Translations under genes and position numbers: made by a program | Notes under the pieces: model-generated | Told to the model about the DNA's origin: nothing | Seen by the model: only the letters and a program-made list of their open reading frames with translations | Databases searched by the model: none | From: an uncultured bacterium | GTDB taxonomy: Bacteria > Vulcanimicrobiota > CADAWZ01 | NCBI GenBank assembly: GCA_949288455.1 | Contig: CASEKF010000043.1 | Span: 1 to 43,374 of the forward strand | Reading direction: 5' to 3' | DNA length: 43,374 nt | Part shown: positions 1-43,374 of the stretch, piece by piece | Position numbering within the stretch: position 1 is the first letter of the stretch | How the letters are laid out: each line of letters starts with the position of its first letter

Positions 1-30
1 CTTTTTTTATAGAGGGGGGAGGGAAAAATT

Positions 31-378
31 TTGATTAATGTTTCCGAGGTGATACGCGATCCTGATTTTTGTACTTCTTTCCGCATTGTCAGGCAAATCG
101 GTTCTTTTACTGAAGGGTATTTTGTCGTGGAATCTACTGAACAGAAAGACGTTTTAGGCGTTGTGGATCCCGCGCCGGGAAAAACTCTTGAAGTATCCGC
201 GGAATCTGATAGGGCTACGAACGTGAAAAACTTTTATTGTTTAGAAGAGCTGAAAGTCTCTCCCGATGATTCTATATCGGACTTTGTCATATACCAAAAC
301 ATAAAATATAAAATATTCAAAGTGGAAAATTATTCGGATTTTGGTTTCTTTTTAGGTTTCGGGGTAGAAGGTGAATGA
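31..378 (+). CDS. Phage head-tail connector-like protein
   Basis: The 115-residue product opens with MINVSEVIRDPDF and ends with a Tyr/Phe-rich 'YSDFGFF' segment. From memory this is the pattern of small tailed-phage structural proteins encoded between capsid and tail genes (start like MINVSxVIxDPDF, a central 'GDR', an end like 'YxDYGFYxA'). The start is a TTG at 31, preceded by a purine-rich GGGGGGAGGG Shine-Dalgarno stretch; the ATG at 38 is out of frame and stops at once. The family match at the N-terminus supports TTG. No other recognisable phage gene follows, only a 31-codon ORF overlapping by ATGA, so this looks like the edge of a prophage or a remnant continuing to the left of the window. 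The role in head-tail joining is inferred from family resemblance only. Confidence 0.6.
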   Translation: MINVSEVIRDPDFCTSFRIVRQIGSFTEGYFVVESTEQKDVLGVVDPAPGKTLEVSAESDRATNVKNFYCLEELKVSPDDSISDFVIYQNIKYKIFKVENYSDFGFFLGFGVEGE

Positions 379-470
379 AAAATATGAAAAATTCACTTTG
401 GCAAAGCGTTGTTAAAAATAAAATTAAGATTAAGATAGCTTGTATCTTAATCTTAATTTATATACGCTAA
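375..470 (+). pseudogene. 31-codon ORF overlapping the phage gene; likely truncated next phage gene
   Basis: An ATG overlaps the preceding stop (ATGA) and has GAAGGTG upstream, the arrangement of a translationally coupled phage gene. The product starts MKNMKNSLWQSVVK and then runs into residues encoded by the perfect inverted repeat (alternating Lys/Ile, then a short hydrophobic run) before stopping at 468-470. I read it as the start of the next phage gene cut off at the repeat, although a real short hydrophobic peptide cannot be excluded. Confidence 0.35.
421..459. terminator. Perfect 17-bp inverted repeat, bidirectional terminator-like
   Basis: The arms at 421-437 and 443-459 are perfectly complementary around a 5-nt loop (GCTTG). 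The stem is almost all A/T (two G-C pairs per arm). On the minus strand it is followed by TTTTATTTTTAAC, which suits a terminator for transcripts from the promoter at 541-569. On the plus strand it closes the phage gene pair. It may also mark the junction between phage and host DNA. Confidence 0.5.
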
Positions 471-540
471 ATTATAAAGATTTATCAACGTGATAATCAT
501 TCCGCTCCAGATAAGGGGGATTCTGATTTTAAATCATTAT

Positions 541-569
541 AGTATCATCAGTATAGTATCAGATGTCAA
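541..569 (-). promoter_or_regulatory. Minus-strand promoter with direct repeats
   Basis: Read on the minus strand, TTGACA (569-564) is followed after 17 nt by GATACT (546-541). The nonamer GATACTATA occurs twice, 14 nt apart, across the spacer and -10 region, like a repeat operator. The promoter points into the phage remnant, antisense to it, and the hairpin at 421-459 would end the transcript after roughly 110 nt. A 15-codon ORF (500-453, starting MIITLINL) with GGAG upstream lies inside. No known gene is served by it. Confidence 0.4.
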
Positions 570-616
570 GTTATCATTATCCCTAAACTGATACCGGCAG
601 AAAACGGACGGCACTA

Positions 617-656
617 ATAAAATAAAAAAGAACCAAGATAACAGCTTATCCTGGTT
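617..656 (-). terminator. Rho-independent terminator of the tRNA pair
   Basis: On the minus strand an 11-bp stem (one G-T pair, loop GCTG; 656-631) is followed by CTTTTTTATTTTATT. It lies 32 nt beyond the 3' end of tRNA-Ala and closes the tRNA transcript. Confidence 0.85.
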
Positions 657-687
657 TTAATTTTATTCTAATCGAAATTGTAAACAT

Positions 688-763
688 TGGTGGAGCTGAG
701 GAGACTCGAACTCCTGACATCCTGCGTGCAAGGCAAGCGCTCTCCCAACTGAGCTACAGCCCC
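688..763 (-). tRNA. tRNA-Ala (anticodon TGC)
   Basis: This is a 76-nt gene with a full cloverleaf: acceptor GGGGCTG pairing with CAGCTCC, D-arm TAGCTCAGTTGGGAGAGC, anticodon arm CTTGC-CTTGCAC-GCAGG with anticodon TGC, and T-arm with GTTCGAG. The terminal CCA is encoded (TGG at 688-690 on the plus strand), unlike in the neighbouring tRNA-Ile. It follows tRNA-Ile by 17 nt, and both share one promoter and terminator. Confidence 0.96.
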
Positions 764-780
764 CCATATTAACGCCAAAA

Positions 781-854
<74 letters not shown>

Positions 855-873
855 TCTCTCTTCGACGTTGCAG

Positions 874-902
874 AGTATAACACACTTTTAAAAAGATGTC
901 AA
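874..902 (-). promoter_or_regulatory. Near-consensus sigma-70 promoter for the tRNA pair
   Basis: On the minus strand TTGACA (902-897), a 17-nt spacer and TATACT (879-874) precede the tRNA-Ile 5' end by about 20 nt. This is the best -35/-10 match in the window, as expected for stable RNA genes. Confidence 0.85.
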
Positions 903-928
903 GAGGAATATTGAAAAACCTGAGTCTA

Positions 929-1771
929 TCATAAAATTTCAGGCATAACCGCATTGCAAGAGGAACAATATTTCGCCGAATAGTCGTTTTCCGCTCCGCA
1001 TTTCACGCATGATTTAGTTATTTTGGCGTCGGTAATTTTTTCTTGATGTTCTAAAAGAACTTCGGCGGCTAAGGACGCTTTTTTAAGAGCAGCCTTCAAA
1101 ACCGACGAATCGCCCGAAACAAAATACTTTTCAGTCTCGTCTAAAGATTTAACGTAATCTTTCACCGCTTTTTTAATTTCGTCTTTATGCAATTCGAGAT
1201 AATACGCTCCAGGATCGCCTTCAGCTATATCTCCGCATAAATAATAATAATTTTTGAGATTCTTTTTCAAGTTCGATATTTTTTCTTTTAAAATACTTTT
1301 TGAAAGCCTGCCCGCCACAACGTCTTCGGCAATTCTCATAATTTCGTTTTGAGCCGGAGCTTTGGAATATTTTCCAATTTCTGCGTTTTCTTGTTTTTTC
1401 AAAGATTCTATAGAAGCCCATATTTCTTCAAAATACCTTTTGCAACGTTCCAAACCTGATTCTATATGTTTTTTATCGGAATCTTTAAAAAACGTTCTTA
1501 TTTCTCCTATGGCGCTCTTAAAACTTTCAAGACGTTTTTCAATATGACTTATTTCTTTCTTTTTTTCGGGAGTCACTACGTTAGACCTTAATTGATCGGC
1601 TAACACGCTCTTCGCTTTTCTTCTGAAATTATCAAGATTATCTACGGCGTCGGAAAATTCGGAAATAGTTATCTCCATTGAGTACAAAGCTTTAACCTGA
1701 TCAATAAAGTCGTTTAATACCGGGAACGAAGTCATATTGAATATCGGATCGCCCATAACGTTATTATTCAT
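929..1771 (-). CDS. Coiled-coil protein with C-terminal zinc ribbon
   Basis: The 280-residue product has no family I recognise. Residues about 20-240 are Lys/Glu-rich and helical, with heptad-like stretches that suggest one or more coiled coils. The C-terminus carries a CxxC-x10-CxxC zinc ribbon (C255, C258, C269, C272) of the type that ends many uncharacterised bacterial proteins. There is no signal peptide or membrane segment, so it is probably cytoplasmic. The ATG follows AGGAGG at good spacing, and that ribosome binding site overlaps the argS stop codon, so the gene is read from the argS transcript. A weak 5-bp hairpin followed by TTTTT (943-914) may end the operon before the tRNA promoter. 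Function unknown. Confidence 0.8.
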   Translation of the reverse strand: MNNNVMGDPIFNMTSFPVLNDFIDQVKALYSMEITISEFSDAVDNLDNFRRKAKSVLADQLRSNVVTPEKKKEISHIEKRLESFKSAIGEIRTFFKDSDKKHIESGLERCKRYFEEIWASIESLKKQENAEIGKYSKAPAQNEIMRIAEDVVAGRLSKSILKEKISNLKKNLKNYYYLCGDIAEGDPGAYYLELHKDEIKKAVKDYVKSLDETEKYFVSGDSSVLKAALKKASLAAEVLLEHQEKITDAKITKSCVKCGAENDYSAKYCSSCNAVMPEIL

Positions 1772-1780
1772 AAAAACCTC

Positions 1781-3517
1781 CTACATTTCTTCCAGAACGG
1801 ATATTCCCAACAAAGCCAGACCTCTTTTTACGACTGAAGAATAAAAATCTATCAACATAAGCCGATTCTGCCTGTAAGGTTCTTCGGACGCCAAGACTTT
1901 CACATTTGTATAAAAAGCGGTGAAAATCTGCGTAAGTTCAAACAACCATGTCGCCAGCAAATGAGGATAAAACTGAGCTGAAGCCGATTCGACGACCATA
2001 TGAAAACTTGAAAGCTTATTTATAAGATTTCGTTCTTCGTCAAGTAAATCGACGCCGGTATTCCAGGAAGCTGAGAAATCGAAATTTGCTTTTCTAAGAA
2101 TAGCTCTGGCTCTGGAATAACCATACTGAAGGTAAGGACTACTGTTTCCGTCCATAGCCAGCATCTTATTCCAGTCAAACGCTACGGTTTTCTTTCTGTT
2201 CTGAGACAAATCGTTATATTTAACCGCTCCTATTCCGACCGCGTCGGCAATGTTATTTTTGGCTTCTTCGTCGAGATCTCGTCCGTCCAAAAAGGCCTTA
2301 ACCCTGTCATGAGCTTCTTTTAAAACGTCTTCAAGAAAAATTACGTTGCCTTTTCTGGTAGAAAATTTTCCTTCCGAAGGCAAAGTCATCAGACCAAACG
2401 AAACGTGTTCGCATTTAGATTTAAAACCCAAAAGGTTTGCCGTTTCGAAAAGCTGGTTAAAATAAAGGCGCTGTTCTTCTCCCACAACATATAGAATCTT
2501 TTCCGGAGCCCACCTTCTCTCTCTGTACAAAAGAGCCGCCAAATCTCTTGTGGCGTAAAGACTTGCTCCGTCTTTCTTCCGCAAAAGCAAAGGCGTGTCT
2601 ATGCCAAACTTATCGAGACGCACAAGCTCCGAACCGTCCGTATCTTTTTCCAGAATACCGCATGATTCGGCAAGATCTATAATTTCCTGCATTTTATCAT
2701 TATAAAAACTTTCGCCTAAAATTTCTTCAAAAGAAACTCCCAGCATATCGTAAACCCGTTGAAAATCCTTAAGGCTTATATCCCTAATCCATTTCCATAA
2801 AGCGGTTATTTCAGGATCTCCTTCTTCAAGCCGTTTAAAATAACCTCTTGCGGACTCTTCAAGTTCGTTTCCCTTTTCGGGGCGTTCGTCTCCGAGCAGT
2901 CCGGCTTCGTCATGAAACTTAACGTAAAGGGCCAGCAACTCCTTAATCGGATCTTTCTCAATCTTTTCGCGATCTCCCCAGTTAATATAAGCATATATAA
3001 GCTTTCCAAACTGAGTTCCCCAATCGCCAAGATGATTGTCGCCTATAACCTCATATCCGGCGAAACTAAGTATATTGCGCAAAGAAGCTCCTATATTCGT
3101 CGATCTGAGATGACCTATTGAAAAAGGCTTGGCTATATTGGGACTTGAATAATCTATCACCACTTTTTTGCCTGCGCCTAAAGATAAAGAACCATACGTC
3201 TCCTTCATTAAAAGAAAATCGCCGACGACCCCTTCGGCAAATTTTTCGTAATTAAGAAAAAAATTCAAATAGCCTCCGACTGATTCCGCCTTCAAAAAAA
3301 GACTATCGGAGCCAAAAGAAACCTTATTCGCCAATTCTCCGCTTATAACCCCCGGACTTTTTTTTCTAGACTTAGCTAAAGAAAAGCATGGCAAAACGAC
3401 GTCTCCTTTAGGATCCCCGGGAGTGAATTTTATCATGCTCGAAAGTTCTTCTCCGGTTAAGGAATACAGTATGTCGGCAGCTTCGCTCAAAGCTTTATCA
3501 GCAGTATAAAAATTCAT
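1781..3517 (-). CDS. argS: Arginyl-tRNA synthetase
   Basis: This class I enzyme charges tRNA-Arg with arginine using ATP. Evidence: an N-terminal additional domain (residues ~1-110), the HIGH-type signature 'SIGHL' inside SSPNIAKPFSIGHLRS, the 'GDWGTQFG' segment, the KMSKS-equivalent 'STRKGN', and a C-terminal anticodon-binding helical domain with 'SPYLQYGYSRARAI'. At 578 residues it has the usual length. I choose the ATG at 3517 because GAGAGGACGGGG sits just upstream; a TTG at 3541 would add eight residues and lies before that ribosome binding site. It follows the flavoprotein gene by 32 nt and is followed by the zinc-ribbon gene, whose ribosome binding site overlaps the argS stop, so the three form one operon. 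Confidence 0.96.
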   Translation of the reverse strand: MNFYTADKALSEAADILYSLTGEELSSMIKFTPGDPKGDVVLPCFSLAKSRKKSPGVISGELANKVSFGSDSLFLKAESVGGYLNFFLNYEKFAEGVVGDFLLMKETYGSLSLGAGKKVVIDYSSPNIAKPFSIGHLRSTNIGASLRNILSFAGYEVIGDNHLGDWGTQFGKLIYAYINWGDREKIEKDPIKELLALYVKFHDEAGLLGDERPEKGNELEESARGYFKRLEEGDPEITALWKWIRDISLKDFQRVYDMLGVSFEEILGESFYNDKMQEIIDLAESCGILEKDTDGSELVRLDKFGIDTPLLLRKKDGASLYATRDLAALLYRERRWAPEKILYVVGEEQRLYFNQLFETANLLGFKSKCEHVSFGLMTLPSEGKFSTRKGNVIFLEDVLKEAHDRVKAFLDGRDLDEEAKNNIADAVGIGAVKYNDLSQNRKKTVAFDWNKMLAMDGNSSPYLQYGYSRARAILRKANFDFSASWNTGVDLLDEERNLINKLSSFHMVVESASAQFYPHLLATWLFELTQIFTAFYTNVKVLASEEPYRQNRLMLIDFYSSVVKRGLALLGISVLEEM

Positions 3518-3549
3518 TAACAACCCCGTCCTCTCAAACAAAATATAAA

Positions 3550-4764
3550 TTATAATAAACTTTTTCCGGCCTTATAACCGCTGGCCCATGCCCAGTGCAA
3601 ATTATAGCCTCCGCAAACCCCGTCTACGTTTAAAAGCTCGCCGGTTACAAAAAGGCCCTTAACCTTTCTCGACTGCATGGTATCCGGCTCTATCTCGTCA
3701 AGGCTCACTCCGCCGGCCGTAGCCTGAGAATTACCGAAAGGCATAACTCCGCAAGCCTTAAAACGCCAATTTTTTATTACGGACGAAACGGCGCGCAGTT
3801 CTCCGCCGGACAAAGAGGACGATAACGAAGATAGCTTCAAGCCGGCGGCTTTTAAAATTCCAAACGACAGTTTTTTATTTATAATGCCGGTTAAAAAGAG
3901 TTCCAAAGGCAATTCAGGCAACGCGCGACTTCTCTCCGTAAGAAATCTCAAAAGCTCGCCGAACGAAAATTCAGGGGTTAAATCCAAATCGACAAAAATT
4001 TCAGTTTTTTTGGATAAATTTGACGTTTCGCAACTAACCAAGCGAGACAAACGCATAATAGGAGGGCCGGAAAAACCGTATTCGGTAAAAAGAATCTCGC
4101 CATAATCGGCTCCTAAAATTTTAGTCCCGGACGAAACTAAAACGCGTCCGTTAAATTTTACGCCCTTAAACGCTTTAGTTCCAAAAGCTTTTATCTGTAC
4201 GATCGAAGGATACAAATCGGTAATCGAATGACCCAATTTCTTTAACAATCCATATCCGTCGACGGATCCTCCTCCGCTTGAAGATCCGAACGCCGCGACT
4301 AAACGATCTCCAAATATATCTCCCGAAACAGTCTTTACGATAAAGCCGCCGGAGCCGATTTTTACGTCGACAATGCGAGAAGAACAAATTTCCTCAATTC
4401 CAAGTCTACAAGCTTCAGCCCGCAACAAATCTACGACCGACGAAGCCTGACGACTCATGGGATAAACTTTTCCGCCTTCTTCCTCACAAAAAGGCACTCC
4501 GATGGAAGAAAAAAAACTTGCGGCATGAGAATAACTAAAATCCAACAAAGTTCTTTCAATAAATTTTCCGGCTTCCTTATTATAAAACCTCGGATTAATA
4601 TTTTTATTGGTAATATTACATCTGCCGTTTCCGGAAGCTAAAACCTTTTTTAAAACTCTGTCGTTTTTTTCAATTATAACCGCGCGGCAATCAGGATATA
4701 GCCTTTTAGCCGTAATAGCGGCCATAAAACCGGAAGCCCCGCCTCCGGCTATCAAAATTTTCAT
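3550..4764 (-). CDS. BaiN/YhiN (HI0933-like) family FAD-dependent oxidoreductase
   Basis: The 404-residue flavoprotein starts with a Rossmann FAD-binding motif (ILIAGGGASGFMAAI, residues 3-17), then 'IIEKND' as the ribose-binding acidic end, and the family hallmark 'GNGRCNITN' near residue 45. The C-terminus has 'GLFVTGELLNVDGVCGGYNL', typical of the HI0933/YhiN/BaiN family. Family members are soluble flavoproteins of mostly unknown substrate; a BaiN homologue has been implicated in bile-acid dehydroxylation, but I do not claim that here. It is the first gene of the minus-strand operon with argS. Its ATG has only a weak ribosome binding site (GGAACGGA, rather far upstream). Divergent from ftsK. 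Confidence 0.88.
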   Translation of the reverse strand: MKILIAGGGASGFMAAITAKRLYPDCRAVIIEKNDRVLKKVLASGNGRCNITNKNINPRFYNKEAGKFIERTLLDFSYSHAASFFSSIGVPFCEEEGGKVYPMSRQASSVVDLLRAEACRLGIEEICSSRIVDVKIGSGGFIVKTVSGDIFGDRLVAAFGSSSGGGSVDGYGLLKKLGHSITDLYPSIVQIKAFGTKAFKGVKFNGRVLVSSGTKILGADYGEILFTEYGFSGPPIMRLSRLVSCETSNLSKKTEIFVDLDLTPEFSFGELLRFLTERSRALPELPLELFLTGIINKKLSFGILKAAGLKLSSLSSSLSGGELRAVSSVIKNWRFKACGVMPFGNSQATAGGVSLDEIEPDTMQSRKVKGLFVTGELLNVDGVCGGYNLHWAWASGYKAGKSLL

Positions 4765-4814
4765 AAATGTACAATCCGTTCCAATAACGCTTAATTTTTA
4801 TAATTAAATTTAAT

Positions 4815-4842
4815 TTGACAGCTTTAATAATATATATAAAAT
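4815..4842 (+). promoter_or_regulatory. Promoter for the ftsK operon
   Basis: TTGACA (4815-4820), a 16-nt spacer and TAAAAT (4837-4842) point toward ftsK, leaving a leader of about 170 nt. The 254-nt divergent intergenic region holds no other gene; a 15-codon ORF at 4982-5029 ends one base before the alternative GTG start of ftsK. Confidence 0.55.
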
Positions 4843-5018
4843 TGAAAGCAGTCAAGAATCAGGAAAACAAAAATCTCCGCAAAAGCTCGCAGGAAGCATA
4901 ATACAATTTTAAAGAAGGGCTTTAAAAGGAAGGCGAAGAAATTTATAAGATTGCTAAACGACAAAAACAGACCTTTCATAAATGCAAATGAAAGCTACGT
5001 TTAAATTGCAGTATAAGT

Positions 5019-7889
5019 ATGGGGCATAACGTGACGATAAAAGAAACTACGCAAACGTCTTCGGAAGAGAAAAAGAACGACGCAACAGGGAAAAAAATAG
5101 CTTCTAAAAAGAAGAGGACGCAAGAACAGGAATCTGAAATTCTTATAAACCCAAGCATAATTAAAGAAGCAGGGGCCGTTTTATTAATTTTATCCGGACT
5201 CTTCGCGCTTTACTCTATAGCTAATCCTCCCAGTTCCGGAAATATCGGCGAACAAATGGGACGTTTTCTCAACGAGTATGCCGGATGGGCGTCGTTCGTA
5301 TTTCCGTTTTTGCTGATAATTGCCGGCTCTCATATTCTAAAAAATTTCCCAAAAAAAATAATATTTTTTTATCCGTTAGTCACAATCGCCCTAATTTGGA
5401 CGCTTGAAATCCTGCGCTGTCTTTTAAGCGGGTATTTCGCGTTTTTGGGAACCCCCGGCCTAGCCGGAAAAGTTATGGCAGATATACTCATCTCAGCGAT
5501 AGGATATTTTGGCTCTATAAGTCTTCTGGTTTTTCTCTCGGCGCTTTTTACGCTTCTTTTTACCGGGAAAACTTTTAAAGATTTAATCAACGTCATATAT
5601 GGGTTGCTGGAAAAAATAAGAAAAAAATTCGCTTTTATAAGCTCCGCTTATTCAAAAAAACTCAAGCGGGAGAATGCGCATAATTCCGGCTTAGGCAAAG
5701 ACGAAGAAAAGCCAGAATTTAAACCGGCTGCAAATCCTAACGCTGACATAGAAATCTCAGATATAATTATTAAAAAAACAAATTCAAAAAATATAGAACC
5801 GCGATTTAACGCGCACGAAGCTAAATTTGAAATAAACGAAGAAGAAAGAAGAAAAAAATTTCTGTCAGACGAAGATATTGAAGACGACGGCGCATTTGAA
5901 ATTCCCAACGATTCTCCTCTTATGAAAGCTCTATCCAGGAGATTCGAAAAAGAAACAACGCTCGAAGCCAAAAATGAAGACTCCCGACAAAAAGAAGAAA
6001 AATTTGAAAATCCTATAACCAATGCGCGTATGCGCTCTACGGAACCGCAAAACGACGAGACAAATATCATAGAGAATTCGGAAAATTTCGTTAATAACTA
6101 TGATAGTTCCGGCGGCTCTACGCTTGTTCATGCAAACAGCGAAACTGAAAACGGCAGCTCTTTTTACGACATAAACGCAAATGAAAATAACGACGAAAAA
6201 AACAATAACGATAAGGACGAAGATAGAGAAATATTTTCGTATCAAGACGATTCATATGCGGATTTACAAGCAGTTTCAGAAAATACTTCAGAGATAAAAA
6301 ATTCTGGAAACGAACGATTGAGCGAATCGAAAGAACTGATAGCCGTTAATGAAGAAGCGAAGCCGTCACAAGCCGGAGGCTTAGAAAATTTTGAAGGCGG
6401 CGATACGTCTAAACTAAAGATCTACGCGCCGGGGACCCCGATTCTAGAGACTCAAGCGGCTTCGTTCGTCCAAAATCGCTATCCTAAGCCTTCCCTAAAT
6501 ATTTTAGCGGATAAAAAACCGTGTTCGCCGTCTAACAAACCGTTCAAAAACTATTCCGAGTCGCTCATAGAAAAACTCGAAAGTTTCGGAGTCGCCGCAG
6601 AAGTTTCAAATGTCTTAAGAGGGCCTTCCGTAACAAGGTACGAGCTTAAACTTGGCGACAGCGTAAAAGTCAGTAAATTTACAAGTTTGCAGATGGATTT
6701 ATCGGTATTTTTCGCGTCAAAAATAAGAATAGAAGCCCCTGTGCCCGGAAAATCCTGCGTAGGGATCGAAGTTCCGAACGAAACCATAGAGCCCGTATTT
6801 ATCAAAGAAGTTCTATCTTCAGAGGAATTCAGAAAAAAGAATTGGAAAATTCCAATCGCTCTCGGAAAAGATATAACCGGAGCGACTATCGTGGGCGATC
6901 TTACAAAAATGCCTCACCTTCTCGTAGCGGGATCCACAGGTTCCGGAAAATCAGTATGCATGAACTGCATAATAGCCAGCATACTTTTTAGATTTTCTCC
7001 CGCTGAAGTCCAAATGGTAATGATAGATCCCAAACGCGTGGAACTATCGATGTACGAAGGAATACCTCATCTTATAGATATAAAAGCTACGCCTGAAAGC
7101 AAAATCGTAACTGATCCCAAGATTGCCGCTCTCGTCCTCCAGCAAATGACGGAAATTATGGACAGAAGATACGACGAATTTAAAAGGATGAAGACAAAAA
7201 ATATATTTGAATATAATGAAAAAACGTCTTCTCCCCTTCCCTATCTTCTCGTTTTTATAGACGAATTAGCGGATTTAATGATGGTTTCTTCCGGAGGGAT
7301 AGAGACTCCCATATGCAGAATTGCCCAAATGGGCAGAGCCGCCGGAATGCACCTTGTAATAGCAACGCAAAGACCCACGGTAAACGTCCTTACGGGCACG
7401 ATAAAAGTAAACGTGCCTTCAAGAATTGCGTTTGCGGTAACGGCTCAAATAGATTCCAGAACAATACTTGACAAAGCCGGAGCGGAAGAACTGCTTGGCA
7501 AGGGAGATATGCTTTATCAGCCGGTAGACGCAGGAGAACCTAAAAGAGTTCAAGGAGCGTTTATAAGCACTGAAGAAATAGAAAAACTTGTGGAATTTTG
7601 GCAGGAACAGCCTCCTCCGGACAATATGAAACCTATAGACATAGCCGCTCCTTCGGCAGAAAAAGAGGAAGAGAAAGACTCTGATGAAGATTCGCTTTAT
7701 CCGGAAGCGCTTAATATCATAATGGCTGAGAAATACGCTTCGGTCTCAATTCTGCAAAGAAAACTAAAAATAGGATACGCTCGCGCAGGAAGAATCATAG
7801 ATCAAATGGAAAGACGAGGCGTAGTCGGCCCGGCGGAAGGAAGCAAGCCAAGAAAAATACTTATAGGCGCAGCCGCAGCTATGGAATGA
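5019..7889 (+). CDS. ftsK: DNA translocase FtsK/SpoIIIE
   Basis: This membrane-anchored motor pumps DNA through the closing septum. Four N-terminal membrane segments lie at about residues 50-70, 86-107, 113-135 and 152-182. A long acidic, Asn/Glu-rich linker follows (~190-500). The RecA-like motor has Walker A 'GSTGSGKS' near residue 637, Walker B 'LLVFIDELADLMM' near 741, and 'IATQRPTVNVLTGTIK'. The winged-helix gamma domain (~890-954) ends with 'RAGRIIDQMERRGVVGP'. The length of 956 is large because of the linker. The start is uncertain: the ATG at 5019 has no clear ribosome binding site, while an in-frame GTG at 5031 has GGGG six bases upstream. First gene of a plus-strand operon. Confidence 0.96.
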   Translation: MGHNVTIKETTQTSSEEKKNDATGKKIASKKKRTQEQESEILINPSIIKEAGAVLLILSGLFALYSIANPPSSGNIGEQMGRFLNEYAGWASFVFPFLLIIAGSHILKNFPKKIIFFYPLVTIALIWTLEILRCLLSGYFAFLGTPGLAGKVMADILISAIGYFGSISLLVFLSALFTLLFTGKTFKDLINVIYGLLEKIRKKFAFISSAYSKKLKRENAHNSGLGKDEEKPEFKPAANPNADIEISDIIIKKTNSKNIEPRFNAHEAKFEINEEERRKKFLSDEDIEDDGAFEIPNDSPLMKALSRRFEKETTLEAKNEDSRQKEEKFENPITNARMRSTEPQNDETNIIENSENFVNNYDSSGGSTLVHANSETENGSSFYDINANENNDEKNNNDKDEDREIFSYQDDSYADLQAVSENTSEIKNSGNERLSESKELIAVNEEAKPSQAGGLENFEGGDTSKLKIYAPGTPILETQAASFVQNRYPKPSLNILADKKPCSPSNKPFKNYSESLIEKLESFGVAAEVSNVLRGPSVTRYELKLGDSVKVSKFTSLQMDLSVFFASKIRIEAPVPGKSCVGIEVPNETIEPVFIKEVLSSEEFRKKNWKIPIALGKDITGATIVGDLTKMPHLLVAGSTGSGKSVCMNCIIASILFRFSPAEVQMVMIDPKRVELSMYEGIPHLIDIKATPESKIVTDPKIAALVLQQMTEIMDRRYDEFKRMKTKNIFEYNEKTSSPLPYLLVFIDELADLMMVSSGGIETPICRIAQMGRAAGMHLVIATQRPTVNVLTGTIKVNVPSRIAFAVTAQIDSRTILDKAGAEELLGKGDMLYQPVDAGEPKRVQGAFISTEEIEKLVEFWQEQPPPDNMKPIDIAAPSAEKEEEKDSDEDSLYPEALNIIMAEKYASVSILQRKLKIGYARAGRIIDQMERRGVVGPAEGSKPRKILIGAAAAME

Positions 7890-7912
7890 AAAAACATAAA
7901 AGGAGATAAAAT

Positions 7913-9169
7913 ATGCATCAAACTATTAGTTTTATAGGTCTGGGCGTAGTCATATTAACGGCATATTTGCTGTCCGACAACAAAAAAAAGATAAATTGGA
8001 AAATGGTAGCTATATGCATGATTCTGCAGCTGATCTTTGCCGGAATAGTTTTAGGAACTAAACTTGGCAAAAGCATCTTTTTAAGTTTAAACGATTTCGC
8101 AGCCGCAGTATTAAAATTCTCGTCGGAAGGAGCAGCGTTTATATTTGGAAGTTTAGTTACAAACGTAGATTCTTTCGGTTTCATATTCGCTTTTCAAGTT
8201 CTCCCTACAATTATTTTTATTTCAGCTCTTATGCAAATATTATACTATTACGGCATTATGCAAAAAGTAATCGAAGTTCTAGCCAAAATGGTCATGAAGG
8301 TAATGGGCACAAGCGGAGCTGAAACTTTATGCGCATGCGCTAATATTTTTATGGGACATACGGAATCTCCCCTTATGATAAAACCTTACGTAGAAAAATT
8401 GACGAAATCAGAACTTTTCGCAGTGATGACAGGGGGGTTTGCGACAATATCTGCCGGAGTATTCGCCGCTTACGCAGGCATGTTGGCTTCTAATTTTCCG
8501 GCGGCTGCGGGACATATTTTAGCGGCTTGCCTAATGTCTGCTCCCGCGTCGTTAATGATAGCTAAAATTATGATACCGGAAACAGAAACGCCTCAAACGG
8601 CAGGTTCTTCAAAGCTTTCCACAAAAAAAACTGACGTTAACGCAATCGACGCGGCTGCCAACGGAGCTTCAGTAGGTCTCCATCTAGCTCTAAACGTAGC
8701 CGGAATGCTTATAGCATTCATCGCGATCATAGCTTTATTAGACGGAGCTTTAGGACTAATAGGAAGCATAATGAACAACGTTTTCGGAACACACATAATA
8801 TTAAATCTAGAAACAATTTTCGGACTTGTGTTCTGGCCAATAAGCTATCTACTGGGGATCCCGGCTCACGAATGTTCAACCGCAGGAAATATACTGGCTC
8901 AGCATATAGTCCTCAACGAATTCGTAGCGTATTCTACGCTTAGCGAAACTCTGCGAACAGTATCGCTTTCTCCCAGGACAGTTACAATTTTAACTTACGC
9001 CATATGCAGTTTCGCCAACATTTCCTCTATCGCAATACAGATAGCAGGAATAGGCTCTATAGCTCCTTCAAGAAAAGCGGATCTTGCTAAATTAGGAGTT
9101 CCGGCCCTTATAGCCGGAATTTTAACGAGCTATTTGACGGCGACAATAGCGGGAATATTGACTCCATAA
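7913..9169 (+). CDS. Concentrative nucleoside transporter (CNT/NupC family)
   Basis: The 418-residue polytopic membrane protein belongs to the CNT family, which imports nucleosides by H+ or Na+ symport. Seen: about nine or more hydrophobic segments, the family signature 'GHTESPLMIKPY' near residue 147 followed by 'MTGGFATISAGVFAAYAGML', and a C-terminal region with 'SFANISSIAIQIAGIGSIAPSRK'. The length fits bacterial NupC-type proteins. AAAGGAGATAAAAT immediately before the ATG is a strong ribosome binding site. It follows ftsK by 23 nt and is probably co-transcribed. Nucleoside import would match the purine-salvage gene hpt near the right end, but the two are far apart and substrate preference cannot be read from the sequence. 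Confidence 0.92.
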   Translation: MHQTISFIGLGVVILTAYLLSDNKKKINWKMVAICMILQLIFAGIVLGTKLGKSIFLSLNDFAAAVLKFSSEGAAFIFGSLVTNVDSFGFIFAFQVLPTIIFISALMQILYYYGIMQKVIEVLAKMVMKVMGTSGAETLCACANIFMGHTESPLMIKPYVEKLTKSELFAVMTGGFATISAGVFAAYAGMLASNFPAAAGHILAACLMSAPASLMIAKIMIPETETPQTAGSSKLSTKKTDVNAIDAAANGASVGLHLALNVAGMLIAFIAIIALLDGALGLIGSIMNNVFGTHIILNLETIFGLVFWPISYLLGIPAHECSTAGNILAQHIVLNEFVAYSTLSETLRTVSLSPRTVTILTYAICSFANISSIAIQIAGIGSIAPSRKADLAKLGVPALIAGILTSYLTATIAGILTP

Positions 9170-9180
9170 AGTACAAAAAA

Positions 9181-9738
9181 ATGAAAAAACCACATGGCAT
9201 ATTTAAAATTCTGCTCTTTTTTCTGCTAGCATCGCTGCCGCTTCAAAGCGGATGTCTCCGCAACGAAAAAATAAAACGCCAGGAAAATATTACGCTCACG
9301 CAACGCGACATAAAAATTAAAGCTCCTGTAACGCCTTACAAAATAAATCAAGAAGACATATCTCTGCCATTTTACAAATCCGTAATTCCAAAAGCCGGAT
9401 ATAAATGCGTATCTACTTTGCCAGACGGCAAAACAGGATATATAAGCAGGTGCGAATTTTACAGTCGAGACACGGCGGACGATATAGCCGAATGGTATAA
9501 ACGGCAGAATATGTATATTAGATACATAGATACTCCCGACTGCCGCAAAGTAATCATTTCAGACAACAAAGAGATGACGGTATACCAAAATCAAAGCAAA
9601 AAAAACGGTTCGACTCTGGTAATGTTCCGAAACGAAGAAAAAGCCTGCACAGAGCTGATATATACCGGATTCAAGATCTTATCGGCGCAAAATGCGCTAA
9701 CTCTAAACGACGAAGAAAGAGGCAAACGTGAACTCTGA
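9181..9738 (+). CDS. Putative lipoprotein of unknown function
   Basis: The 185-residue product has a lipoprotein signal peptide: basic start MKKPHG, hydrophobic core FKILLFFLLASLPL, and lipobox L-Q-S-G-C with the lipidated Cys at residue 25. The mature part is mixed alpha/beta and contains four further Cys (residues ~78, 90, 121, 152), which could form disulphides outside the cytoplasm. I recognise no family. It starts 11 nt after the transporter gene without a clear ribosome binding site and overlaps the following permease gene, so it is translated within the ftsK transcript. Confidence 0.75.
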   Translation: MKKPHGIFKILLFFLLASLPLQSGCLRNEKIKRQENITLTQRDIKIKAPVTPYKINQEDISLPFYKSVIPKAGYKCVSTLPDGKTGYISRCEFYSRDTADDIAEWYKRQNMYIRYIDTPDCRKVIISDNKEMTVYQNQSKKNGSTLVMFRNEEKACTELIYTGFKILSAQNALTLNDEERGKREL

Positions 9739-11287
9739 AGATATAAAAAAACTTCCTGATATTCCCAAATGGTTTTATTGGGTATTCGCGGGAGTTTTAT
9801 TAATTTTTCTTTATAACGTAATCGACGTGGCAACCCCTTTTATCACGGCCGCAATTATAGCCTGGTTTTTAAATATATACGTTGAATTTTTTGAAAAATT
9901 AGGTTTAAAAAGGAAGCTTGCGGTTTTTATATCTCTTTTAAGCTGCGCGATTTTAATAACGACGGCGGTGATATTTATTATACCACCGCTTGTGAAACAA
10001 ATCGTTCAAATAAACAAAAGCGTAAAATATCAGCTGACAGAAATACATAAAGCTGGAATGGCTTATGAATCAAAACAATCCTCAGCTTCCCTGAACTCAG
10101 GCAATATTGACAACATAAAAAACCTTGTCTCAACGTTCTTAAAAGGCGTATATGAAACATATCCCATAGTCAAATTGAATCAATACGACGAAAATAAGTT
10201 AATATCTTTCGTCGAAAGCAAACAGCAAGAAATTATAACGTTTGTCATATCCTTTATAAACGACGCCGTGCTTAACGTTTCAGGCTTTATTTCCAGACTT
10301 TTCAATCTGGTGCTAATTCCGATCTTTACATGTTATTTTTTAGCGATAATACCTAATATTAAGCTTAGAATAAGATATCTTTTAGACAAAAACGCATACG
10401 GTTCTCAAATTAAAACTTTGATAAATGACATAGGCGATATTCTGGACAAATACATACGAGGAACTATATTCGTAATGTTTTTATTCGGATTGGCGGTAGG
10501 AATAGGCATATATATAACGTCCTTCTTCACAGGCATCAAATACTCTCTGTTTATAGGATGTCTAGCCGGGCTCTTATGCATAGTTCCTTACGTAGGCTTA
10601 GCTCTTATAGCCATAACTACGGCGATCATAGCGTGGTTGACTACGGGAGGCAGCTTTTCTGCCGTATTGGTATCTTTGCTTGTATTATTTGTCATCAATT
10701 TTGTATTTGATAATTATCTTTCGCCAAAAATAGTAGGAACGACTATAGGACTGCATCCGTTACTATCGATGTTCGCAATGCTGTCGGTAGGAAAACTATT
10801 CGGTTTCTGGGGACTAGTATTTGCCGTGCCATGTGCGGCAATAGTAAAAATTATAATGATAAAGCTTTATCCCGTTCTTTTTGAGCCAATAAATTTAAAA
10901 AATGACGAACAAAATAAAAAAGCTCAGGAAAAACAAAAAAATGCTTGCGCCGTTAGAATTCCAATAGCTCATCCAAACTCTGAATCTCCGTTTACCATAC
11001 GAGAAGCTCTGAGCGAAAAAGAAGGTCCTAAACAAACTAATTTACCGTCTTTTAAATCAATATCAAAATCTCTTCTGCCTACTCGCAAACGGAACAAAAA
11101 ACAAGACGAAAGACAACTTAAAATCGGACGAAACACAGCAAGAAAACAACCAAAAGTCAGGAGCTGTCTCAAGAGCCGACAACCGGAAATTAAAGCGCAG
11201 GAACAAACGGAAAAAACCGGTAATACCGTAAAACAGAAAATAAACAAGGCGGAAAAAAGACCGGAGGAAAACAAAAAACCAACGTAG
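9728..11287 (+). CDS. AI-2E family permease (PerM/YdiK-like) with long basic tail
   Basis: Residues 1-390 show the AI-2E transporter fold: hydrophobic pairs at the N-terminus (WVFAGVLLIFLYNV, AAIIAWFLNIYVEFF, LAVFISLLSCAILITTAVIFIIPPLV), a long soluble stretch, then membrane segments including 'VIPYVGL'-like 'IVPYVGLALIAI' and 'NYLSPKIVGTTIGLHPLL', the best family signature. Members include a quorum-signal exporter and Na+/H+ antiporters, so the substrate is open. The start is GTG at 9728 after AAGAAAGAGG, overlapping the lipoprotein gene by 11 nt. Residues ~390-519 are an unusual low-complexity extension rich in Lys, Arg, Gln and Glu, probably disordered and cytoplasmic. It ends the ftsK operon. 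Confidence 0.88.
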   Translation: MNSEDIKKLPDIPKWFYWVFAGVLLIFLYNVIDVATPFITAAIIAWFLNIYVEFFEKLGLKRKLAVFISLLSCAILITTAVIFIIPPLVKQIVQINKSVKYQLTEIHKAGMAYESKQSSASLNSGNIDNIKNLVSTFLKGVYETYPIVKLNQYDENKLISFVESKQQEIITFVISFINDAVLNVSGFISRLFNLVLIPIFTCYFLAIIPNIKLRIRYLLDKNAYGSQIKTLINDIGDILDKYIRGTIFVMFLFGLAVGIGIYITSFFTGIKYSLFIGCLAGLLCIVPYVGLALIAITTAIIAWLTTGGSFSAVLVSLLVLFVINFVFDNYLSPKIVGTTIGLHPLLSMFAMLSVGKLFGFWGLVFAVPCAAIVKIIMIKLYPVLFEPINLKNDEQNKKAQEKQKNACAVRIPIAHPNSESPFTIREALSEKEGPKQTNLPSFKSISKSLLPTRKRNKKQDERQLKIGRNTARKQPKVRSCLKSRQPEIKAQEQTEKTGNTVKQKINKAEKRPEENKKPT

Positions 11288-11397
11288 TAAAACAAGAACA
11301 CGAGAGATAAAACTCAATTGAGATAAAATCGGAAAAAGAACGTTTTTGAAAGATAAATTTCGCCGAAATTTTATATAATTTAAGAAAAATATTATGA

Positions 11398-11433
11398 CAA
11401 AATAAAAAAAGGCTTGAGTTTTTTTTTATTTTG
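11398..11433. repeat. 13-bp inverted repeat overlapping a promoter
   Basis: CAAAATAAAAAAA (11398-11410) and TTTTTTTATTTTG (11421-11433) are perfect complements around a 10-nt loop. The loop and right arm contain the -35 box and most of the spacer of the next promoter. It could end the upstream ftsK operon or act as an operator; the sequence alone does not decide. Confidence 0.55.
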
Positions 11434-11442
11434 TTGTAATAT
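11414..11442 (+). promoter_or_regulatory. Strong promoter for the 87-aa protein gene
   Basis: TTGAGT (11414-11419), a 17-nt spacer and TAATAT (11437-11442) give a leader of roughly 57 nt ahead of the ATG at 11507, which has AAAGGAGG as its ribosome binding site. Confidence 0.7.
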
Positions 11443-11506
11443 AGACCGAGCGCATTAATTTAAAATCGATAACTTTTATATAAAAACTTAAATAAAGGAG
11501 GCTATA

Positions 11507-11770
11507 ATGCTACAGAGAAAAAACCCCAAGAAAATAATTTCAAGCTGCCAGCTAAAAAAAGACGGATATACCGTAGTAAGAAGCGAATGTCCGGCTATTA
11601 AAAGCGTAAGAAACATAAGGAAAAAATTAAACAAATTAGTTAAAGAACAAGCCGACGGCGAACGCATCGAAACTATGAGAAAAGCCCTGAAAAACGCTAA
11701 GACTTCAGAAGCCAGACAAAATCAATGCAAACATTGCTATCATGCCCAGAGAATCGCCGCTAAAGCATAA
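11507..11770 (+). CDS. Small basic four-cysteine protein, unknown
   Basis: The 87-residue protein is very basic (many Lys and Arg) and has exactly four Cys: C14, C28 and a C-terminal CKHC pair (C74, C77), with a His next to the pair. The spacing could bind zinc. The middle (residues 31-70) is a charged helix. I do not recognise a family. It has its own near-consensus promoter, an ideal AAAGGAGG ribosome binding site and a strong terminator, so it looks like an abundantly made monocistronic gene, as ribosomal or nucleic-acid-binding proteins are. It sits directly before pth, where many bacteria carry the ribosomal protein bL25/Ctc gene, which hints at a ribosome-linked role. That is inference only. 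Confidence 0.75.
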   Translation: MLQRKNPKKIISSCQLKKDGYTVVRSECPAIKSVRNIRKKLNKLVKEQADGERIETMRKALKNAKTSEARQNQCKHCYHAQRIAAKA

Positions 11771-11792
11771 ATTAATCTGCAACAACAATACG

Positions 11793-11831
11793 ACAGGCTG
11801 CCCGCATTATTTTGCATGCAGTCTGTTTTTT
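11793..11831 (+). terminator. Rho-independent terminator after the 87-aa gene
   Basis: ACAGGCTGC (11793-11801) pairs with GCAGTCTGT (11818-11826) with one G-T pair, followed by a TTTTTT run. Confidence 0.8.
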
Positions 11832-11860
11832 ATATTATGTAAAAGGAACAAAAAAATAAA

Positions 11861-12445
11861 ATGCAGGAAAGCAGGTATATTTTAGTAGGCTTAGGAAATC
11901 CTGGAGTAGAATATAAAGGAACAAGACATAACGCCGGATTTATGATTATAGATAAATTTATCCAAGACTTAGGCGGCAGTTTTATAAAAAAGAAATTTGA
12001 CGGTATAGTGTGGCAAGGTCAATATATAGATTCTCAAATTATCGCGGTGAAACCAATGACCTTTATGAATTTATCAGGCAAGTGCGCGGCTCAATTTTTT
12101 TCCTTTTATAAAACTCAGCCTTCAAAATTAATCGTGATATATGACGATTTCGCTTTAAATATAGGAACGTTAAGAATCAGAAAAGGAGGATCCGACGGCG
12201 GGCATAACGGAGTAGGCAGCATCATATCCGAAACGGGCGCAAAAGATTTTATAAAGATGAGAATCGGGATAGGTCCTCTTCCGCAAGGATTCTCTTCAGT
12301 AGACTTTGTTTTATCAAAATTTAAAAAAGAAGAAATGGCAATTTTAGAGAAAACAATAGCGCCTAACGCAGTCGAAGCTTTAAAATCGCTCATAAAAGAC
12401 GGATTAGATAAAACTATGAATCTATTTAACCGAAATTTTATCTGA
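11861..12445 (+). CDS. pth: Peptidyl-tRNA hydrolase
   Basis: Pth releases peptides from peptidyl-tRNA that drops off the ribosome and recycles the tRNA. The 194-residue product shows the family in order: 'VGLGNPGVEYKGTRHNAGF' near the N-terminus, containing the Asn and the catalytic His (RHN); 'KPMTFMNLSG'; 'VIYDDF' with the catalytic-site Asp; and 'GGHNGVGSI' with the second conserved Asn. Length is normal. AAAAGGAA lies about 13 nt before the ATG. It follows the 87-aa gene's terminator and is followed after 30 nt by the ECF-like gene; the promoter is not obvious. Confidence 0.97.
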   Translation: MQESRYILVGLGNPGVEYKGTRHNAGFMIIDKFIQDLGGSFIKKKFDGIVWQGQYIDSQIIAVKPMTFMNLSGKCAAQFFSFYKTQPSKLIVIYDDFALNIGTLRIRKGGSDGGHNGVGSIISETGAKDFIKMRIGIGPLPQGFSSVDFVLSKFKKEEMAILEKTIAPNAVEALKSLIKDGLDKTMNLFNRNFI

Positions 12446-12475
12446 CTTTGATTTACTATAAAAAGGAGAAAACTT

Positions 12476-13072
12476 GTGAAATATTTTACGGTAAAAGAAC
12501 TAGCTTTTTTAGCTTTGCTTGCCGCTGTGAATTCAGTAATCGAAATAACTCTGGGTTCTATTATGCATGCTTTAAAAATCCCTGGCAAAAGCGTCGTTCT
12601 GGTAACTATAAATATGATGATATATTTCACGGCGTATTCTTCCGTACAAAAAAAAGGAGCGATAGTTCTCACGGGCTTTATTACGGCTTTTATAAAAATC
12701 GCATACGGCTGGGGAGGATCTAAACTCGCGCCCGCAGCCGCTATTTTTCTGGAAGCCGCAATAATAGAAGCATGTTTTTCCGTAATGCCGTTAAAAAACT
12801 GGAGTTCAGCAATTTCCGGCGCCCTTGTAAAACTTTTCTCGTTCTTTTTTCCTATATTGTCATATCTCGTCTTTGGCATAGAGAAAGGATTCGCAAACAT
12901 TACGGCAACAATATCGGCTATAAACGCTAATTTACCGTTTTTATCTTTCCCGATAATAATCGCGTCTTTCATAATATGGAATATTATATTAGGAGCATTA
13001 TTAGGATTATTGGCATATCGAACGTCAAACATAGCGTTAAAAATATTTACTGCTTGCAAAAAAACAACTTAA
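12476..13072 (+). CDS. ECF transporter S component-like membrane protein
   Basis: The 198-residue protein has about six hydrophobic segments. Its start, 'KELAFLALLAAVNSVIEITLG', resembles the opening helix of substrate-binding S components of energy-coupling-factor vitamin transporters. Such S components work with shared EcfA/EcfA'/EcfT subunits encoded elsewhere, and none is in this window. Start is GTG at 12476 after AAAAAGGAGAAAACTT. It follows pth by 30 nt and precedes the M16 gene by 9 nt, so these are likely one operon. The ligand cannot be predicted. The family call rests on topology and the first helix and should be treated as tentative. Confidence 0.6.
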   Translation: MKYFTVKELAFLALLAAVNSVIEITLGSIMHALKIPGKSVVLVTINMMIYFTAYSSVQKKGAIVLTGFITAFIKIAYGWGGSKLAPAAAIFLEAAIIEACFSVMPLKNWSSAISGALVKLFSFFFPILSYLVFGIEKGFANITATISAINANLPFLSFPIIIASFIIWNIILGALLGLLAYRTSNIALKIFTACKKTT

Positions 13073-13081
13073 GGAGGCACA

Positions 13082-15742
13082 ATGCTGCAAAAAAATATAT
13101 TATTTCTTTTAATGTTGACCTTTTTAGCTTCGCCTTGCATAGCGTCAACCAAAACCGAGACATACAAATTACCTAACGGACTCACCGTATATCTTTTAAA
13201 CGACTCGTCAACTCCGGCGGTATCGGTATATATAGGATATAAAGTCGGCTCTAGAAACGAACAAATCGGGAAAACCGGCATATCTCATTTGCTGGAACAT
13301 TTGCTTTTTAGAGGAACGAAACTGTTTCCGGAACAAGAGCTTAACTCAATGCTTTATACGTCAGGAGCTCAGTATAACGCTTTTACGTCGTATGATCTTA
13401 CGGTATATTACGAAACTTTGCCGGGAAAATATCTGGAAAAAGCTCTTATGCTTGAAGCCGATAGAATGAAAAACAGCGAACTTACCGCCGAATCTATAGC
13501 AAGGGAAAAAGGAATCGTAACTTCAGAACTTGAGGGATATAAAAATGATCCCGCTTCAGCCCTTAATGACGAAGTTATGAACGTACATTTCAGAAGCCAT
13601 TCTTACAGATGGCCGGTAATAGGATATAAAAGCGACGTAAACGCTTTAACAAGAAACGATATTTTAGATTATTATTCGACATATTACGCTCCTAATAACG
13701 CTATATTAGCCGTAGCCGGCAATTTCGATAAAAACGAAGCTAAAAAACTTATAGAAAAATATTTCGCCTCGATACCAAAAGGTAAAGAACCTGTTCCTGT
13801 TCAAGTGATAGAGCCTCCGCCCTCAAGTATGAACAGGGTTTTCATGGAGGATCCCGGCAAAACGTCGTATCTGGAAATTCTTTTTCACGCCGATAAAATA
13901 ACCGGAGACGATTATTACGCTTTGAAAGTTCTCGATTCAATATTATACTCCGGCAAAAGTTCCAGGCTATATAAAGCTCTGGTGACGCCTTCAATCGCGT
14001 CAGGGATCTCTACAAACGTATGGGATAGCGCGGATCCCGGAGTTTTCGACATAACTGCGGCAATATCAAAAGGCTCGTCCGCAGAACAAGTTGAAACAAT
14101 TATTTTTGACGAAATAGAAAAAATAAAAGAGAATCCTCCGACGGAAAAAGAGATGGAAAAAGTAAAAAACACGCTTTCGGCAAGTTTTATAAAAGCAAAA
14201 GAAAGCATAGCCGAACAGGCTCTGGCAATAGTCTATTACGGTATTCTCGGCAACCCTGAGTACGTCTACGACTTCAGTAATAAAATTAAAAAGATTACTC
14301 CAGAACAAGTCTCTCAAGCAGCTAAAAAATATTTGATCAAAGAAAAGAGCACAATAGGATATCTTAAAGGTTTATCAAACTCCAAACCTTTAGCAAATGA
14401 CAAACGCAGCGGCGAAAATCTAAAAAAAGCATATTTTAAGAACGAAGAGAAAAAACAGCCTGCGTCGTTATCTTCGGAAACCTCTCTAAATTTTCAATTT
14501 GAAAAATTCACTCTACCGAACGGGCTCACCGTAATAGTAAAAGAAAATCCCGGTATGCCTTCGGTCCGAATAGGCGGTTACGTTAAAAACAGCGGCGCGT
14601 TTATGGATCCTAAAGGACAAGAAGGAATTGCTTCGCTGACAGCTTCAATGCTTGAATGCGGAACTAAGACCAAAACTTTTGAAGAAATATCGGAAATAAA
14701 AGATTTTAACGCTTTCTTATCTACGTTCCAGGCAAGAACGGAAAAAACCGGAATTTCAGGATGGACTTTAAAAGAAAAGCTTGACGTCTGTCTAGAGTTA
14801 ACCGCCGACATGATGATCAATCCAACTTTTCCAGAGAAAGAATTTACAAAACGCGTCAAACAAAGATTAGATATAATCGACTCTCAAAACGGAGATCCAG
14901 GCTACAGAGCGATAAACGCTTTAATTGAGAATATCTATCCAACGAATGACAGAAGAGCTCATAGTCTCTTAGGCACGCAGGAATCAATAAAATCTTTGAC
15001 GACTAAAGATATAAAAAAATTCTACGAAACATGTTATAGACCTGAAAATACAGTCATTATACTTCTAGGACAAATCAATCTTAAAGAAGCCAAACAATTA
15101 GTTGACAAATATTGGGGACACTGGAAAAATACCGCTCCAAAAGCGGAACCTCCCAAAGCGATTATAAACGAAGTTAAGCCGGAAAGAATAAACGTATATA
15201 TGGAAGGCAAAACTCAAAATAGAATAGCGTTAGGCGCGTACGGAGTTAGCTTAAAAGATAAAGACTACTGCGCTTTCAATATTTTTAATAATATACTAGG
15301 AGGAGGTTCTCTAAATAGCCTTCTCGGAAAAGAAATAAGAGTTGAAAAAGGTTTAGTCTACGGCATTTATTCAAGTAACAGTTCCGACATAACTCCGCCT
15401 CTTCTTATTATAAGCGCGGGAACTTCTTCGGAAAACGTCGATAAAGTTATAGATTTATCAAAAGAAATTATTAAAAACACTATAGAAAAAGGAGTGACCG
15501 AAAAAGAATTCTTAGACGCTAAATCTTCCATAGGCAATTCTCTAATAGTCAACTTAGGCGATCCCGACGTTCAAATGGGAATGCTTGAACAAATAGAGTA
15601 CCATAATTTAGATAAAAATTATCCTGAAGAGCTGATTAAAAAATATGAAAAACTTACTATAGAAGAAGTTAATCAAGCCGGAGCGAAACACTTCCATCCG
15701 GATAAAATGAAAATCGTCGTAGCAGGCTCTTATAAAGAATAA
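13082..15742 (+). CDS. M16 family zinc metallopeptidase, two-repeat form
   Basis: The 886-residue protein has an N-terminal signal peptide (KNILFLLMLTFLASPCIAS), so it acts outside the cytoplasm. The first half carries the inverted zinc motif HxxEH (H69, E72, H73 in SHLLEHLLFRGT) and the distal Glu about 77 residues on ('TSELEGYKNDP'). The second half repeats the fold from 'LPNGLTVIVKENPGMPSVRIG' but lacks HxxEH ('GIASLTASMLECGT'), so it is the non-catalytic lobe, as in fused pitrilysin-like enzymes. Such proteases degrade peptides within a closed chamber. AAGGAGG precedes the ATG. Last gene of the pth group, closed by the strong terminator at 15753-15810. Confidence 0.93.
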   Translation: MLQKNILFLLMLTFLASPCIASTKTETYKLPNGLTVYLLNDSSTPAVSVYIGYKVGSRNEQIGKTGISHLLEHLLFRGTKLFPEQELNSMLYTSGAQYNAFTSYDLTVYYETLPGKYLEKALMLEADRMKNSELTAESIAREKGIVTSELEGYKNDPASALNDEVMNVHFRSHSYRWPVIGYKSDVNALTRNDILDYYSTYYAPNNAILAVAGNFDKNEAKKLIEKYFASIPKGKEPVPVQVIEPPPSSMNRVFMEDPGKTSYLEILFHADKITGDDYYALKVLDSILYSGKSSRLYKALVTPSIASGISTNVWDSADPGVFDITAAISKGSSAEQVETIIFDEIEKIKENPPTEKEMEKVKNTLSASFIKAKESIAEQALAIVYYGILGNPEYVYDFSNKIKKITPEQVSQAAKKYLIKEKSTIGYLKGLSNSKPLANDKRSGENLKKAYFKNEEKKQPASLSSETSLNFQFEKFTLPNGLTVIVKENPGMPSVRIGGYVKNSGAFMDPKGQEGIASLTASMLECGTKTKTFEEISEIKDFNAFLSTFQARTEKTGISGWTLKEKLDVCLELTADMMINPTFPEKEFTKRVKQRLDIIDSQNGDPGYRAINALIENIYPTNDRRAHSLLGTQESIKSLTTKDIKKFYETCYRPENTVIILLGQINLKEAKQLVDKYWGHWKNTAPKAEPPKAIINEVKPERINVYMEGKTQNRIALGAYGVSLKDKDYCAFNIFNNILGGGSLNSLLGKEIRVEKGLVYGIYSSNSSDITPPLLIISAGTSSENVDKVIDLSKEIIKNTIEKGVTEKEFLDAKSSIGNSLIVNLGDPDVQMGMLEQIEYHNLDKNYPEELIKKYEKLTIEEVNQAGAKHFHPDKMKIVVAGSYKE

Positions 15743-15752
15743 TTTTTAAATA

Positions 15753-15810
15753 AAAATTGACTCCTTGAAATTCGCTTCGTTAATCATACGACTTTCAAGG
15801 AGTCAATTTT
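15753..15810. terminator. Bidirectional terminator between convergent genes
   Basis: Perfect 18-bp arms (15753-15770 and 15793-15810) flank a 22-nt loop, with A-runs on the left and T-runs on the right, so it works for the M16 gene on the plus strand and the AlaX gene on the minus strand. Confidence 0.85.
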
Positions 15811-15909
15811 ATTTAAAAAGTCCTCGCGTCTAATTTATTAACAATACAAGCAATATAGCGCAAAAACGGAAAACCGCATAAATAGCGTTTAAGCGACGAT
15901 TCCATACGT

Positions 15910-17121
15910 TTAATCAAAAATTTGCTCAGACAATGTATTAAGAGAAGAAGTTATGGTTCGCAAGATATTTTCGTAATGTTCCCCGTCAAAAGATCCTTGT
16001 ACAAGAAGCGAACGTCCTCCTCCTTTGCCTGAAAACTTAGAGTTGATTTCTTTTGAATAAATACGAGCGTCTAACTTCGAATCTTCGGAAACAGCCAAAA
16101 TATATTTATAAGATTTTTCCTCCGGAATACCTAAAAAAACGCAATCTACTCCGGAATTAACAATTTTAGAAGCAACGTTTACAAGATCCTTTAAAGGGAA
16201 TTCAGATTCTACTGAAAAAACGACTCTGAAGTTACCTATAGTTTCGCGGTTTTCTATAAGTTCTTCAGTTCTTTTTTCTAATGCTTTTTGAATCATTGCG
16301 TCTAATAACGCTTTTTTGTCGTCGCATTCATTTTTTAATTTGATAATACCTGACATAAGTTTTTCGCAAGGCAAAGACAAGAAAGAGCCGGCAGATTTTA
16401 TTATTTCGTTTTTCAAATCATAATCTGCCAGGGCCTGCGATCCGCATAAAAAGAACAACCTAGATCCGCCTTTATATTTTTCATGTTTTACTATTTTAAT
16501 AATGCCCACCTCCCCTGTCTGGGAAGTGTGAGTTCCACAACATGCACATATATCCGCCGTACCTGCGACTATAACTTTTATCGGTTCAGTCGTATTAGTC
16601 GGCCTTTTTCTCAAAGCAAGAGCAGACAATTCGGAGTCGTTAGGGAAAAAAGATTTTACTGTTTCGTTTTTCCAAACGGCTTTATTAGCTTCCAGCTGAA
16701 CGGCGGCCACCATATCGGCAGACAATTCTCTATCAAAATCTACGGTATTAAAATCGCTTCCCATATGAAATCCTATATTTTTAATATTATAAAGCGAATA
16801 AACGGTTCCGGAAAGTATATGCTCTCCCGTATGTATCTGCATATTTAAAAATCGTCTGTCAAAATCTATTTGACATTGAAATACTTTATTCTTCTCAAGA
16901 ATTCTGTCGGCTTCATGAAATATAACTCCATTTTCTTCATAAACATGAGTTACTAAAGCCGGACCTATAAAACCGATATCCGACGGTTGTCCCCCTCCTT
17001 CAGGAAAAAAACAAGTTTTATCAAGAACAATAAGATTCTTGCCTTCTCTTACAAAAGAATCTACAACCAAACCGGAAAAAGATTGCAAATAATAATCTAA
17101 ATCATAAAGTTTTTCAGTCAT
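15910..17121 (-). CDS. alaX: Alanyl-tRNA editing protein (AlaX-L type)
   Basis: A free-standing relative of the AlaRS editing domain that hydrolyses mischarged Ser- or Gly-tRNA-Ala. In the 403-residue product: 'FPEGGGQPSD' near residue 39, zinc ligands HTGEH (H97, H101) and CCGTH (C194, H198), and a C-terminal DHHA1-like domain ending in 'SGKGGGR'. The DHHA1 part makes it the long AlaX form. I take the ATG at 17121 because GGAGAGG lies 4-5 nt upstream; an upstream start at 17163 would overlap the previous gene and has no ribosome binding site. It follows the Ser-repeat gene by 38 nt. Together with dtd and pth it adds to the translation-quality genes here. Confidence 0.93.
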   Translation of the reverse strand: MTEKLYDLDYYLQSFSGLVVDSFVREGKNLIVLDKTCFFPEGGGQPSDIGFIGPALVTHVYEENGVIFHEADRILEKNKVFQCQIDFDRRFLNMQIHTGEHILSGTVYSLYNIKNIGFHMGSDFNTVDFDRELSADMVAAVQLEANKAVWKNETVKSFFPNDSELSALALRKRPTNTTEPIKVIVAGTADICACCGTHTSQTGEVGIIKIVKHEKYKGGSRLFFLCGSQALADYDLKNEIIKSAGSFLSLPCEKLMSGIIKLKNECDDKKALLDAMIQKALEKRTEELIENRETIGNFRVVFSVESEFPLKDLVNVASKIVNSGVDCVFLGIPEEKSYKYILAVSEDSKLDARIYSKEINSKFSGKGGGRSLLVQGSFDGEHYENILRTITSSLNTLSEQIFD

Positions 17122-17159
17122 TAAACCTCTCCAAGCGCAATAAGCTGCTATTAGATTAA

Positions 17160-18434
17160 TCAAAATTTGGCTAAATTAAAAATCATTTTAGATACAATCG
17201 GCGATAAAAAAAAGATTAAAATAAAAATAGAAGCAGGAATACAAGATAAAATATAAGAGGAAAGATCAGAAATTTCATTCCAATAGAACAAAGCTTTCTG
17301 ATAAATTATATACATATACCAACCGGCAATAAAAATAAGAAAGTTCAAAAGTTGCCCTGGAGTTCCCCAAGTTTTTTCTATACCGCAAAAATGCAGCCAA
17401 ATAAAACCAATAAGAAGCACAAGAATTCCTGCGCCTAAAATAAACGTTGAAAAACCTAAAGCATATGAGCAAATACCCATATTATCCTTTAAAGTTCCCA
17501 GACCTTTTAGAGATTTAATTAAAGGCGTAAAAATAAGCGGAATTAGAAAATAGAATAAACCCAATAAACCAAGTAAAACGACAAAATTAATTCCTTCCAA
17601 TAGCAATCTGGAATTTAAAGTAGCCGAAGAATTAAATCTATTTACATAAAAAGTATTTAACATTTGAAAAAAACAGAAAAAGAAGCCAAAAAACATACCG
17701 GAGCATAAACAGAAATTAAACGCTTCCATCGGTTTAATTATAAGATTATTAAAAAAATAGGAAGAATTAGCAAATAAATTCAGCAAAATTTCTTTTATTT
17801 TATCAAATGAAAACGAAGCTGGCTCGGAAGAGTCAACAGACTCAGAAAGCTCGGAAGGCTCGGAAAGCTCAGAAGAGTCAGAAGGCTCGGAAGAATCAGA
17901 AGGCTCGGAAGAATCAGAAAGCTCGGAAGGCTCGGAAGAGCCAACAGACTCAGAAAGCTCGGAAGACTCGGAAGGCTCAGAAGAGTCAGAAAGCTCGGAA
18001 GAGTCAGAAGAGTCAGAAGGCTCGGAAGAGTCAGAAGGCTCGGAAGAATCAGAAGACTCAGAAGGCTCAGAAGAGTCAGAAGACTCAACAGACTCAGAAG
18101 GCTCGGAAGAGTCAACAGACTCAGAAGAGTCAGAAGGCTCGGAAGACTCGGAAGAATCCAAAGATTCAGAAAGCTCGGAAAATTCAGCAGATTTGGAAGA
18201 CTCAGCAGATTCCGTAGAGTCAGGAGAATCGGACAAATCAGTAGATGCGGAAGATTCGGAAGAGTCTGCCAAATGACCGTATACTAAACGCGCTTGTTCT
18301 AATTTTCTTCTCGCTTCCTCGCGTTTTTTTCTTAATAAATCAGCCTTTTGACGTATTTCTTCTAAATGTCTTCTAAGTTTTTCAAATTCATCGAGTTCAT
18401 CTACAAGATGATTTGAATCATGAGGGGATTCCAT
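17160..18434 (-). CDS. Ser-Asp/Glu repeat membrane protein with Yip1-like C-terminus
   Basis: The 424-residue product has three parts. Residues 1-50 form a charged coiled coil (EKLRRHLEEIRQKADLLRKK). Residues ~54-205 are an almost pure Ser/Glu/Asp/Pro/Leu repeat (units such as SEPSDSSE), recalling the SD stalks of staphylococcal surface proteins. The rest holds about five membrane segments (e.g. CSGMFFGFFFCFFQML, INFVVLLGLLGLFYFLIPLIF), a topology like Yip1-domain proteins. There is no signal peptide, so the acidic repeat is probably cytoplasmic, unlike surface SD proteins. Start: ATG at 18434 after AAGGAAAA; the TTG at 18482 has no ribosome binding site. It lies between the HEAT gene (55 nt) and alaX. 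Function unknown. Confidence 0.75.
   Translation of the reverse strand: MESPHDSNHLVDELDEFEKLRRHLEEIRQKADLLRKKREEARRKLEQARLVYGHLADSSESSASTDLSDSPDSTESAESSKSAEFSELSESLDSSESSEPSDSSESVDSSEPSESVESSDSSEPSESSDSSEPSDSSEPSDSSDSSELSDSSEPSESSELSESVGSSEPSELSDSSEPSDSSEPSDSSELSEPSELSESVDSSEPASFSFDKIKEILLNLFANSSYFFNNLIIKPMEAFNFCLCSGMFFGFFFCFFQMLNTFYVNRFNSSATLNSRLLLEGINFVVLLGLLGLFYFLIPLIFTPLIKSLKGLGTLKDNMGICSYALGFSTFILGAGILVLLIGFIWLHFCGIEKTWGTPGQLLNFLIFIAGWYMYIIYQKALFYWNEISDLSSYILSCIPASIFILIFFLSPIVSKMIFNLAKF
17820..18275 (-). repeat. Degenerate Ser-Asp/Glu coding repeat
   Basis: About 450 bp built from variants of a 9- and 18-bp unit (plus-strand form GAAGAGTCAGAAGGCTCG). The coding units are SEPSDS, SELSES and similar. 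Substitutions are spread along the array but the frame is kept. Because of the repeat, both strands and several frames are open, which creates long spurious ORFs. Confidence 0.9.
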
Positions 18435-18489
18435 AAAGCAAATTTTCCTTAAAATATTAAAATGTAAATTTAAAGCTATCAAAATAACG

Positions 18490-20058
18490 TTACATATTTC
18501 TCAAAACCCTAGCGGTTACAGCTCTCACCTTCTCGCTTGGATCATCCTTAGTTTTCTTTAAGTACTCCAGCGTTTTAGGATCTTTAATTTGCCCTAAAGC
18601 TTCGACAACCATACTCCTAACTAATTCAGACGAATCGTTAATTGCTCCGCCCAAAACGTCTATAACGTCAGGCTTTGAAAAATTGCCTAACGCAAAAGCC
18701 GCGCTTCCTCTTACATATTCGTCGTCGTCCTTCAAAAGCTCAAACAAATTATAAATTGAAGAAGCGTGCGCAATAGTGCCTATAGATCGAATCGCAAGGC
18801 CTCTTATCTGTCCTCCGCAAGATTTATCAAGAGCTATATCCATTAAAGCTTCTGCGACTTCAGGTTCAGTAAAAGCTCCAAGACCAATAATTAAAATTTT
18901 TCTAACGTCTGAAGAAGGATCTTTTAAAAGCGGGAACAGACTATTAGCGGTACCGGGACGTTTTAGCTTAGTGATAATTTTAATGCAGGAAAGACGATTT
19001 TTATCATCTTCAGATTTTAACAAAGGCTGTAGGAGATCCGCGGTATTAGGATGTCCCATGTCGACTATAGCTTCTTCAATTTTAGTTCTAAAAGGTTCCG
19101 AAGCCGTTTGAAGATTATCAATCATAGTCTTCAGAACAGTTGCGTTCTGAGTTTTTGACAATGCCTTCAAAGTGGCTAGGCGATAATCCATATCGACGTT
19201 TTCGTTAGATAAAACGCTTAAAAGCTTAGGAGTAGCCTTATCTGATTTTTTCTCGCATAAGATATAAAGACAGGCCGATCTAACGTCGGGATTTGAATCT
19301 TCTAAACCTTTAAGAAATATGTCTACGGTTTTATCAGTCTTAATTCTGCCTATTGCCGTATAAACCGCCACCAAATTATCGCCCTTTTCCCTTTCTAAAC
19401 TCATTGTCAAAGGTCCTAAAACGCGATCTGAATCAATGCTTCCTAAGGCAAACGCGGCTCTTTTTCTTATCTCGTCGGAACCGCCTGCTAAAAGCTTACT
19501 CAAAAACTCAATAACCTCCCTCGACTTTGCTAAGTTAAGATCTTTACAAGCTTTCGCTCTTGCAGCTTCATTCTCATTTATCAAAGCCTCTCTTAATGAA
19601 GACGCAATCTGAGGGCTTACGTTTGATAAAAAATCGGAAAAAGCGTCTAAAACCTTAGGCGAAGAGTCAGACAAAGTTTCAACGACGGCGCAAGCTACTT
19701 CAATAGACTTAAATTCGGATAGAGCTCTTATCGCTTCGCTTTTAATCGACTCCAAAGGATCCTTCAAAAACTCGATAAGAATAACTTCCGTAGAAGGAGT
19801 TTTTTGACTCTCAAGGCTACGGATACAATGAACCCTTAAATGCTCGCTGTTAGCGACGTCTCTAGCAAATTCCGCTAAAACGTTCTCGGCTGCTTCGCAA
19901 TAATTTTCGCCGGAAATTCTGCCTAAAGCATACGCCGCTTTAATTCGTTTAGAATCGTCCTTGTATGTAAACAAAATATTTTTTAAAGCGTCGATATCCT
20001 TATTTTTTTCTAACTTATCAGTATTTACAGGAAATAGCTGAGCTAACGATTTAAACAT
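18490..20058 (-). CDS. HEAT-repeat protein
   Basis: The 522-residue protein consists almost entirely of about 14-15 helical HEAT/PBS-lyase-type repeats of ~31 residues with signatures such as 'DPSSDVRKILIIGLGAF', 'DDDEYVRGSAAFALGNF' and 'DSSELVRSMVVEALGQI'. These form a superhelical scaffold for protein contacts. No signal peptide, membrane segment or catalytic domain is seen, so a cytoplasmic adaptor is likely; the partner is unknown. The ATG at 20058 follows GAGGTG; a GTG at 20067 lies inside that ribosome binding site and is rejected. It sits between gspF and the Ser-repeat membrane protein on the same strand, so these two may work together. Confidence 0.88.
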   Translation of the reverse strand: MFKSLAQLFPVNTDKLEKNKDIDALKNILFTYKDDSKRIKAAYALGRISGENYCEAAENVLAEFARDVANSEHLRVHCIRSLESQKTPSTEVILIEFLKDPLESIKSEAIRALSEFKSIEVACAVVETLSDSSPKVLDAFSDFLSNVSPQIASSLREALINENEAARAKACKDLNLAKSREVIEFLSKLLAGGSDEIRKRAAFALGSIDSDRVLGPLTMSLEREKGDNLVAVYTAIGRIKTDKTVDIFLKGLEDSNPDVRSACLYILCEKKSDKATPKLLSVLSNENVDMDYRLATLKALSKTQNATVLKTMIDNLQTASEPFRTKIEEAIVDMGHPNTADLLQPLLKSEDDKNRLSCIKIITKLKRPGTANSLFPLLKDPSSDVRKILIIGLGAFTEPEVAEALMDIALDKSCGGQIRGLAIRSIGTIAHASSIYNLFELLKDDDEYVRGSAAFALGNFSKPDVIDVLGGAINDSSELVRSMVVEALGQIKDPKTLEYLKKTKDDPSEKVRAVTARVLRNM

Positions 20059-20082
20059 AATAAACACCTCAATTTCAATGCG

Positions 20083-20091
20083 ATTTTAGCA
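20083..20091 (-). promoter_or_regulatory. Extended -10 promoter element for the HEAT gene
   Basis: TGCTAAAAT on the minus strand matches an extended -10 (TGnTATAAT) 25 nt before the HEAT gene start. No good -35 box is visible. Confidence 0.35.
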
Positions 20092-20168
20092 TGAAAGTCA
20101 AAATATTGATAAAATAAAAAAATTCTTATCTTAAGCAAATTTTTCCTTTTAACTTATTATAAGACGCG

Positions 20169-21338
20169 TTATTTCATCAAAGAATTTATCTCAAAAATAG
20201 GCAAAAGTACCGCTATAACAATAAAACCTACCGATATTCCGAGAAAAACTATCATAGCCGGCTCAAACAAATGAATAAAAAAAGTAATCTTTCTATCCGC
20301 TTCTTTTTCGTAAAAATCAGCGGCGGCATTCATCATATTTTCCAGTTCTCCCGTCTGCTGGCCGGTTTCAACCATATTAACAAGAAGAGGAGGGAAAAAG
20401 CTTGCAAGAGAATGAGATAAAGAATTTCCCTTTTCAACGTTTTTCTCTACCGTCTCCAAAGCGTTTTCAAGAGAAACGTTATCTACTACGCCTCTGGACG
20501 CTTCCAAAGCTTTCAAAAGCGGTATGCCTCCTCCATGCAGCATACCTAAAGTCCTGGCCCAGCGAGCATAACTTATAAAACGATAAGCCTGCCCTAAAAA
20601 CGGCAAAGAAGTTTTGATATTATCCTTATAAGACTTAGGAACATATTTAACAAAAATAAAAATAAATAGACAAACGGAAGCAATAAGCCATATGAAATTG
20701 TTTTTCAAAAATAAGCCGAAAGAAACTAAAATCTGACTGATAATAGGAAGCTGTCTCCCAAATGAATCGAAAATATCCAATAAAATAGGAGTTATATAAG
20801 TTAATATAAACAATATTAAAATAACCGAACAAACAAGAACGACGGAAGGATAGACCATAGCCGAAGTTATTTTTTTTACGGATTCCGATTCTTTTTCAAG
20901 AAAATACGCGTATCGTTCTAAAATCAGCTCCAAATTGCCTACGGCTTCGCCTGCGGCAGCCATTTTAACAAGAAGAGGCGGAAAATTTTTTTCCATCTCA
21001 AGAGCGGCGGTAAAACTTTTACCTTCCTGTATCAAAGTCTTCACACGCGCCAAAGCTCGAGATAAATCCTTAGACTCAGATTGCGACATAATGGAATCAA
21101 GAGCCTTAACCATCGGAATCCCGGATCTTAAAAGAGCTGATAGCTGCGTAAGAACAAAAGATAAGCTATCGTTTGTCAAAGCCCCCTTAGAAATAGTTTT
21201 TACGTCTATACTTATATCTTTAGGAAACAAGCCCTGCACTTTCAATCGTTCATATATAATTTTTCTAGAAGGAGCGTCCATAAGGCCTGAGACTATCTTA
21301 CCATAGCGATTGTACGCTTTATACTCATATAAAGGCAT
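20169..21338 (-). CDS. Type II secretion / type IV pilus inner-membrane platform protein (GspF/PilC)
   Basis: The 389-residue product shows the GspF fold: N-terminal 'PLYEYKAYNRYGKIVSGLMDAPS', then two homologous T2SSF domains, each with 'L..LL.SGIP...AL' ('LSALLRSGIPMVKALDSIM'; 'LGMLHGGGIPLLKALEAS') and 'FPPLLV.M...GE..G.LE' ('FPPLLVKMAAAGEAVGNLE'; 'FPPLLVNMVETGQQTGELE'). Three membrane segments are visible (near residues 170, 220 and 370). It is the platform on which the secretion or pilus ATPase drives pseudopilin assembly. No GspE, GspG or PilT gene is adjacent, so it depends on genes elsewhere. The ATG follows a GGGGGAAGGG stretch. Divergent from the GNAT-like gene. Confidence 0.93.
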   Translation of the reverse strand: MPLYEYKAYNRYGKIVSGLMDAPSRKIIYERLKVQGLFPKDISIDVKTISKGALTNDSLSFVLTQLSALLRSGIPMVKALDSIMSQSESKDLSRALARVKTLIQEGKSFTAALEMEKNFPPLLVKMAAAGEAVGNLELILERYAYFLEKESESVKKITSAMVYPSVVLVCSVILILFILTYITPILLDIFDSFGRQLPIISQILVSFGLFLKNNFIWLIASVCLFIFIFVKYVPKSYKDNIKTSLPFLGQAYRFISYARWARTLGMLHGGGIPLLKALEASRGVVDNVSLENALETVEKNVEKGNSLSHSLASFFPPLLVNMVETGQQTGELENMMNAAADFYEKEADRKITFFIHLFEPAMIVFLGISVGFIVIAVLLPIFEINSLMK

Positions 21339-21422
21339 AAGCCCTTCCCCCTAAACTTAATAAAAAAAAATTCTGGAAGACGATAAATATTCCTTTTATC
21401 AAAAACTTATAAAAGGAAAGAG

Positions 21423-21446
21423 ATGAAAAGCGCAAAATATATATAA
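21423..21446 (+). other. Possible 7-codon leader ORF before the GNAT-like gene
   Basis: AAAGGAAAGAG precedes an ATG opening MKSAKYI-stop, which ends two bases before the ATG of the 194-aa gene. The larger gene has no ribosome binding site of its own, only ATATATAATT, so it may be translated by coupling to this mini-ORF. Confidence 0.35.
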
Positions 21447-21448
21447 TT

Positions 21449-22033
21449 ATGATTACAGGCAGCAAAATTATATTAACTAGTTTAAATTACGAAGATTTTA
21501 TTAAATTTATCGCAAACATATGGCCGGAATGTTACGAATACACTCAAAGCGATATTTTCTCGTATGGACTAAAAATACATTCGATAAAAGAATCTCGAAA
21601 AAATATCTATTACGCTTTTTCAATATATTCGAACGCTTTAAAAGCTAATATCGGAACTATCTGGTTAGAAAATATAAAATTGGCAAGCGGCACGGCCAAA
21701 CTAAACGTCTTAGCGTCGAGAAGACTTCAAGATATTGCGTCGGAAATATCAGAAGGAATAAGTCTTTTCGTAAAAATTATAGTCGAATACGTAAACTTAA
21801 ATAAAATTTATTGTAGAATACCTGACGAAAATACGCTTTTAAAAGAAATTTTTAAACAAGCTGCATTCGAAGAAGAAGCCCTTTTAAAAGGGGAATATTT
21901 TAAAGGGGGACAATATAAAGACGTCAGTAGATTAGCGTTTTTCAGAAATGCGCATAAAATGCCATCGCAAAAAAAATCGGCTAATCCCATAGAAATACAA
22001 TGGTTTCAATCCTCAAAATATCACAGAAAATAA
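21449..22033 (+). CDS. GNAT-like acetyltransferase (tentative)
   Basis: The 194-residue protein resembles the RimJ/RimL branch of GNAT acetyltransferases mainly in its second half: a 'VNLNKIYCRIPDEN' strand, then 'LKEIFKQAAFEEEALLKGEYFKGGQYKDVSRLAFFR', which matches the family end 'A..lGF..EG.lr......g.y.Dv'. The first half is divergent and I cannot point to a clear acetyl-CoA-binding R/QxxGxG/A motif, so it may be inactive or belong to a related fold. Lacking its own ribosome binding site, it may depend on the mini-ORF at 21423. It precedes rapZ by 51 nt and is probably on the same transcript. Confidence 0.5.
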   Translation: MITGSKIILTSLNYEDFIKFIANIWPECYEYTQSDIFSYGLKIHSIKESRKNIYYAFSIYSNALKANIGTIWLENIKLASGTAKLNVLASRRLQDIASEISEGISLFVKIIVEYVNLNKIYCRIPDENTLLKEIFKQAAFEEEALLKGEYFKGGQYKDVSRLAFFRNAHKMPSQKKSANPIEIQWFQSSKYHRK

Positions 22034-22084
22034 TATCTATAATTTTTACCGTACGACAGAATAACAAATAATAAGGCAAAAAAC

Positions 22085-22996
22085 ATGAATATAAACGAGT
22101 CCGACATAATACAAGAAAATCAGAACGAAGAAAATCCAAACGGCAATATTATAGTAATCACCGGCTTATCAGGCGCCGGTAAAAGTTTATCTTTAAAATG
22201 TTTAGAAGATATGGATTTTTTCTGCGTTGACAATCTGCTGCCGGCGTTAATACCTAAATTCGTACAGCTATGCGCTTCGTCCGATATGAATAAAATCGCT
22301 TTCGTCATAGACATAAGAGGCAGAAAATTTTTTAAAGAACTTGTTTCCGCGCTTAAAGAAATTCCATCTTATGGATTTAAATACCAAATCGTATTTTTTG
22401 AAGCTTCAGACGATATTCTGATCAGAAGATTTAGCGAAACCAGAAGAAGACATCCGTTAGCGCATAAAGGAAGACTGCTCGACGGAATTACTTACGAACG
22501 CAAACAACTTGAAGAGATAAGGGGCATGGCTGACAGAATTATCGATACGTCAAAGTTGCCTCCAAACAGATTAAAATACGAACTTGCCTCTCTTACAGGC
22601 TCCAATTATAACGCGGAAGACAATTTAAACATTACCGTAGTAGCTTTCGGTTTTAAATACGGTATACCAATAGACGCCGATCTTGTTTACGACGTAAGAT
22701 TTCTTCCCAACCCATACTATATAGACGAATTAAGACATCTTACGGGAAATAACGATCCGGTTAAAGATTATGTCATGCAACAAGATGAAACGGCCGATTT
22801 TCTTAAACGTTTTTTAGACTTCAACACGTATTTAGTCCCTAAATTTATTCGAGAAGGCAAAGCTAATCTGACTATCGGAGTAGGATGTACAGGCGGAAAA
22901 CATAGATCGGTAGTAATAGCGAACGAACTTTCAAGAACCCTTAAAGAAGCAAATTATAAAGTTCAAACAGAATATAGAGATTTAAAAATTTCATAA
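22085..22996 (+). CDS. rapZ: RNase adapter / nucleotide-binding protein RapZ (YvcJ)
   Basis: The 303-residue product has the P-loop 'GLSGAGKS' at 27-34, 'MDFFCVDNLLPALIPKF', 'FSETRRRHPLAHKG', and the C-terminal RapZ signature 'IGVGCTGGKHRSVVIA'. In E. coli RapZ steers RNase E to a small RNA controlling amino-sugar synthesis; in Bacillus YvcJ binds nucleotides and affects competence. Residues 1-20 are an acidic, poorly conserved extension. Start ATG after AAGGCAAAAAAC. It is followed after 28 nt by yvcK, a neighbour pairing known from Firmicutes and others, though whiA, the usual third member there, is absent. Confidence 0.95.
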   Translation: MNINESDIIQENQNEENPNGNIIVITGLSGAGKSLSLKCLEDMDFFCVDNLLPALIPKFVQLCASSDMNKIAFVIDIRGRKFFKELVSALKEIPSYGFKYQIVFFEASDDILIRRFSETRRRHPLAHKGRLLDGITYERKQLEEIRGMADRIIDTSKLPPNRLKYELASLTGSNYNAEDNLNITVVAFGFKYGIPIDADLVYDVRFLPNPYYIDELRHLTGNNDPVKDYVMQQDETADFLKRFLDFNTYLVPKFIREGKANLTIGVGCTGGKHRSVVIANELSRTLKEANYKVQTEYRDLKIS

Positions 22997-23024
22997 TTTC
23001 ATTTCTATCATCACACTTTAAAAA

Positions 23025-24377
23025 ATGACATATGTACGAAATATCGTGATAAATATATTAAAATGGCTGTCTCCGGGTATGGAAGTAAAAAGATGGTTCA
23101 TACTTTCATGCTTCGGGGTTCTTATCTTCTCGCTTGGCTTTTTCCTACTCACCGATATCAGGCAGGCAGTGGCAATCGAATATTCAATTATCGATTTTTT
23201 AGCTCAGCATTTTAAAATAAAATTGTCTTCTACAATAATAGATATTTTATTCTGCGCCCTGGGAATTTATATAATGCTTTTCTCACAAAATCAGCTGTTT
23301 CATTCTATCTATACAGTCATAGTGCCTTACGAAAATAAAAAACTAGTAGAAATAATATATGAAAAAAGAAAACTGGACATGGGCTATAAAATAGTGGCGA
23401 TAGGAGGAGGAACCGGACTTTCGACGCTTTTAAGAGGACTTAAGTCATATACGAATAATATTACCGCCGTAGTCACGGTATCTGACGACGGAGGAAGTTC
23501 AGGCAGATTAAGAGACGATTTTGGAATGCTCCCGCCGGGAGATATAAGAAACTGCCTTGTAGCCTTGGCAAAAGACGAATCTATGCTTTCGTCATTATTT
23601 CAATACCGATTCACGTCCGGAAGCGGCCTCGACGGGCATAGCTTTGGAAATTTATTTCTGGCAGCGTTAAACAATATAGCGGGAGACGATTTTCAGAAAG
23701 CCGTTAAAATGTCAGGAGACATTTTAAGCATAAAAGGTAAAGTTTACCCGGCTACGCTTCAAAAAACCGTATTGTGCGCAGAAATGAATTCGGGAGAAAT
23801 TGTCTGCGGGGAATCCCTTATACCAAAACATAACGGAAAAATAAAAAAAATCTTTCTTAAACCTAAAAAATGTTCTCCCTTGCCGGAGGTAATTCAAGCC
23901 ATCAAAGAAGCCGATCTTATCTTGCTTGGTCCGGGCAGCCTATACACAAGCATATTGCCAAATCTTCAGGTTGAAGACATAGTTAAAGAAATAAAAGCTT
24001 CGCAGGCAAAAAAAATATATATATGCAATATCATGACTCAAATGGGCGAAACGTCAAGCTTCACGGCTTCCGATCATCTTCAGGCTTTATATGATAACTC
24101 GGAAGATAACTTAGTTGACGCAATAATAGTCAACACGTCTAACCCATCCTCTTTATCTGAGAAATACAAAGACGAAAACTCATACTTCGTCACGCCTGAT
24201 ATTGAAAAACTAAAAGAGATGGGAATAGAAATTATAGAAGCGGCATTGATTAACGGAGACTCGGAACATATTCGACACGATTCTCAATTGCTTGCGGAAG
24301 TAATCATAAAACATGCCGCGTCAAAAATAGCAAACGAGAAAACGGGAATATGGAAAATAATCACAGGAAAAAAATAA
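23025..24377 (+). CDS. yvcK: YvcK/CofD-like gluconeogenesis and envelope factor with membrane anchor
   Basis: The 450-residue product ends in a CofD-like Rossmann domain: 'KIVAIGGGTGLSTLLRGLK' (~125), 'VVTVSDDGGSSGRLR', 'GMLPPGDIRNCLVALA', 'LDGHSFGNLFLAAL' and 'LGPGSLYTSILPNL'. Bacillus YvcK binds UDP-sugars and is needed for growth on gluconeogenic carbon and for cell-wall synthesis. Here about 115 extra N-terminal residues carry two membrane segments (near 24-42 and 68-88), the long form seen in several phyla, so the protein is membrane-bound. The ATG at 23025 has no strong ribosome binding site and lies 28 nt after rapZ. Confidence 0.93.
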   Translation: MTYVRNIVINILKWLSPGMEVKRWFILSCFGVLIFSLGFFLLTDIRQAVAIEYSIIDFLAQHFKIKLSSTIIDILFCALGIYIMLFSQNQLFHSIYTVIVPYENKKLVEIIYEKRKLDMGYKIVAIGGGTGLSTLLRGLKSYTNNITAVVTVSDDGGSSGRLRDDFGMLPPGDIRNCLVALAKDESMLSSLFQYRFTSGSGLDGHSFGNLFLAALNNIAGDDFQKAVKMSGDILSIKGKVYPATLQKTVLCAEMNSGEIVCGESLIPKHNGKIKKIFLKPKKCSPLPEVIQAIKEADLILLGPGSLYTSILPNLQVEDIVKEIKASQAKKIYICNIMTQMGETSSFTASDHLQALYDNSEDNLVDAIIVNTSNPSSLSEKYKDENSYFVTPDIEKLKEMGIEIIEAALINGDSEHIRHDSQLLAEVIIKHAASKIANEKTGIWKIITGKK

Positions 24378-24494
24378 ATCAAATTTATAATTCATACCCT
24401 GGACACGTTCGCGTAACTAGTCGACACAAATTACGTTGAATATGCTAAAAACAAACGATAAATCAAACGCCCAAGCATATCGAAAGGAGAAAAA

Positions 24495-26111
24495 ATGTCT
24501 GATTTCAGTAAAATGACGGAAAGATATTTTCTTGAAGATCTCAAACTGTCCCCCTTATGGGGCAGCGACATGGGACTAGAGGAATACGATGATCTTATGC
24601 CGGAAGGCGGAAGAGAAGAGATCGAAAAATCGACGGAACATGACAGAAACTTTCTTAGGGAAGTAAGATCTTTTGCCGACAAAGATCTTACTGAAGACGA
24701 AAAAATAGATAAAAAAGTCCTTGAATACTATCTCGAATTAAGTCGATTCCGCTCTGAGGAATTAGAATTATGGCGGAAATATCCAAGGGCAGCGGATACC
24801 GCCGGAAGTTCTCTCTACACCATACTATTTAGAGACTCTACTCCGGTTGACAAAAGGCTGTCAAGTATAATCGTAAAAATGGAACAGATACCTTTATTTT
24901 TGGAAAAGTCTAAGGAATTACTTGATAAACCCGTTTGGATTTGGACAGAAATGGGAATAGAATCTTCCAGAAGAATGAAAGGTTTTATCGAATTCATCGA
25001 AAATTTCGGCAAAGGCGTAACAGATAACCAAGAACGACTTAGAAGACTGCACATTGGCTGCATAAACGCTAAAAACGCTTTTAAAGCCTACGAACAATGG
25101 CTTCTGGATAAATTGCCAACCGCAGAACGCAATTTTACCATAGGCTGCGACGATTACGAAGAACTGCTAAAAAAAAGGCTCCTACCCTATTCCGCTCAGG
25201 AAATTTTAGAAATAGGAGAAGAATACGTAAAAACTATACGGTCCGACATGAAAAAAACCGCCGCTAAAATCGACTCTACCGCAACCGTTTCCGAAACGCT
25301 ATCAAAAATAAAGAAAGGACATGCGGAAAGCTTTACTCATATCCTCAACGACTGCAAAAGAGTAATGGCAGAAGCCAGAGATTTCGTCTTAAAAGAAAAT
25401 TTTGCCACTCTTCCGGAAAACGAAATTCTTGAAGTCGAAGAAACTCCTATCTTTATGCGCCATTTAATACCTTTCGCAGCCTATTCTCCGCCCGGAAAAT
25501 TTGAAAAAGCGCAAAAAGGCATTTATATGATGACTCCTCCTGAAGCAAACGACGACATGTTGACAGAATTCTGTCCTGAAGATCTTGTAAGCACTTCAGT
25601 TCATGAAGCTTATCCCGGACATCATCTTCAGCTGACATGCGCCAATTTAAATCCTTCTACGGCGCGCATTTACGCACATGCCACCGAATTTGTCGAAGGA
25701 TGGGCTCATTACTGTGAAGACGCTACGGCCGAGGCGGGATTCTATAATACTCCCGAAGCTATGCTTATAAGATTAAAAGACATGCATTGGAGAGCCTGGA
25801 GAATAATTATAGACGTAAAGCTGGCTACCGGACGGATGTCTTTTGAAGAAGCCGTAAAACATCTGACGGAAGACGCCGGACTAGAATATACCGGAGCTCT
25901 TGCGGAAGTAAAAAGATACACATACACGCCCGGGTACCAGCTAAGCTACTTATTAGGCAAACACATGATTAAAAATCTGCTAGAGAAAATTGGAAAACAA
26001 TATGCATGTTCAAAAAAAGAAATGCATGACGCCATGCTTTATTCGGGAAGCCTTCCGATAACAATTATGGAAGAAATTATGCGGAATAAATTCAGCAAAC
26101 AAGAGAGGTAA
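24495..26111 (+). CDS. DUF885 family zinc metallopeptidase-like protein
   Basis: The 538-residue product matches the DUF885 family: the N-terminal 'LSPLWGSDMGLEEYDDLMPE', a long helical body, and the zinc motif HEAYPGHH (residues ~370-377), followed by 'EFVEGWAHYCEDATAEAGFY' with a further acidic ligand. Members are gluzincin-like carboxypeptidases or uncharacterised. There is no signal peptide, so it is probably cytoplasmic. Length is normal. GAAAGGAGAAAAA gives a strong ribosome binding site. It is 117 nt after yvcK, with no clear promoter in that gap, and 6 nt before the small exported protein. Substrate unknown. Confidence 0.9.
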   Translation: MSDFSKMTERYFLEDLKLSPLWGSDMGLEEYDDLMPEGGREEIEKSTEHDRNFLREVRSFADKDLTEDEKIDKKVLEYYLELSRFRSEELELWRKYPRAADTAGSSLYTILFRDSTPVDKRLSSIIVKMEQIPLFLEKSKELLDKPVWIWTEMGIESSRRMKGFIEFIENFGKGVTDNQERLRRLHIGCINAKNAFKAYEQWLLDKLPTAERNFTIGCDDYEELLKKRLLPYSAQEILEIGEEYVKTIRSDMKKTAAKIDSTATVSETLSKIKKGHAESFTHILNDCKRVMAEARDFVLKENFATLPENEILEVEETPIFMRHLIPFAAYSPPGKFEKAQKGIYMMTPPEANDDMLTEFCPEDLVSTSVHEAYPGHHLQLTCANLNPSTARIYAHATEFVEGWAHYCEDATAEAGFYNTPEAMLIRLKDMHWRAWRIIIDVKLATGRMSFEEAVKHLTEDAGLEYTGALAEVKRYTYTPGYQLSYLLGKHMIKNLLEKIGKQYACSKKEMHDAMLYSGSLPITIMEEIMRNKFSKQER

Positions 26112-26117
26112 TCGACT

Positions 26118-26444
26118 ATGAAAAGAATAGCAGCAGCTTTAGGCTTATTACTGTCGCTATCGGCTCCGGTATTCGCCGACATAACTTTTGAAAACAAAAC
26201 GGATCGTCCGCTCGACATATATGTTACGGACGGAACAAACCCAGCCCGCTCATATACGATAACAAACTCTGAAAAAATTACTATACCGGCGGAACACGGA
26301 GGCGTTATAGACATAAAATATGCGGGCGGAAAATATAATAAAACAGTTCTGGCTACCGTAAAACATTCCGGACAAGAAACTATAGTGGCAACCCATGACA
26401 AAGACGGAAAATTAAAAGTGAGCAAATCTAGAAAATATTGGTAA
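26118..26444 (+). CDS. Small exported protein, unknown
   Basis: The 108-residue product has a clear signal peptide (MKRIAAALGLLLSLSAPVFA, cleavage after VFA). The mature ~88 residues are rich in Thr, Lys and Gly and look like a small beta-sandwich ('ITFENKTDRPLDIYVTDGT', 'VIDIKYAGGKYNKTVLATVK') with no Cys. It would be periplasmic or secreted. I recognise no family. It starts 6 nt after the DUF885 gene, with AGAGAGG upstream, so it belongs to that transcript. Confidence 0.75.
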   Translation: MKRIAAALGLLLSLSAPVFADITFENKTDRPLDIYVTDGTNPARSYTITNSEKITIPAEHGGVIDIKYAGGKYNKTVLATVKHSGQETIVATHDKDGKLKVSKSRKYW

Positions 26445-26501
26445 TCTGACGCTAACAACACTTACATAATTATAACAAAATCAAAGATACATCGACTATA
26501 A

Positions 26502-26542
26502 TAGGTAGGAACTCAAATAACGACATTGTGAGTTCCTACCTA
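26502..26542. terminator. 14-bp perfect inverted repeat between convergent genes
   Basis: TAGGTAGGAACTCA (26502-26515) and its exact complement (26529-26542) flank a 13-nt loop between the exported-protein gene and dtd. It is well placed as a shared terminator but lacks a T-run on either side, so termination could be inefficient or factor-dependent. Confidence 0.5.
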
Positions 26543-26547
26543 AAAAC

Positions 26548-26997
26548 TTAAAATGCTTTCCTGCTATCCAACAAGATAGTTACGGGCCCCTCGTTAGTAA
26601 GAGTCAAGCTCATGGAAGCTTGAAAAACTCCCGACTCCACTTTAATGCCGTAGCCCCGGATATATTCCATATAACGAGAGTATAATTCTTTTGCTAATAT
26701 AGGTTCCGCAGCCGCAAAAAAATTAGGTCTCCTACCTTTTCTGCAATCTCCTAATAAAGTAAACTGAGAAATAACTAAAATCTCGCCTTTTATATCCAAG
26801 ACCGAAAGATTCATTTTATCAAATTCGTCGCTAAATATTCTTAAAAAAGCAGTCTTTTCAGCTAAGTATTCAGCGTCCTTAAGAGTATCGCCTTTCTCTA
26901 CTCCCAATAGAACAAGAAGACCTTTTCCTACTTTGCCGCTTTCAATTCCCTCGGCTAGAACGTTTGCCTGAGATACGCGCTGCACTACGGCTCTCAT
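26548..26997 (-). CDS. dtd: D-aminoacyl-tRNA deacylase
   Basis: Dtd removes D-amino acids (and glycine from tRNA-Ala) from mischarged tRNA. The 149-residue product shows 'MRAVVQRVSQANV' at the start, the active-site motif 'SQFTLLGD', 'KGRRPNF' and 'NEGPVTILLDS', where Glu replaces the usual Asp of NDGPVT but the Gly-cisPro pair is kept. The ATG at 26997 has GAGGGG at 8 nt; another ATG six bases earlier is too close. It follows the Rel/Spo gene, a gene order also common in Firmicutes (recJ-rel-dtd), and is the last gene of the minus-strand run. Confidence 0.95.
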   Translation of the reverse strand: MRAVVQRVSQANVLAEGIESGKVGKGLLVLLGVEKGDTLKDAEYLAEKTAFLRIFSDEFDKMNLSVLDIKGEILVISQFTLLGDCRKGRRPNFFAAAEPILAKELYSRYMEYIRGYGIKVESGVFQASMSLTLTNEGPVTILLDSRKAF

Positions 26998-27010
26998 AAA
27001 CATTACCCCT

Positions 27011-29227
27011 CTATAGAGTGATATCTTCAGATAACGCGGAACGAGAAGCGGATAAAACGCCGTTTACCTTAGCAAGCTTCCTCAATACCGCGTTAAGCTG
27101 AGCTTTGTCCAAAACTTCTATTCCTATAGTGATTAAAGCCTTGCTTTTTTTAACTTTCGCGCTGCATTCGTTAGTTGGAATCCTCAAATCGTTTATTATA
27201 TTCATAAACTCAGCTAAAAGACCTCTTCTATCCCAAGCTTCAATTTCCAGCTGAACAGGATATCTTCTATCTGTCTTAGCGCCTATCCACCACACCTCAG
27301 TTAACCGATCGGACTGAACGTTAGGACAATTCCTTCGATGGACCGAAACTCCGGTTCCTATTTTCCAATGCCCCACTATGTCGTCTCCGGGCACAGGATT
27401 ACAACACTTGGCAAAAACGACCAAAACGTTATCTACGCCTTTTACTTTCACGCCTTTGCTAAGGATATCTTGCCTGGTAGGAGCTTTTTTGGCAGGAATA
27501 AGTATTTTTTCAGGCTCCTTAGGAAGCATATTCTTAATTTTCTGTATGACGTGCGTTATGGACGTTTCTCCATAACCTAAAGAAGCTATTAAATCGTCTA
27601 TATTCGTAAAATTAAGCTTTTCCGCAATTTTACCGAGAAGTTCCACATTAGAAAGCAAGTCTTCAGATATCCGTCTATCTATTCTGGAAACTCTTTTGAT
27701 CTCTTTTTCCAGAATATCTCTGCCGCGCAGAAGGTTCTCTTCTCGACGCTCTTTTTTCAGCCATTGACGTATTTTGAGCTTCGTGTGATTGCCTCGGCAT
27801 ATATTCAGCCAGTCAAGACTTGGATTAGCGGTTTTGGACGTGATTATCTCAACTCTATCGCCATTCTGCAGCCTGTAATTTAAAGGAACTATATTAGCGT
27901 TTACTTTAGCTCCTACGCATTTATGGCCTACGTCAGTGTGAATTCTATAAGCAAAATCTATAGGAGTAGATCCTGCGGGCAAATCGATAGCGTCTCCTCT
28001 AGGAGTATATACGAAAACTTCAGACTCGTTCATGTCAAGTATAATGTTTTCAATATAATCCCTGGCGTCTTTTGAATCTTTCTGCCAATCCATTATCCGC
28101 CTTACCCATGGATATTCGTCTTGAGCGGAAATATTTTTTCTCTCCTTATACGCCCAATGAGCGGCCGGTCCATACTCGTTTACCATATGCATTTCCATGG
28201 TTCTTATCTGTATCTCGACCGGCTCCTCGCCCGGACCGTATACGGTTGTATGAAGGGAACGATAACCGTTTGATTTCGGTCTCGCGATATAATCTTTTAT
28301 CCTATTTTTCATCGGAGTCCATAATCTATGAACGGCTCCCAAAACTTTATAACAAGACTCAATATCGTTAACTATGACTCTTATGGCAAAAAGATCGTAT
28401 ATCTCAGAAAAATCTTTTCCTCTTTGATTAATTTTTTGCCATGCGCTATATATATGCTTGCGCCTTCCCGAAATCTGCAAAACGTCTACGCCGTCTTCTT
28501 CAAGAGCTTTAGTAATTATAGCTATCGTATTTTGAATAATTTTTTCCTTATCGGCCATTTTCTGATCGATAAGCTTTTTCAAATTATTATATTCCTCGGG
28601 ATTCATATATGAAAACGATAGATCTTCCAATTCCCACTTCATTTTCCAAATCCCAAGCCGCGAAGCTATGGCTGCAAAAATAGTCAAAGTTTCGTTTGCT
28701 ATTCTTTCCTGTTTTTCTTTCTTCATATATGTTAACGTACGCATATTATGAAGTCTGTCCGCAAATTTTATAAGTATGACTCTTATATCTTTAGCCATAG
28801 CTATAAAAATTTTTCTCAAATTTTCAGCTTGCTTATCAGCTCTCGACTTAAAAGCTCCGCTTGAGGAGATATTATGATCGTTAGACTGAGTAAACGCCGA
28901 AAGCTTAGTAACTCCGTCTACCAGCTTTGCTATTTCGGGAGAAAATTCCCGCTCTATATCCTCAAGCGTAACAGAAGTGTCTTCTACCGTGTCATGAAGA
29001 AGCGCCGCAGCTATGGTTTGTTCATCCATATTCATTTTCGCAAGAATCATAGCCACTGACAAAGGATGAATGATATAAGGTTCTCCCGAAGCCCTTTTTT
29101 GATTATGATGAAGCCTTTCTGAAAATGTATAAGCTTTTTTAATTAAATCAATATTAGCCCCGATACATGCGTCTGAAACTTCGTGTAATAAGTCTTCAAG
29201 CGTAGGGGGGGGTACCGTGATACTCAT
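27011..29227 (-). CDS. relA: Bifunctional (p)ppGpp synthetase/hydrolase (Rel/SpoT)
   Basis: This enzyme makes and degrades the alarmone (p)ppGpp. The 738 residues contain, in order: the HD hydrolase domain ('KRASGEPYIIHPLSVA', 'AALLHDTVEDT', ~35-190); the synthetase domain with RxKD-type 'RIKDYIARPKSNGYRSLHTTV' and 'VEIQIRT' (~240-350); the TGS domain ('VFVYTPRGDAIDLPAGSTPIDFAY', ~402-465); and a C-terminal ACT domain (~655-735). The intact HD and RxKD motifs indicate both activities. Its ATG overlaps the recJ stop by ATGA, so it is translated by coupling; dtd follows closely. Confidence 0.95.
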   Translation of the reverse strand: MSITVPPPTLEDLLHEVSDACIGANIDLIKKAYTFSERLHHNQKRASGEPYIIHPLSVAMILAKMNMDEQTIAAALLHDTVEDTSVTLEDIEREFSPEIAKLVDGVTKLSAFTQSNDHNISSSGAFKSRADKQAENLRKIFIAMAKDIRVILIKFADRLHNMRTLTYMKKEKQERIANETLTIFAAIASRLGIWKMKWELEDLSFSYMNPEEYNNLKKLIDQKMADKEKIIQNTIAIITKALEEDGVDVLQISGRRKHIYSAWQKINQRGKDFSEIYDLFAIRVIVNDIESCYKVLGAVHRLWTPMKNRIKDYIARPKSNGYRSLHTTVYGPGEEPVEIQIRTMEMHMVNEYGPAAHWAYKERKNISAQDEYPWVRRIMDWQKDSKDARDYIENIILDMNESEVFVYTPRGDAIDLPAGSTPIDFAYRIHTDVGHKCVGAKVNANIVPLNYRLQNGDRVEIITSKTANPSLDWLNICRGNHTKLKIRQWLKKERREENLLRGRDILEKEIKRVSRIDRRISEDLLSNVELLGKIAEKLNFTNIDDLIASLGYGETSITHVIQKIKNMLPKEPEKILIPAKKAPTRQDILSKGVKVKGVDNVLVVFAKCCNPVPGDDIVGHWKIGTGVSVHRRNCPNVQSDRLTEVWWIGAKTDRRYPVQLEIEAWDRRGLLAEFMNIINDLRIPTNECSAKVKKSKALITIGIEVLDKAQLNAVLRKLAKVNGVLSASRSALSEDITL

Positions 29228-31689
29228 ATTGCCTCACAAGCGCCGAACGAATCTTCGGCATACCTTCGTATTTGACTTAAAATAACTTTTGAAAAATTTT
29301 CAAACGAATCGCTATAGACTTCAGCTATTTCGTTAAACTCTTCAAACTGTCGTTTAAACGCAGCGAAAGTCTTAGAAGAAACTATTTCGTTCTCCGTTAT
29401 ATCGAATCTCGATTTAGAATAACGTTCATGATTTACATAAATTGATTTTTCTCTTAAAAAAGACAAAATAAGTTTTATTTTTACATGACCTAACTTTGTT
29501 TTATCGGCTATCCAAGCTATTTTTTTTTCATAATTCAACGGTAAAGGACAATTTTCAAGAAGTTCTGCCGTTTTAAACACGGAAAGCAAATCAGGAACGG
29601 CATTTTTAAAAAACTGCCTCTCGCATTCAATCTCGTTATGTCCAAAAAGGAAATGAAGCCGTTTAGCCTGACAACATGGTTTATTTCTAAAAAAACTAAA
29701 GGAAGGAGGAGGATGAAAAAATATAAGATCCTCGCAGTCTTCCGACTTTTCTATATTTCTAATCAATAATATCGAGACATTATCTGAATATTCGTCCCCT
29801 AGAGCTGCGTTTAAAGCGTCTATCTGTTTTTGAGTTCTGACTAAAGCGGCGCATTTCGAACTTTCAGCCGTTTTTTTCAAATATTTAATTCTTGGCGATA
29901 TATTTCCGGCGTCTATCAAAGCCGGATTACCCGGAGCTCCGCGGCAATCGCTTTGTTTTCCTCCGAAAGATAAGTCTGCTTGATCGCTGTGCATAATGAC
30001 CGAAGATATTTCTAATTCAACGGTCTTAATACCGTTGTATTCGTTTATATAAGGCGAAGCTATGATGCCATATTTAAAGACGTCGGGCTTAAGAAGAGAC
30101 GCGCAGGCGAATTGACCGAAAGCGATTCCTTTAAATCTGGAGTCGTCTTGACGCAGAGTAGCTATTAAGGTATTTTTCGCAGCTTTTGTCATATTCATAA
30201 ACTCTACCGAATCAAAATAAAAAAAAGGACGCTCATTGTCTTTTCCAAAAGGACGCAATTGTTCCAACTGCTCTATAGATTCTTCAGTCAAATCGGAAAA
30301 ATCGACTTTTCCCGCACACTGATATTTGTTTGAATCTTCGAAAAAATCATCCGGCTGAGCGTCTTTAAGTCTTTCCCGGAGCAAAGGAATGTTTTCTTCC
30401 TTTATTGAAAACCCTCCGGCCTGAGCATGTCCTCCGTATGCGTCAAGAAGATCTTGATTCTCTTCCAGCATTTTGTAAATATTATAGCCTGCGGCAGCTC
30501 TAGCCGATCCTCTGCCTATTCCATTTTTTAAAGCTATAAGAAATACGGGCATGTTAAAGGTATCGACAAGCTTGGCGGCAGTTATGCCTAAAACTCCGGC
30601 ATGACAATCTTCCCCATACTCCACTAAAACTTTTCGTTCTTTAATATCCGGGGAATCCTGAAGTCTGAATAAAATAGCCTTGCGCATTTTTTCTTCTATT
30701 TTCTGTCTCTTTTTATTCAGAATAAGCAGAGTATCATAATATTTTTCAGCTTGCTCGACATTATCGGATAAAAGTAAGTTTACGGCGCACGAAGCGTCCC
30801 CTATCCTACCGGGAGCGTTCAACTTAGGACATATGGAAAAACCAATAGTTTTGGGAGTGATATCTTTAAGAGAAAGAGATTGCAGCATAACGAAAATACC
30901 CGGCCATGTCTTTCTAACGTCCTTAAATAAGTCTATGGCGTTTTTGACAATTATTCTATTCTCATGCAAAAGAGGCATTAAATCGCCTATAGATCCTATA
31001 GCCGCCGGAATTAAATACTCATAAGGGAATGGCAAATCTTTTTTCTCCGATACTGCCTGAATAAATTTGAAAGCTACTCCTACTCCGGCCATAGGTTTAT
31101 TATGATATCCGCATTCAGGATCCATCGGATTAACTATAGCGTCAGCTTTGGGAAGGAAGGGAGGCAAAGTATGATGATCAAGTATAATCGTCTTAATGCC
31201 CCGTTCTTTTAAGCGCTCTATCTGAAATATATCGGATATGCCGCAATCAACGGCTATAGCTAATGAAATTCCGGCTTCGGAAGCCGAATCGACGCCTTCG
31301 GCGGAGATACCGTAACCGTTTTCTAACCTATTAGGTATAAAATAATCTACGCTCAAACCTAACTTTCGTATAAACTTTACCAGACATGCGACAGCTGTTA
31401 CTCCGTCCGCGTCGTAGTCGCCGAAAATTCTAATTTTACCGACTTTTTTTTCAGCCTCAAGAAAAAGATCCGCCGCCTTTTCCATGTTTTTCATAAGAAA
31501 AGGAGAGGCCATATCTTCTAAGTCTGACGCCATAAAATCGAAGGCCTTTGCCCTGGAATCTATATTTCTGCTCAAAAGAGCTAATCCCAATAATTTTTCG
31601 GTTTGCCCGCCTAATATATCTTGAAAATTTAAATTTATATCCGGCTTGAATATTTTCCAGTCGGAAAGCTTCGTTATAAATGGGATCAT
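29224..31689 (-). CDS. recJ: Single-stranded-DNA exonuclease RecJ
   Basis: RecJ digests single-stranded DNA 5' to 3' in repair and recombination. The 821-residue product has the DHH phosphoesterase motifs: 'FGDYDADGVTAV', 'IAVDCGISD', 'IILDHHTLPPFLPKADAIVNP' and 'GVGVAFKFIQ'. The DHHA1 motif 'YGGHAQAGGFSI' and an OB-fold region follow. It is about 240 residues longer than E. coli RecJ; the extra C-terminal part (~600-821) resembles the extended RecJ of Firmicutes, with a helical end ('KLGHVKIKLILSFLREKSIYV'). Its ATG directly follows the stop of the ZnuA-like gene (TAAATG), and its stop overlaps the Rel gene, so these genes are tightly coupled. Confidence 0.95.
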   Translation of the reverse strand: MIPFITKLSDWKIFKPDINLNFQDILGGQTEKLLGLALLSRNIDSRAKAFDFMASDLEDMASPFLMKNMEKAADLFLEAEKKVGKIRIFGDYDADGVTAVACLVKFIRKLGLSVDYFIPNRLENGYGISAEGVDSASEAGISLAIAVDCGISDIFQIERLKERGIKTIILDHHTLPPFLPKADAIVNPMDPECGYHNKPMAGVGVAFKFIQAVSEKKDLPFPYEYLIPAAIGSIGDLMPLLHENRIIVKNAIDLFKDVRKTWPGIFVMLQSLSLKDITPKTIGFSICPKLNAPGRIGDASCAVNLLLSDNVEQAEKYYDTLLILNKKRQKIEEKMRKAILFRLQDSPDIKERKVLVEYGEDCHAGVLGITAAKLVDTFNMPVFLIALKNGIGRGSARAAAGYNIYKMLEENQDLLDAYGGHAQAGGFSIKEENIPLLRERLKDAQPDDFFEDSNKYQCAGKVDFSDLTEESIEQLEQLRPFGKDNERPFFYFDSVEFMNMTKAAKNTLIATLRQDDSRFKGIAFGQFACASLLKPDVFKYGIIASPYINEYNGIKTVELEISSVIMHSDQADLSFGGKQSDCRGAPGNPALIDAGNISPRIKYLKKTAESSKCAALVRTQKQIDALNAALGDEYSDNVSILLIRNIEKSEDCEDLIFFHPPPSFSFFRNKPCCQAKRLHFLFGHNEIECERQFFKNAVPDLLSVFKTAELLENCPLPLNYEKKIAWIADKTKLGHVKIKLILSFLREKSIYVNHERYSKSRFDITENEIVSSKTFAAFKRQFEEFNEIAEVYSDSFENFSKVILSQIRRYAEDSFGACEAI

Positions 31690-32661
31690 TTAATTCTTTT
31701 TAGCGAATTTACTCCGCAATTCCGCAATATTAATTTTTGTAATTTTAGCGCATGTATCCGGCATAATTTCTTTTACGAGCATAATATCGGACAGCAGGCA
31801 AATATCTTCGCCCGAAGAGATTTGCCTGTCTAAACCGCAAGGCGAGATTTTAACTCCTCCCTGCTCGGAAGCCGAAGCTCCTTTTATACCGCAGTCTCTA
31901 AGAAGATAAGCGAATTTAGGTATATCTCCGACAGCTTTTTTCTCTGAGCTGATTTTCATAACAGACTCTAACTCTTCCAAAATATCTTTAGAAATACTTA
32001 CGGAAAAATACTGATCGCTTTGATCGGCTGAATCAAAAGTTTGCCGCGTATCCGGAGTTTTAGGATCCTCTATATTCTTTATAATGCGCAGTAGCCTTTT
32101 TTCAATATAATCAAACCTTGCCTGATACTCCTTTACGGCAGCCGTATAATCCTTATAAGCCTGAGAAGTTTTATCGTCGGCGTTAGGAAACTTATCTTTT
32201 GTAATAACGGCGTTAGCTATATTTTTATACATAATCAGCTGATTCAAAGGACTAGTCCATATATACGGATTTTCCGTTCCATCGCTATTTTTAATCGGCA
32301 GAATTTGATCGGCAACTACGCAAACAGTTATTTTAGGGTTAATTTCCTTTAGTCTATCCGCTATTTTATTATCGTATCCCAAACCATTTATTAAACAAAG
32401 ATCAAAAGAAGAATAATACTGATATTCCGCGTCGCTTAAATTATAATCCTCAGGAGTCTTTCCCGGAGGAATAATTTGCTCAAGAGCAATATTCTGTCTT
32501 GTAGTTATAACCTCCGAAGCAATGGAATAAACCGGAGATATGGTAGCGCATATTTTTAAATTAGGCCCCGGAGCGTAATATATCGTAGATGCCGAAGGAG
32601 CGCATGACGCCAACGATAAAGCTACGGAGATAATTATCAGCAACAATTTAATTTTATTCAT
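31690..32661 (-). CDS. Degenerate ZnuA-like substrate-binding lipoprotein
   Basis: The 323-residue lipoprotein (lipobox L-A-S-C, Cys at ~20) follows the plan of cluster A-I metal-binding proteins: 'KICATISPVYSIASEVI', 'IIPPGKTPEDYNLSDAEYQYYSSFDLCLINGLGYD' and 'NPYIWTSPLNQLIMYKNIANAV'. The usual metal-binding histidines are gone: PHxY has become PEDY and the DPHxW histidine is Tyr. The third His region is replaced by a divergent stretch. The C-terminal half adds Cys at about 250, 267, 283 and 313. It probably does not bind zinc in the standard way. No ABC permease or ATPase gene is near; instead it is coupled to recJ. Preceded by an 82-nt gap after the amidase gene. Confidence 0.75.
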   Translation of the reverse strand: MNKIKLLLIIISVALSLASCAPSASTIYYAPGPNLKICATISPVYSIASEVITTRQNIALEQIIPPGKTPEDYNLSDAEYQYYSSFDLCLINGLGYDNKIADRLKEINPKITVCVVADQILPIKNSDGTENPYIWTSPLNQLIMYKNIANAVITKDKFPNADDKTSQAYKDYTAAVKEYQARFDYIEKRLLRIIKNIEDPKTPDTRQTFDSADQSDQYFSVSISKDILEELESVMKISSEKKAVGDIPKFAYLLRDCGIKGASASEQGGVKISPCGLDRQISSGEDICLLSDIMLVKEIMPDTCAKITKINIAELRSKFAKKN

Positions 32662-32743
32662 TTAAGTCCCTTTATTTAATTTTATTGCAAAATTCCAAAT
32701 TAGTAAAATTCTTGCTTCTAATAAAAAAACCTCTTTAAATTTC

Positions 32744-33562
32744 TTATCCACGGTATATATCGGGACGCCTGCCGTTTAAAACCGGCAACTCAGCTCTGAC
32801 TTTATCGATCACGGCCGTATCTATTACCCCTATATCGGCCTCCTCTTCATAGCCAAATCGCATTTTGACGTTTCCCCACGGATCGCAAAGAATAGAGTGC
32901 CCGTAAGACTTATAAACAAGCTCCTCGTTTAATGCCGGAGCCGTCATGCATACGTACGACTGAGCGTCTAAAGCTCGAGCTCGCGCCAATAACTCCCAAT
33001 GAGCCGGACCGGTAATATGATTAAAAGCTCCCGGATACACTAACAAAGAAGCTCCCTTTTCTGCCATTTTGACCGCTAGCTCAGGAAATCTCACGTCATA
33101 GCAAATGCCTACTCCTATATTAATCTTATCGGTTTTAACTACTGTTAACGAATCTCCAGGCGAAATCTCTTCAGACTCCGTAAAAACTATTCCGCCTTTT
33201 ATATTGACGTCAAATAAGTGAATTTTCCTATGTTTCGCCAATATTCTCCCATTTTTGTCAAATATCAAAGAAGAGTTATAAATTTTGCCGTTATATCGTT
33301 CAGGAACAGATCCGCCTATTAATAAAGCGTTTGAAATTTTAGCCATATTTGAAAGAAAATCAAAATAAGAATTAGATTCTTCCGCATATTGAGCGTATTT
33401 GGGGAACAAATTGATGTCATAAGGGCAACAGAACATTTCCGGAAGAATTACTATTTCAGCGCCTCTTTCGGCTAATGTTTTTATAATATCCGAGGCTCTT
33501 TTAAGATTGACGGAAACGTCTTCAGCTACTTTTAACTGACAAATGCCTATTTTCATTTTCAT
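32744..33562 (-). CDS. Carbon-nitrogen hydrolase (Nit2 / omega-amidase-like)
   Basis: The 272-residue nitrilase-superfamily enzyme has the full catalytic triad: Glu42 in 'ILPEMFCCPYD', Lys113 in 'HRKIHLFD', and Cys154 in 'GVGICYDVRFPELA'. The 'KGGIVFTESEEISPGD' and 'RARALDAQSYV' segments fit the Nit1/Nit2 branch, which hydrolyses omega-amides such as alpha-ketoglutaramate or deaminated glutathione. Substrate cannot be fixed from sequence. It is cytoplasmic. Its start overlaps the TPR gene stop by ATGA; a second in-frame ATG two codons later is equally possible. Confidence 0.92.
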   Translation of the reverse strand: MKMKIGICQLKVAEDVSVNLKRASDIIKTLAERGAEIVILPEMFCCPYDINLFPKYAQYAEESNSYFDFLSNMAKISNALLIGGSVPERYNGKIYNSSLIFDKNGRILAKHRKIHLFDVNIKGGIVFTESEEISPGDSLTVVKTDKINIGVGICYDVRFPELAVKMAEKGASLLVYPGAFNHITGPAHWELLARARALDAQSYVCMTAPALNEELVYKSYGHSILCDPWGNVKMRFGYEEEADIGVIDTAVIDKVRAELPVLNGRRPDIYRG

Positions 33563-34659
33563 ATTTTTAAATACTCTTTCATTATGATATTTCGCAATTG
33601 ACTTTTCTCATTCTGACCGCCTTCGTCAGTTTTTTCATATATCTCTTTCAATTTTTTCAATTTTTCGCTCTTGGGATTGAATTTTTCAGCGATATAAAAT
33701 TCAGCGTAAGCTCTTTGCCTGTCATCCCTGGAGATTGCCAAAGCAATTTTTAAAATTTGTATCTCGTCGATATAGCGCTGAAGTTCGAAAGCCTTGGCAA
33801 GAAAATCCTCGGCTCTGTCAAAATTTTTAGTCATAAAAGCCACTCTAGCTAGACTAATAAGATATCTAGAATCCGACGGATCTTCCTCAACAAGACGCGA
33901 CAAAATCCGCTCCGCTTCGTCATATTTTTTCTGTAAAAAAGCGATCTTAGCGATAGCGTTTCCATATTTTGCGTCGCGCTTATCTAAACTATATGCTTTT
34001 TTATATAGTTCCTCAGCTTCTTCAAAATTTCCCTTAATCAATTCGATGTTGCCGGAATAAAAATAAGCTTCGTCAAAAAAGGGATCCATGTCTAAAGCCG
34101 TTTTAAAACAAGCTTCCGCCTTTGCTATCTGTTTTTCATTGCCATAAATTCTTCCCAGCTCTATATAAGCTTCGGGAATTTCATTTGAACTTATCAGAGC
34201 TTTTTCAAGATTTGTTCTAGCCTTATCGAAGTTGTTTTCCTTAAATTCAAGACAAGCCAATCCATAATAAATCCATCCGCACAGAGGATCTTTAGCTTTA
34301 GCCTTTTCAAAAATTTTTCTTTTTTCGGAGGAGTCAAGATCGTCGGCGACTCTTAAATAAAGAAAAACGGCCCAGGTTTTATTTCTATTTTTGGAATAAA
34401 GCTGATAATAAGTTTGCTTAGCTAACTGTTCCTGATGTTTTCGAAGCATTTCGTCTTGAAGCGACATATGTACTCGAACGTTCGAGGGATCATAGTCAAC
34501 GGCCCTCATAAAAAGCCCGGCGGCTCTGTTAAAATCATCTTCGGCTAAAGCTACGCGCCCTTCCTGCCAAAGCTCCCTCGCCTTAGCTTTGTGATTTTCT
34601 ACACACCCGCATATATACAACGTAAGCAATATTATAAAAACAAAAGACGCGTTTTTCAT
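33559..34659 (-). CDS. TPR-repeat lipoprotein
   Basis: The 366-residue product begins with a lipoprotein-like signal (KNASFVFIILLTLYICGC, Cys ~19; the residue two before it is Cys, slightly off consensus). From residue ~25 it consists of eight or more tetratricopeptide repeats with the W/L/G/Y-A/F-A-P pattern, e.g. 'AYIELGRIYGNEKQIAKAEACFKTALDMDPFFDEAYFYSGNI'-type units of 34 residues. Such proteins serve as scaffolds at the cell envelope. It is the first gene of the minus-strand run ending at dtd and overlaps the amidase gene by four bases. Divergent from the ACT-domain gene. Confidence 0.85.
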   Translation of the reverse strand: MKNASFVFIILLTLYICGCVENHKAKARELWQEGRVALAEDDFNRAAGLFMRAVDYDPSNVRVHMSLQDEMLRKHQEQLAKQTYYQLYSKNRNKTWAVFLYLRVADDLDSSEKRKIFEKAKAKDPLCGWIYYGLACLEFKENNFDKARTNLEKALISSNEIPEAYIELGRIYGNEKQIAKAEACFKTALDMDPFFDEAYFYSGNIELIKGNFEEAEELYKKAYSLDKRDAKYGNAIAKIAFLQKKYDEAERILSRLVEEDPSDSRYLISLARVAFMTKNFDRAEDFLAKAFELQRYIDEIQILKIALAISRDDRQRAYAEFYIAEKFNPKSEKLKKLKEIYEKTDEGGQNEKSQLRNIIMKEYLKI

Positions 34660-34889
34660 ATTAAATCTACCGCCTAAATATTTTTCGACATTATCCGGCG
34701 TTATATTTTATTTTTGCATTCGCAATAATTTTCTCCTGCGAATTGTATACGCCTACTTCTTATTAAAACTTATTAAAAGACTTAAAAACTTATAGCTCAA
34801 CAACAATTTTTAGTCTTAACATAATTAAGCAGGAACTAAAGAATTAACATAGAAAAGCCTGAAGGTTAAAAATATGGACGGTGTTTATT

Positions 34890-35807
34890 ATGGACGTTTT
34901 TGTTATCAATGAAAAAGCTATGGCCGGGAACGAAGAGCAGGCAGCCGCGGAAGCGGCGCTTCTTCTAAATCAAGGAGCTAAAGTAATTTTTATCCTTGCG
35001 GAACAAATACCTGCGGCTCAGGCTATCTTAGCTCTCCGTAAAATAGACGAAGACACCAAAAGCGTGTCAAACGAAGCCTTAAGGCTTCTATCTTTTTCAG
35101 GTCAAGTGTCTAAAAGTCTAAATTTGTGTTCAAAACTTGTCGAATCCGGATTAAAGGCGGCTTTCTGTCAAGGTTTTTTTTCTTGTGAAAAACTTCCTGA
35201 ACGATTAGAAAATCTTGAAATATTTTTAAATATGGAAGAAATAGAAAATCTAATCATGGAAAATAGACTTCTTATAGTCGCTCCTCTAAAAATAAAACGC
35301 GGCTTACAAAATACCGAAGACTTCATATCGGACATAGAAGCGGAACAAGCTCTTTCAGCCGTTTCTATCGTAAAAGAAGCCGCGGGTTTTGAAATATTTA
35401 TAGACGACGAAGAAGACAACGGGAAAATAAGTCTTGACATCTTAGAAAAAATAGCGGAAGCCAAAATAAGCTTAGATATGATTAACATTTGCTATAAAGA
35501 ACTATATTTTATCTCTTCCGTTAAAGACGCGGATAAAGCGGAGTCTATTATAACTACGTTTCCGGTTAAATACTCTTTAAGAAAAGACTTGGCAAAATTT
35601 TCTTTTTCCGGAACGGGCATCAAAGGAGCCACAGGCATTATGGACGGCATATACGGAGCGTTTATAGACAAAAATATCGATATGATAAGAACGACGGACT
35701 CGCATACGACTATATCATGCCTTATTGAAAGAGATAAAATAGACGACGGTATAAAAGCTTCCGTCGAATACCTTAATATACCGTCGTCCAACGTTGCATT
35801 CGAGTAA
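34890..35807 (+). CDS. Aspartokinase-like ACT protein lacking a working kinase domain
   Basis: The 305-residue product matches aspartokinase in outline but is ~100 residues short. The N-terminal part keeps 'VSNEALRLLSFSGQVSKSLNLCSKLVESGLKAAF', like the aspartokinase helix region around the allosteric site, but the start lacks KFGGTS and no GRGGSD-like motif is present. The C-terminal ~110 residues are two ACT-type units: 'MINICYKELYFISSVKDADKAESII' and 'FSFSGTGIKGATGIMDGIYGAFIDKNIDMIRTTDSHTTISCLI', matching the aspartokinase regulatory domain. Hence probably an amino-acid sensor without kinase activity. Start ATG at 34890, with GGACGG upstream; the GTG at 34881 is within that site. It converges with the methyltransferase gene (3 nt between stops). 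Confidence 0.7.
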   Translation: MDVFVINEKAMAGNEEQAAAEAALLLNQGAKVIFILAEQIPAAQAILALRKIDEDTKSVSNEALRLLSFSGQVSKSLNLCSKLVESGLKAAFCQGFFSCEKLPERLENLEIFLNMEEIENLIMENRLLIVAPLKIKRGLQNTEDFISDIEAEQALSAVSIVKEAAGFEIFIDDEEDNGKISLDILEKIAEAKISLDMINICYKELYFISSVKDADKAESIITTFPVKYSLRKDLAKFSFSGTGIKGATGIMDGIYGAFIDKNIDMIRTTDSHTTISCLIERDKIDDGIKASVEYLNIPSSNVAFE

Positions 35808-35810
35808 ATG

Positions 35811-36599
35811 TTATTCCCAAATCTTGAAAATGCTAAGATACCTTTTGACCGATAACTCCGCAAATTCAGGCTCTTTTTCTATACCTATAAACTTTCTTTT
35901 TAACATTACCGCCGATATACCGGCAGTAGCGCTTCCGCAGAAAGGATCTAAAATCATTCCTCCCGCTACCGTAGACGCTAAAATAATTCTATCCATAAGA
36001 GCGAGAGGTTTCTGAGCCGAGTGACTGCCAAATAATTTTTCCGATTTTTTAGCCGACGGAATGCTCCACACAGTACGCATTTGCTTTCCATCCTTTTTGT
36101 AAGGATCATGGGGAACGCTAAGATTTTTCATAACCTGATAATTAAAAATATGAGGAGTTCCGTCATTTTTTTTTGCCCAAATCAACGTTTCATGACTAGC
36201 CGTAAAACATCTGCAAGACAAATTAGGAGGAGCGTTTGGCTTAAACCACGCTATGTCGTTAATGACTTTAAATCCTTCTCGCCTAAGAGCAAAACCGGAA
36301 TCGTATATTGAGTGATAGGTTCCGCTAATCCAGATAGTTCCGCTTTTTTTTAACGATTTGCCGCATGCTCTTATCCATTTTCTCGCAAACTTAAAATTAT
36401 CTGACTCGTCGCCAATTTTATCCCAGTTTCCCTTGTCTACGCAAACTCTTTTTCCACCCCTGCATGTAAAGCCTCCTTTAGAAAGATTATAAGGAGGATC
36501 CGCGAAAATCATATCCGCAATATCTCTAAGCTTCGGCAAAATTTTTAAAGCGTCTCCAAGATATATAGTAAAATTTGCGTCCTGAAAAAAAGGTTTCAT
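35811..36599 (-). CDS. DpnA-like adenine DNA methyltransferase, beta class, solitary
   Basis: The 262-residue enzyme has the beta-class order: DPPY first (FADPPYNLSKGG, ~34-45), then the AdoMet-binding 'DPFCGSATAG' near residue 220. From memory it resembles the DpnII-system enzyme DpnA in 'VDKGNWDKI', 'RKWIR', 'GTIWISGT.HSIY..GFAL..EGFK' and 'NAPPNLSCRCFT.S.ETLIWAKKND', which suggests N6-adenine methylation, perhaps at GATC. No restriction endonuclease or second methyltransferase gene is adjacent, so it is likely an orphan methylase. It starts 4 nt after argF without a strong ribosome binding site, so it depends on argF translation. Confidence 0.88.
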   Translation of the reverse strand: MKPFFQDANFTIYLGDALKILPKLRDIADMIFADPPYNLSKGGFTCRGGKRVCVDKGNWDKIGDESDNFKFARKWIRACGKSLKKSGTIWISGTYHSIYDSGFALRREGFKVINDIAWFKPNAPPNLSCRCFTASHETLIWAKKNDGTPHIFNYQVMKNLSVPHDPYKKDGKQMRTVWSIPSAKKSEKLFGSHSAQKPLALMDRIILASTVAGGMILDPFCGSATAGISAVMLKRKFIGIEKEPEFAELSVKRYLSIFKIWE

Positions 36600-36603
36600 A
36601 ATT

Positions 36604-37602
36604 TTACGCGAGAGTAGCGACCATTACGGCTTTTATAGTATGAAGTCTATTCTCGGCCTCGTCGAAAACGATGGAATGCTCGGATTCGAAAACTTCCTCC
36701 GTCACTTCCATGGATTCTAATCCATATTTTTGATAAATTCTTTCGCTTATCTCCGTTTCTCTATTATGAAATGCCGGGAGACAATGCAAAAATTTAACGT
36801 TTGCGTTGCCTGTCGCTTCTACGACGTCCATATTCACTTGATAAGGCTTCATTATTCCTATTCTTTTAGCCCATTCTTCTTCGGGCTCTCCCATTGAGAC
36901 CCAAACGTCCGTGTATAGGAAATCGGCGTCTTTAACCCCTTCTTTCACGCAGTCCGTGACCGTTATTTTCGCGCCGGTATACTTCGCTATCTCCATGCAT
37001 TTTCCCACGATGGCTTCGCTTGTTTGAAAACCTTTGGGAGCTACGGATCTAAAATCCATACCCATTTTCGCGGCGCTAACCATTAAAGAATTGCCCATAT
37101 TATATCTGGCGTCTCCAAGATACGCGAATTTAATTTTGTTCAACGGCTTATTCGAATGTTCTCTCATAGTCAAGAGATCCGCAAGGGCCTGAGTCGGATG
37201 AAAATCGTTTGTCAAGCCGTTCCATACGGGAACTCCGGAATACTTTGCAAGATTCTCAACGATTTCCTGTTCAAATCCTCTGTATTCTATTCCGTCATAC
37301 ATTCTGCCCAAAACCCTTGCGGTATCTTTCATAGATTCCTTAACGCCCATCTGAGAACCGCTGGGGCCAAGATAAGTAACGTTAGCTCCTTGATCGTGAG
37401 CCGCAGTTTCAAAAGCGCATCTCGTTCTAGTCGAGTCTTTAGCGAAAAGCAAAACGATATTTTTACCTTTCAACCTCTGAGTCTCAACTCCGGCATATTT
37501 AGCTCTTTTTAAATCCGAAGCTAAATCTAATAAAAAGTTAATCTCGCAAGGAGTAAAATCAAATAATTTCAAAAAATGTCTATTTTTAAGATTAAAAGCC
37601 AT
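36604..37602 (-). CDS. argF: Ornithine carbamoyltransferase
   Basis: This enzyme joins carbamoyl phosphate and ornithine to citrulline in arginine synthesis (ArgF) or works in reverse in the arginine deiminase pathway (ArcB). The 332-residue product has the carbamoyl-phosphate loop '[10 protein letters not shown]' near residue 55, '[11 protein letters not shown]' (~139), 'DVWVSMGE' and the ornithine-binding 'FLHCLPAFH' (~272). No other arg or arc gene is adjacent, so direction is undecided. The strong AGGGAGG ribosome binding site lies 8 nt before the ATG. An inverted repeat in the leader (37625-37647) may be an operator. It is co-transcribed with the methyltransferase gene. Confidence 0.95.
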
Positions 37603-37624
37603 CTCAACGCCTCCCTAGTCATAC

Positions 37625-37647
37625 TTAGAATAAATTTCTTATTCTAA
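37625..37647 (-). promoter_or_regulatory. Inverted repeat in the argF leader, possible ArgR-type operator
   Basis: TTAGAATAA (37625-37633) and TTATTCTAA (37639-37647) form a perfect 9-bp inverted repeat with a 5-nt centre, 23 nt before the argF start. ARG boxes resemble TGAATAATTATTCA with a shorter centre, so the likeness is partial. Confidence 0.4.
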
Positions 37648-37918
37648 AGAAAGAATCGTCCTTCCTCCCGTTTATAATCGCTGAAAAAGTTTATATAAAA
37701 TTTACGAATTTACTCACAGCGGCCGAAGATCAAAATCAACGTTACTTTTTCCAATTTGCGCGCCTTACATTTTCATTTCATGACAGTCATAAAAACGTCG
37801 CGGAACCTAAAACGCGACAAAGTAATTTAAGAAAATCAAAAGACAAAGGTATACCGCGACATAGCGGCGAATTTCAAGGTTACTAATCGCAATAAGAAGA
37901 TTAAGAAAGAGGGATAAA
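37648..37918. other. Divergent intergenic region argF / flavoprotein
   Basis: Together with the argF leader this is about 315 nt without a gene. It must hold divergent promoters, but I see no convincing -35/-10 pair; the best on the argF side is TTTATA-17-TATAAA. Two short GC-containing inverted repeats (TCGCG...CGCGA and CCGC...GCGG) lie near 37798-37876. The flavoprotein ATG has AAAGAGGGATAAA upstream. Confidence 0.4.
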
Positions 37919-38776
37919 ATGTCAGATTTAATTATAATAGGCAAAGGACCGGCCGGAATTTCAGCGTCTTTATACGCCGTAAGAGCGGGATTATCCGTAA
38001 CCGTGGTCGGAAAAGGAGAAGGAGCTCTCGGAAAAACTGATAGAATAGATAATTTTTATGGATTTCCGGAGGGCGTCTCAGGGCCTGAACTTCATAAAAG
38101 GGGTCTGGAACAAGCGGCCAAATTAGGCGTAAAAATTATTGAAGACGAAATTGTATCCGCAGAATTCGACGGCGATTTTACGTTTAAATCCACGACTGAC
38201 ATTTATACCGGAAAAACCGCGATTTTAGCCTGCGGAGCAAAGCGTATTTCTCCGCGGTTTAACGGAATAAAAGAATATGAAGGCAAAGGAGTCAGCTATT
38301 GCGCCATATGCGACGGTTTCTTTTTTAAAGGGAAACAAACCGGAGTTTTAGGTTCCGGCAAATATGCGGCTGAAGAAGCTTCAATTTTAACTAAAACATC
38401 TGCCGAAGTAACGATATTTACAGACGGAGCCGAATTTACGGCGGACGTTCCGGCAGGAGTGAAAATTGAAACTAGAAAAATAAAATCGCTCTTCGGAAAC
38501 GAGCTTTTGCAAGGCTTACTTTTTGACGACGGAGAAAAGAAAGAGCTAAAAGGACTCTTTATAGCTCTAGGCATAGCCGGAGGAACTGATTTTGCAAAGA
38601 AACTAGGCGCAATTACGGAAGGCAATTATATAGTTATCGACAAAAATGCGCAGACGAACGCGCCGAAATTATTTGCCGCGGGAGATTGCGCCGGAGCCCC
38701 TTTTCAAATAGCTAAAGCCGTTTACGAAGGAGCCATGGCGGGAATGCAGGCGATAAAAACGCTTAAGAAAAAATAG
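37919..38776 (+). CDS. Thioredoxin reductase-like FAD/NAD(P)-dependent disulphide oxidoreductase
   Basis: The 285-residue flavoprotein has the FAD Rossmann motif 'IIGKGPAGISASLYAVRAG' at the start, a redox-active CAIC pair (C128, C131, in 'YCAICDGFFF'), a second nucleotide motif 'GVLGSGKYAAEEA' for NAD(P)H, and the C-terminal FAD motif 'LFAAGDCAG'. It is shorter than E. coli TrxB (about 320) and the FAD loop 'GGPAG' is 'GKGPAG'. The NADPH-binding HRRR-type basic motif is not evident ('TIFTDGAEF'), so the electron donor may be NADH or ferredoxin-like. No thioredoxin gene is adjacent. Monocistronic, converging with the Cof gene. Confidence 0.88.
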   Translation: MSDLIIIGKGPAGISASLYAVRAGLSVTVVGKGEGALGKTDRIDNFYGFPEGVSGPELHKRGLEQAAKLGVKIIEDEIVSAEFDGDFTFKSTTDIYTGKTAILACGAKRISPRFNGIKEYEGKGVSYCAICDGFFFKGKQTGVLGSGKYAAEEASILTKTSAEVTIFTDGAEFTADVPAGVKIETRKIKSLFGNELLQGLLFDDGEKKELKGLFIALGIAGGTDFAKKLGAITEGNYIVIDKNAQTNAPKLFAAGDCAGAPFQIAKAVYEGAMAGMQAIKTLKKK

Positions 38777-38840
38777 ACCTAAAAACGCGCCTAAAATCCT
38801 ATTATATCGAACATTACTAAAAAAAAAGCCGAGCTAAATC

Positions 38841-38876
38841 AAGCTAATAAAAAAATTGGCCGTCTGCTAGCTTTTT
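38841..38876 (+). terminator. Weak terminator after the flavoprotein gene
   Basis: AAGCTA (38841-38846) pairs with TAGCTT (38868-38873) across a 21-nt loop, with TTTTT at the end. A run of nine A's at 38819-38827 could serve as the U-tract of a minus-strand terminator for the Cof gene, although no good stem precedes it. Confidence 0.35.
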
Positions 38877-39690
38877 AAATAAAGCCTTCCAAAACCCTGG
38901 CGACTCCGTTTTCTTCATTCGACGGAGCTAAAATAGCAGCGGAACGCTTCACTTCTTCAATAGCGTTACCCATAGCCACCGATATGCCGGCGTATTGAAG
39001 CATGGACAAATCGTTAAGGCTGTCGCCGAAAGCCATAACTTCTTCTCGCTTCACTTTCAAATAATCGCAAACGAACTCAAGACACTTTCCTTTACTGGCA
39101 AAAGGAGAGTTTACTTCTACGTTATAAGAAAGAGAAAAAGTCGCAGAGACATTATAACGTAAACAAACGTCTAGCATTATAGCTCTCTTTTCGGCATCTT
39201 TGCAAAAAAGATTCATTTTTTCTATATCCTGTCGTCTGTTTAATAAAAAAGATTCGGCGTCGGAAATTTTTTTGCAAGTCGACGAAAGCAGATCTTTAAA
39301 TCTTTCTATATGATAAGTTTTCATATCGTCGTAAGCGGATTTTTCAAGAAAAGCTTGTCCGTCTATAAAAAGTTCCGCCGCCACGTCCATATTTTTCGCT
39401 TCTTTTAAAATATTATGAGCTTCGTTAAAAGGAAGAAGTTCCTCATATATCCTTTCTGCCGTCTTTAAATCAACGGCAAACCCTCCGTTGGTACAAATAG
39501 CATACCTTACCTTATCGAATCGGTCTAAACAAGGATATAACTCGGTCAAAGTCCGTCCCGTACATAAAACGATAAAAATTCCCCGTTCAGCTGCCTTATC
39601 CAAAATCTTTTTATTCTCGTCAGTTAATTCGGATTTGGAATTAAGAACAGTTCCGTCCATATCTAAAGCGACTAATTTTACTTTGCGCAC
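38875..39690 (-). CDS. Cof-type HAD hydrolase (sugar-phosphate or nucleotide phosphatase)
   Basis: The 271-residue product shows all HAD motifs: nucleophile DMDGT (Asp10, Asp12) followed by 'LNSKSELTDENKKIL', motif II 'LCTGRTL', and the C-terminal 'MAFGDSLNDLSML' with 'GISVAMGNAIEEVK', typical of the Cof subfamily (C2B cap). These are cytoplasmic phosphatases of broad substrate range. Start is GTG at 39690, after AAGGA about 9 nt upstream; no ATG is available. It lies downstream of the SCIFF peptide gene on the same strand but behind a hairpin terminator, so it is probably transcribed separately. Confidence 0.9.
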   Translation of the reverse strand: MRKVKLVALDMDGTVLNSKSELTDENKKILDKAAERGIFIVLCTGRTLTELYPCLDRFDKVRYAICTNGGFAVDLKTAERIYEELLPFNEAHNILKEAKNMDVAAELFIDGQAFLEKSAYDDMKTYHIERFKDLLSSTCKKISDAESFLLNRRQDIEKMNLFCKDAEKRAIMLDVCLRYNVSATFSLSYNVEVNSPFASKGKCLEFVCDYLKVKREEVMAFGDSLNDLSMLQYAGISVAMGNAIEEVKRSAAILAPSNEENGVARVLEGFI

Positions 39691-39871
39691 TTTTTAAAAT
39701 CCTTACTAATTACCTAATATTTCTTAACCGAAACTCTATTGCTCCGAAAAAATCGAATACTCGATAAATCCAGCTACACAAGAGTTACGTTATATTTATA
39801 AGCAGATAGAGAACATAACCAAAACGTTAAAAATATAAACTATAACCCCGAAGAAATGAACAGATAAAATA

Positions 39872-39903
39872 ATAACTCCAGAAATTCAATATTCTAGAGT
39901 TAT
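39872..39903 (-). terminator. Hairpin terminator downstream of the SCIFF peptide gene
   Basis: On the minus strand 12 pairs (one G-T) around an 8-nt loop are followed by TATTTTATCTG. It lies 77 nt after the SCIFF stop and would end that transcript before the Cof gene. Confidence 0.6.
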
Positions 39904-39980
39904 CTACGTTTAAAACAATAATTATAAAAATAAGCCAAACCAAAAGCCAAAACTACATCTAAAGCAAAACTAACCGGAGA

Positions 39981-40142
39981 TTATCTTCTTTTCTCACAAG
40001 GAACGTTACCTACCGTACAAGAAGTTTTGCAAGCGGATTGACAAGAAGTGGAACATTCTGAACATTCCTTTGAAAATTCTTCCTTTTTCCAAGGAGCCGC
40101 AATTTGAACGGCATATTTAAATTCTACTTTTTTGTTTTTCAT
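39981..40142 (-). CDS. scfA: SCIFF-type six-cysteine ranthipeptide precursor
   Basis: The 53-residue peptide has a leader of ~26 residues (MKNKKVEFKYAVQIAAPWKK...) and a core with six Cys (C27, C30, C34, C38, C42, C49). The segment CSTSCQSACKTSCTVGNVPC agrees almost residue for residue with what I recall of the SCIFF (six cysteines in forty-five residues) family. In that family a radical-SAM enzyme links Cys sulphurs to acceptor residues (ranthipeptides), a system nearly universal in Clostridia and tied to quorum sensing there. Start ATG at 40142, with GGAGAG 9 nt upstream. No maturase or the usual secDF/yajC neighbours are in the window. Confidence 0.88.
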   Translation of the reverse strand: MKNKKVEFKYAVQIAAPWKKEEFSKECSECSTSCQSACKTSCTVGNVPCEKRR

Positions 40143-40167
40143 GTCCTTAAACTCTCCATTCCTTAAA

Positions 40168-40244
40168 CTTAGACGTTTTTATGGCCATAAGAGCGGCAAT
40201 TTCTCCGCCGGCAAAAACCTGCGTAAAATTTATAACGTCTCAAG
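40168..40244 (-). promoter_or_regulatory. Structured leader upstream of the SCIFF gene
   Basis: AGACGTT and AACGTCT close a 77-nt element on the minus strand, extended by CTT/AAG past one bulged base. Inside lie a GGC...GCC hairpin and the palindrome TTATGGCCATAA. It ends 25 nt before the SCIFF ATG. I match it to no riboswitch class I know. The same DNA also reads as 30 codons ending GGEIAALMAIKTSKFKEWRV, so a decayed coding fragment is an alternative. Confidence 0.35.
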
Positions 40245-40442
40245 GCACATATGATTTAGGCCGCCCTACCCCAAAAACCTAAAATTTGAAGAATCATAAA
40301 ATAATTTATAATTCTATAAATTTTGCGATTTGTCATTAATTTTCACAATTTAGATATCAATGAACGCCTATTGAACGCAAAAATCGTTAAATAGATAAAA
40401 ACAATATAAAACTCAGCTTCAAAGTCCAAAATAAAAACGCAA

Positions 40443-40730
40443 CTAACCTAAGGAAGAACCTTCTTTATCCGGAAAATCACAGTCTTCACATTCGTTAAAA
40501 CTACTGAGCGGACGCGCTTTATAAGTGTGAGTACAGTTTATAAAAATTTTCGCTCCGTCTTCAAGATTAAATCCAAAATCAATATGAGGGCAAAATCTGT
40601 CCGGAACCTTGTCTACGCAAAATTCATATAACTCGTCGTACATGCTGGGATGGGCATGCTGAAAATAATGTTTCTCGCACTGGAAAATTCCAAGCAGAGA
40701 CTGTCTGTAAACACATGGTCTGTAAACCAT
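40443..40730 (-). CDS. Small Cys/His-rich protein, unknown
   Basis: The 95-residue product starts MVYRPCVYRQSLLGIFQC and has seven Cys (6, 18, 38, 47, 66, 81, 84) and five His, including CEKHYFQHAH and a C-terminal CEDC pair. This suggests metal binding, perhaps zinc or an iron-sulphur site. There is no signal peptide or membrane segment. I recognise no family. Start: ATG at 40730, with GGAGGAATGCTTT giving ideal spacing; the TTG 15 nt earlier lies inside the ribosome binding site. It is 300 nt upstream of the SCIFF gene on the same strand, so a link to that peptide is possible but unproven. Confidence 0.75.
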   Translation of the reverse strand: MVYRPCVYRQSLLGIFQCEKHYFQHAHPSMYDELYEFCVDKVPDRFCPHIDFGFNLEDGAKIFINCTHTYKARPLSSFNECEDCDFPDKEGSSLG

Positions 40731-41149
40731 AAAGCATTCCTCCAAAATATATCTATACTATGATTGCGAAAATAAAAAAGAAATAAGAACTTTATTCCGT
40801 AAAAGGCTAAGATAAAAATCCAGCCTCAATTTTACCTCAAGGCATACAAAAGCGTATAAAATTCAAATTAATGACCGTTAAAATGAACGGCTATAAATTA
40901 CATTTTGACAAACGCTTTCATAAACTTTAAAAAAGAGATTCTTTTTTATATAAAAAATTCCTTCTTTATTTAAGAACAATTAATCGGAAAGCGCTTAAAT
41001 TTTTAACAAAATATTTATAAAGCGCGATGATCGAGAGGATACGACATTTTATCCAAAGCGGTCCAGCTCAAGATATTTGCCGAATAAATTACGCTGATTT
41101 CAATTGTCAAACAAAAATAAAAGCGCAACAGACATAACGCGAAGTCATT
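40731..41149. other. 419-nt intergenic region with an orphan plus-strand promoter
   Basis: No convincing gene lies here. A plus-strand TTGACA (40905-40910), 17-nt spacer and TAAAAA (40928-40933) point away from the Cys-rich gene, and AAAAAAGA/TCTTTTTT (40929-40947) forms a hairpin right at the -10. A 36-codon ORF at 41027-41137 on the plus strand has no ribosome binding site. On the minus strand TATAGA about 25 nt before the Cys-rich gene's start may be its -10 box. Confidence 0.35.
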
Positions 41150-41689
41150 TTATTTCGACTGCAAAAGCATAGAGCCGACAGGCGAACAGATATACGGCGC
41201 GCTTCTATAAGATCCGTCCAAATCCAACCCGTAGCCGACAATATTAGTATAAGAGCAAGTAAAGCAAGAATAAGAAATATTTATATCGGCGAGGCGTAAA
41301 GAAGGGTTGTCTAATAAAACGCATATATTAATTCTAGAAGGTTTTTTCTTCGTTAAATAGGAACAGGCAAAATCAAGAGTTAAACCTGTCTCAGCCAAAG
41401 TATCTACAAGCAAAACGTTTTTATGTTCCACATCAAGCGAAAGATCTCTTTTTATTTTTATAGTTTCGCTCATACGTCCGTTATCGCCGTAATCGGAAAG
41501 CTCTAAAAAATCTATTGAGACGGGGCAATTTATTAATTTGATCAAATCAGACGCAAAAAACAAACCTGATTTCAATAACGCGACTATATGCAAATCAGAA
41601 TTAGAAAAATCCGTATTAATTTTCTCCGCTAATTCTTTTACGGCCATCTGAATTAGCTCGGCAGAATAAATAATTTTTTCAAGAGGCAT
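41150..41689 (-). CDS. hpt: Hypoxanthine phosphoribosyltransferase-like protein
   Basis: The 179-residue product has the purine phosphoribosyltransferase plan: 'LHIVALLKSGLFFASDLIKLI' (~33-53), 'SIDFLELSDYG', the PRPP motif 'VLLVDTLAETGLTL' (~92-105) and the C-terminal 'GYGLDLDGSYRSAPYIC'. The last segment fits Hpt well. In the PRPP motif the usual V-E/D-D-I-x-D-T/S-G has become V-D-T-L-A-E-T-G: one acidic position is Thr and the base-side Asp is Glu. This may reduce or alter activity. It would salvage hypoxanthine or guanine to IMP or GMP. The ATG has no close ribosome binding site; GGGAG lies 16 nt upstream. Own promoter at 41713-41740. Confidence 0.82.
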   Translation of the reverse strand: MPLEKIIYSAELIQMAVKELAEKINTDFSNSDLHIVALLKSGLFFASDLIKLINCPVSIDFLELSDYGDNGRMSETIKIKRDLSLDVEHKNVLLVDTLAETGLTLDFACSYLTKKKPSRINICVLLDNPSLRLADINISYSCFTCSYTNIVGYGLDLDGSYRSAPYICSPVGSMLLQSK

Positions 41690-41712
41690 ACTGCGGACAC
41701 GCTCGCTCCCAA

Positions 41713-41740
41713 ATTATAGTCAAATCATAATGAACGTCAT
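41713..41740 (-). promoter_or_regulatory. Promoter for hpt
   Basis: On the minus strand ATGACG (41740-41735), a 16-nt spacer and the perfect -10 TATAAT (41718-41713) precede the hpt start by 23 nt, leaving a very short leader. Confidence 0.55.
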
Positions 41741-41754
41741 ATTTTTCGGCATAT

Positions 41755-41783
41755 GAAGAATCTTTGGAATATCAAGATTCTTC
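41755..41783. repeat. 10-bp inverted repeat at the end of the LmeA-like gene
   Basis: GAAGAATCTT and AAGATTCTTC form a perfect inverted repeat spanning the stop codon region. No T-run follows on the minus strand, so it is a poor terminator by itself. Confidence 0.4.
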
Positions 41784-43004
41784 GGATTCTGATCCGGAGG
41801 CTAAATCGGCAACGTTTGCTTCAGAAACCGGACCGGCAGAATTTTTATTTTCCGACGAGTCGGAATAAATACAAAAAGACGCTCTTCCTTTATAAAGAGA
41901 CAACGTATACGGATTATAATCCGCAAACGAAGGTATCAGCCGTCTTAAATTTATCAAAATCATTTTTTTATCGGATTTTACGTAAGAAGGATCGAATTTA
42001 TCGCAAATAATATTCATAAGAATATTTTGCACTACGGTTTTAGGCACTGCGAAAAGATTCATGATATCTAATTTATCTATTTCGATTCTAGCTACATTTT
42101 TCTTCACGTAAACTTTCAACTCCGCGCTGAAAGGCACGGAGACGATTTTTTTTAAATTTCCGCGCAAGATAATTCTATCGTCGGCCAAAGCTACCCGCAA
42201 ATCATAAACGCCTTTTTTATTTGCGGAAGACGAATAAAATCGTACCGCCGCAGAAACCAAACTTTGATACGCTTCCGCTGCCGCGGAAGTTATATAAAAG
42301 TTTTTAATAACGGGTTTGCCGTTTTCAAAAATCGCTTTACAAGAAAGTGAAACGTCTCTTACCTCCGACAGAATTTCATCTCCAAATTTAAATTCCAGCT
42401 TATCTAACGAACAATCGCAAATATAGTCTCCGGACACTTCGTCAAGCGAAATTATAAGCGAAAAATTCCCGACTTCAACGCCGGTTAATAAAGACGAGAC
42501 AAATTTTGATATTTCGCCGTTACGAATGAACGACCATAAAGAAGGCAACGAAAACAACAGCTCCAATCTAACTAAAGTTTTCTCCGAATCTGACGGACAA
42601 TCCGTTCCTACAGGTATTTTAATTTGAAATAATTCGACCGCCGCGGAATTTAATTGAAGCGTATTTAAAGTAAATTTGCCGTTTTCAAACTCAAAATTAT
42701 ATGAAAGAGACAGTTTGCTAAGCTCCGCCAAAATTTCGCCTGCATTTTTTAAATCGACATTCTCGACTAACAAAGTTCCCGAATATCTATCAGAAGCCTC
42801 CTTCGAAACCTCAACGGAAACTTTACCGGCTTGAATTTGACTTATCAAAGATAGAAGCGCGCGGAAAATTTCATGTTCCCCTACAAAAGCGGATAAAGAA
42901 GGAGCCGCTATCGCAAGCTCGACGCGCCCGGAGGTTTCGTTATCGGTAAAGCTAATATCGGCGCGTTTTACAAAAACGCCTCTAAATAAAGTTAAAAAAT
43001 CCAA
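41772..43004 (-). CDS. LmeA/DUF2993-like protein with internal duplication
   Basis: The 410-residue product begins 'DFLTLFRGVFVKRADISF', which resembles the 'LL.G.F..v.v' start of LmeA (DUF2993) lipid-binding proteins. Residues ~31-130 and ~146-260 are two copies of one unit: both run 'PSL..F....EI......L', then 'S....Y', 'L...L....EIL.E....SLS', 'FENGK' and 'SAA.E..Q'. The C-terminal part (~275-380) is a further beta-rich region with 'VPFSAELKVYVKKNVARIEI', and the end is acidic and Ser-rich. The TTG start at 43004 has GAGAGG ~10 nt upstream. It carries no signal peptide itself; one may be encoded by the overlapping upstream ORF. It probably acts at the envelope on lipids, by inference only. 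Confidence 0.65.
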   Translation of the reverse strand: MDFLTLFRGVFVKRADISFTDNETSGRVELAIAAPSLSAFVGEHEIFRALLSLISQIQAGKVSVEVSKEASDRYSGTLLVENVDLKNAGEILAELSKLSLSYNFEFENGKFTLNTLQLNSAAVELFQIKIPVGTDCPSDSEKTLVRLELLFSLPSLWSFIRNGEISKFVSSLLTGVEVGNFSLIISLDEVSGDYICDCSLDKLEFKFGDEILSEVRDVSLSCKAIFENGKPVIKNFYITSAAAEAYQSLVSAAVRFYSSSANKKGVYDLRVALADDRIILRGNLKKIVSVPFSAELKVYVKKNVARIEIDKLDIMNLFAVPKTVVQNILMNIICDKFDPSYVKSDKKMILINLRRLIPSFADYNPYTLSLYKGRASFCIYSDSSENKNSAGPVSEANVADLASGSESEES

Positions 43005-43186
43005 ATACTGAGCGCCTCTCTTTCTTGCTGACGTTTACCGCGATAAAATCGTATGTCAAGAATTTCTTGAAGCGTCTTAGCCAATCCTTTTTTATTTTTA
43101 TTCGCTATAAAATTAAATTCTAATATGATAACAAAAAACGCTTTAAAACATGAAATTCTAACTTTTTTATAACCATGCTTTGCCAT
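42992..43186 (-). CDS. 64-aa ORF with membrane segment; possible N-terminus of the LmeA-like gene
   Basis: The product starts MAKHGYKKVRIS, has a hydrophobic stretch (CFKAFFVIILEFNFIA) and then 'KGLAKTLQEILDIRF', which would suit the anchor and first helix of an LmeA-type protein. It is in another frame and overlaps the LmeA-like ORF by 13 nt. Either a frameshift (mutation or sequencing error, around 43005-43025) splits one gene, or a small anchor protein is coupled to it. Its ATG has no ribosome binding site and lies inside the long hairpin. Confidence 0.4.
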   Translation of the reverse strand: MAKHGYKKVRISCFKAFFVIILEFNFIANKNKKGLAKTLQEILDIRFYRGKRQQEREALSIWIF

Positions 43187-43232
43187 ACGCAGAAAAAATT
43201 ATTTTATTTTTTCTGCGTATGGCAAAGCATGG
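43173..43232. repeat. 26-bp perfect inverted repeat
   Basis: The arms at 43173-43198 and 43207-43232 are exact complements around an 8-nt A/T loop. The left arm contains the ATG of the 64-aa ORF (43186-43184), which would be locked in the stem of a minus-strand transcript. No U-tract follows on the minus strand. Confidence 0.8.
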
Positions 43233-43374
43233 GATTTAATCGAAAAATTAACATTTAACAAAAGTCTAAACGCATAAAACATTAGAACTTATTTTCTAAT
43301 AATTCAGGATATAAAATCGAATTTTTAAAAAAATCATAAAAAAAATTTACATTTTTGTAAAAAAACTTTAAACA

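Follow-up and report, generated by a model that had tools for sequence, protein, structure and literature searches.

A 53-codon open reading frame (ORF) in the window, that is, the whole stretch of 43,374 nucleotides analysed here, is very probably a genuine SCIFF ranthipeptide precursor gene, whose product would be modified in trans by a radical-SAM maturase encoded on another contig (C31) of the same genome (G000). Because this maturase-type gene lies on another contig and because peptide and maturase genes co-occur across 149 genomes of the phylum, the SCIFF gene should be called unlinked, not orphan.

The Precursor Gene

The product of the ORF, MKNKKVEFKYAVQIAAPWKKEEFSKECSECSTSCQSACKTSCTVGNVPCEKRR, contains six cysteines (positions 27, 30, 34, 38, 42, and 49); these span Cys27-Cys49 with the conserved core TSCQSACKTSCTVGN, in agreement with the SCIFF pattern of six Cys within about 45 residues. 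The SCIFF identity put forward in the first-pass annotation was borne out by the curated models, both cut-offs being exceeded: TIGR03973 was matched with 53.3 bits against a cut-off of 50 (E 1.8e-14, NCBIfam) and PF13165 with 52.6 bits against 27 (Pfam). Position and size of the ORF also stood as first given, and the strand, on which that annotation was silent, is minus (Table 1). No second SCIFF gene was found in the whole genome. A Shine-Dalgarno-like GGAG also precedes the gene in G001, G002, and G004, and a hairpin with a T-run lies directly 3' of it in G001-G003.

Table 1. Features in and around the SCIFF gene (positions in the window).
Feature	Position	Strand	Remarks
Cof-type phosphatase gene	38875-39690	minus	neighbour of SCIFF gene
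Terminator-like hairpin, weak	39871-39904	minus	downstream of SCIFF gene; chance expectation of the scan, 1.8 sites of this kind
SCIFF ranthipeptide precursor gene	39981-40142	minus	53 aa; SCIFF models, core alignment, selection
Shine-Dalgarno-like GGAGAG	40152-40157	minus	9 nt before ATG of SCIFF gene; read from sequence
Seven-Cys protein gene	40446-40730	minus	95 aa, unnamed family; directly upstream of SCIFF gene
hpt-like phosphoribosyltransferase gene	41150-41689	minus	neighbour of SCIFF gene
410-aa protein gene	41772-43004	minus	adjoins hpt; no curated family cut-off reached

The strong conservation of the core, noted earlier from the peptide itself, is evident at the codon level. Over the last 37 codons, 16-23 synonymous and only 1-3 amino-acid codon changes separate the gene from its counterparts in three further genomes from this family, and nine amino-acid changes were counted in the comparison with the next family within the order. 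The corresponding dN is 0.01-0.05 within the family and 0.13 against the next family, with dS saturated, and three genera belonging to the family retain the ORF with its ATG. This low dN at saturated dS implies that the gene is translated and under strong purifying selection; that the 53-codon ORF is a real gene is thereby confirmed. A relic would not show a core that hardly varies from genus to genus at saturated synonymous sites, and the gene is therefore not one.

Surroundings of the Precursor Gene

The neighbours named in the first-pass annotation (Cof phosphatase, a cysteine-rich protein of about 95 residues, and hpt) are all present and all on the minus strand. The gene order hpt - Cys-rich - SCIFF is common to four genomes of the family. 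Across families, the SCIFF gene has shifted from one housekeeping context to another, with hpt and the Cys-rich gene in family f1 and an adjoining purA-like gene in f2 and f8; the gene before SCIFF in f6 is one that we take, by eye, to be dnaB.

The 95-aa protein has seven invariant cysteines and 87-97% identity across the order, compared with about 36-49% for the adjacent hpt. It was found in about 32 of the 149 genomes that make up the phylum sample, mostly without SCIFF, and in none of 398 genomes from the phylum of Clostridium (a phylum that exceeds the approximately 400 drawn). Searches of Pfam, NCBIfam, PHROG, and PDB returned no match to it, and its single-sequence fold was poor (pLDDT 49). 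A role as SCIFF partner was considered and found unsupported, many genomes carrying the Cys-rich protein without SCIFF. No relatives of the maturase, the Cys-rich protein, or SCIFF were found in the viral contigs scanned, nor in plasmids. The 410-aa protein keeps its place in the gene order, yet its identity within the family is only 28-30%. A long inverted repeat, CCATGCTTTGCCATACGCAGAAAAAA... / ...TTTTTTCTGCGTATGGCAAAGCATGG, was seen by eye at 43173-43233 near the contig end.

The Maturase Encoded Elsewhere in the Genome

The genome (2.13 Mb, 98.9% complete) contains one strong match to the maturase model TIGR03974, at C31:1518-2819, with E 1e-110 and 369.7-370.3 bits, below the equivalog cut-off of 425. 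The first-pass annotation was thus right that no maturase adjoins the SCIFF gene, the only strong match of this type being on another contig, and a maturase-type gene was recovered by the whole-genome search (370 bits, under the cut-off); its label "orphan" was misleading, as peptide and maturase genes are both in the genome, unlinked. Its further claim, that a maturase from another part of the genome continues to modify the peptide, gains from the gene on C31 and from strict co-occurrence, from which we infer the modification itself.

TIGR03974 is the best of 73 NCBIfam families for the C31 protein, followed by "not_ScfB" (324 bits, cut-off 855), PapB (223), a nif11-type family (201), and a QhpD-type family (194). 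Among solved structures, CteB matches best (5WGG, E 7e-84), and the radical-SAM CxxxCxxC motif and the cysteines of the SPASM auxiliary clusters align with it; these cysteines are invariant in relatives. The N-terminal ~75 residues align with those of relatives, and the TIGR03974 match starts only at position 63. The equivalog cut-off is exceeded by two members of the phylum, G013 (573 bits) and G010 (438 bits). By the strict rule, the C31 protein, which stays under the equivalog cut-off, is classed as TIGR03974-like, the unmatched part being N-terminal.

Co-occurrence and Linkage in the Phylum

Among the 149 phylum genomes, nine carry both peptide and maturase, 139 carry neither, and one, a 62%-complete bin, carries the peptide only. 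The corresponding Fisher p of about 1e-13 is overstated, since the genomes are related. Each of the four family genomes has exactly one SCIFF gene and exactly one strong maturase-type gene. The two genes are adjacent in G008, G011, and G013 and on different contigs in G000-G004 and G010.

These patterns bear on the possibility that the peptide is a relic, or serves in unmodified form, e.g., as a metal-binding Cys-rich peptide, and that the C31 enzyme has a different substrate. Such a reading would accommodate the score below the TIGR03974 cut-off, the orphan-maturase family "not_ScfB" as second model, and a maturase gene placed beside gspF and prepilin-like genes and not beside the precursor; it is at odds with the saturated synonymous and almost absent amino-acid change, the strict phylum-wide co-occurrence with one gene of each kind per family genome, and the adjacency kept in three other phylum genomes. 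We regard it as quite unlikely, and a relic gene was rejected on purifying selection.

In G000, 3.2 kb separate the SCIFF gene from the C43 contig end, and 1.5 kb separate the maturase gene from that of C31. As both genes are near contig ends, this genome alone would be compatible with a distance of a few kb, and hence with the genes being linked after all and separated by draft assembly. That they are is highly improbable: G001 has the two genes on separate contigs, with minimum distances to the contig ends of ~29 kb and ~11 kb (more than ~40 kb apart); for G004, the corresponding minima are ~119 kb and ~43 kb (more than ~160 kb apart), and the conserved flank of the unlinked maturases contains no SCIFF gene. 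Because the genes of G001 and G004 are so far from contig ends, the unlinking is not an assembly effect, and an assembly split was rejected on these distances.

Linked and unlinked forms also differ in sequence. In the maturase tree, the nine phylum enzymes are separate from 18 enzymes of Clostridia (support 98/94), and the six unlinked ones form one clade (96/93) inside the phylum clade. A GG precedes Cys1 in the linked phylum peptides and in 71 of the 74 readable peptides of the named set among the matches listed; the unlinked peptides have lost it and mostly end in CEKRR. The named loci are the matches listed, filled by Clostridia and not an unbiased sample; among the 80 listed, 75 have the SCIFF gene upstream of the maturase on the same strand, and one of the 80, L066, is the contig of G013.

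Two side observations may be added. Five named loci (L043, L063, L076, L107, and L110) have a SCIFF-type maturase and no recognisable SCIFF gene in the stretch examined; L043 is at a contig end, and the five may be other unlinked cases or have other precursors. Five-cysteine SCIFF variants with the motif CKTSATVS, in which the fifth Cys is replaced by Ala, are maturase-linked in G008 (L017/L031) and G011 (L015/L033).

The gspF/pilC Neighbour of the Unlinked Maturase

In all five readable unlinked genomes (G000, G001, G002, G004, and G010), the maturase gene immediately precedes a gspF/pilC-type gene of like orientation. The latter belongs to PF00482 and reaches 359 bits with the GspF model, below its cut-off; prepilin-like genes then follow in G001, G002, and G004. 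The maturase flank is conserved, with gspF downstream and, in f1, an rpsT-like gene on the opposite side. No maturase precedes the best gspF match in SCIFF-less phylum genomes or in the linked G008, G011, and G013, where the flank is readable, and no gspF homologue was found within the stretches examined of the 80 named loci listed. In G002, maturase and gspF are separated by a partial duplicate, 62 aa long, of the start of gspF (L037:6961-7149).

The maturase-gspF pair is a conserved synteny, and it suggests that the SCIFF system may be coupled with a pilus or type-II-like machine. Of the functional leads that synteny offers, involvement in pili or secretion is the best, although we put it forward tentatively and think it rather doubtful; as a lead to SCIFF function, the gspF neighbour is new and testable. 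More speculatively worded, SCIFF could have been rewired in this diderm, Spo0A-less phylum: the maturase would have joined a gspF/pilC-led pseudopilin operon, the peptide would have lost the GG before Cys1, and the crosslinked peptide might be made for, exported by, or regulating a pilus/type-II-like machine, unlike the role reported in Clostridia. This scenario is possible, if rather doubtful.

Host Lineage and Origin of the System

The host is not a Clostridium and belongs to a diderm lineage without Spo0A. Its non-clostridial nature, which the first-pass annotation had raised as a condition for widening the range of the system, is supported by marker-gene placement, the phylum being set apart from the Clostridia, which RpoB places in a separate clade (G156, a clostridial row in the wrong frame and with 23% identity, was ignored). 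Genome numbers differ as well, with 149 for this phylum and more than the roughly 400 drawn for that of a named Clostridium. Omp85 was present in 8/8 phylum genomes tested and the Spo0A cut-off was reached by 0/8, the reverse of the pattern in three Clostridia tested.

SCIFF has been described as a clostridial peptide (PMC8326336, PMC8172795), and an adjoining maturase and a clostridial host are its usual, though not strictly defining, traits; neither is found here. This description, the patchy occurrence in the phylum (10/149), and a record label "Bacillota bacterium" for the G013 contig, which tells little, might point to recent horizontal transfer from Clostridia or to bin contamination. 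We consider either unlikely, as the nine phylum maturases lie on one side of the branch from Clostridia (98/94), the SCIFF gene occupies a lineage-specific synteny in four genomes, and G013 has Omp85 and no Spo0A above the cut-off; contamination was rejected. An ancient transfer, with the phylum as recipient or as donor, is possible.

The lineage also matters for function. A link of SCIFF with quorum sensing and with sporulation genes has been reported. In C. beijerinckii, disruption of the precursor/radical-SAM genes was followed by lower expression of sporulation genes and higher expression of agr (Chen et al. 2020, as summarised in PMC8102284). A sporulation route of this type cannot act through Spo0A in the present phylum. 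Since the gene is under strong selection in diderms without Spo0A, the basic role of SCIFF cannot hinge on the Spo0A sporulation route. For genome mining, peptides with a maturase elsewhere are likely to be missed by cluster-based methods.

Predicted Crosslink

A ranthipeptide is defined by a non-alpha thioether crosslink in the product. The crosslink of CteA was reported as Cys32-Thr37 or, later, Cys32-Thr34 (PMC8326336, PMC8172795), and the residues matching Cys32, Thr37, and Thr34 are here Cys38, Thr43, and Thr40. By this alignment, Cys38, the fourth cysteine, is the predicted donor and Thr40 or Thr43 the acceptor. Cys4, Thr+2, and Thr+5 are invariant in 10/10 phylum peptides, including the two without the fifth Cys. 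In the named set, among the matches listed, Thr+2 is present in 74/74 readable loci, and +5 is Gly in 17. Because Thr+2 is invariant and +5 is Gly in 17/74, the comparison favours Thr+2 as the common acceptor, i.e., the Thr34 assignment in CteA. The loci with Gly for Thr at +5 form a clostridial subgroup, CKTSCG[IV]ANQ, which bears on the disputed CteA position (L048, L051, L069, L075, L077, L082, L084, L086, L088, L090, L092, L102, L108, L111, L112, L118, and L120).

By analogy with CteA/CteB, the divergent leader KYAVQIAAPWKKEEFSK would be bound by the C31 radical-SAM/SPASM enzyme, which has an N-terminal region at the position of the leader-binding (RRE) domain; the enzyme would cleave SAM and link the sulfur of Cys38 to Thr40.

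Comparison With Known Systems

The closest characterised pairs are CteA/CteB (thermocellin, Clostridium thermocellum) and Tte1186a/Tte1186. The present system shares with them the six-Cys core with donor Cys4, Thr+2, and Thr+5, and its maturase is homologous to theirs in the radical-SAM and SPASM domains, where every cluster cysteine is present. It differs in that the genes are unlinked, the GG before Cys1 is lacking, leader and maturase N-terminus are divergent, the maturase lies beside gspF, and the host is a diderm without Spo0A. With the clostridial SCIFF loci (TIGR03973/TIGR03974), it has in common the core motif and the combination of peptide and maturase, whereas most of those listed keep the peptide gene upstream of the maturase and none has a gspF homologue in the stretch examined. 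PapA/PapB (freyrasin) and the QhpD-type systems likewise employ radical-SAM/SPASM thioether-forming enzymes, to which the C31 protein is matched more weakly, and the repeated Cys-X3-Asp of PapA (PMC8172795) is of a kind unlike the present precursor. What appears to be new, judged from sequence comparison, is an unlinked SCIFF clade without GG, with its maturase beside gspF and a diderm host, alongside linked, Clostridia-like copies in the same phylum.
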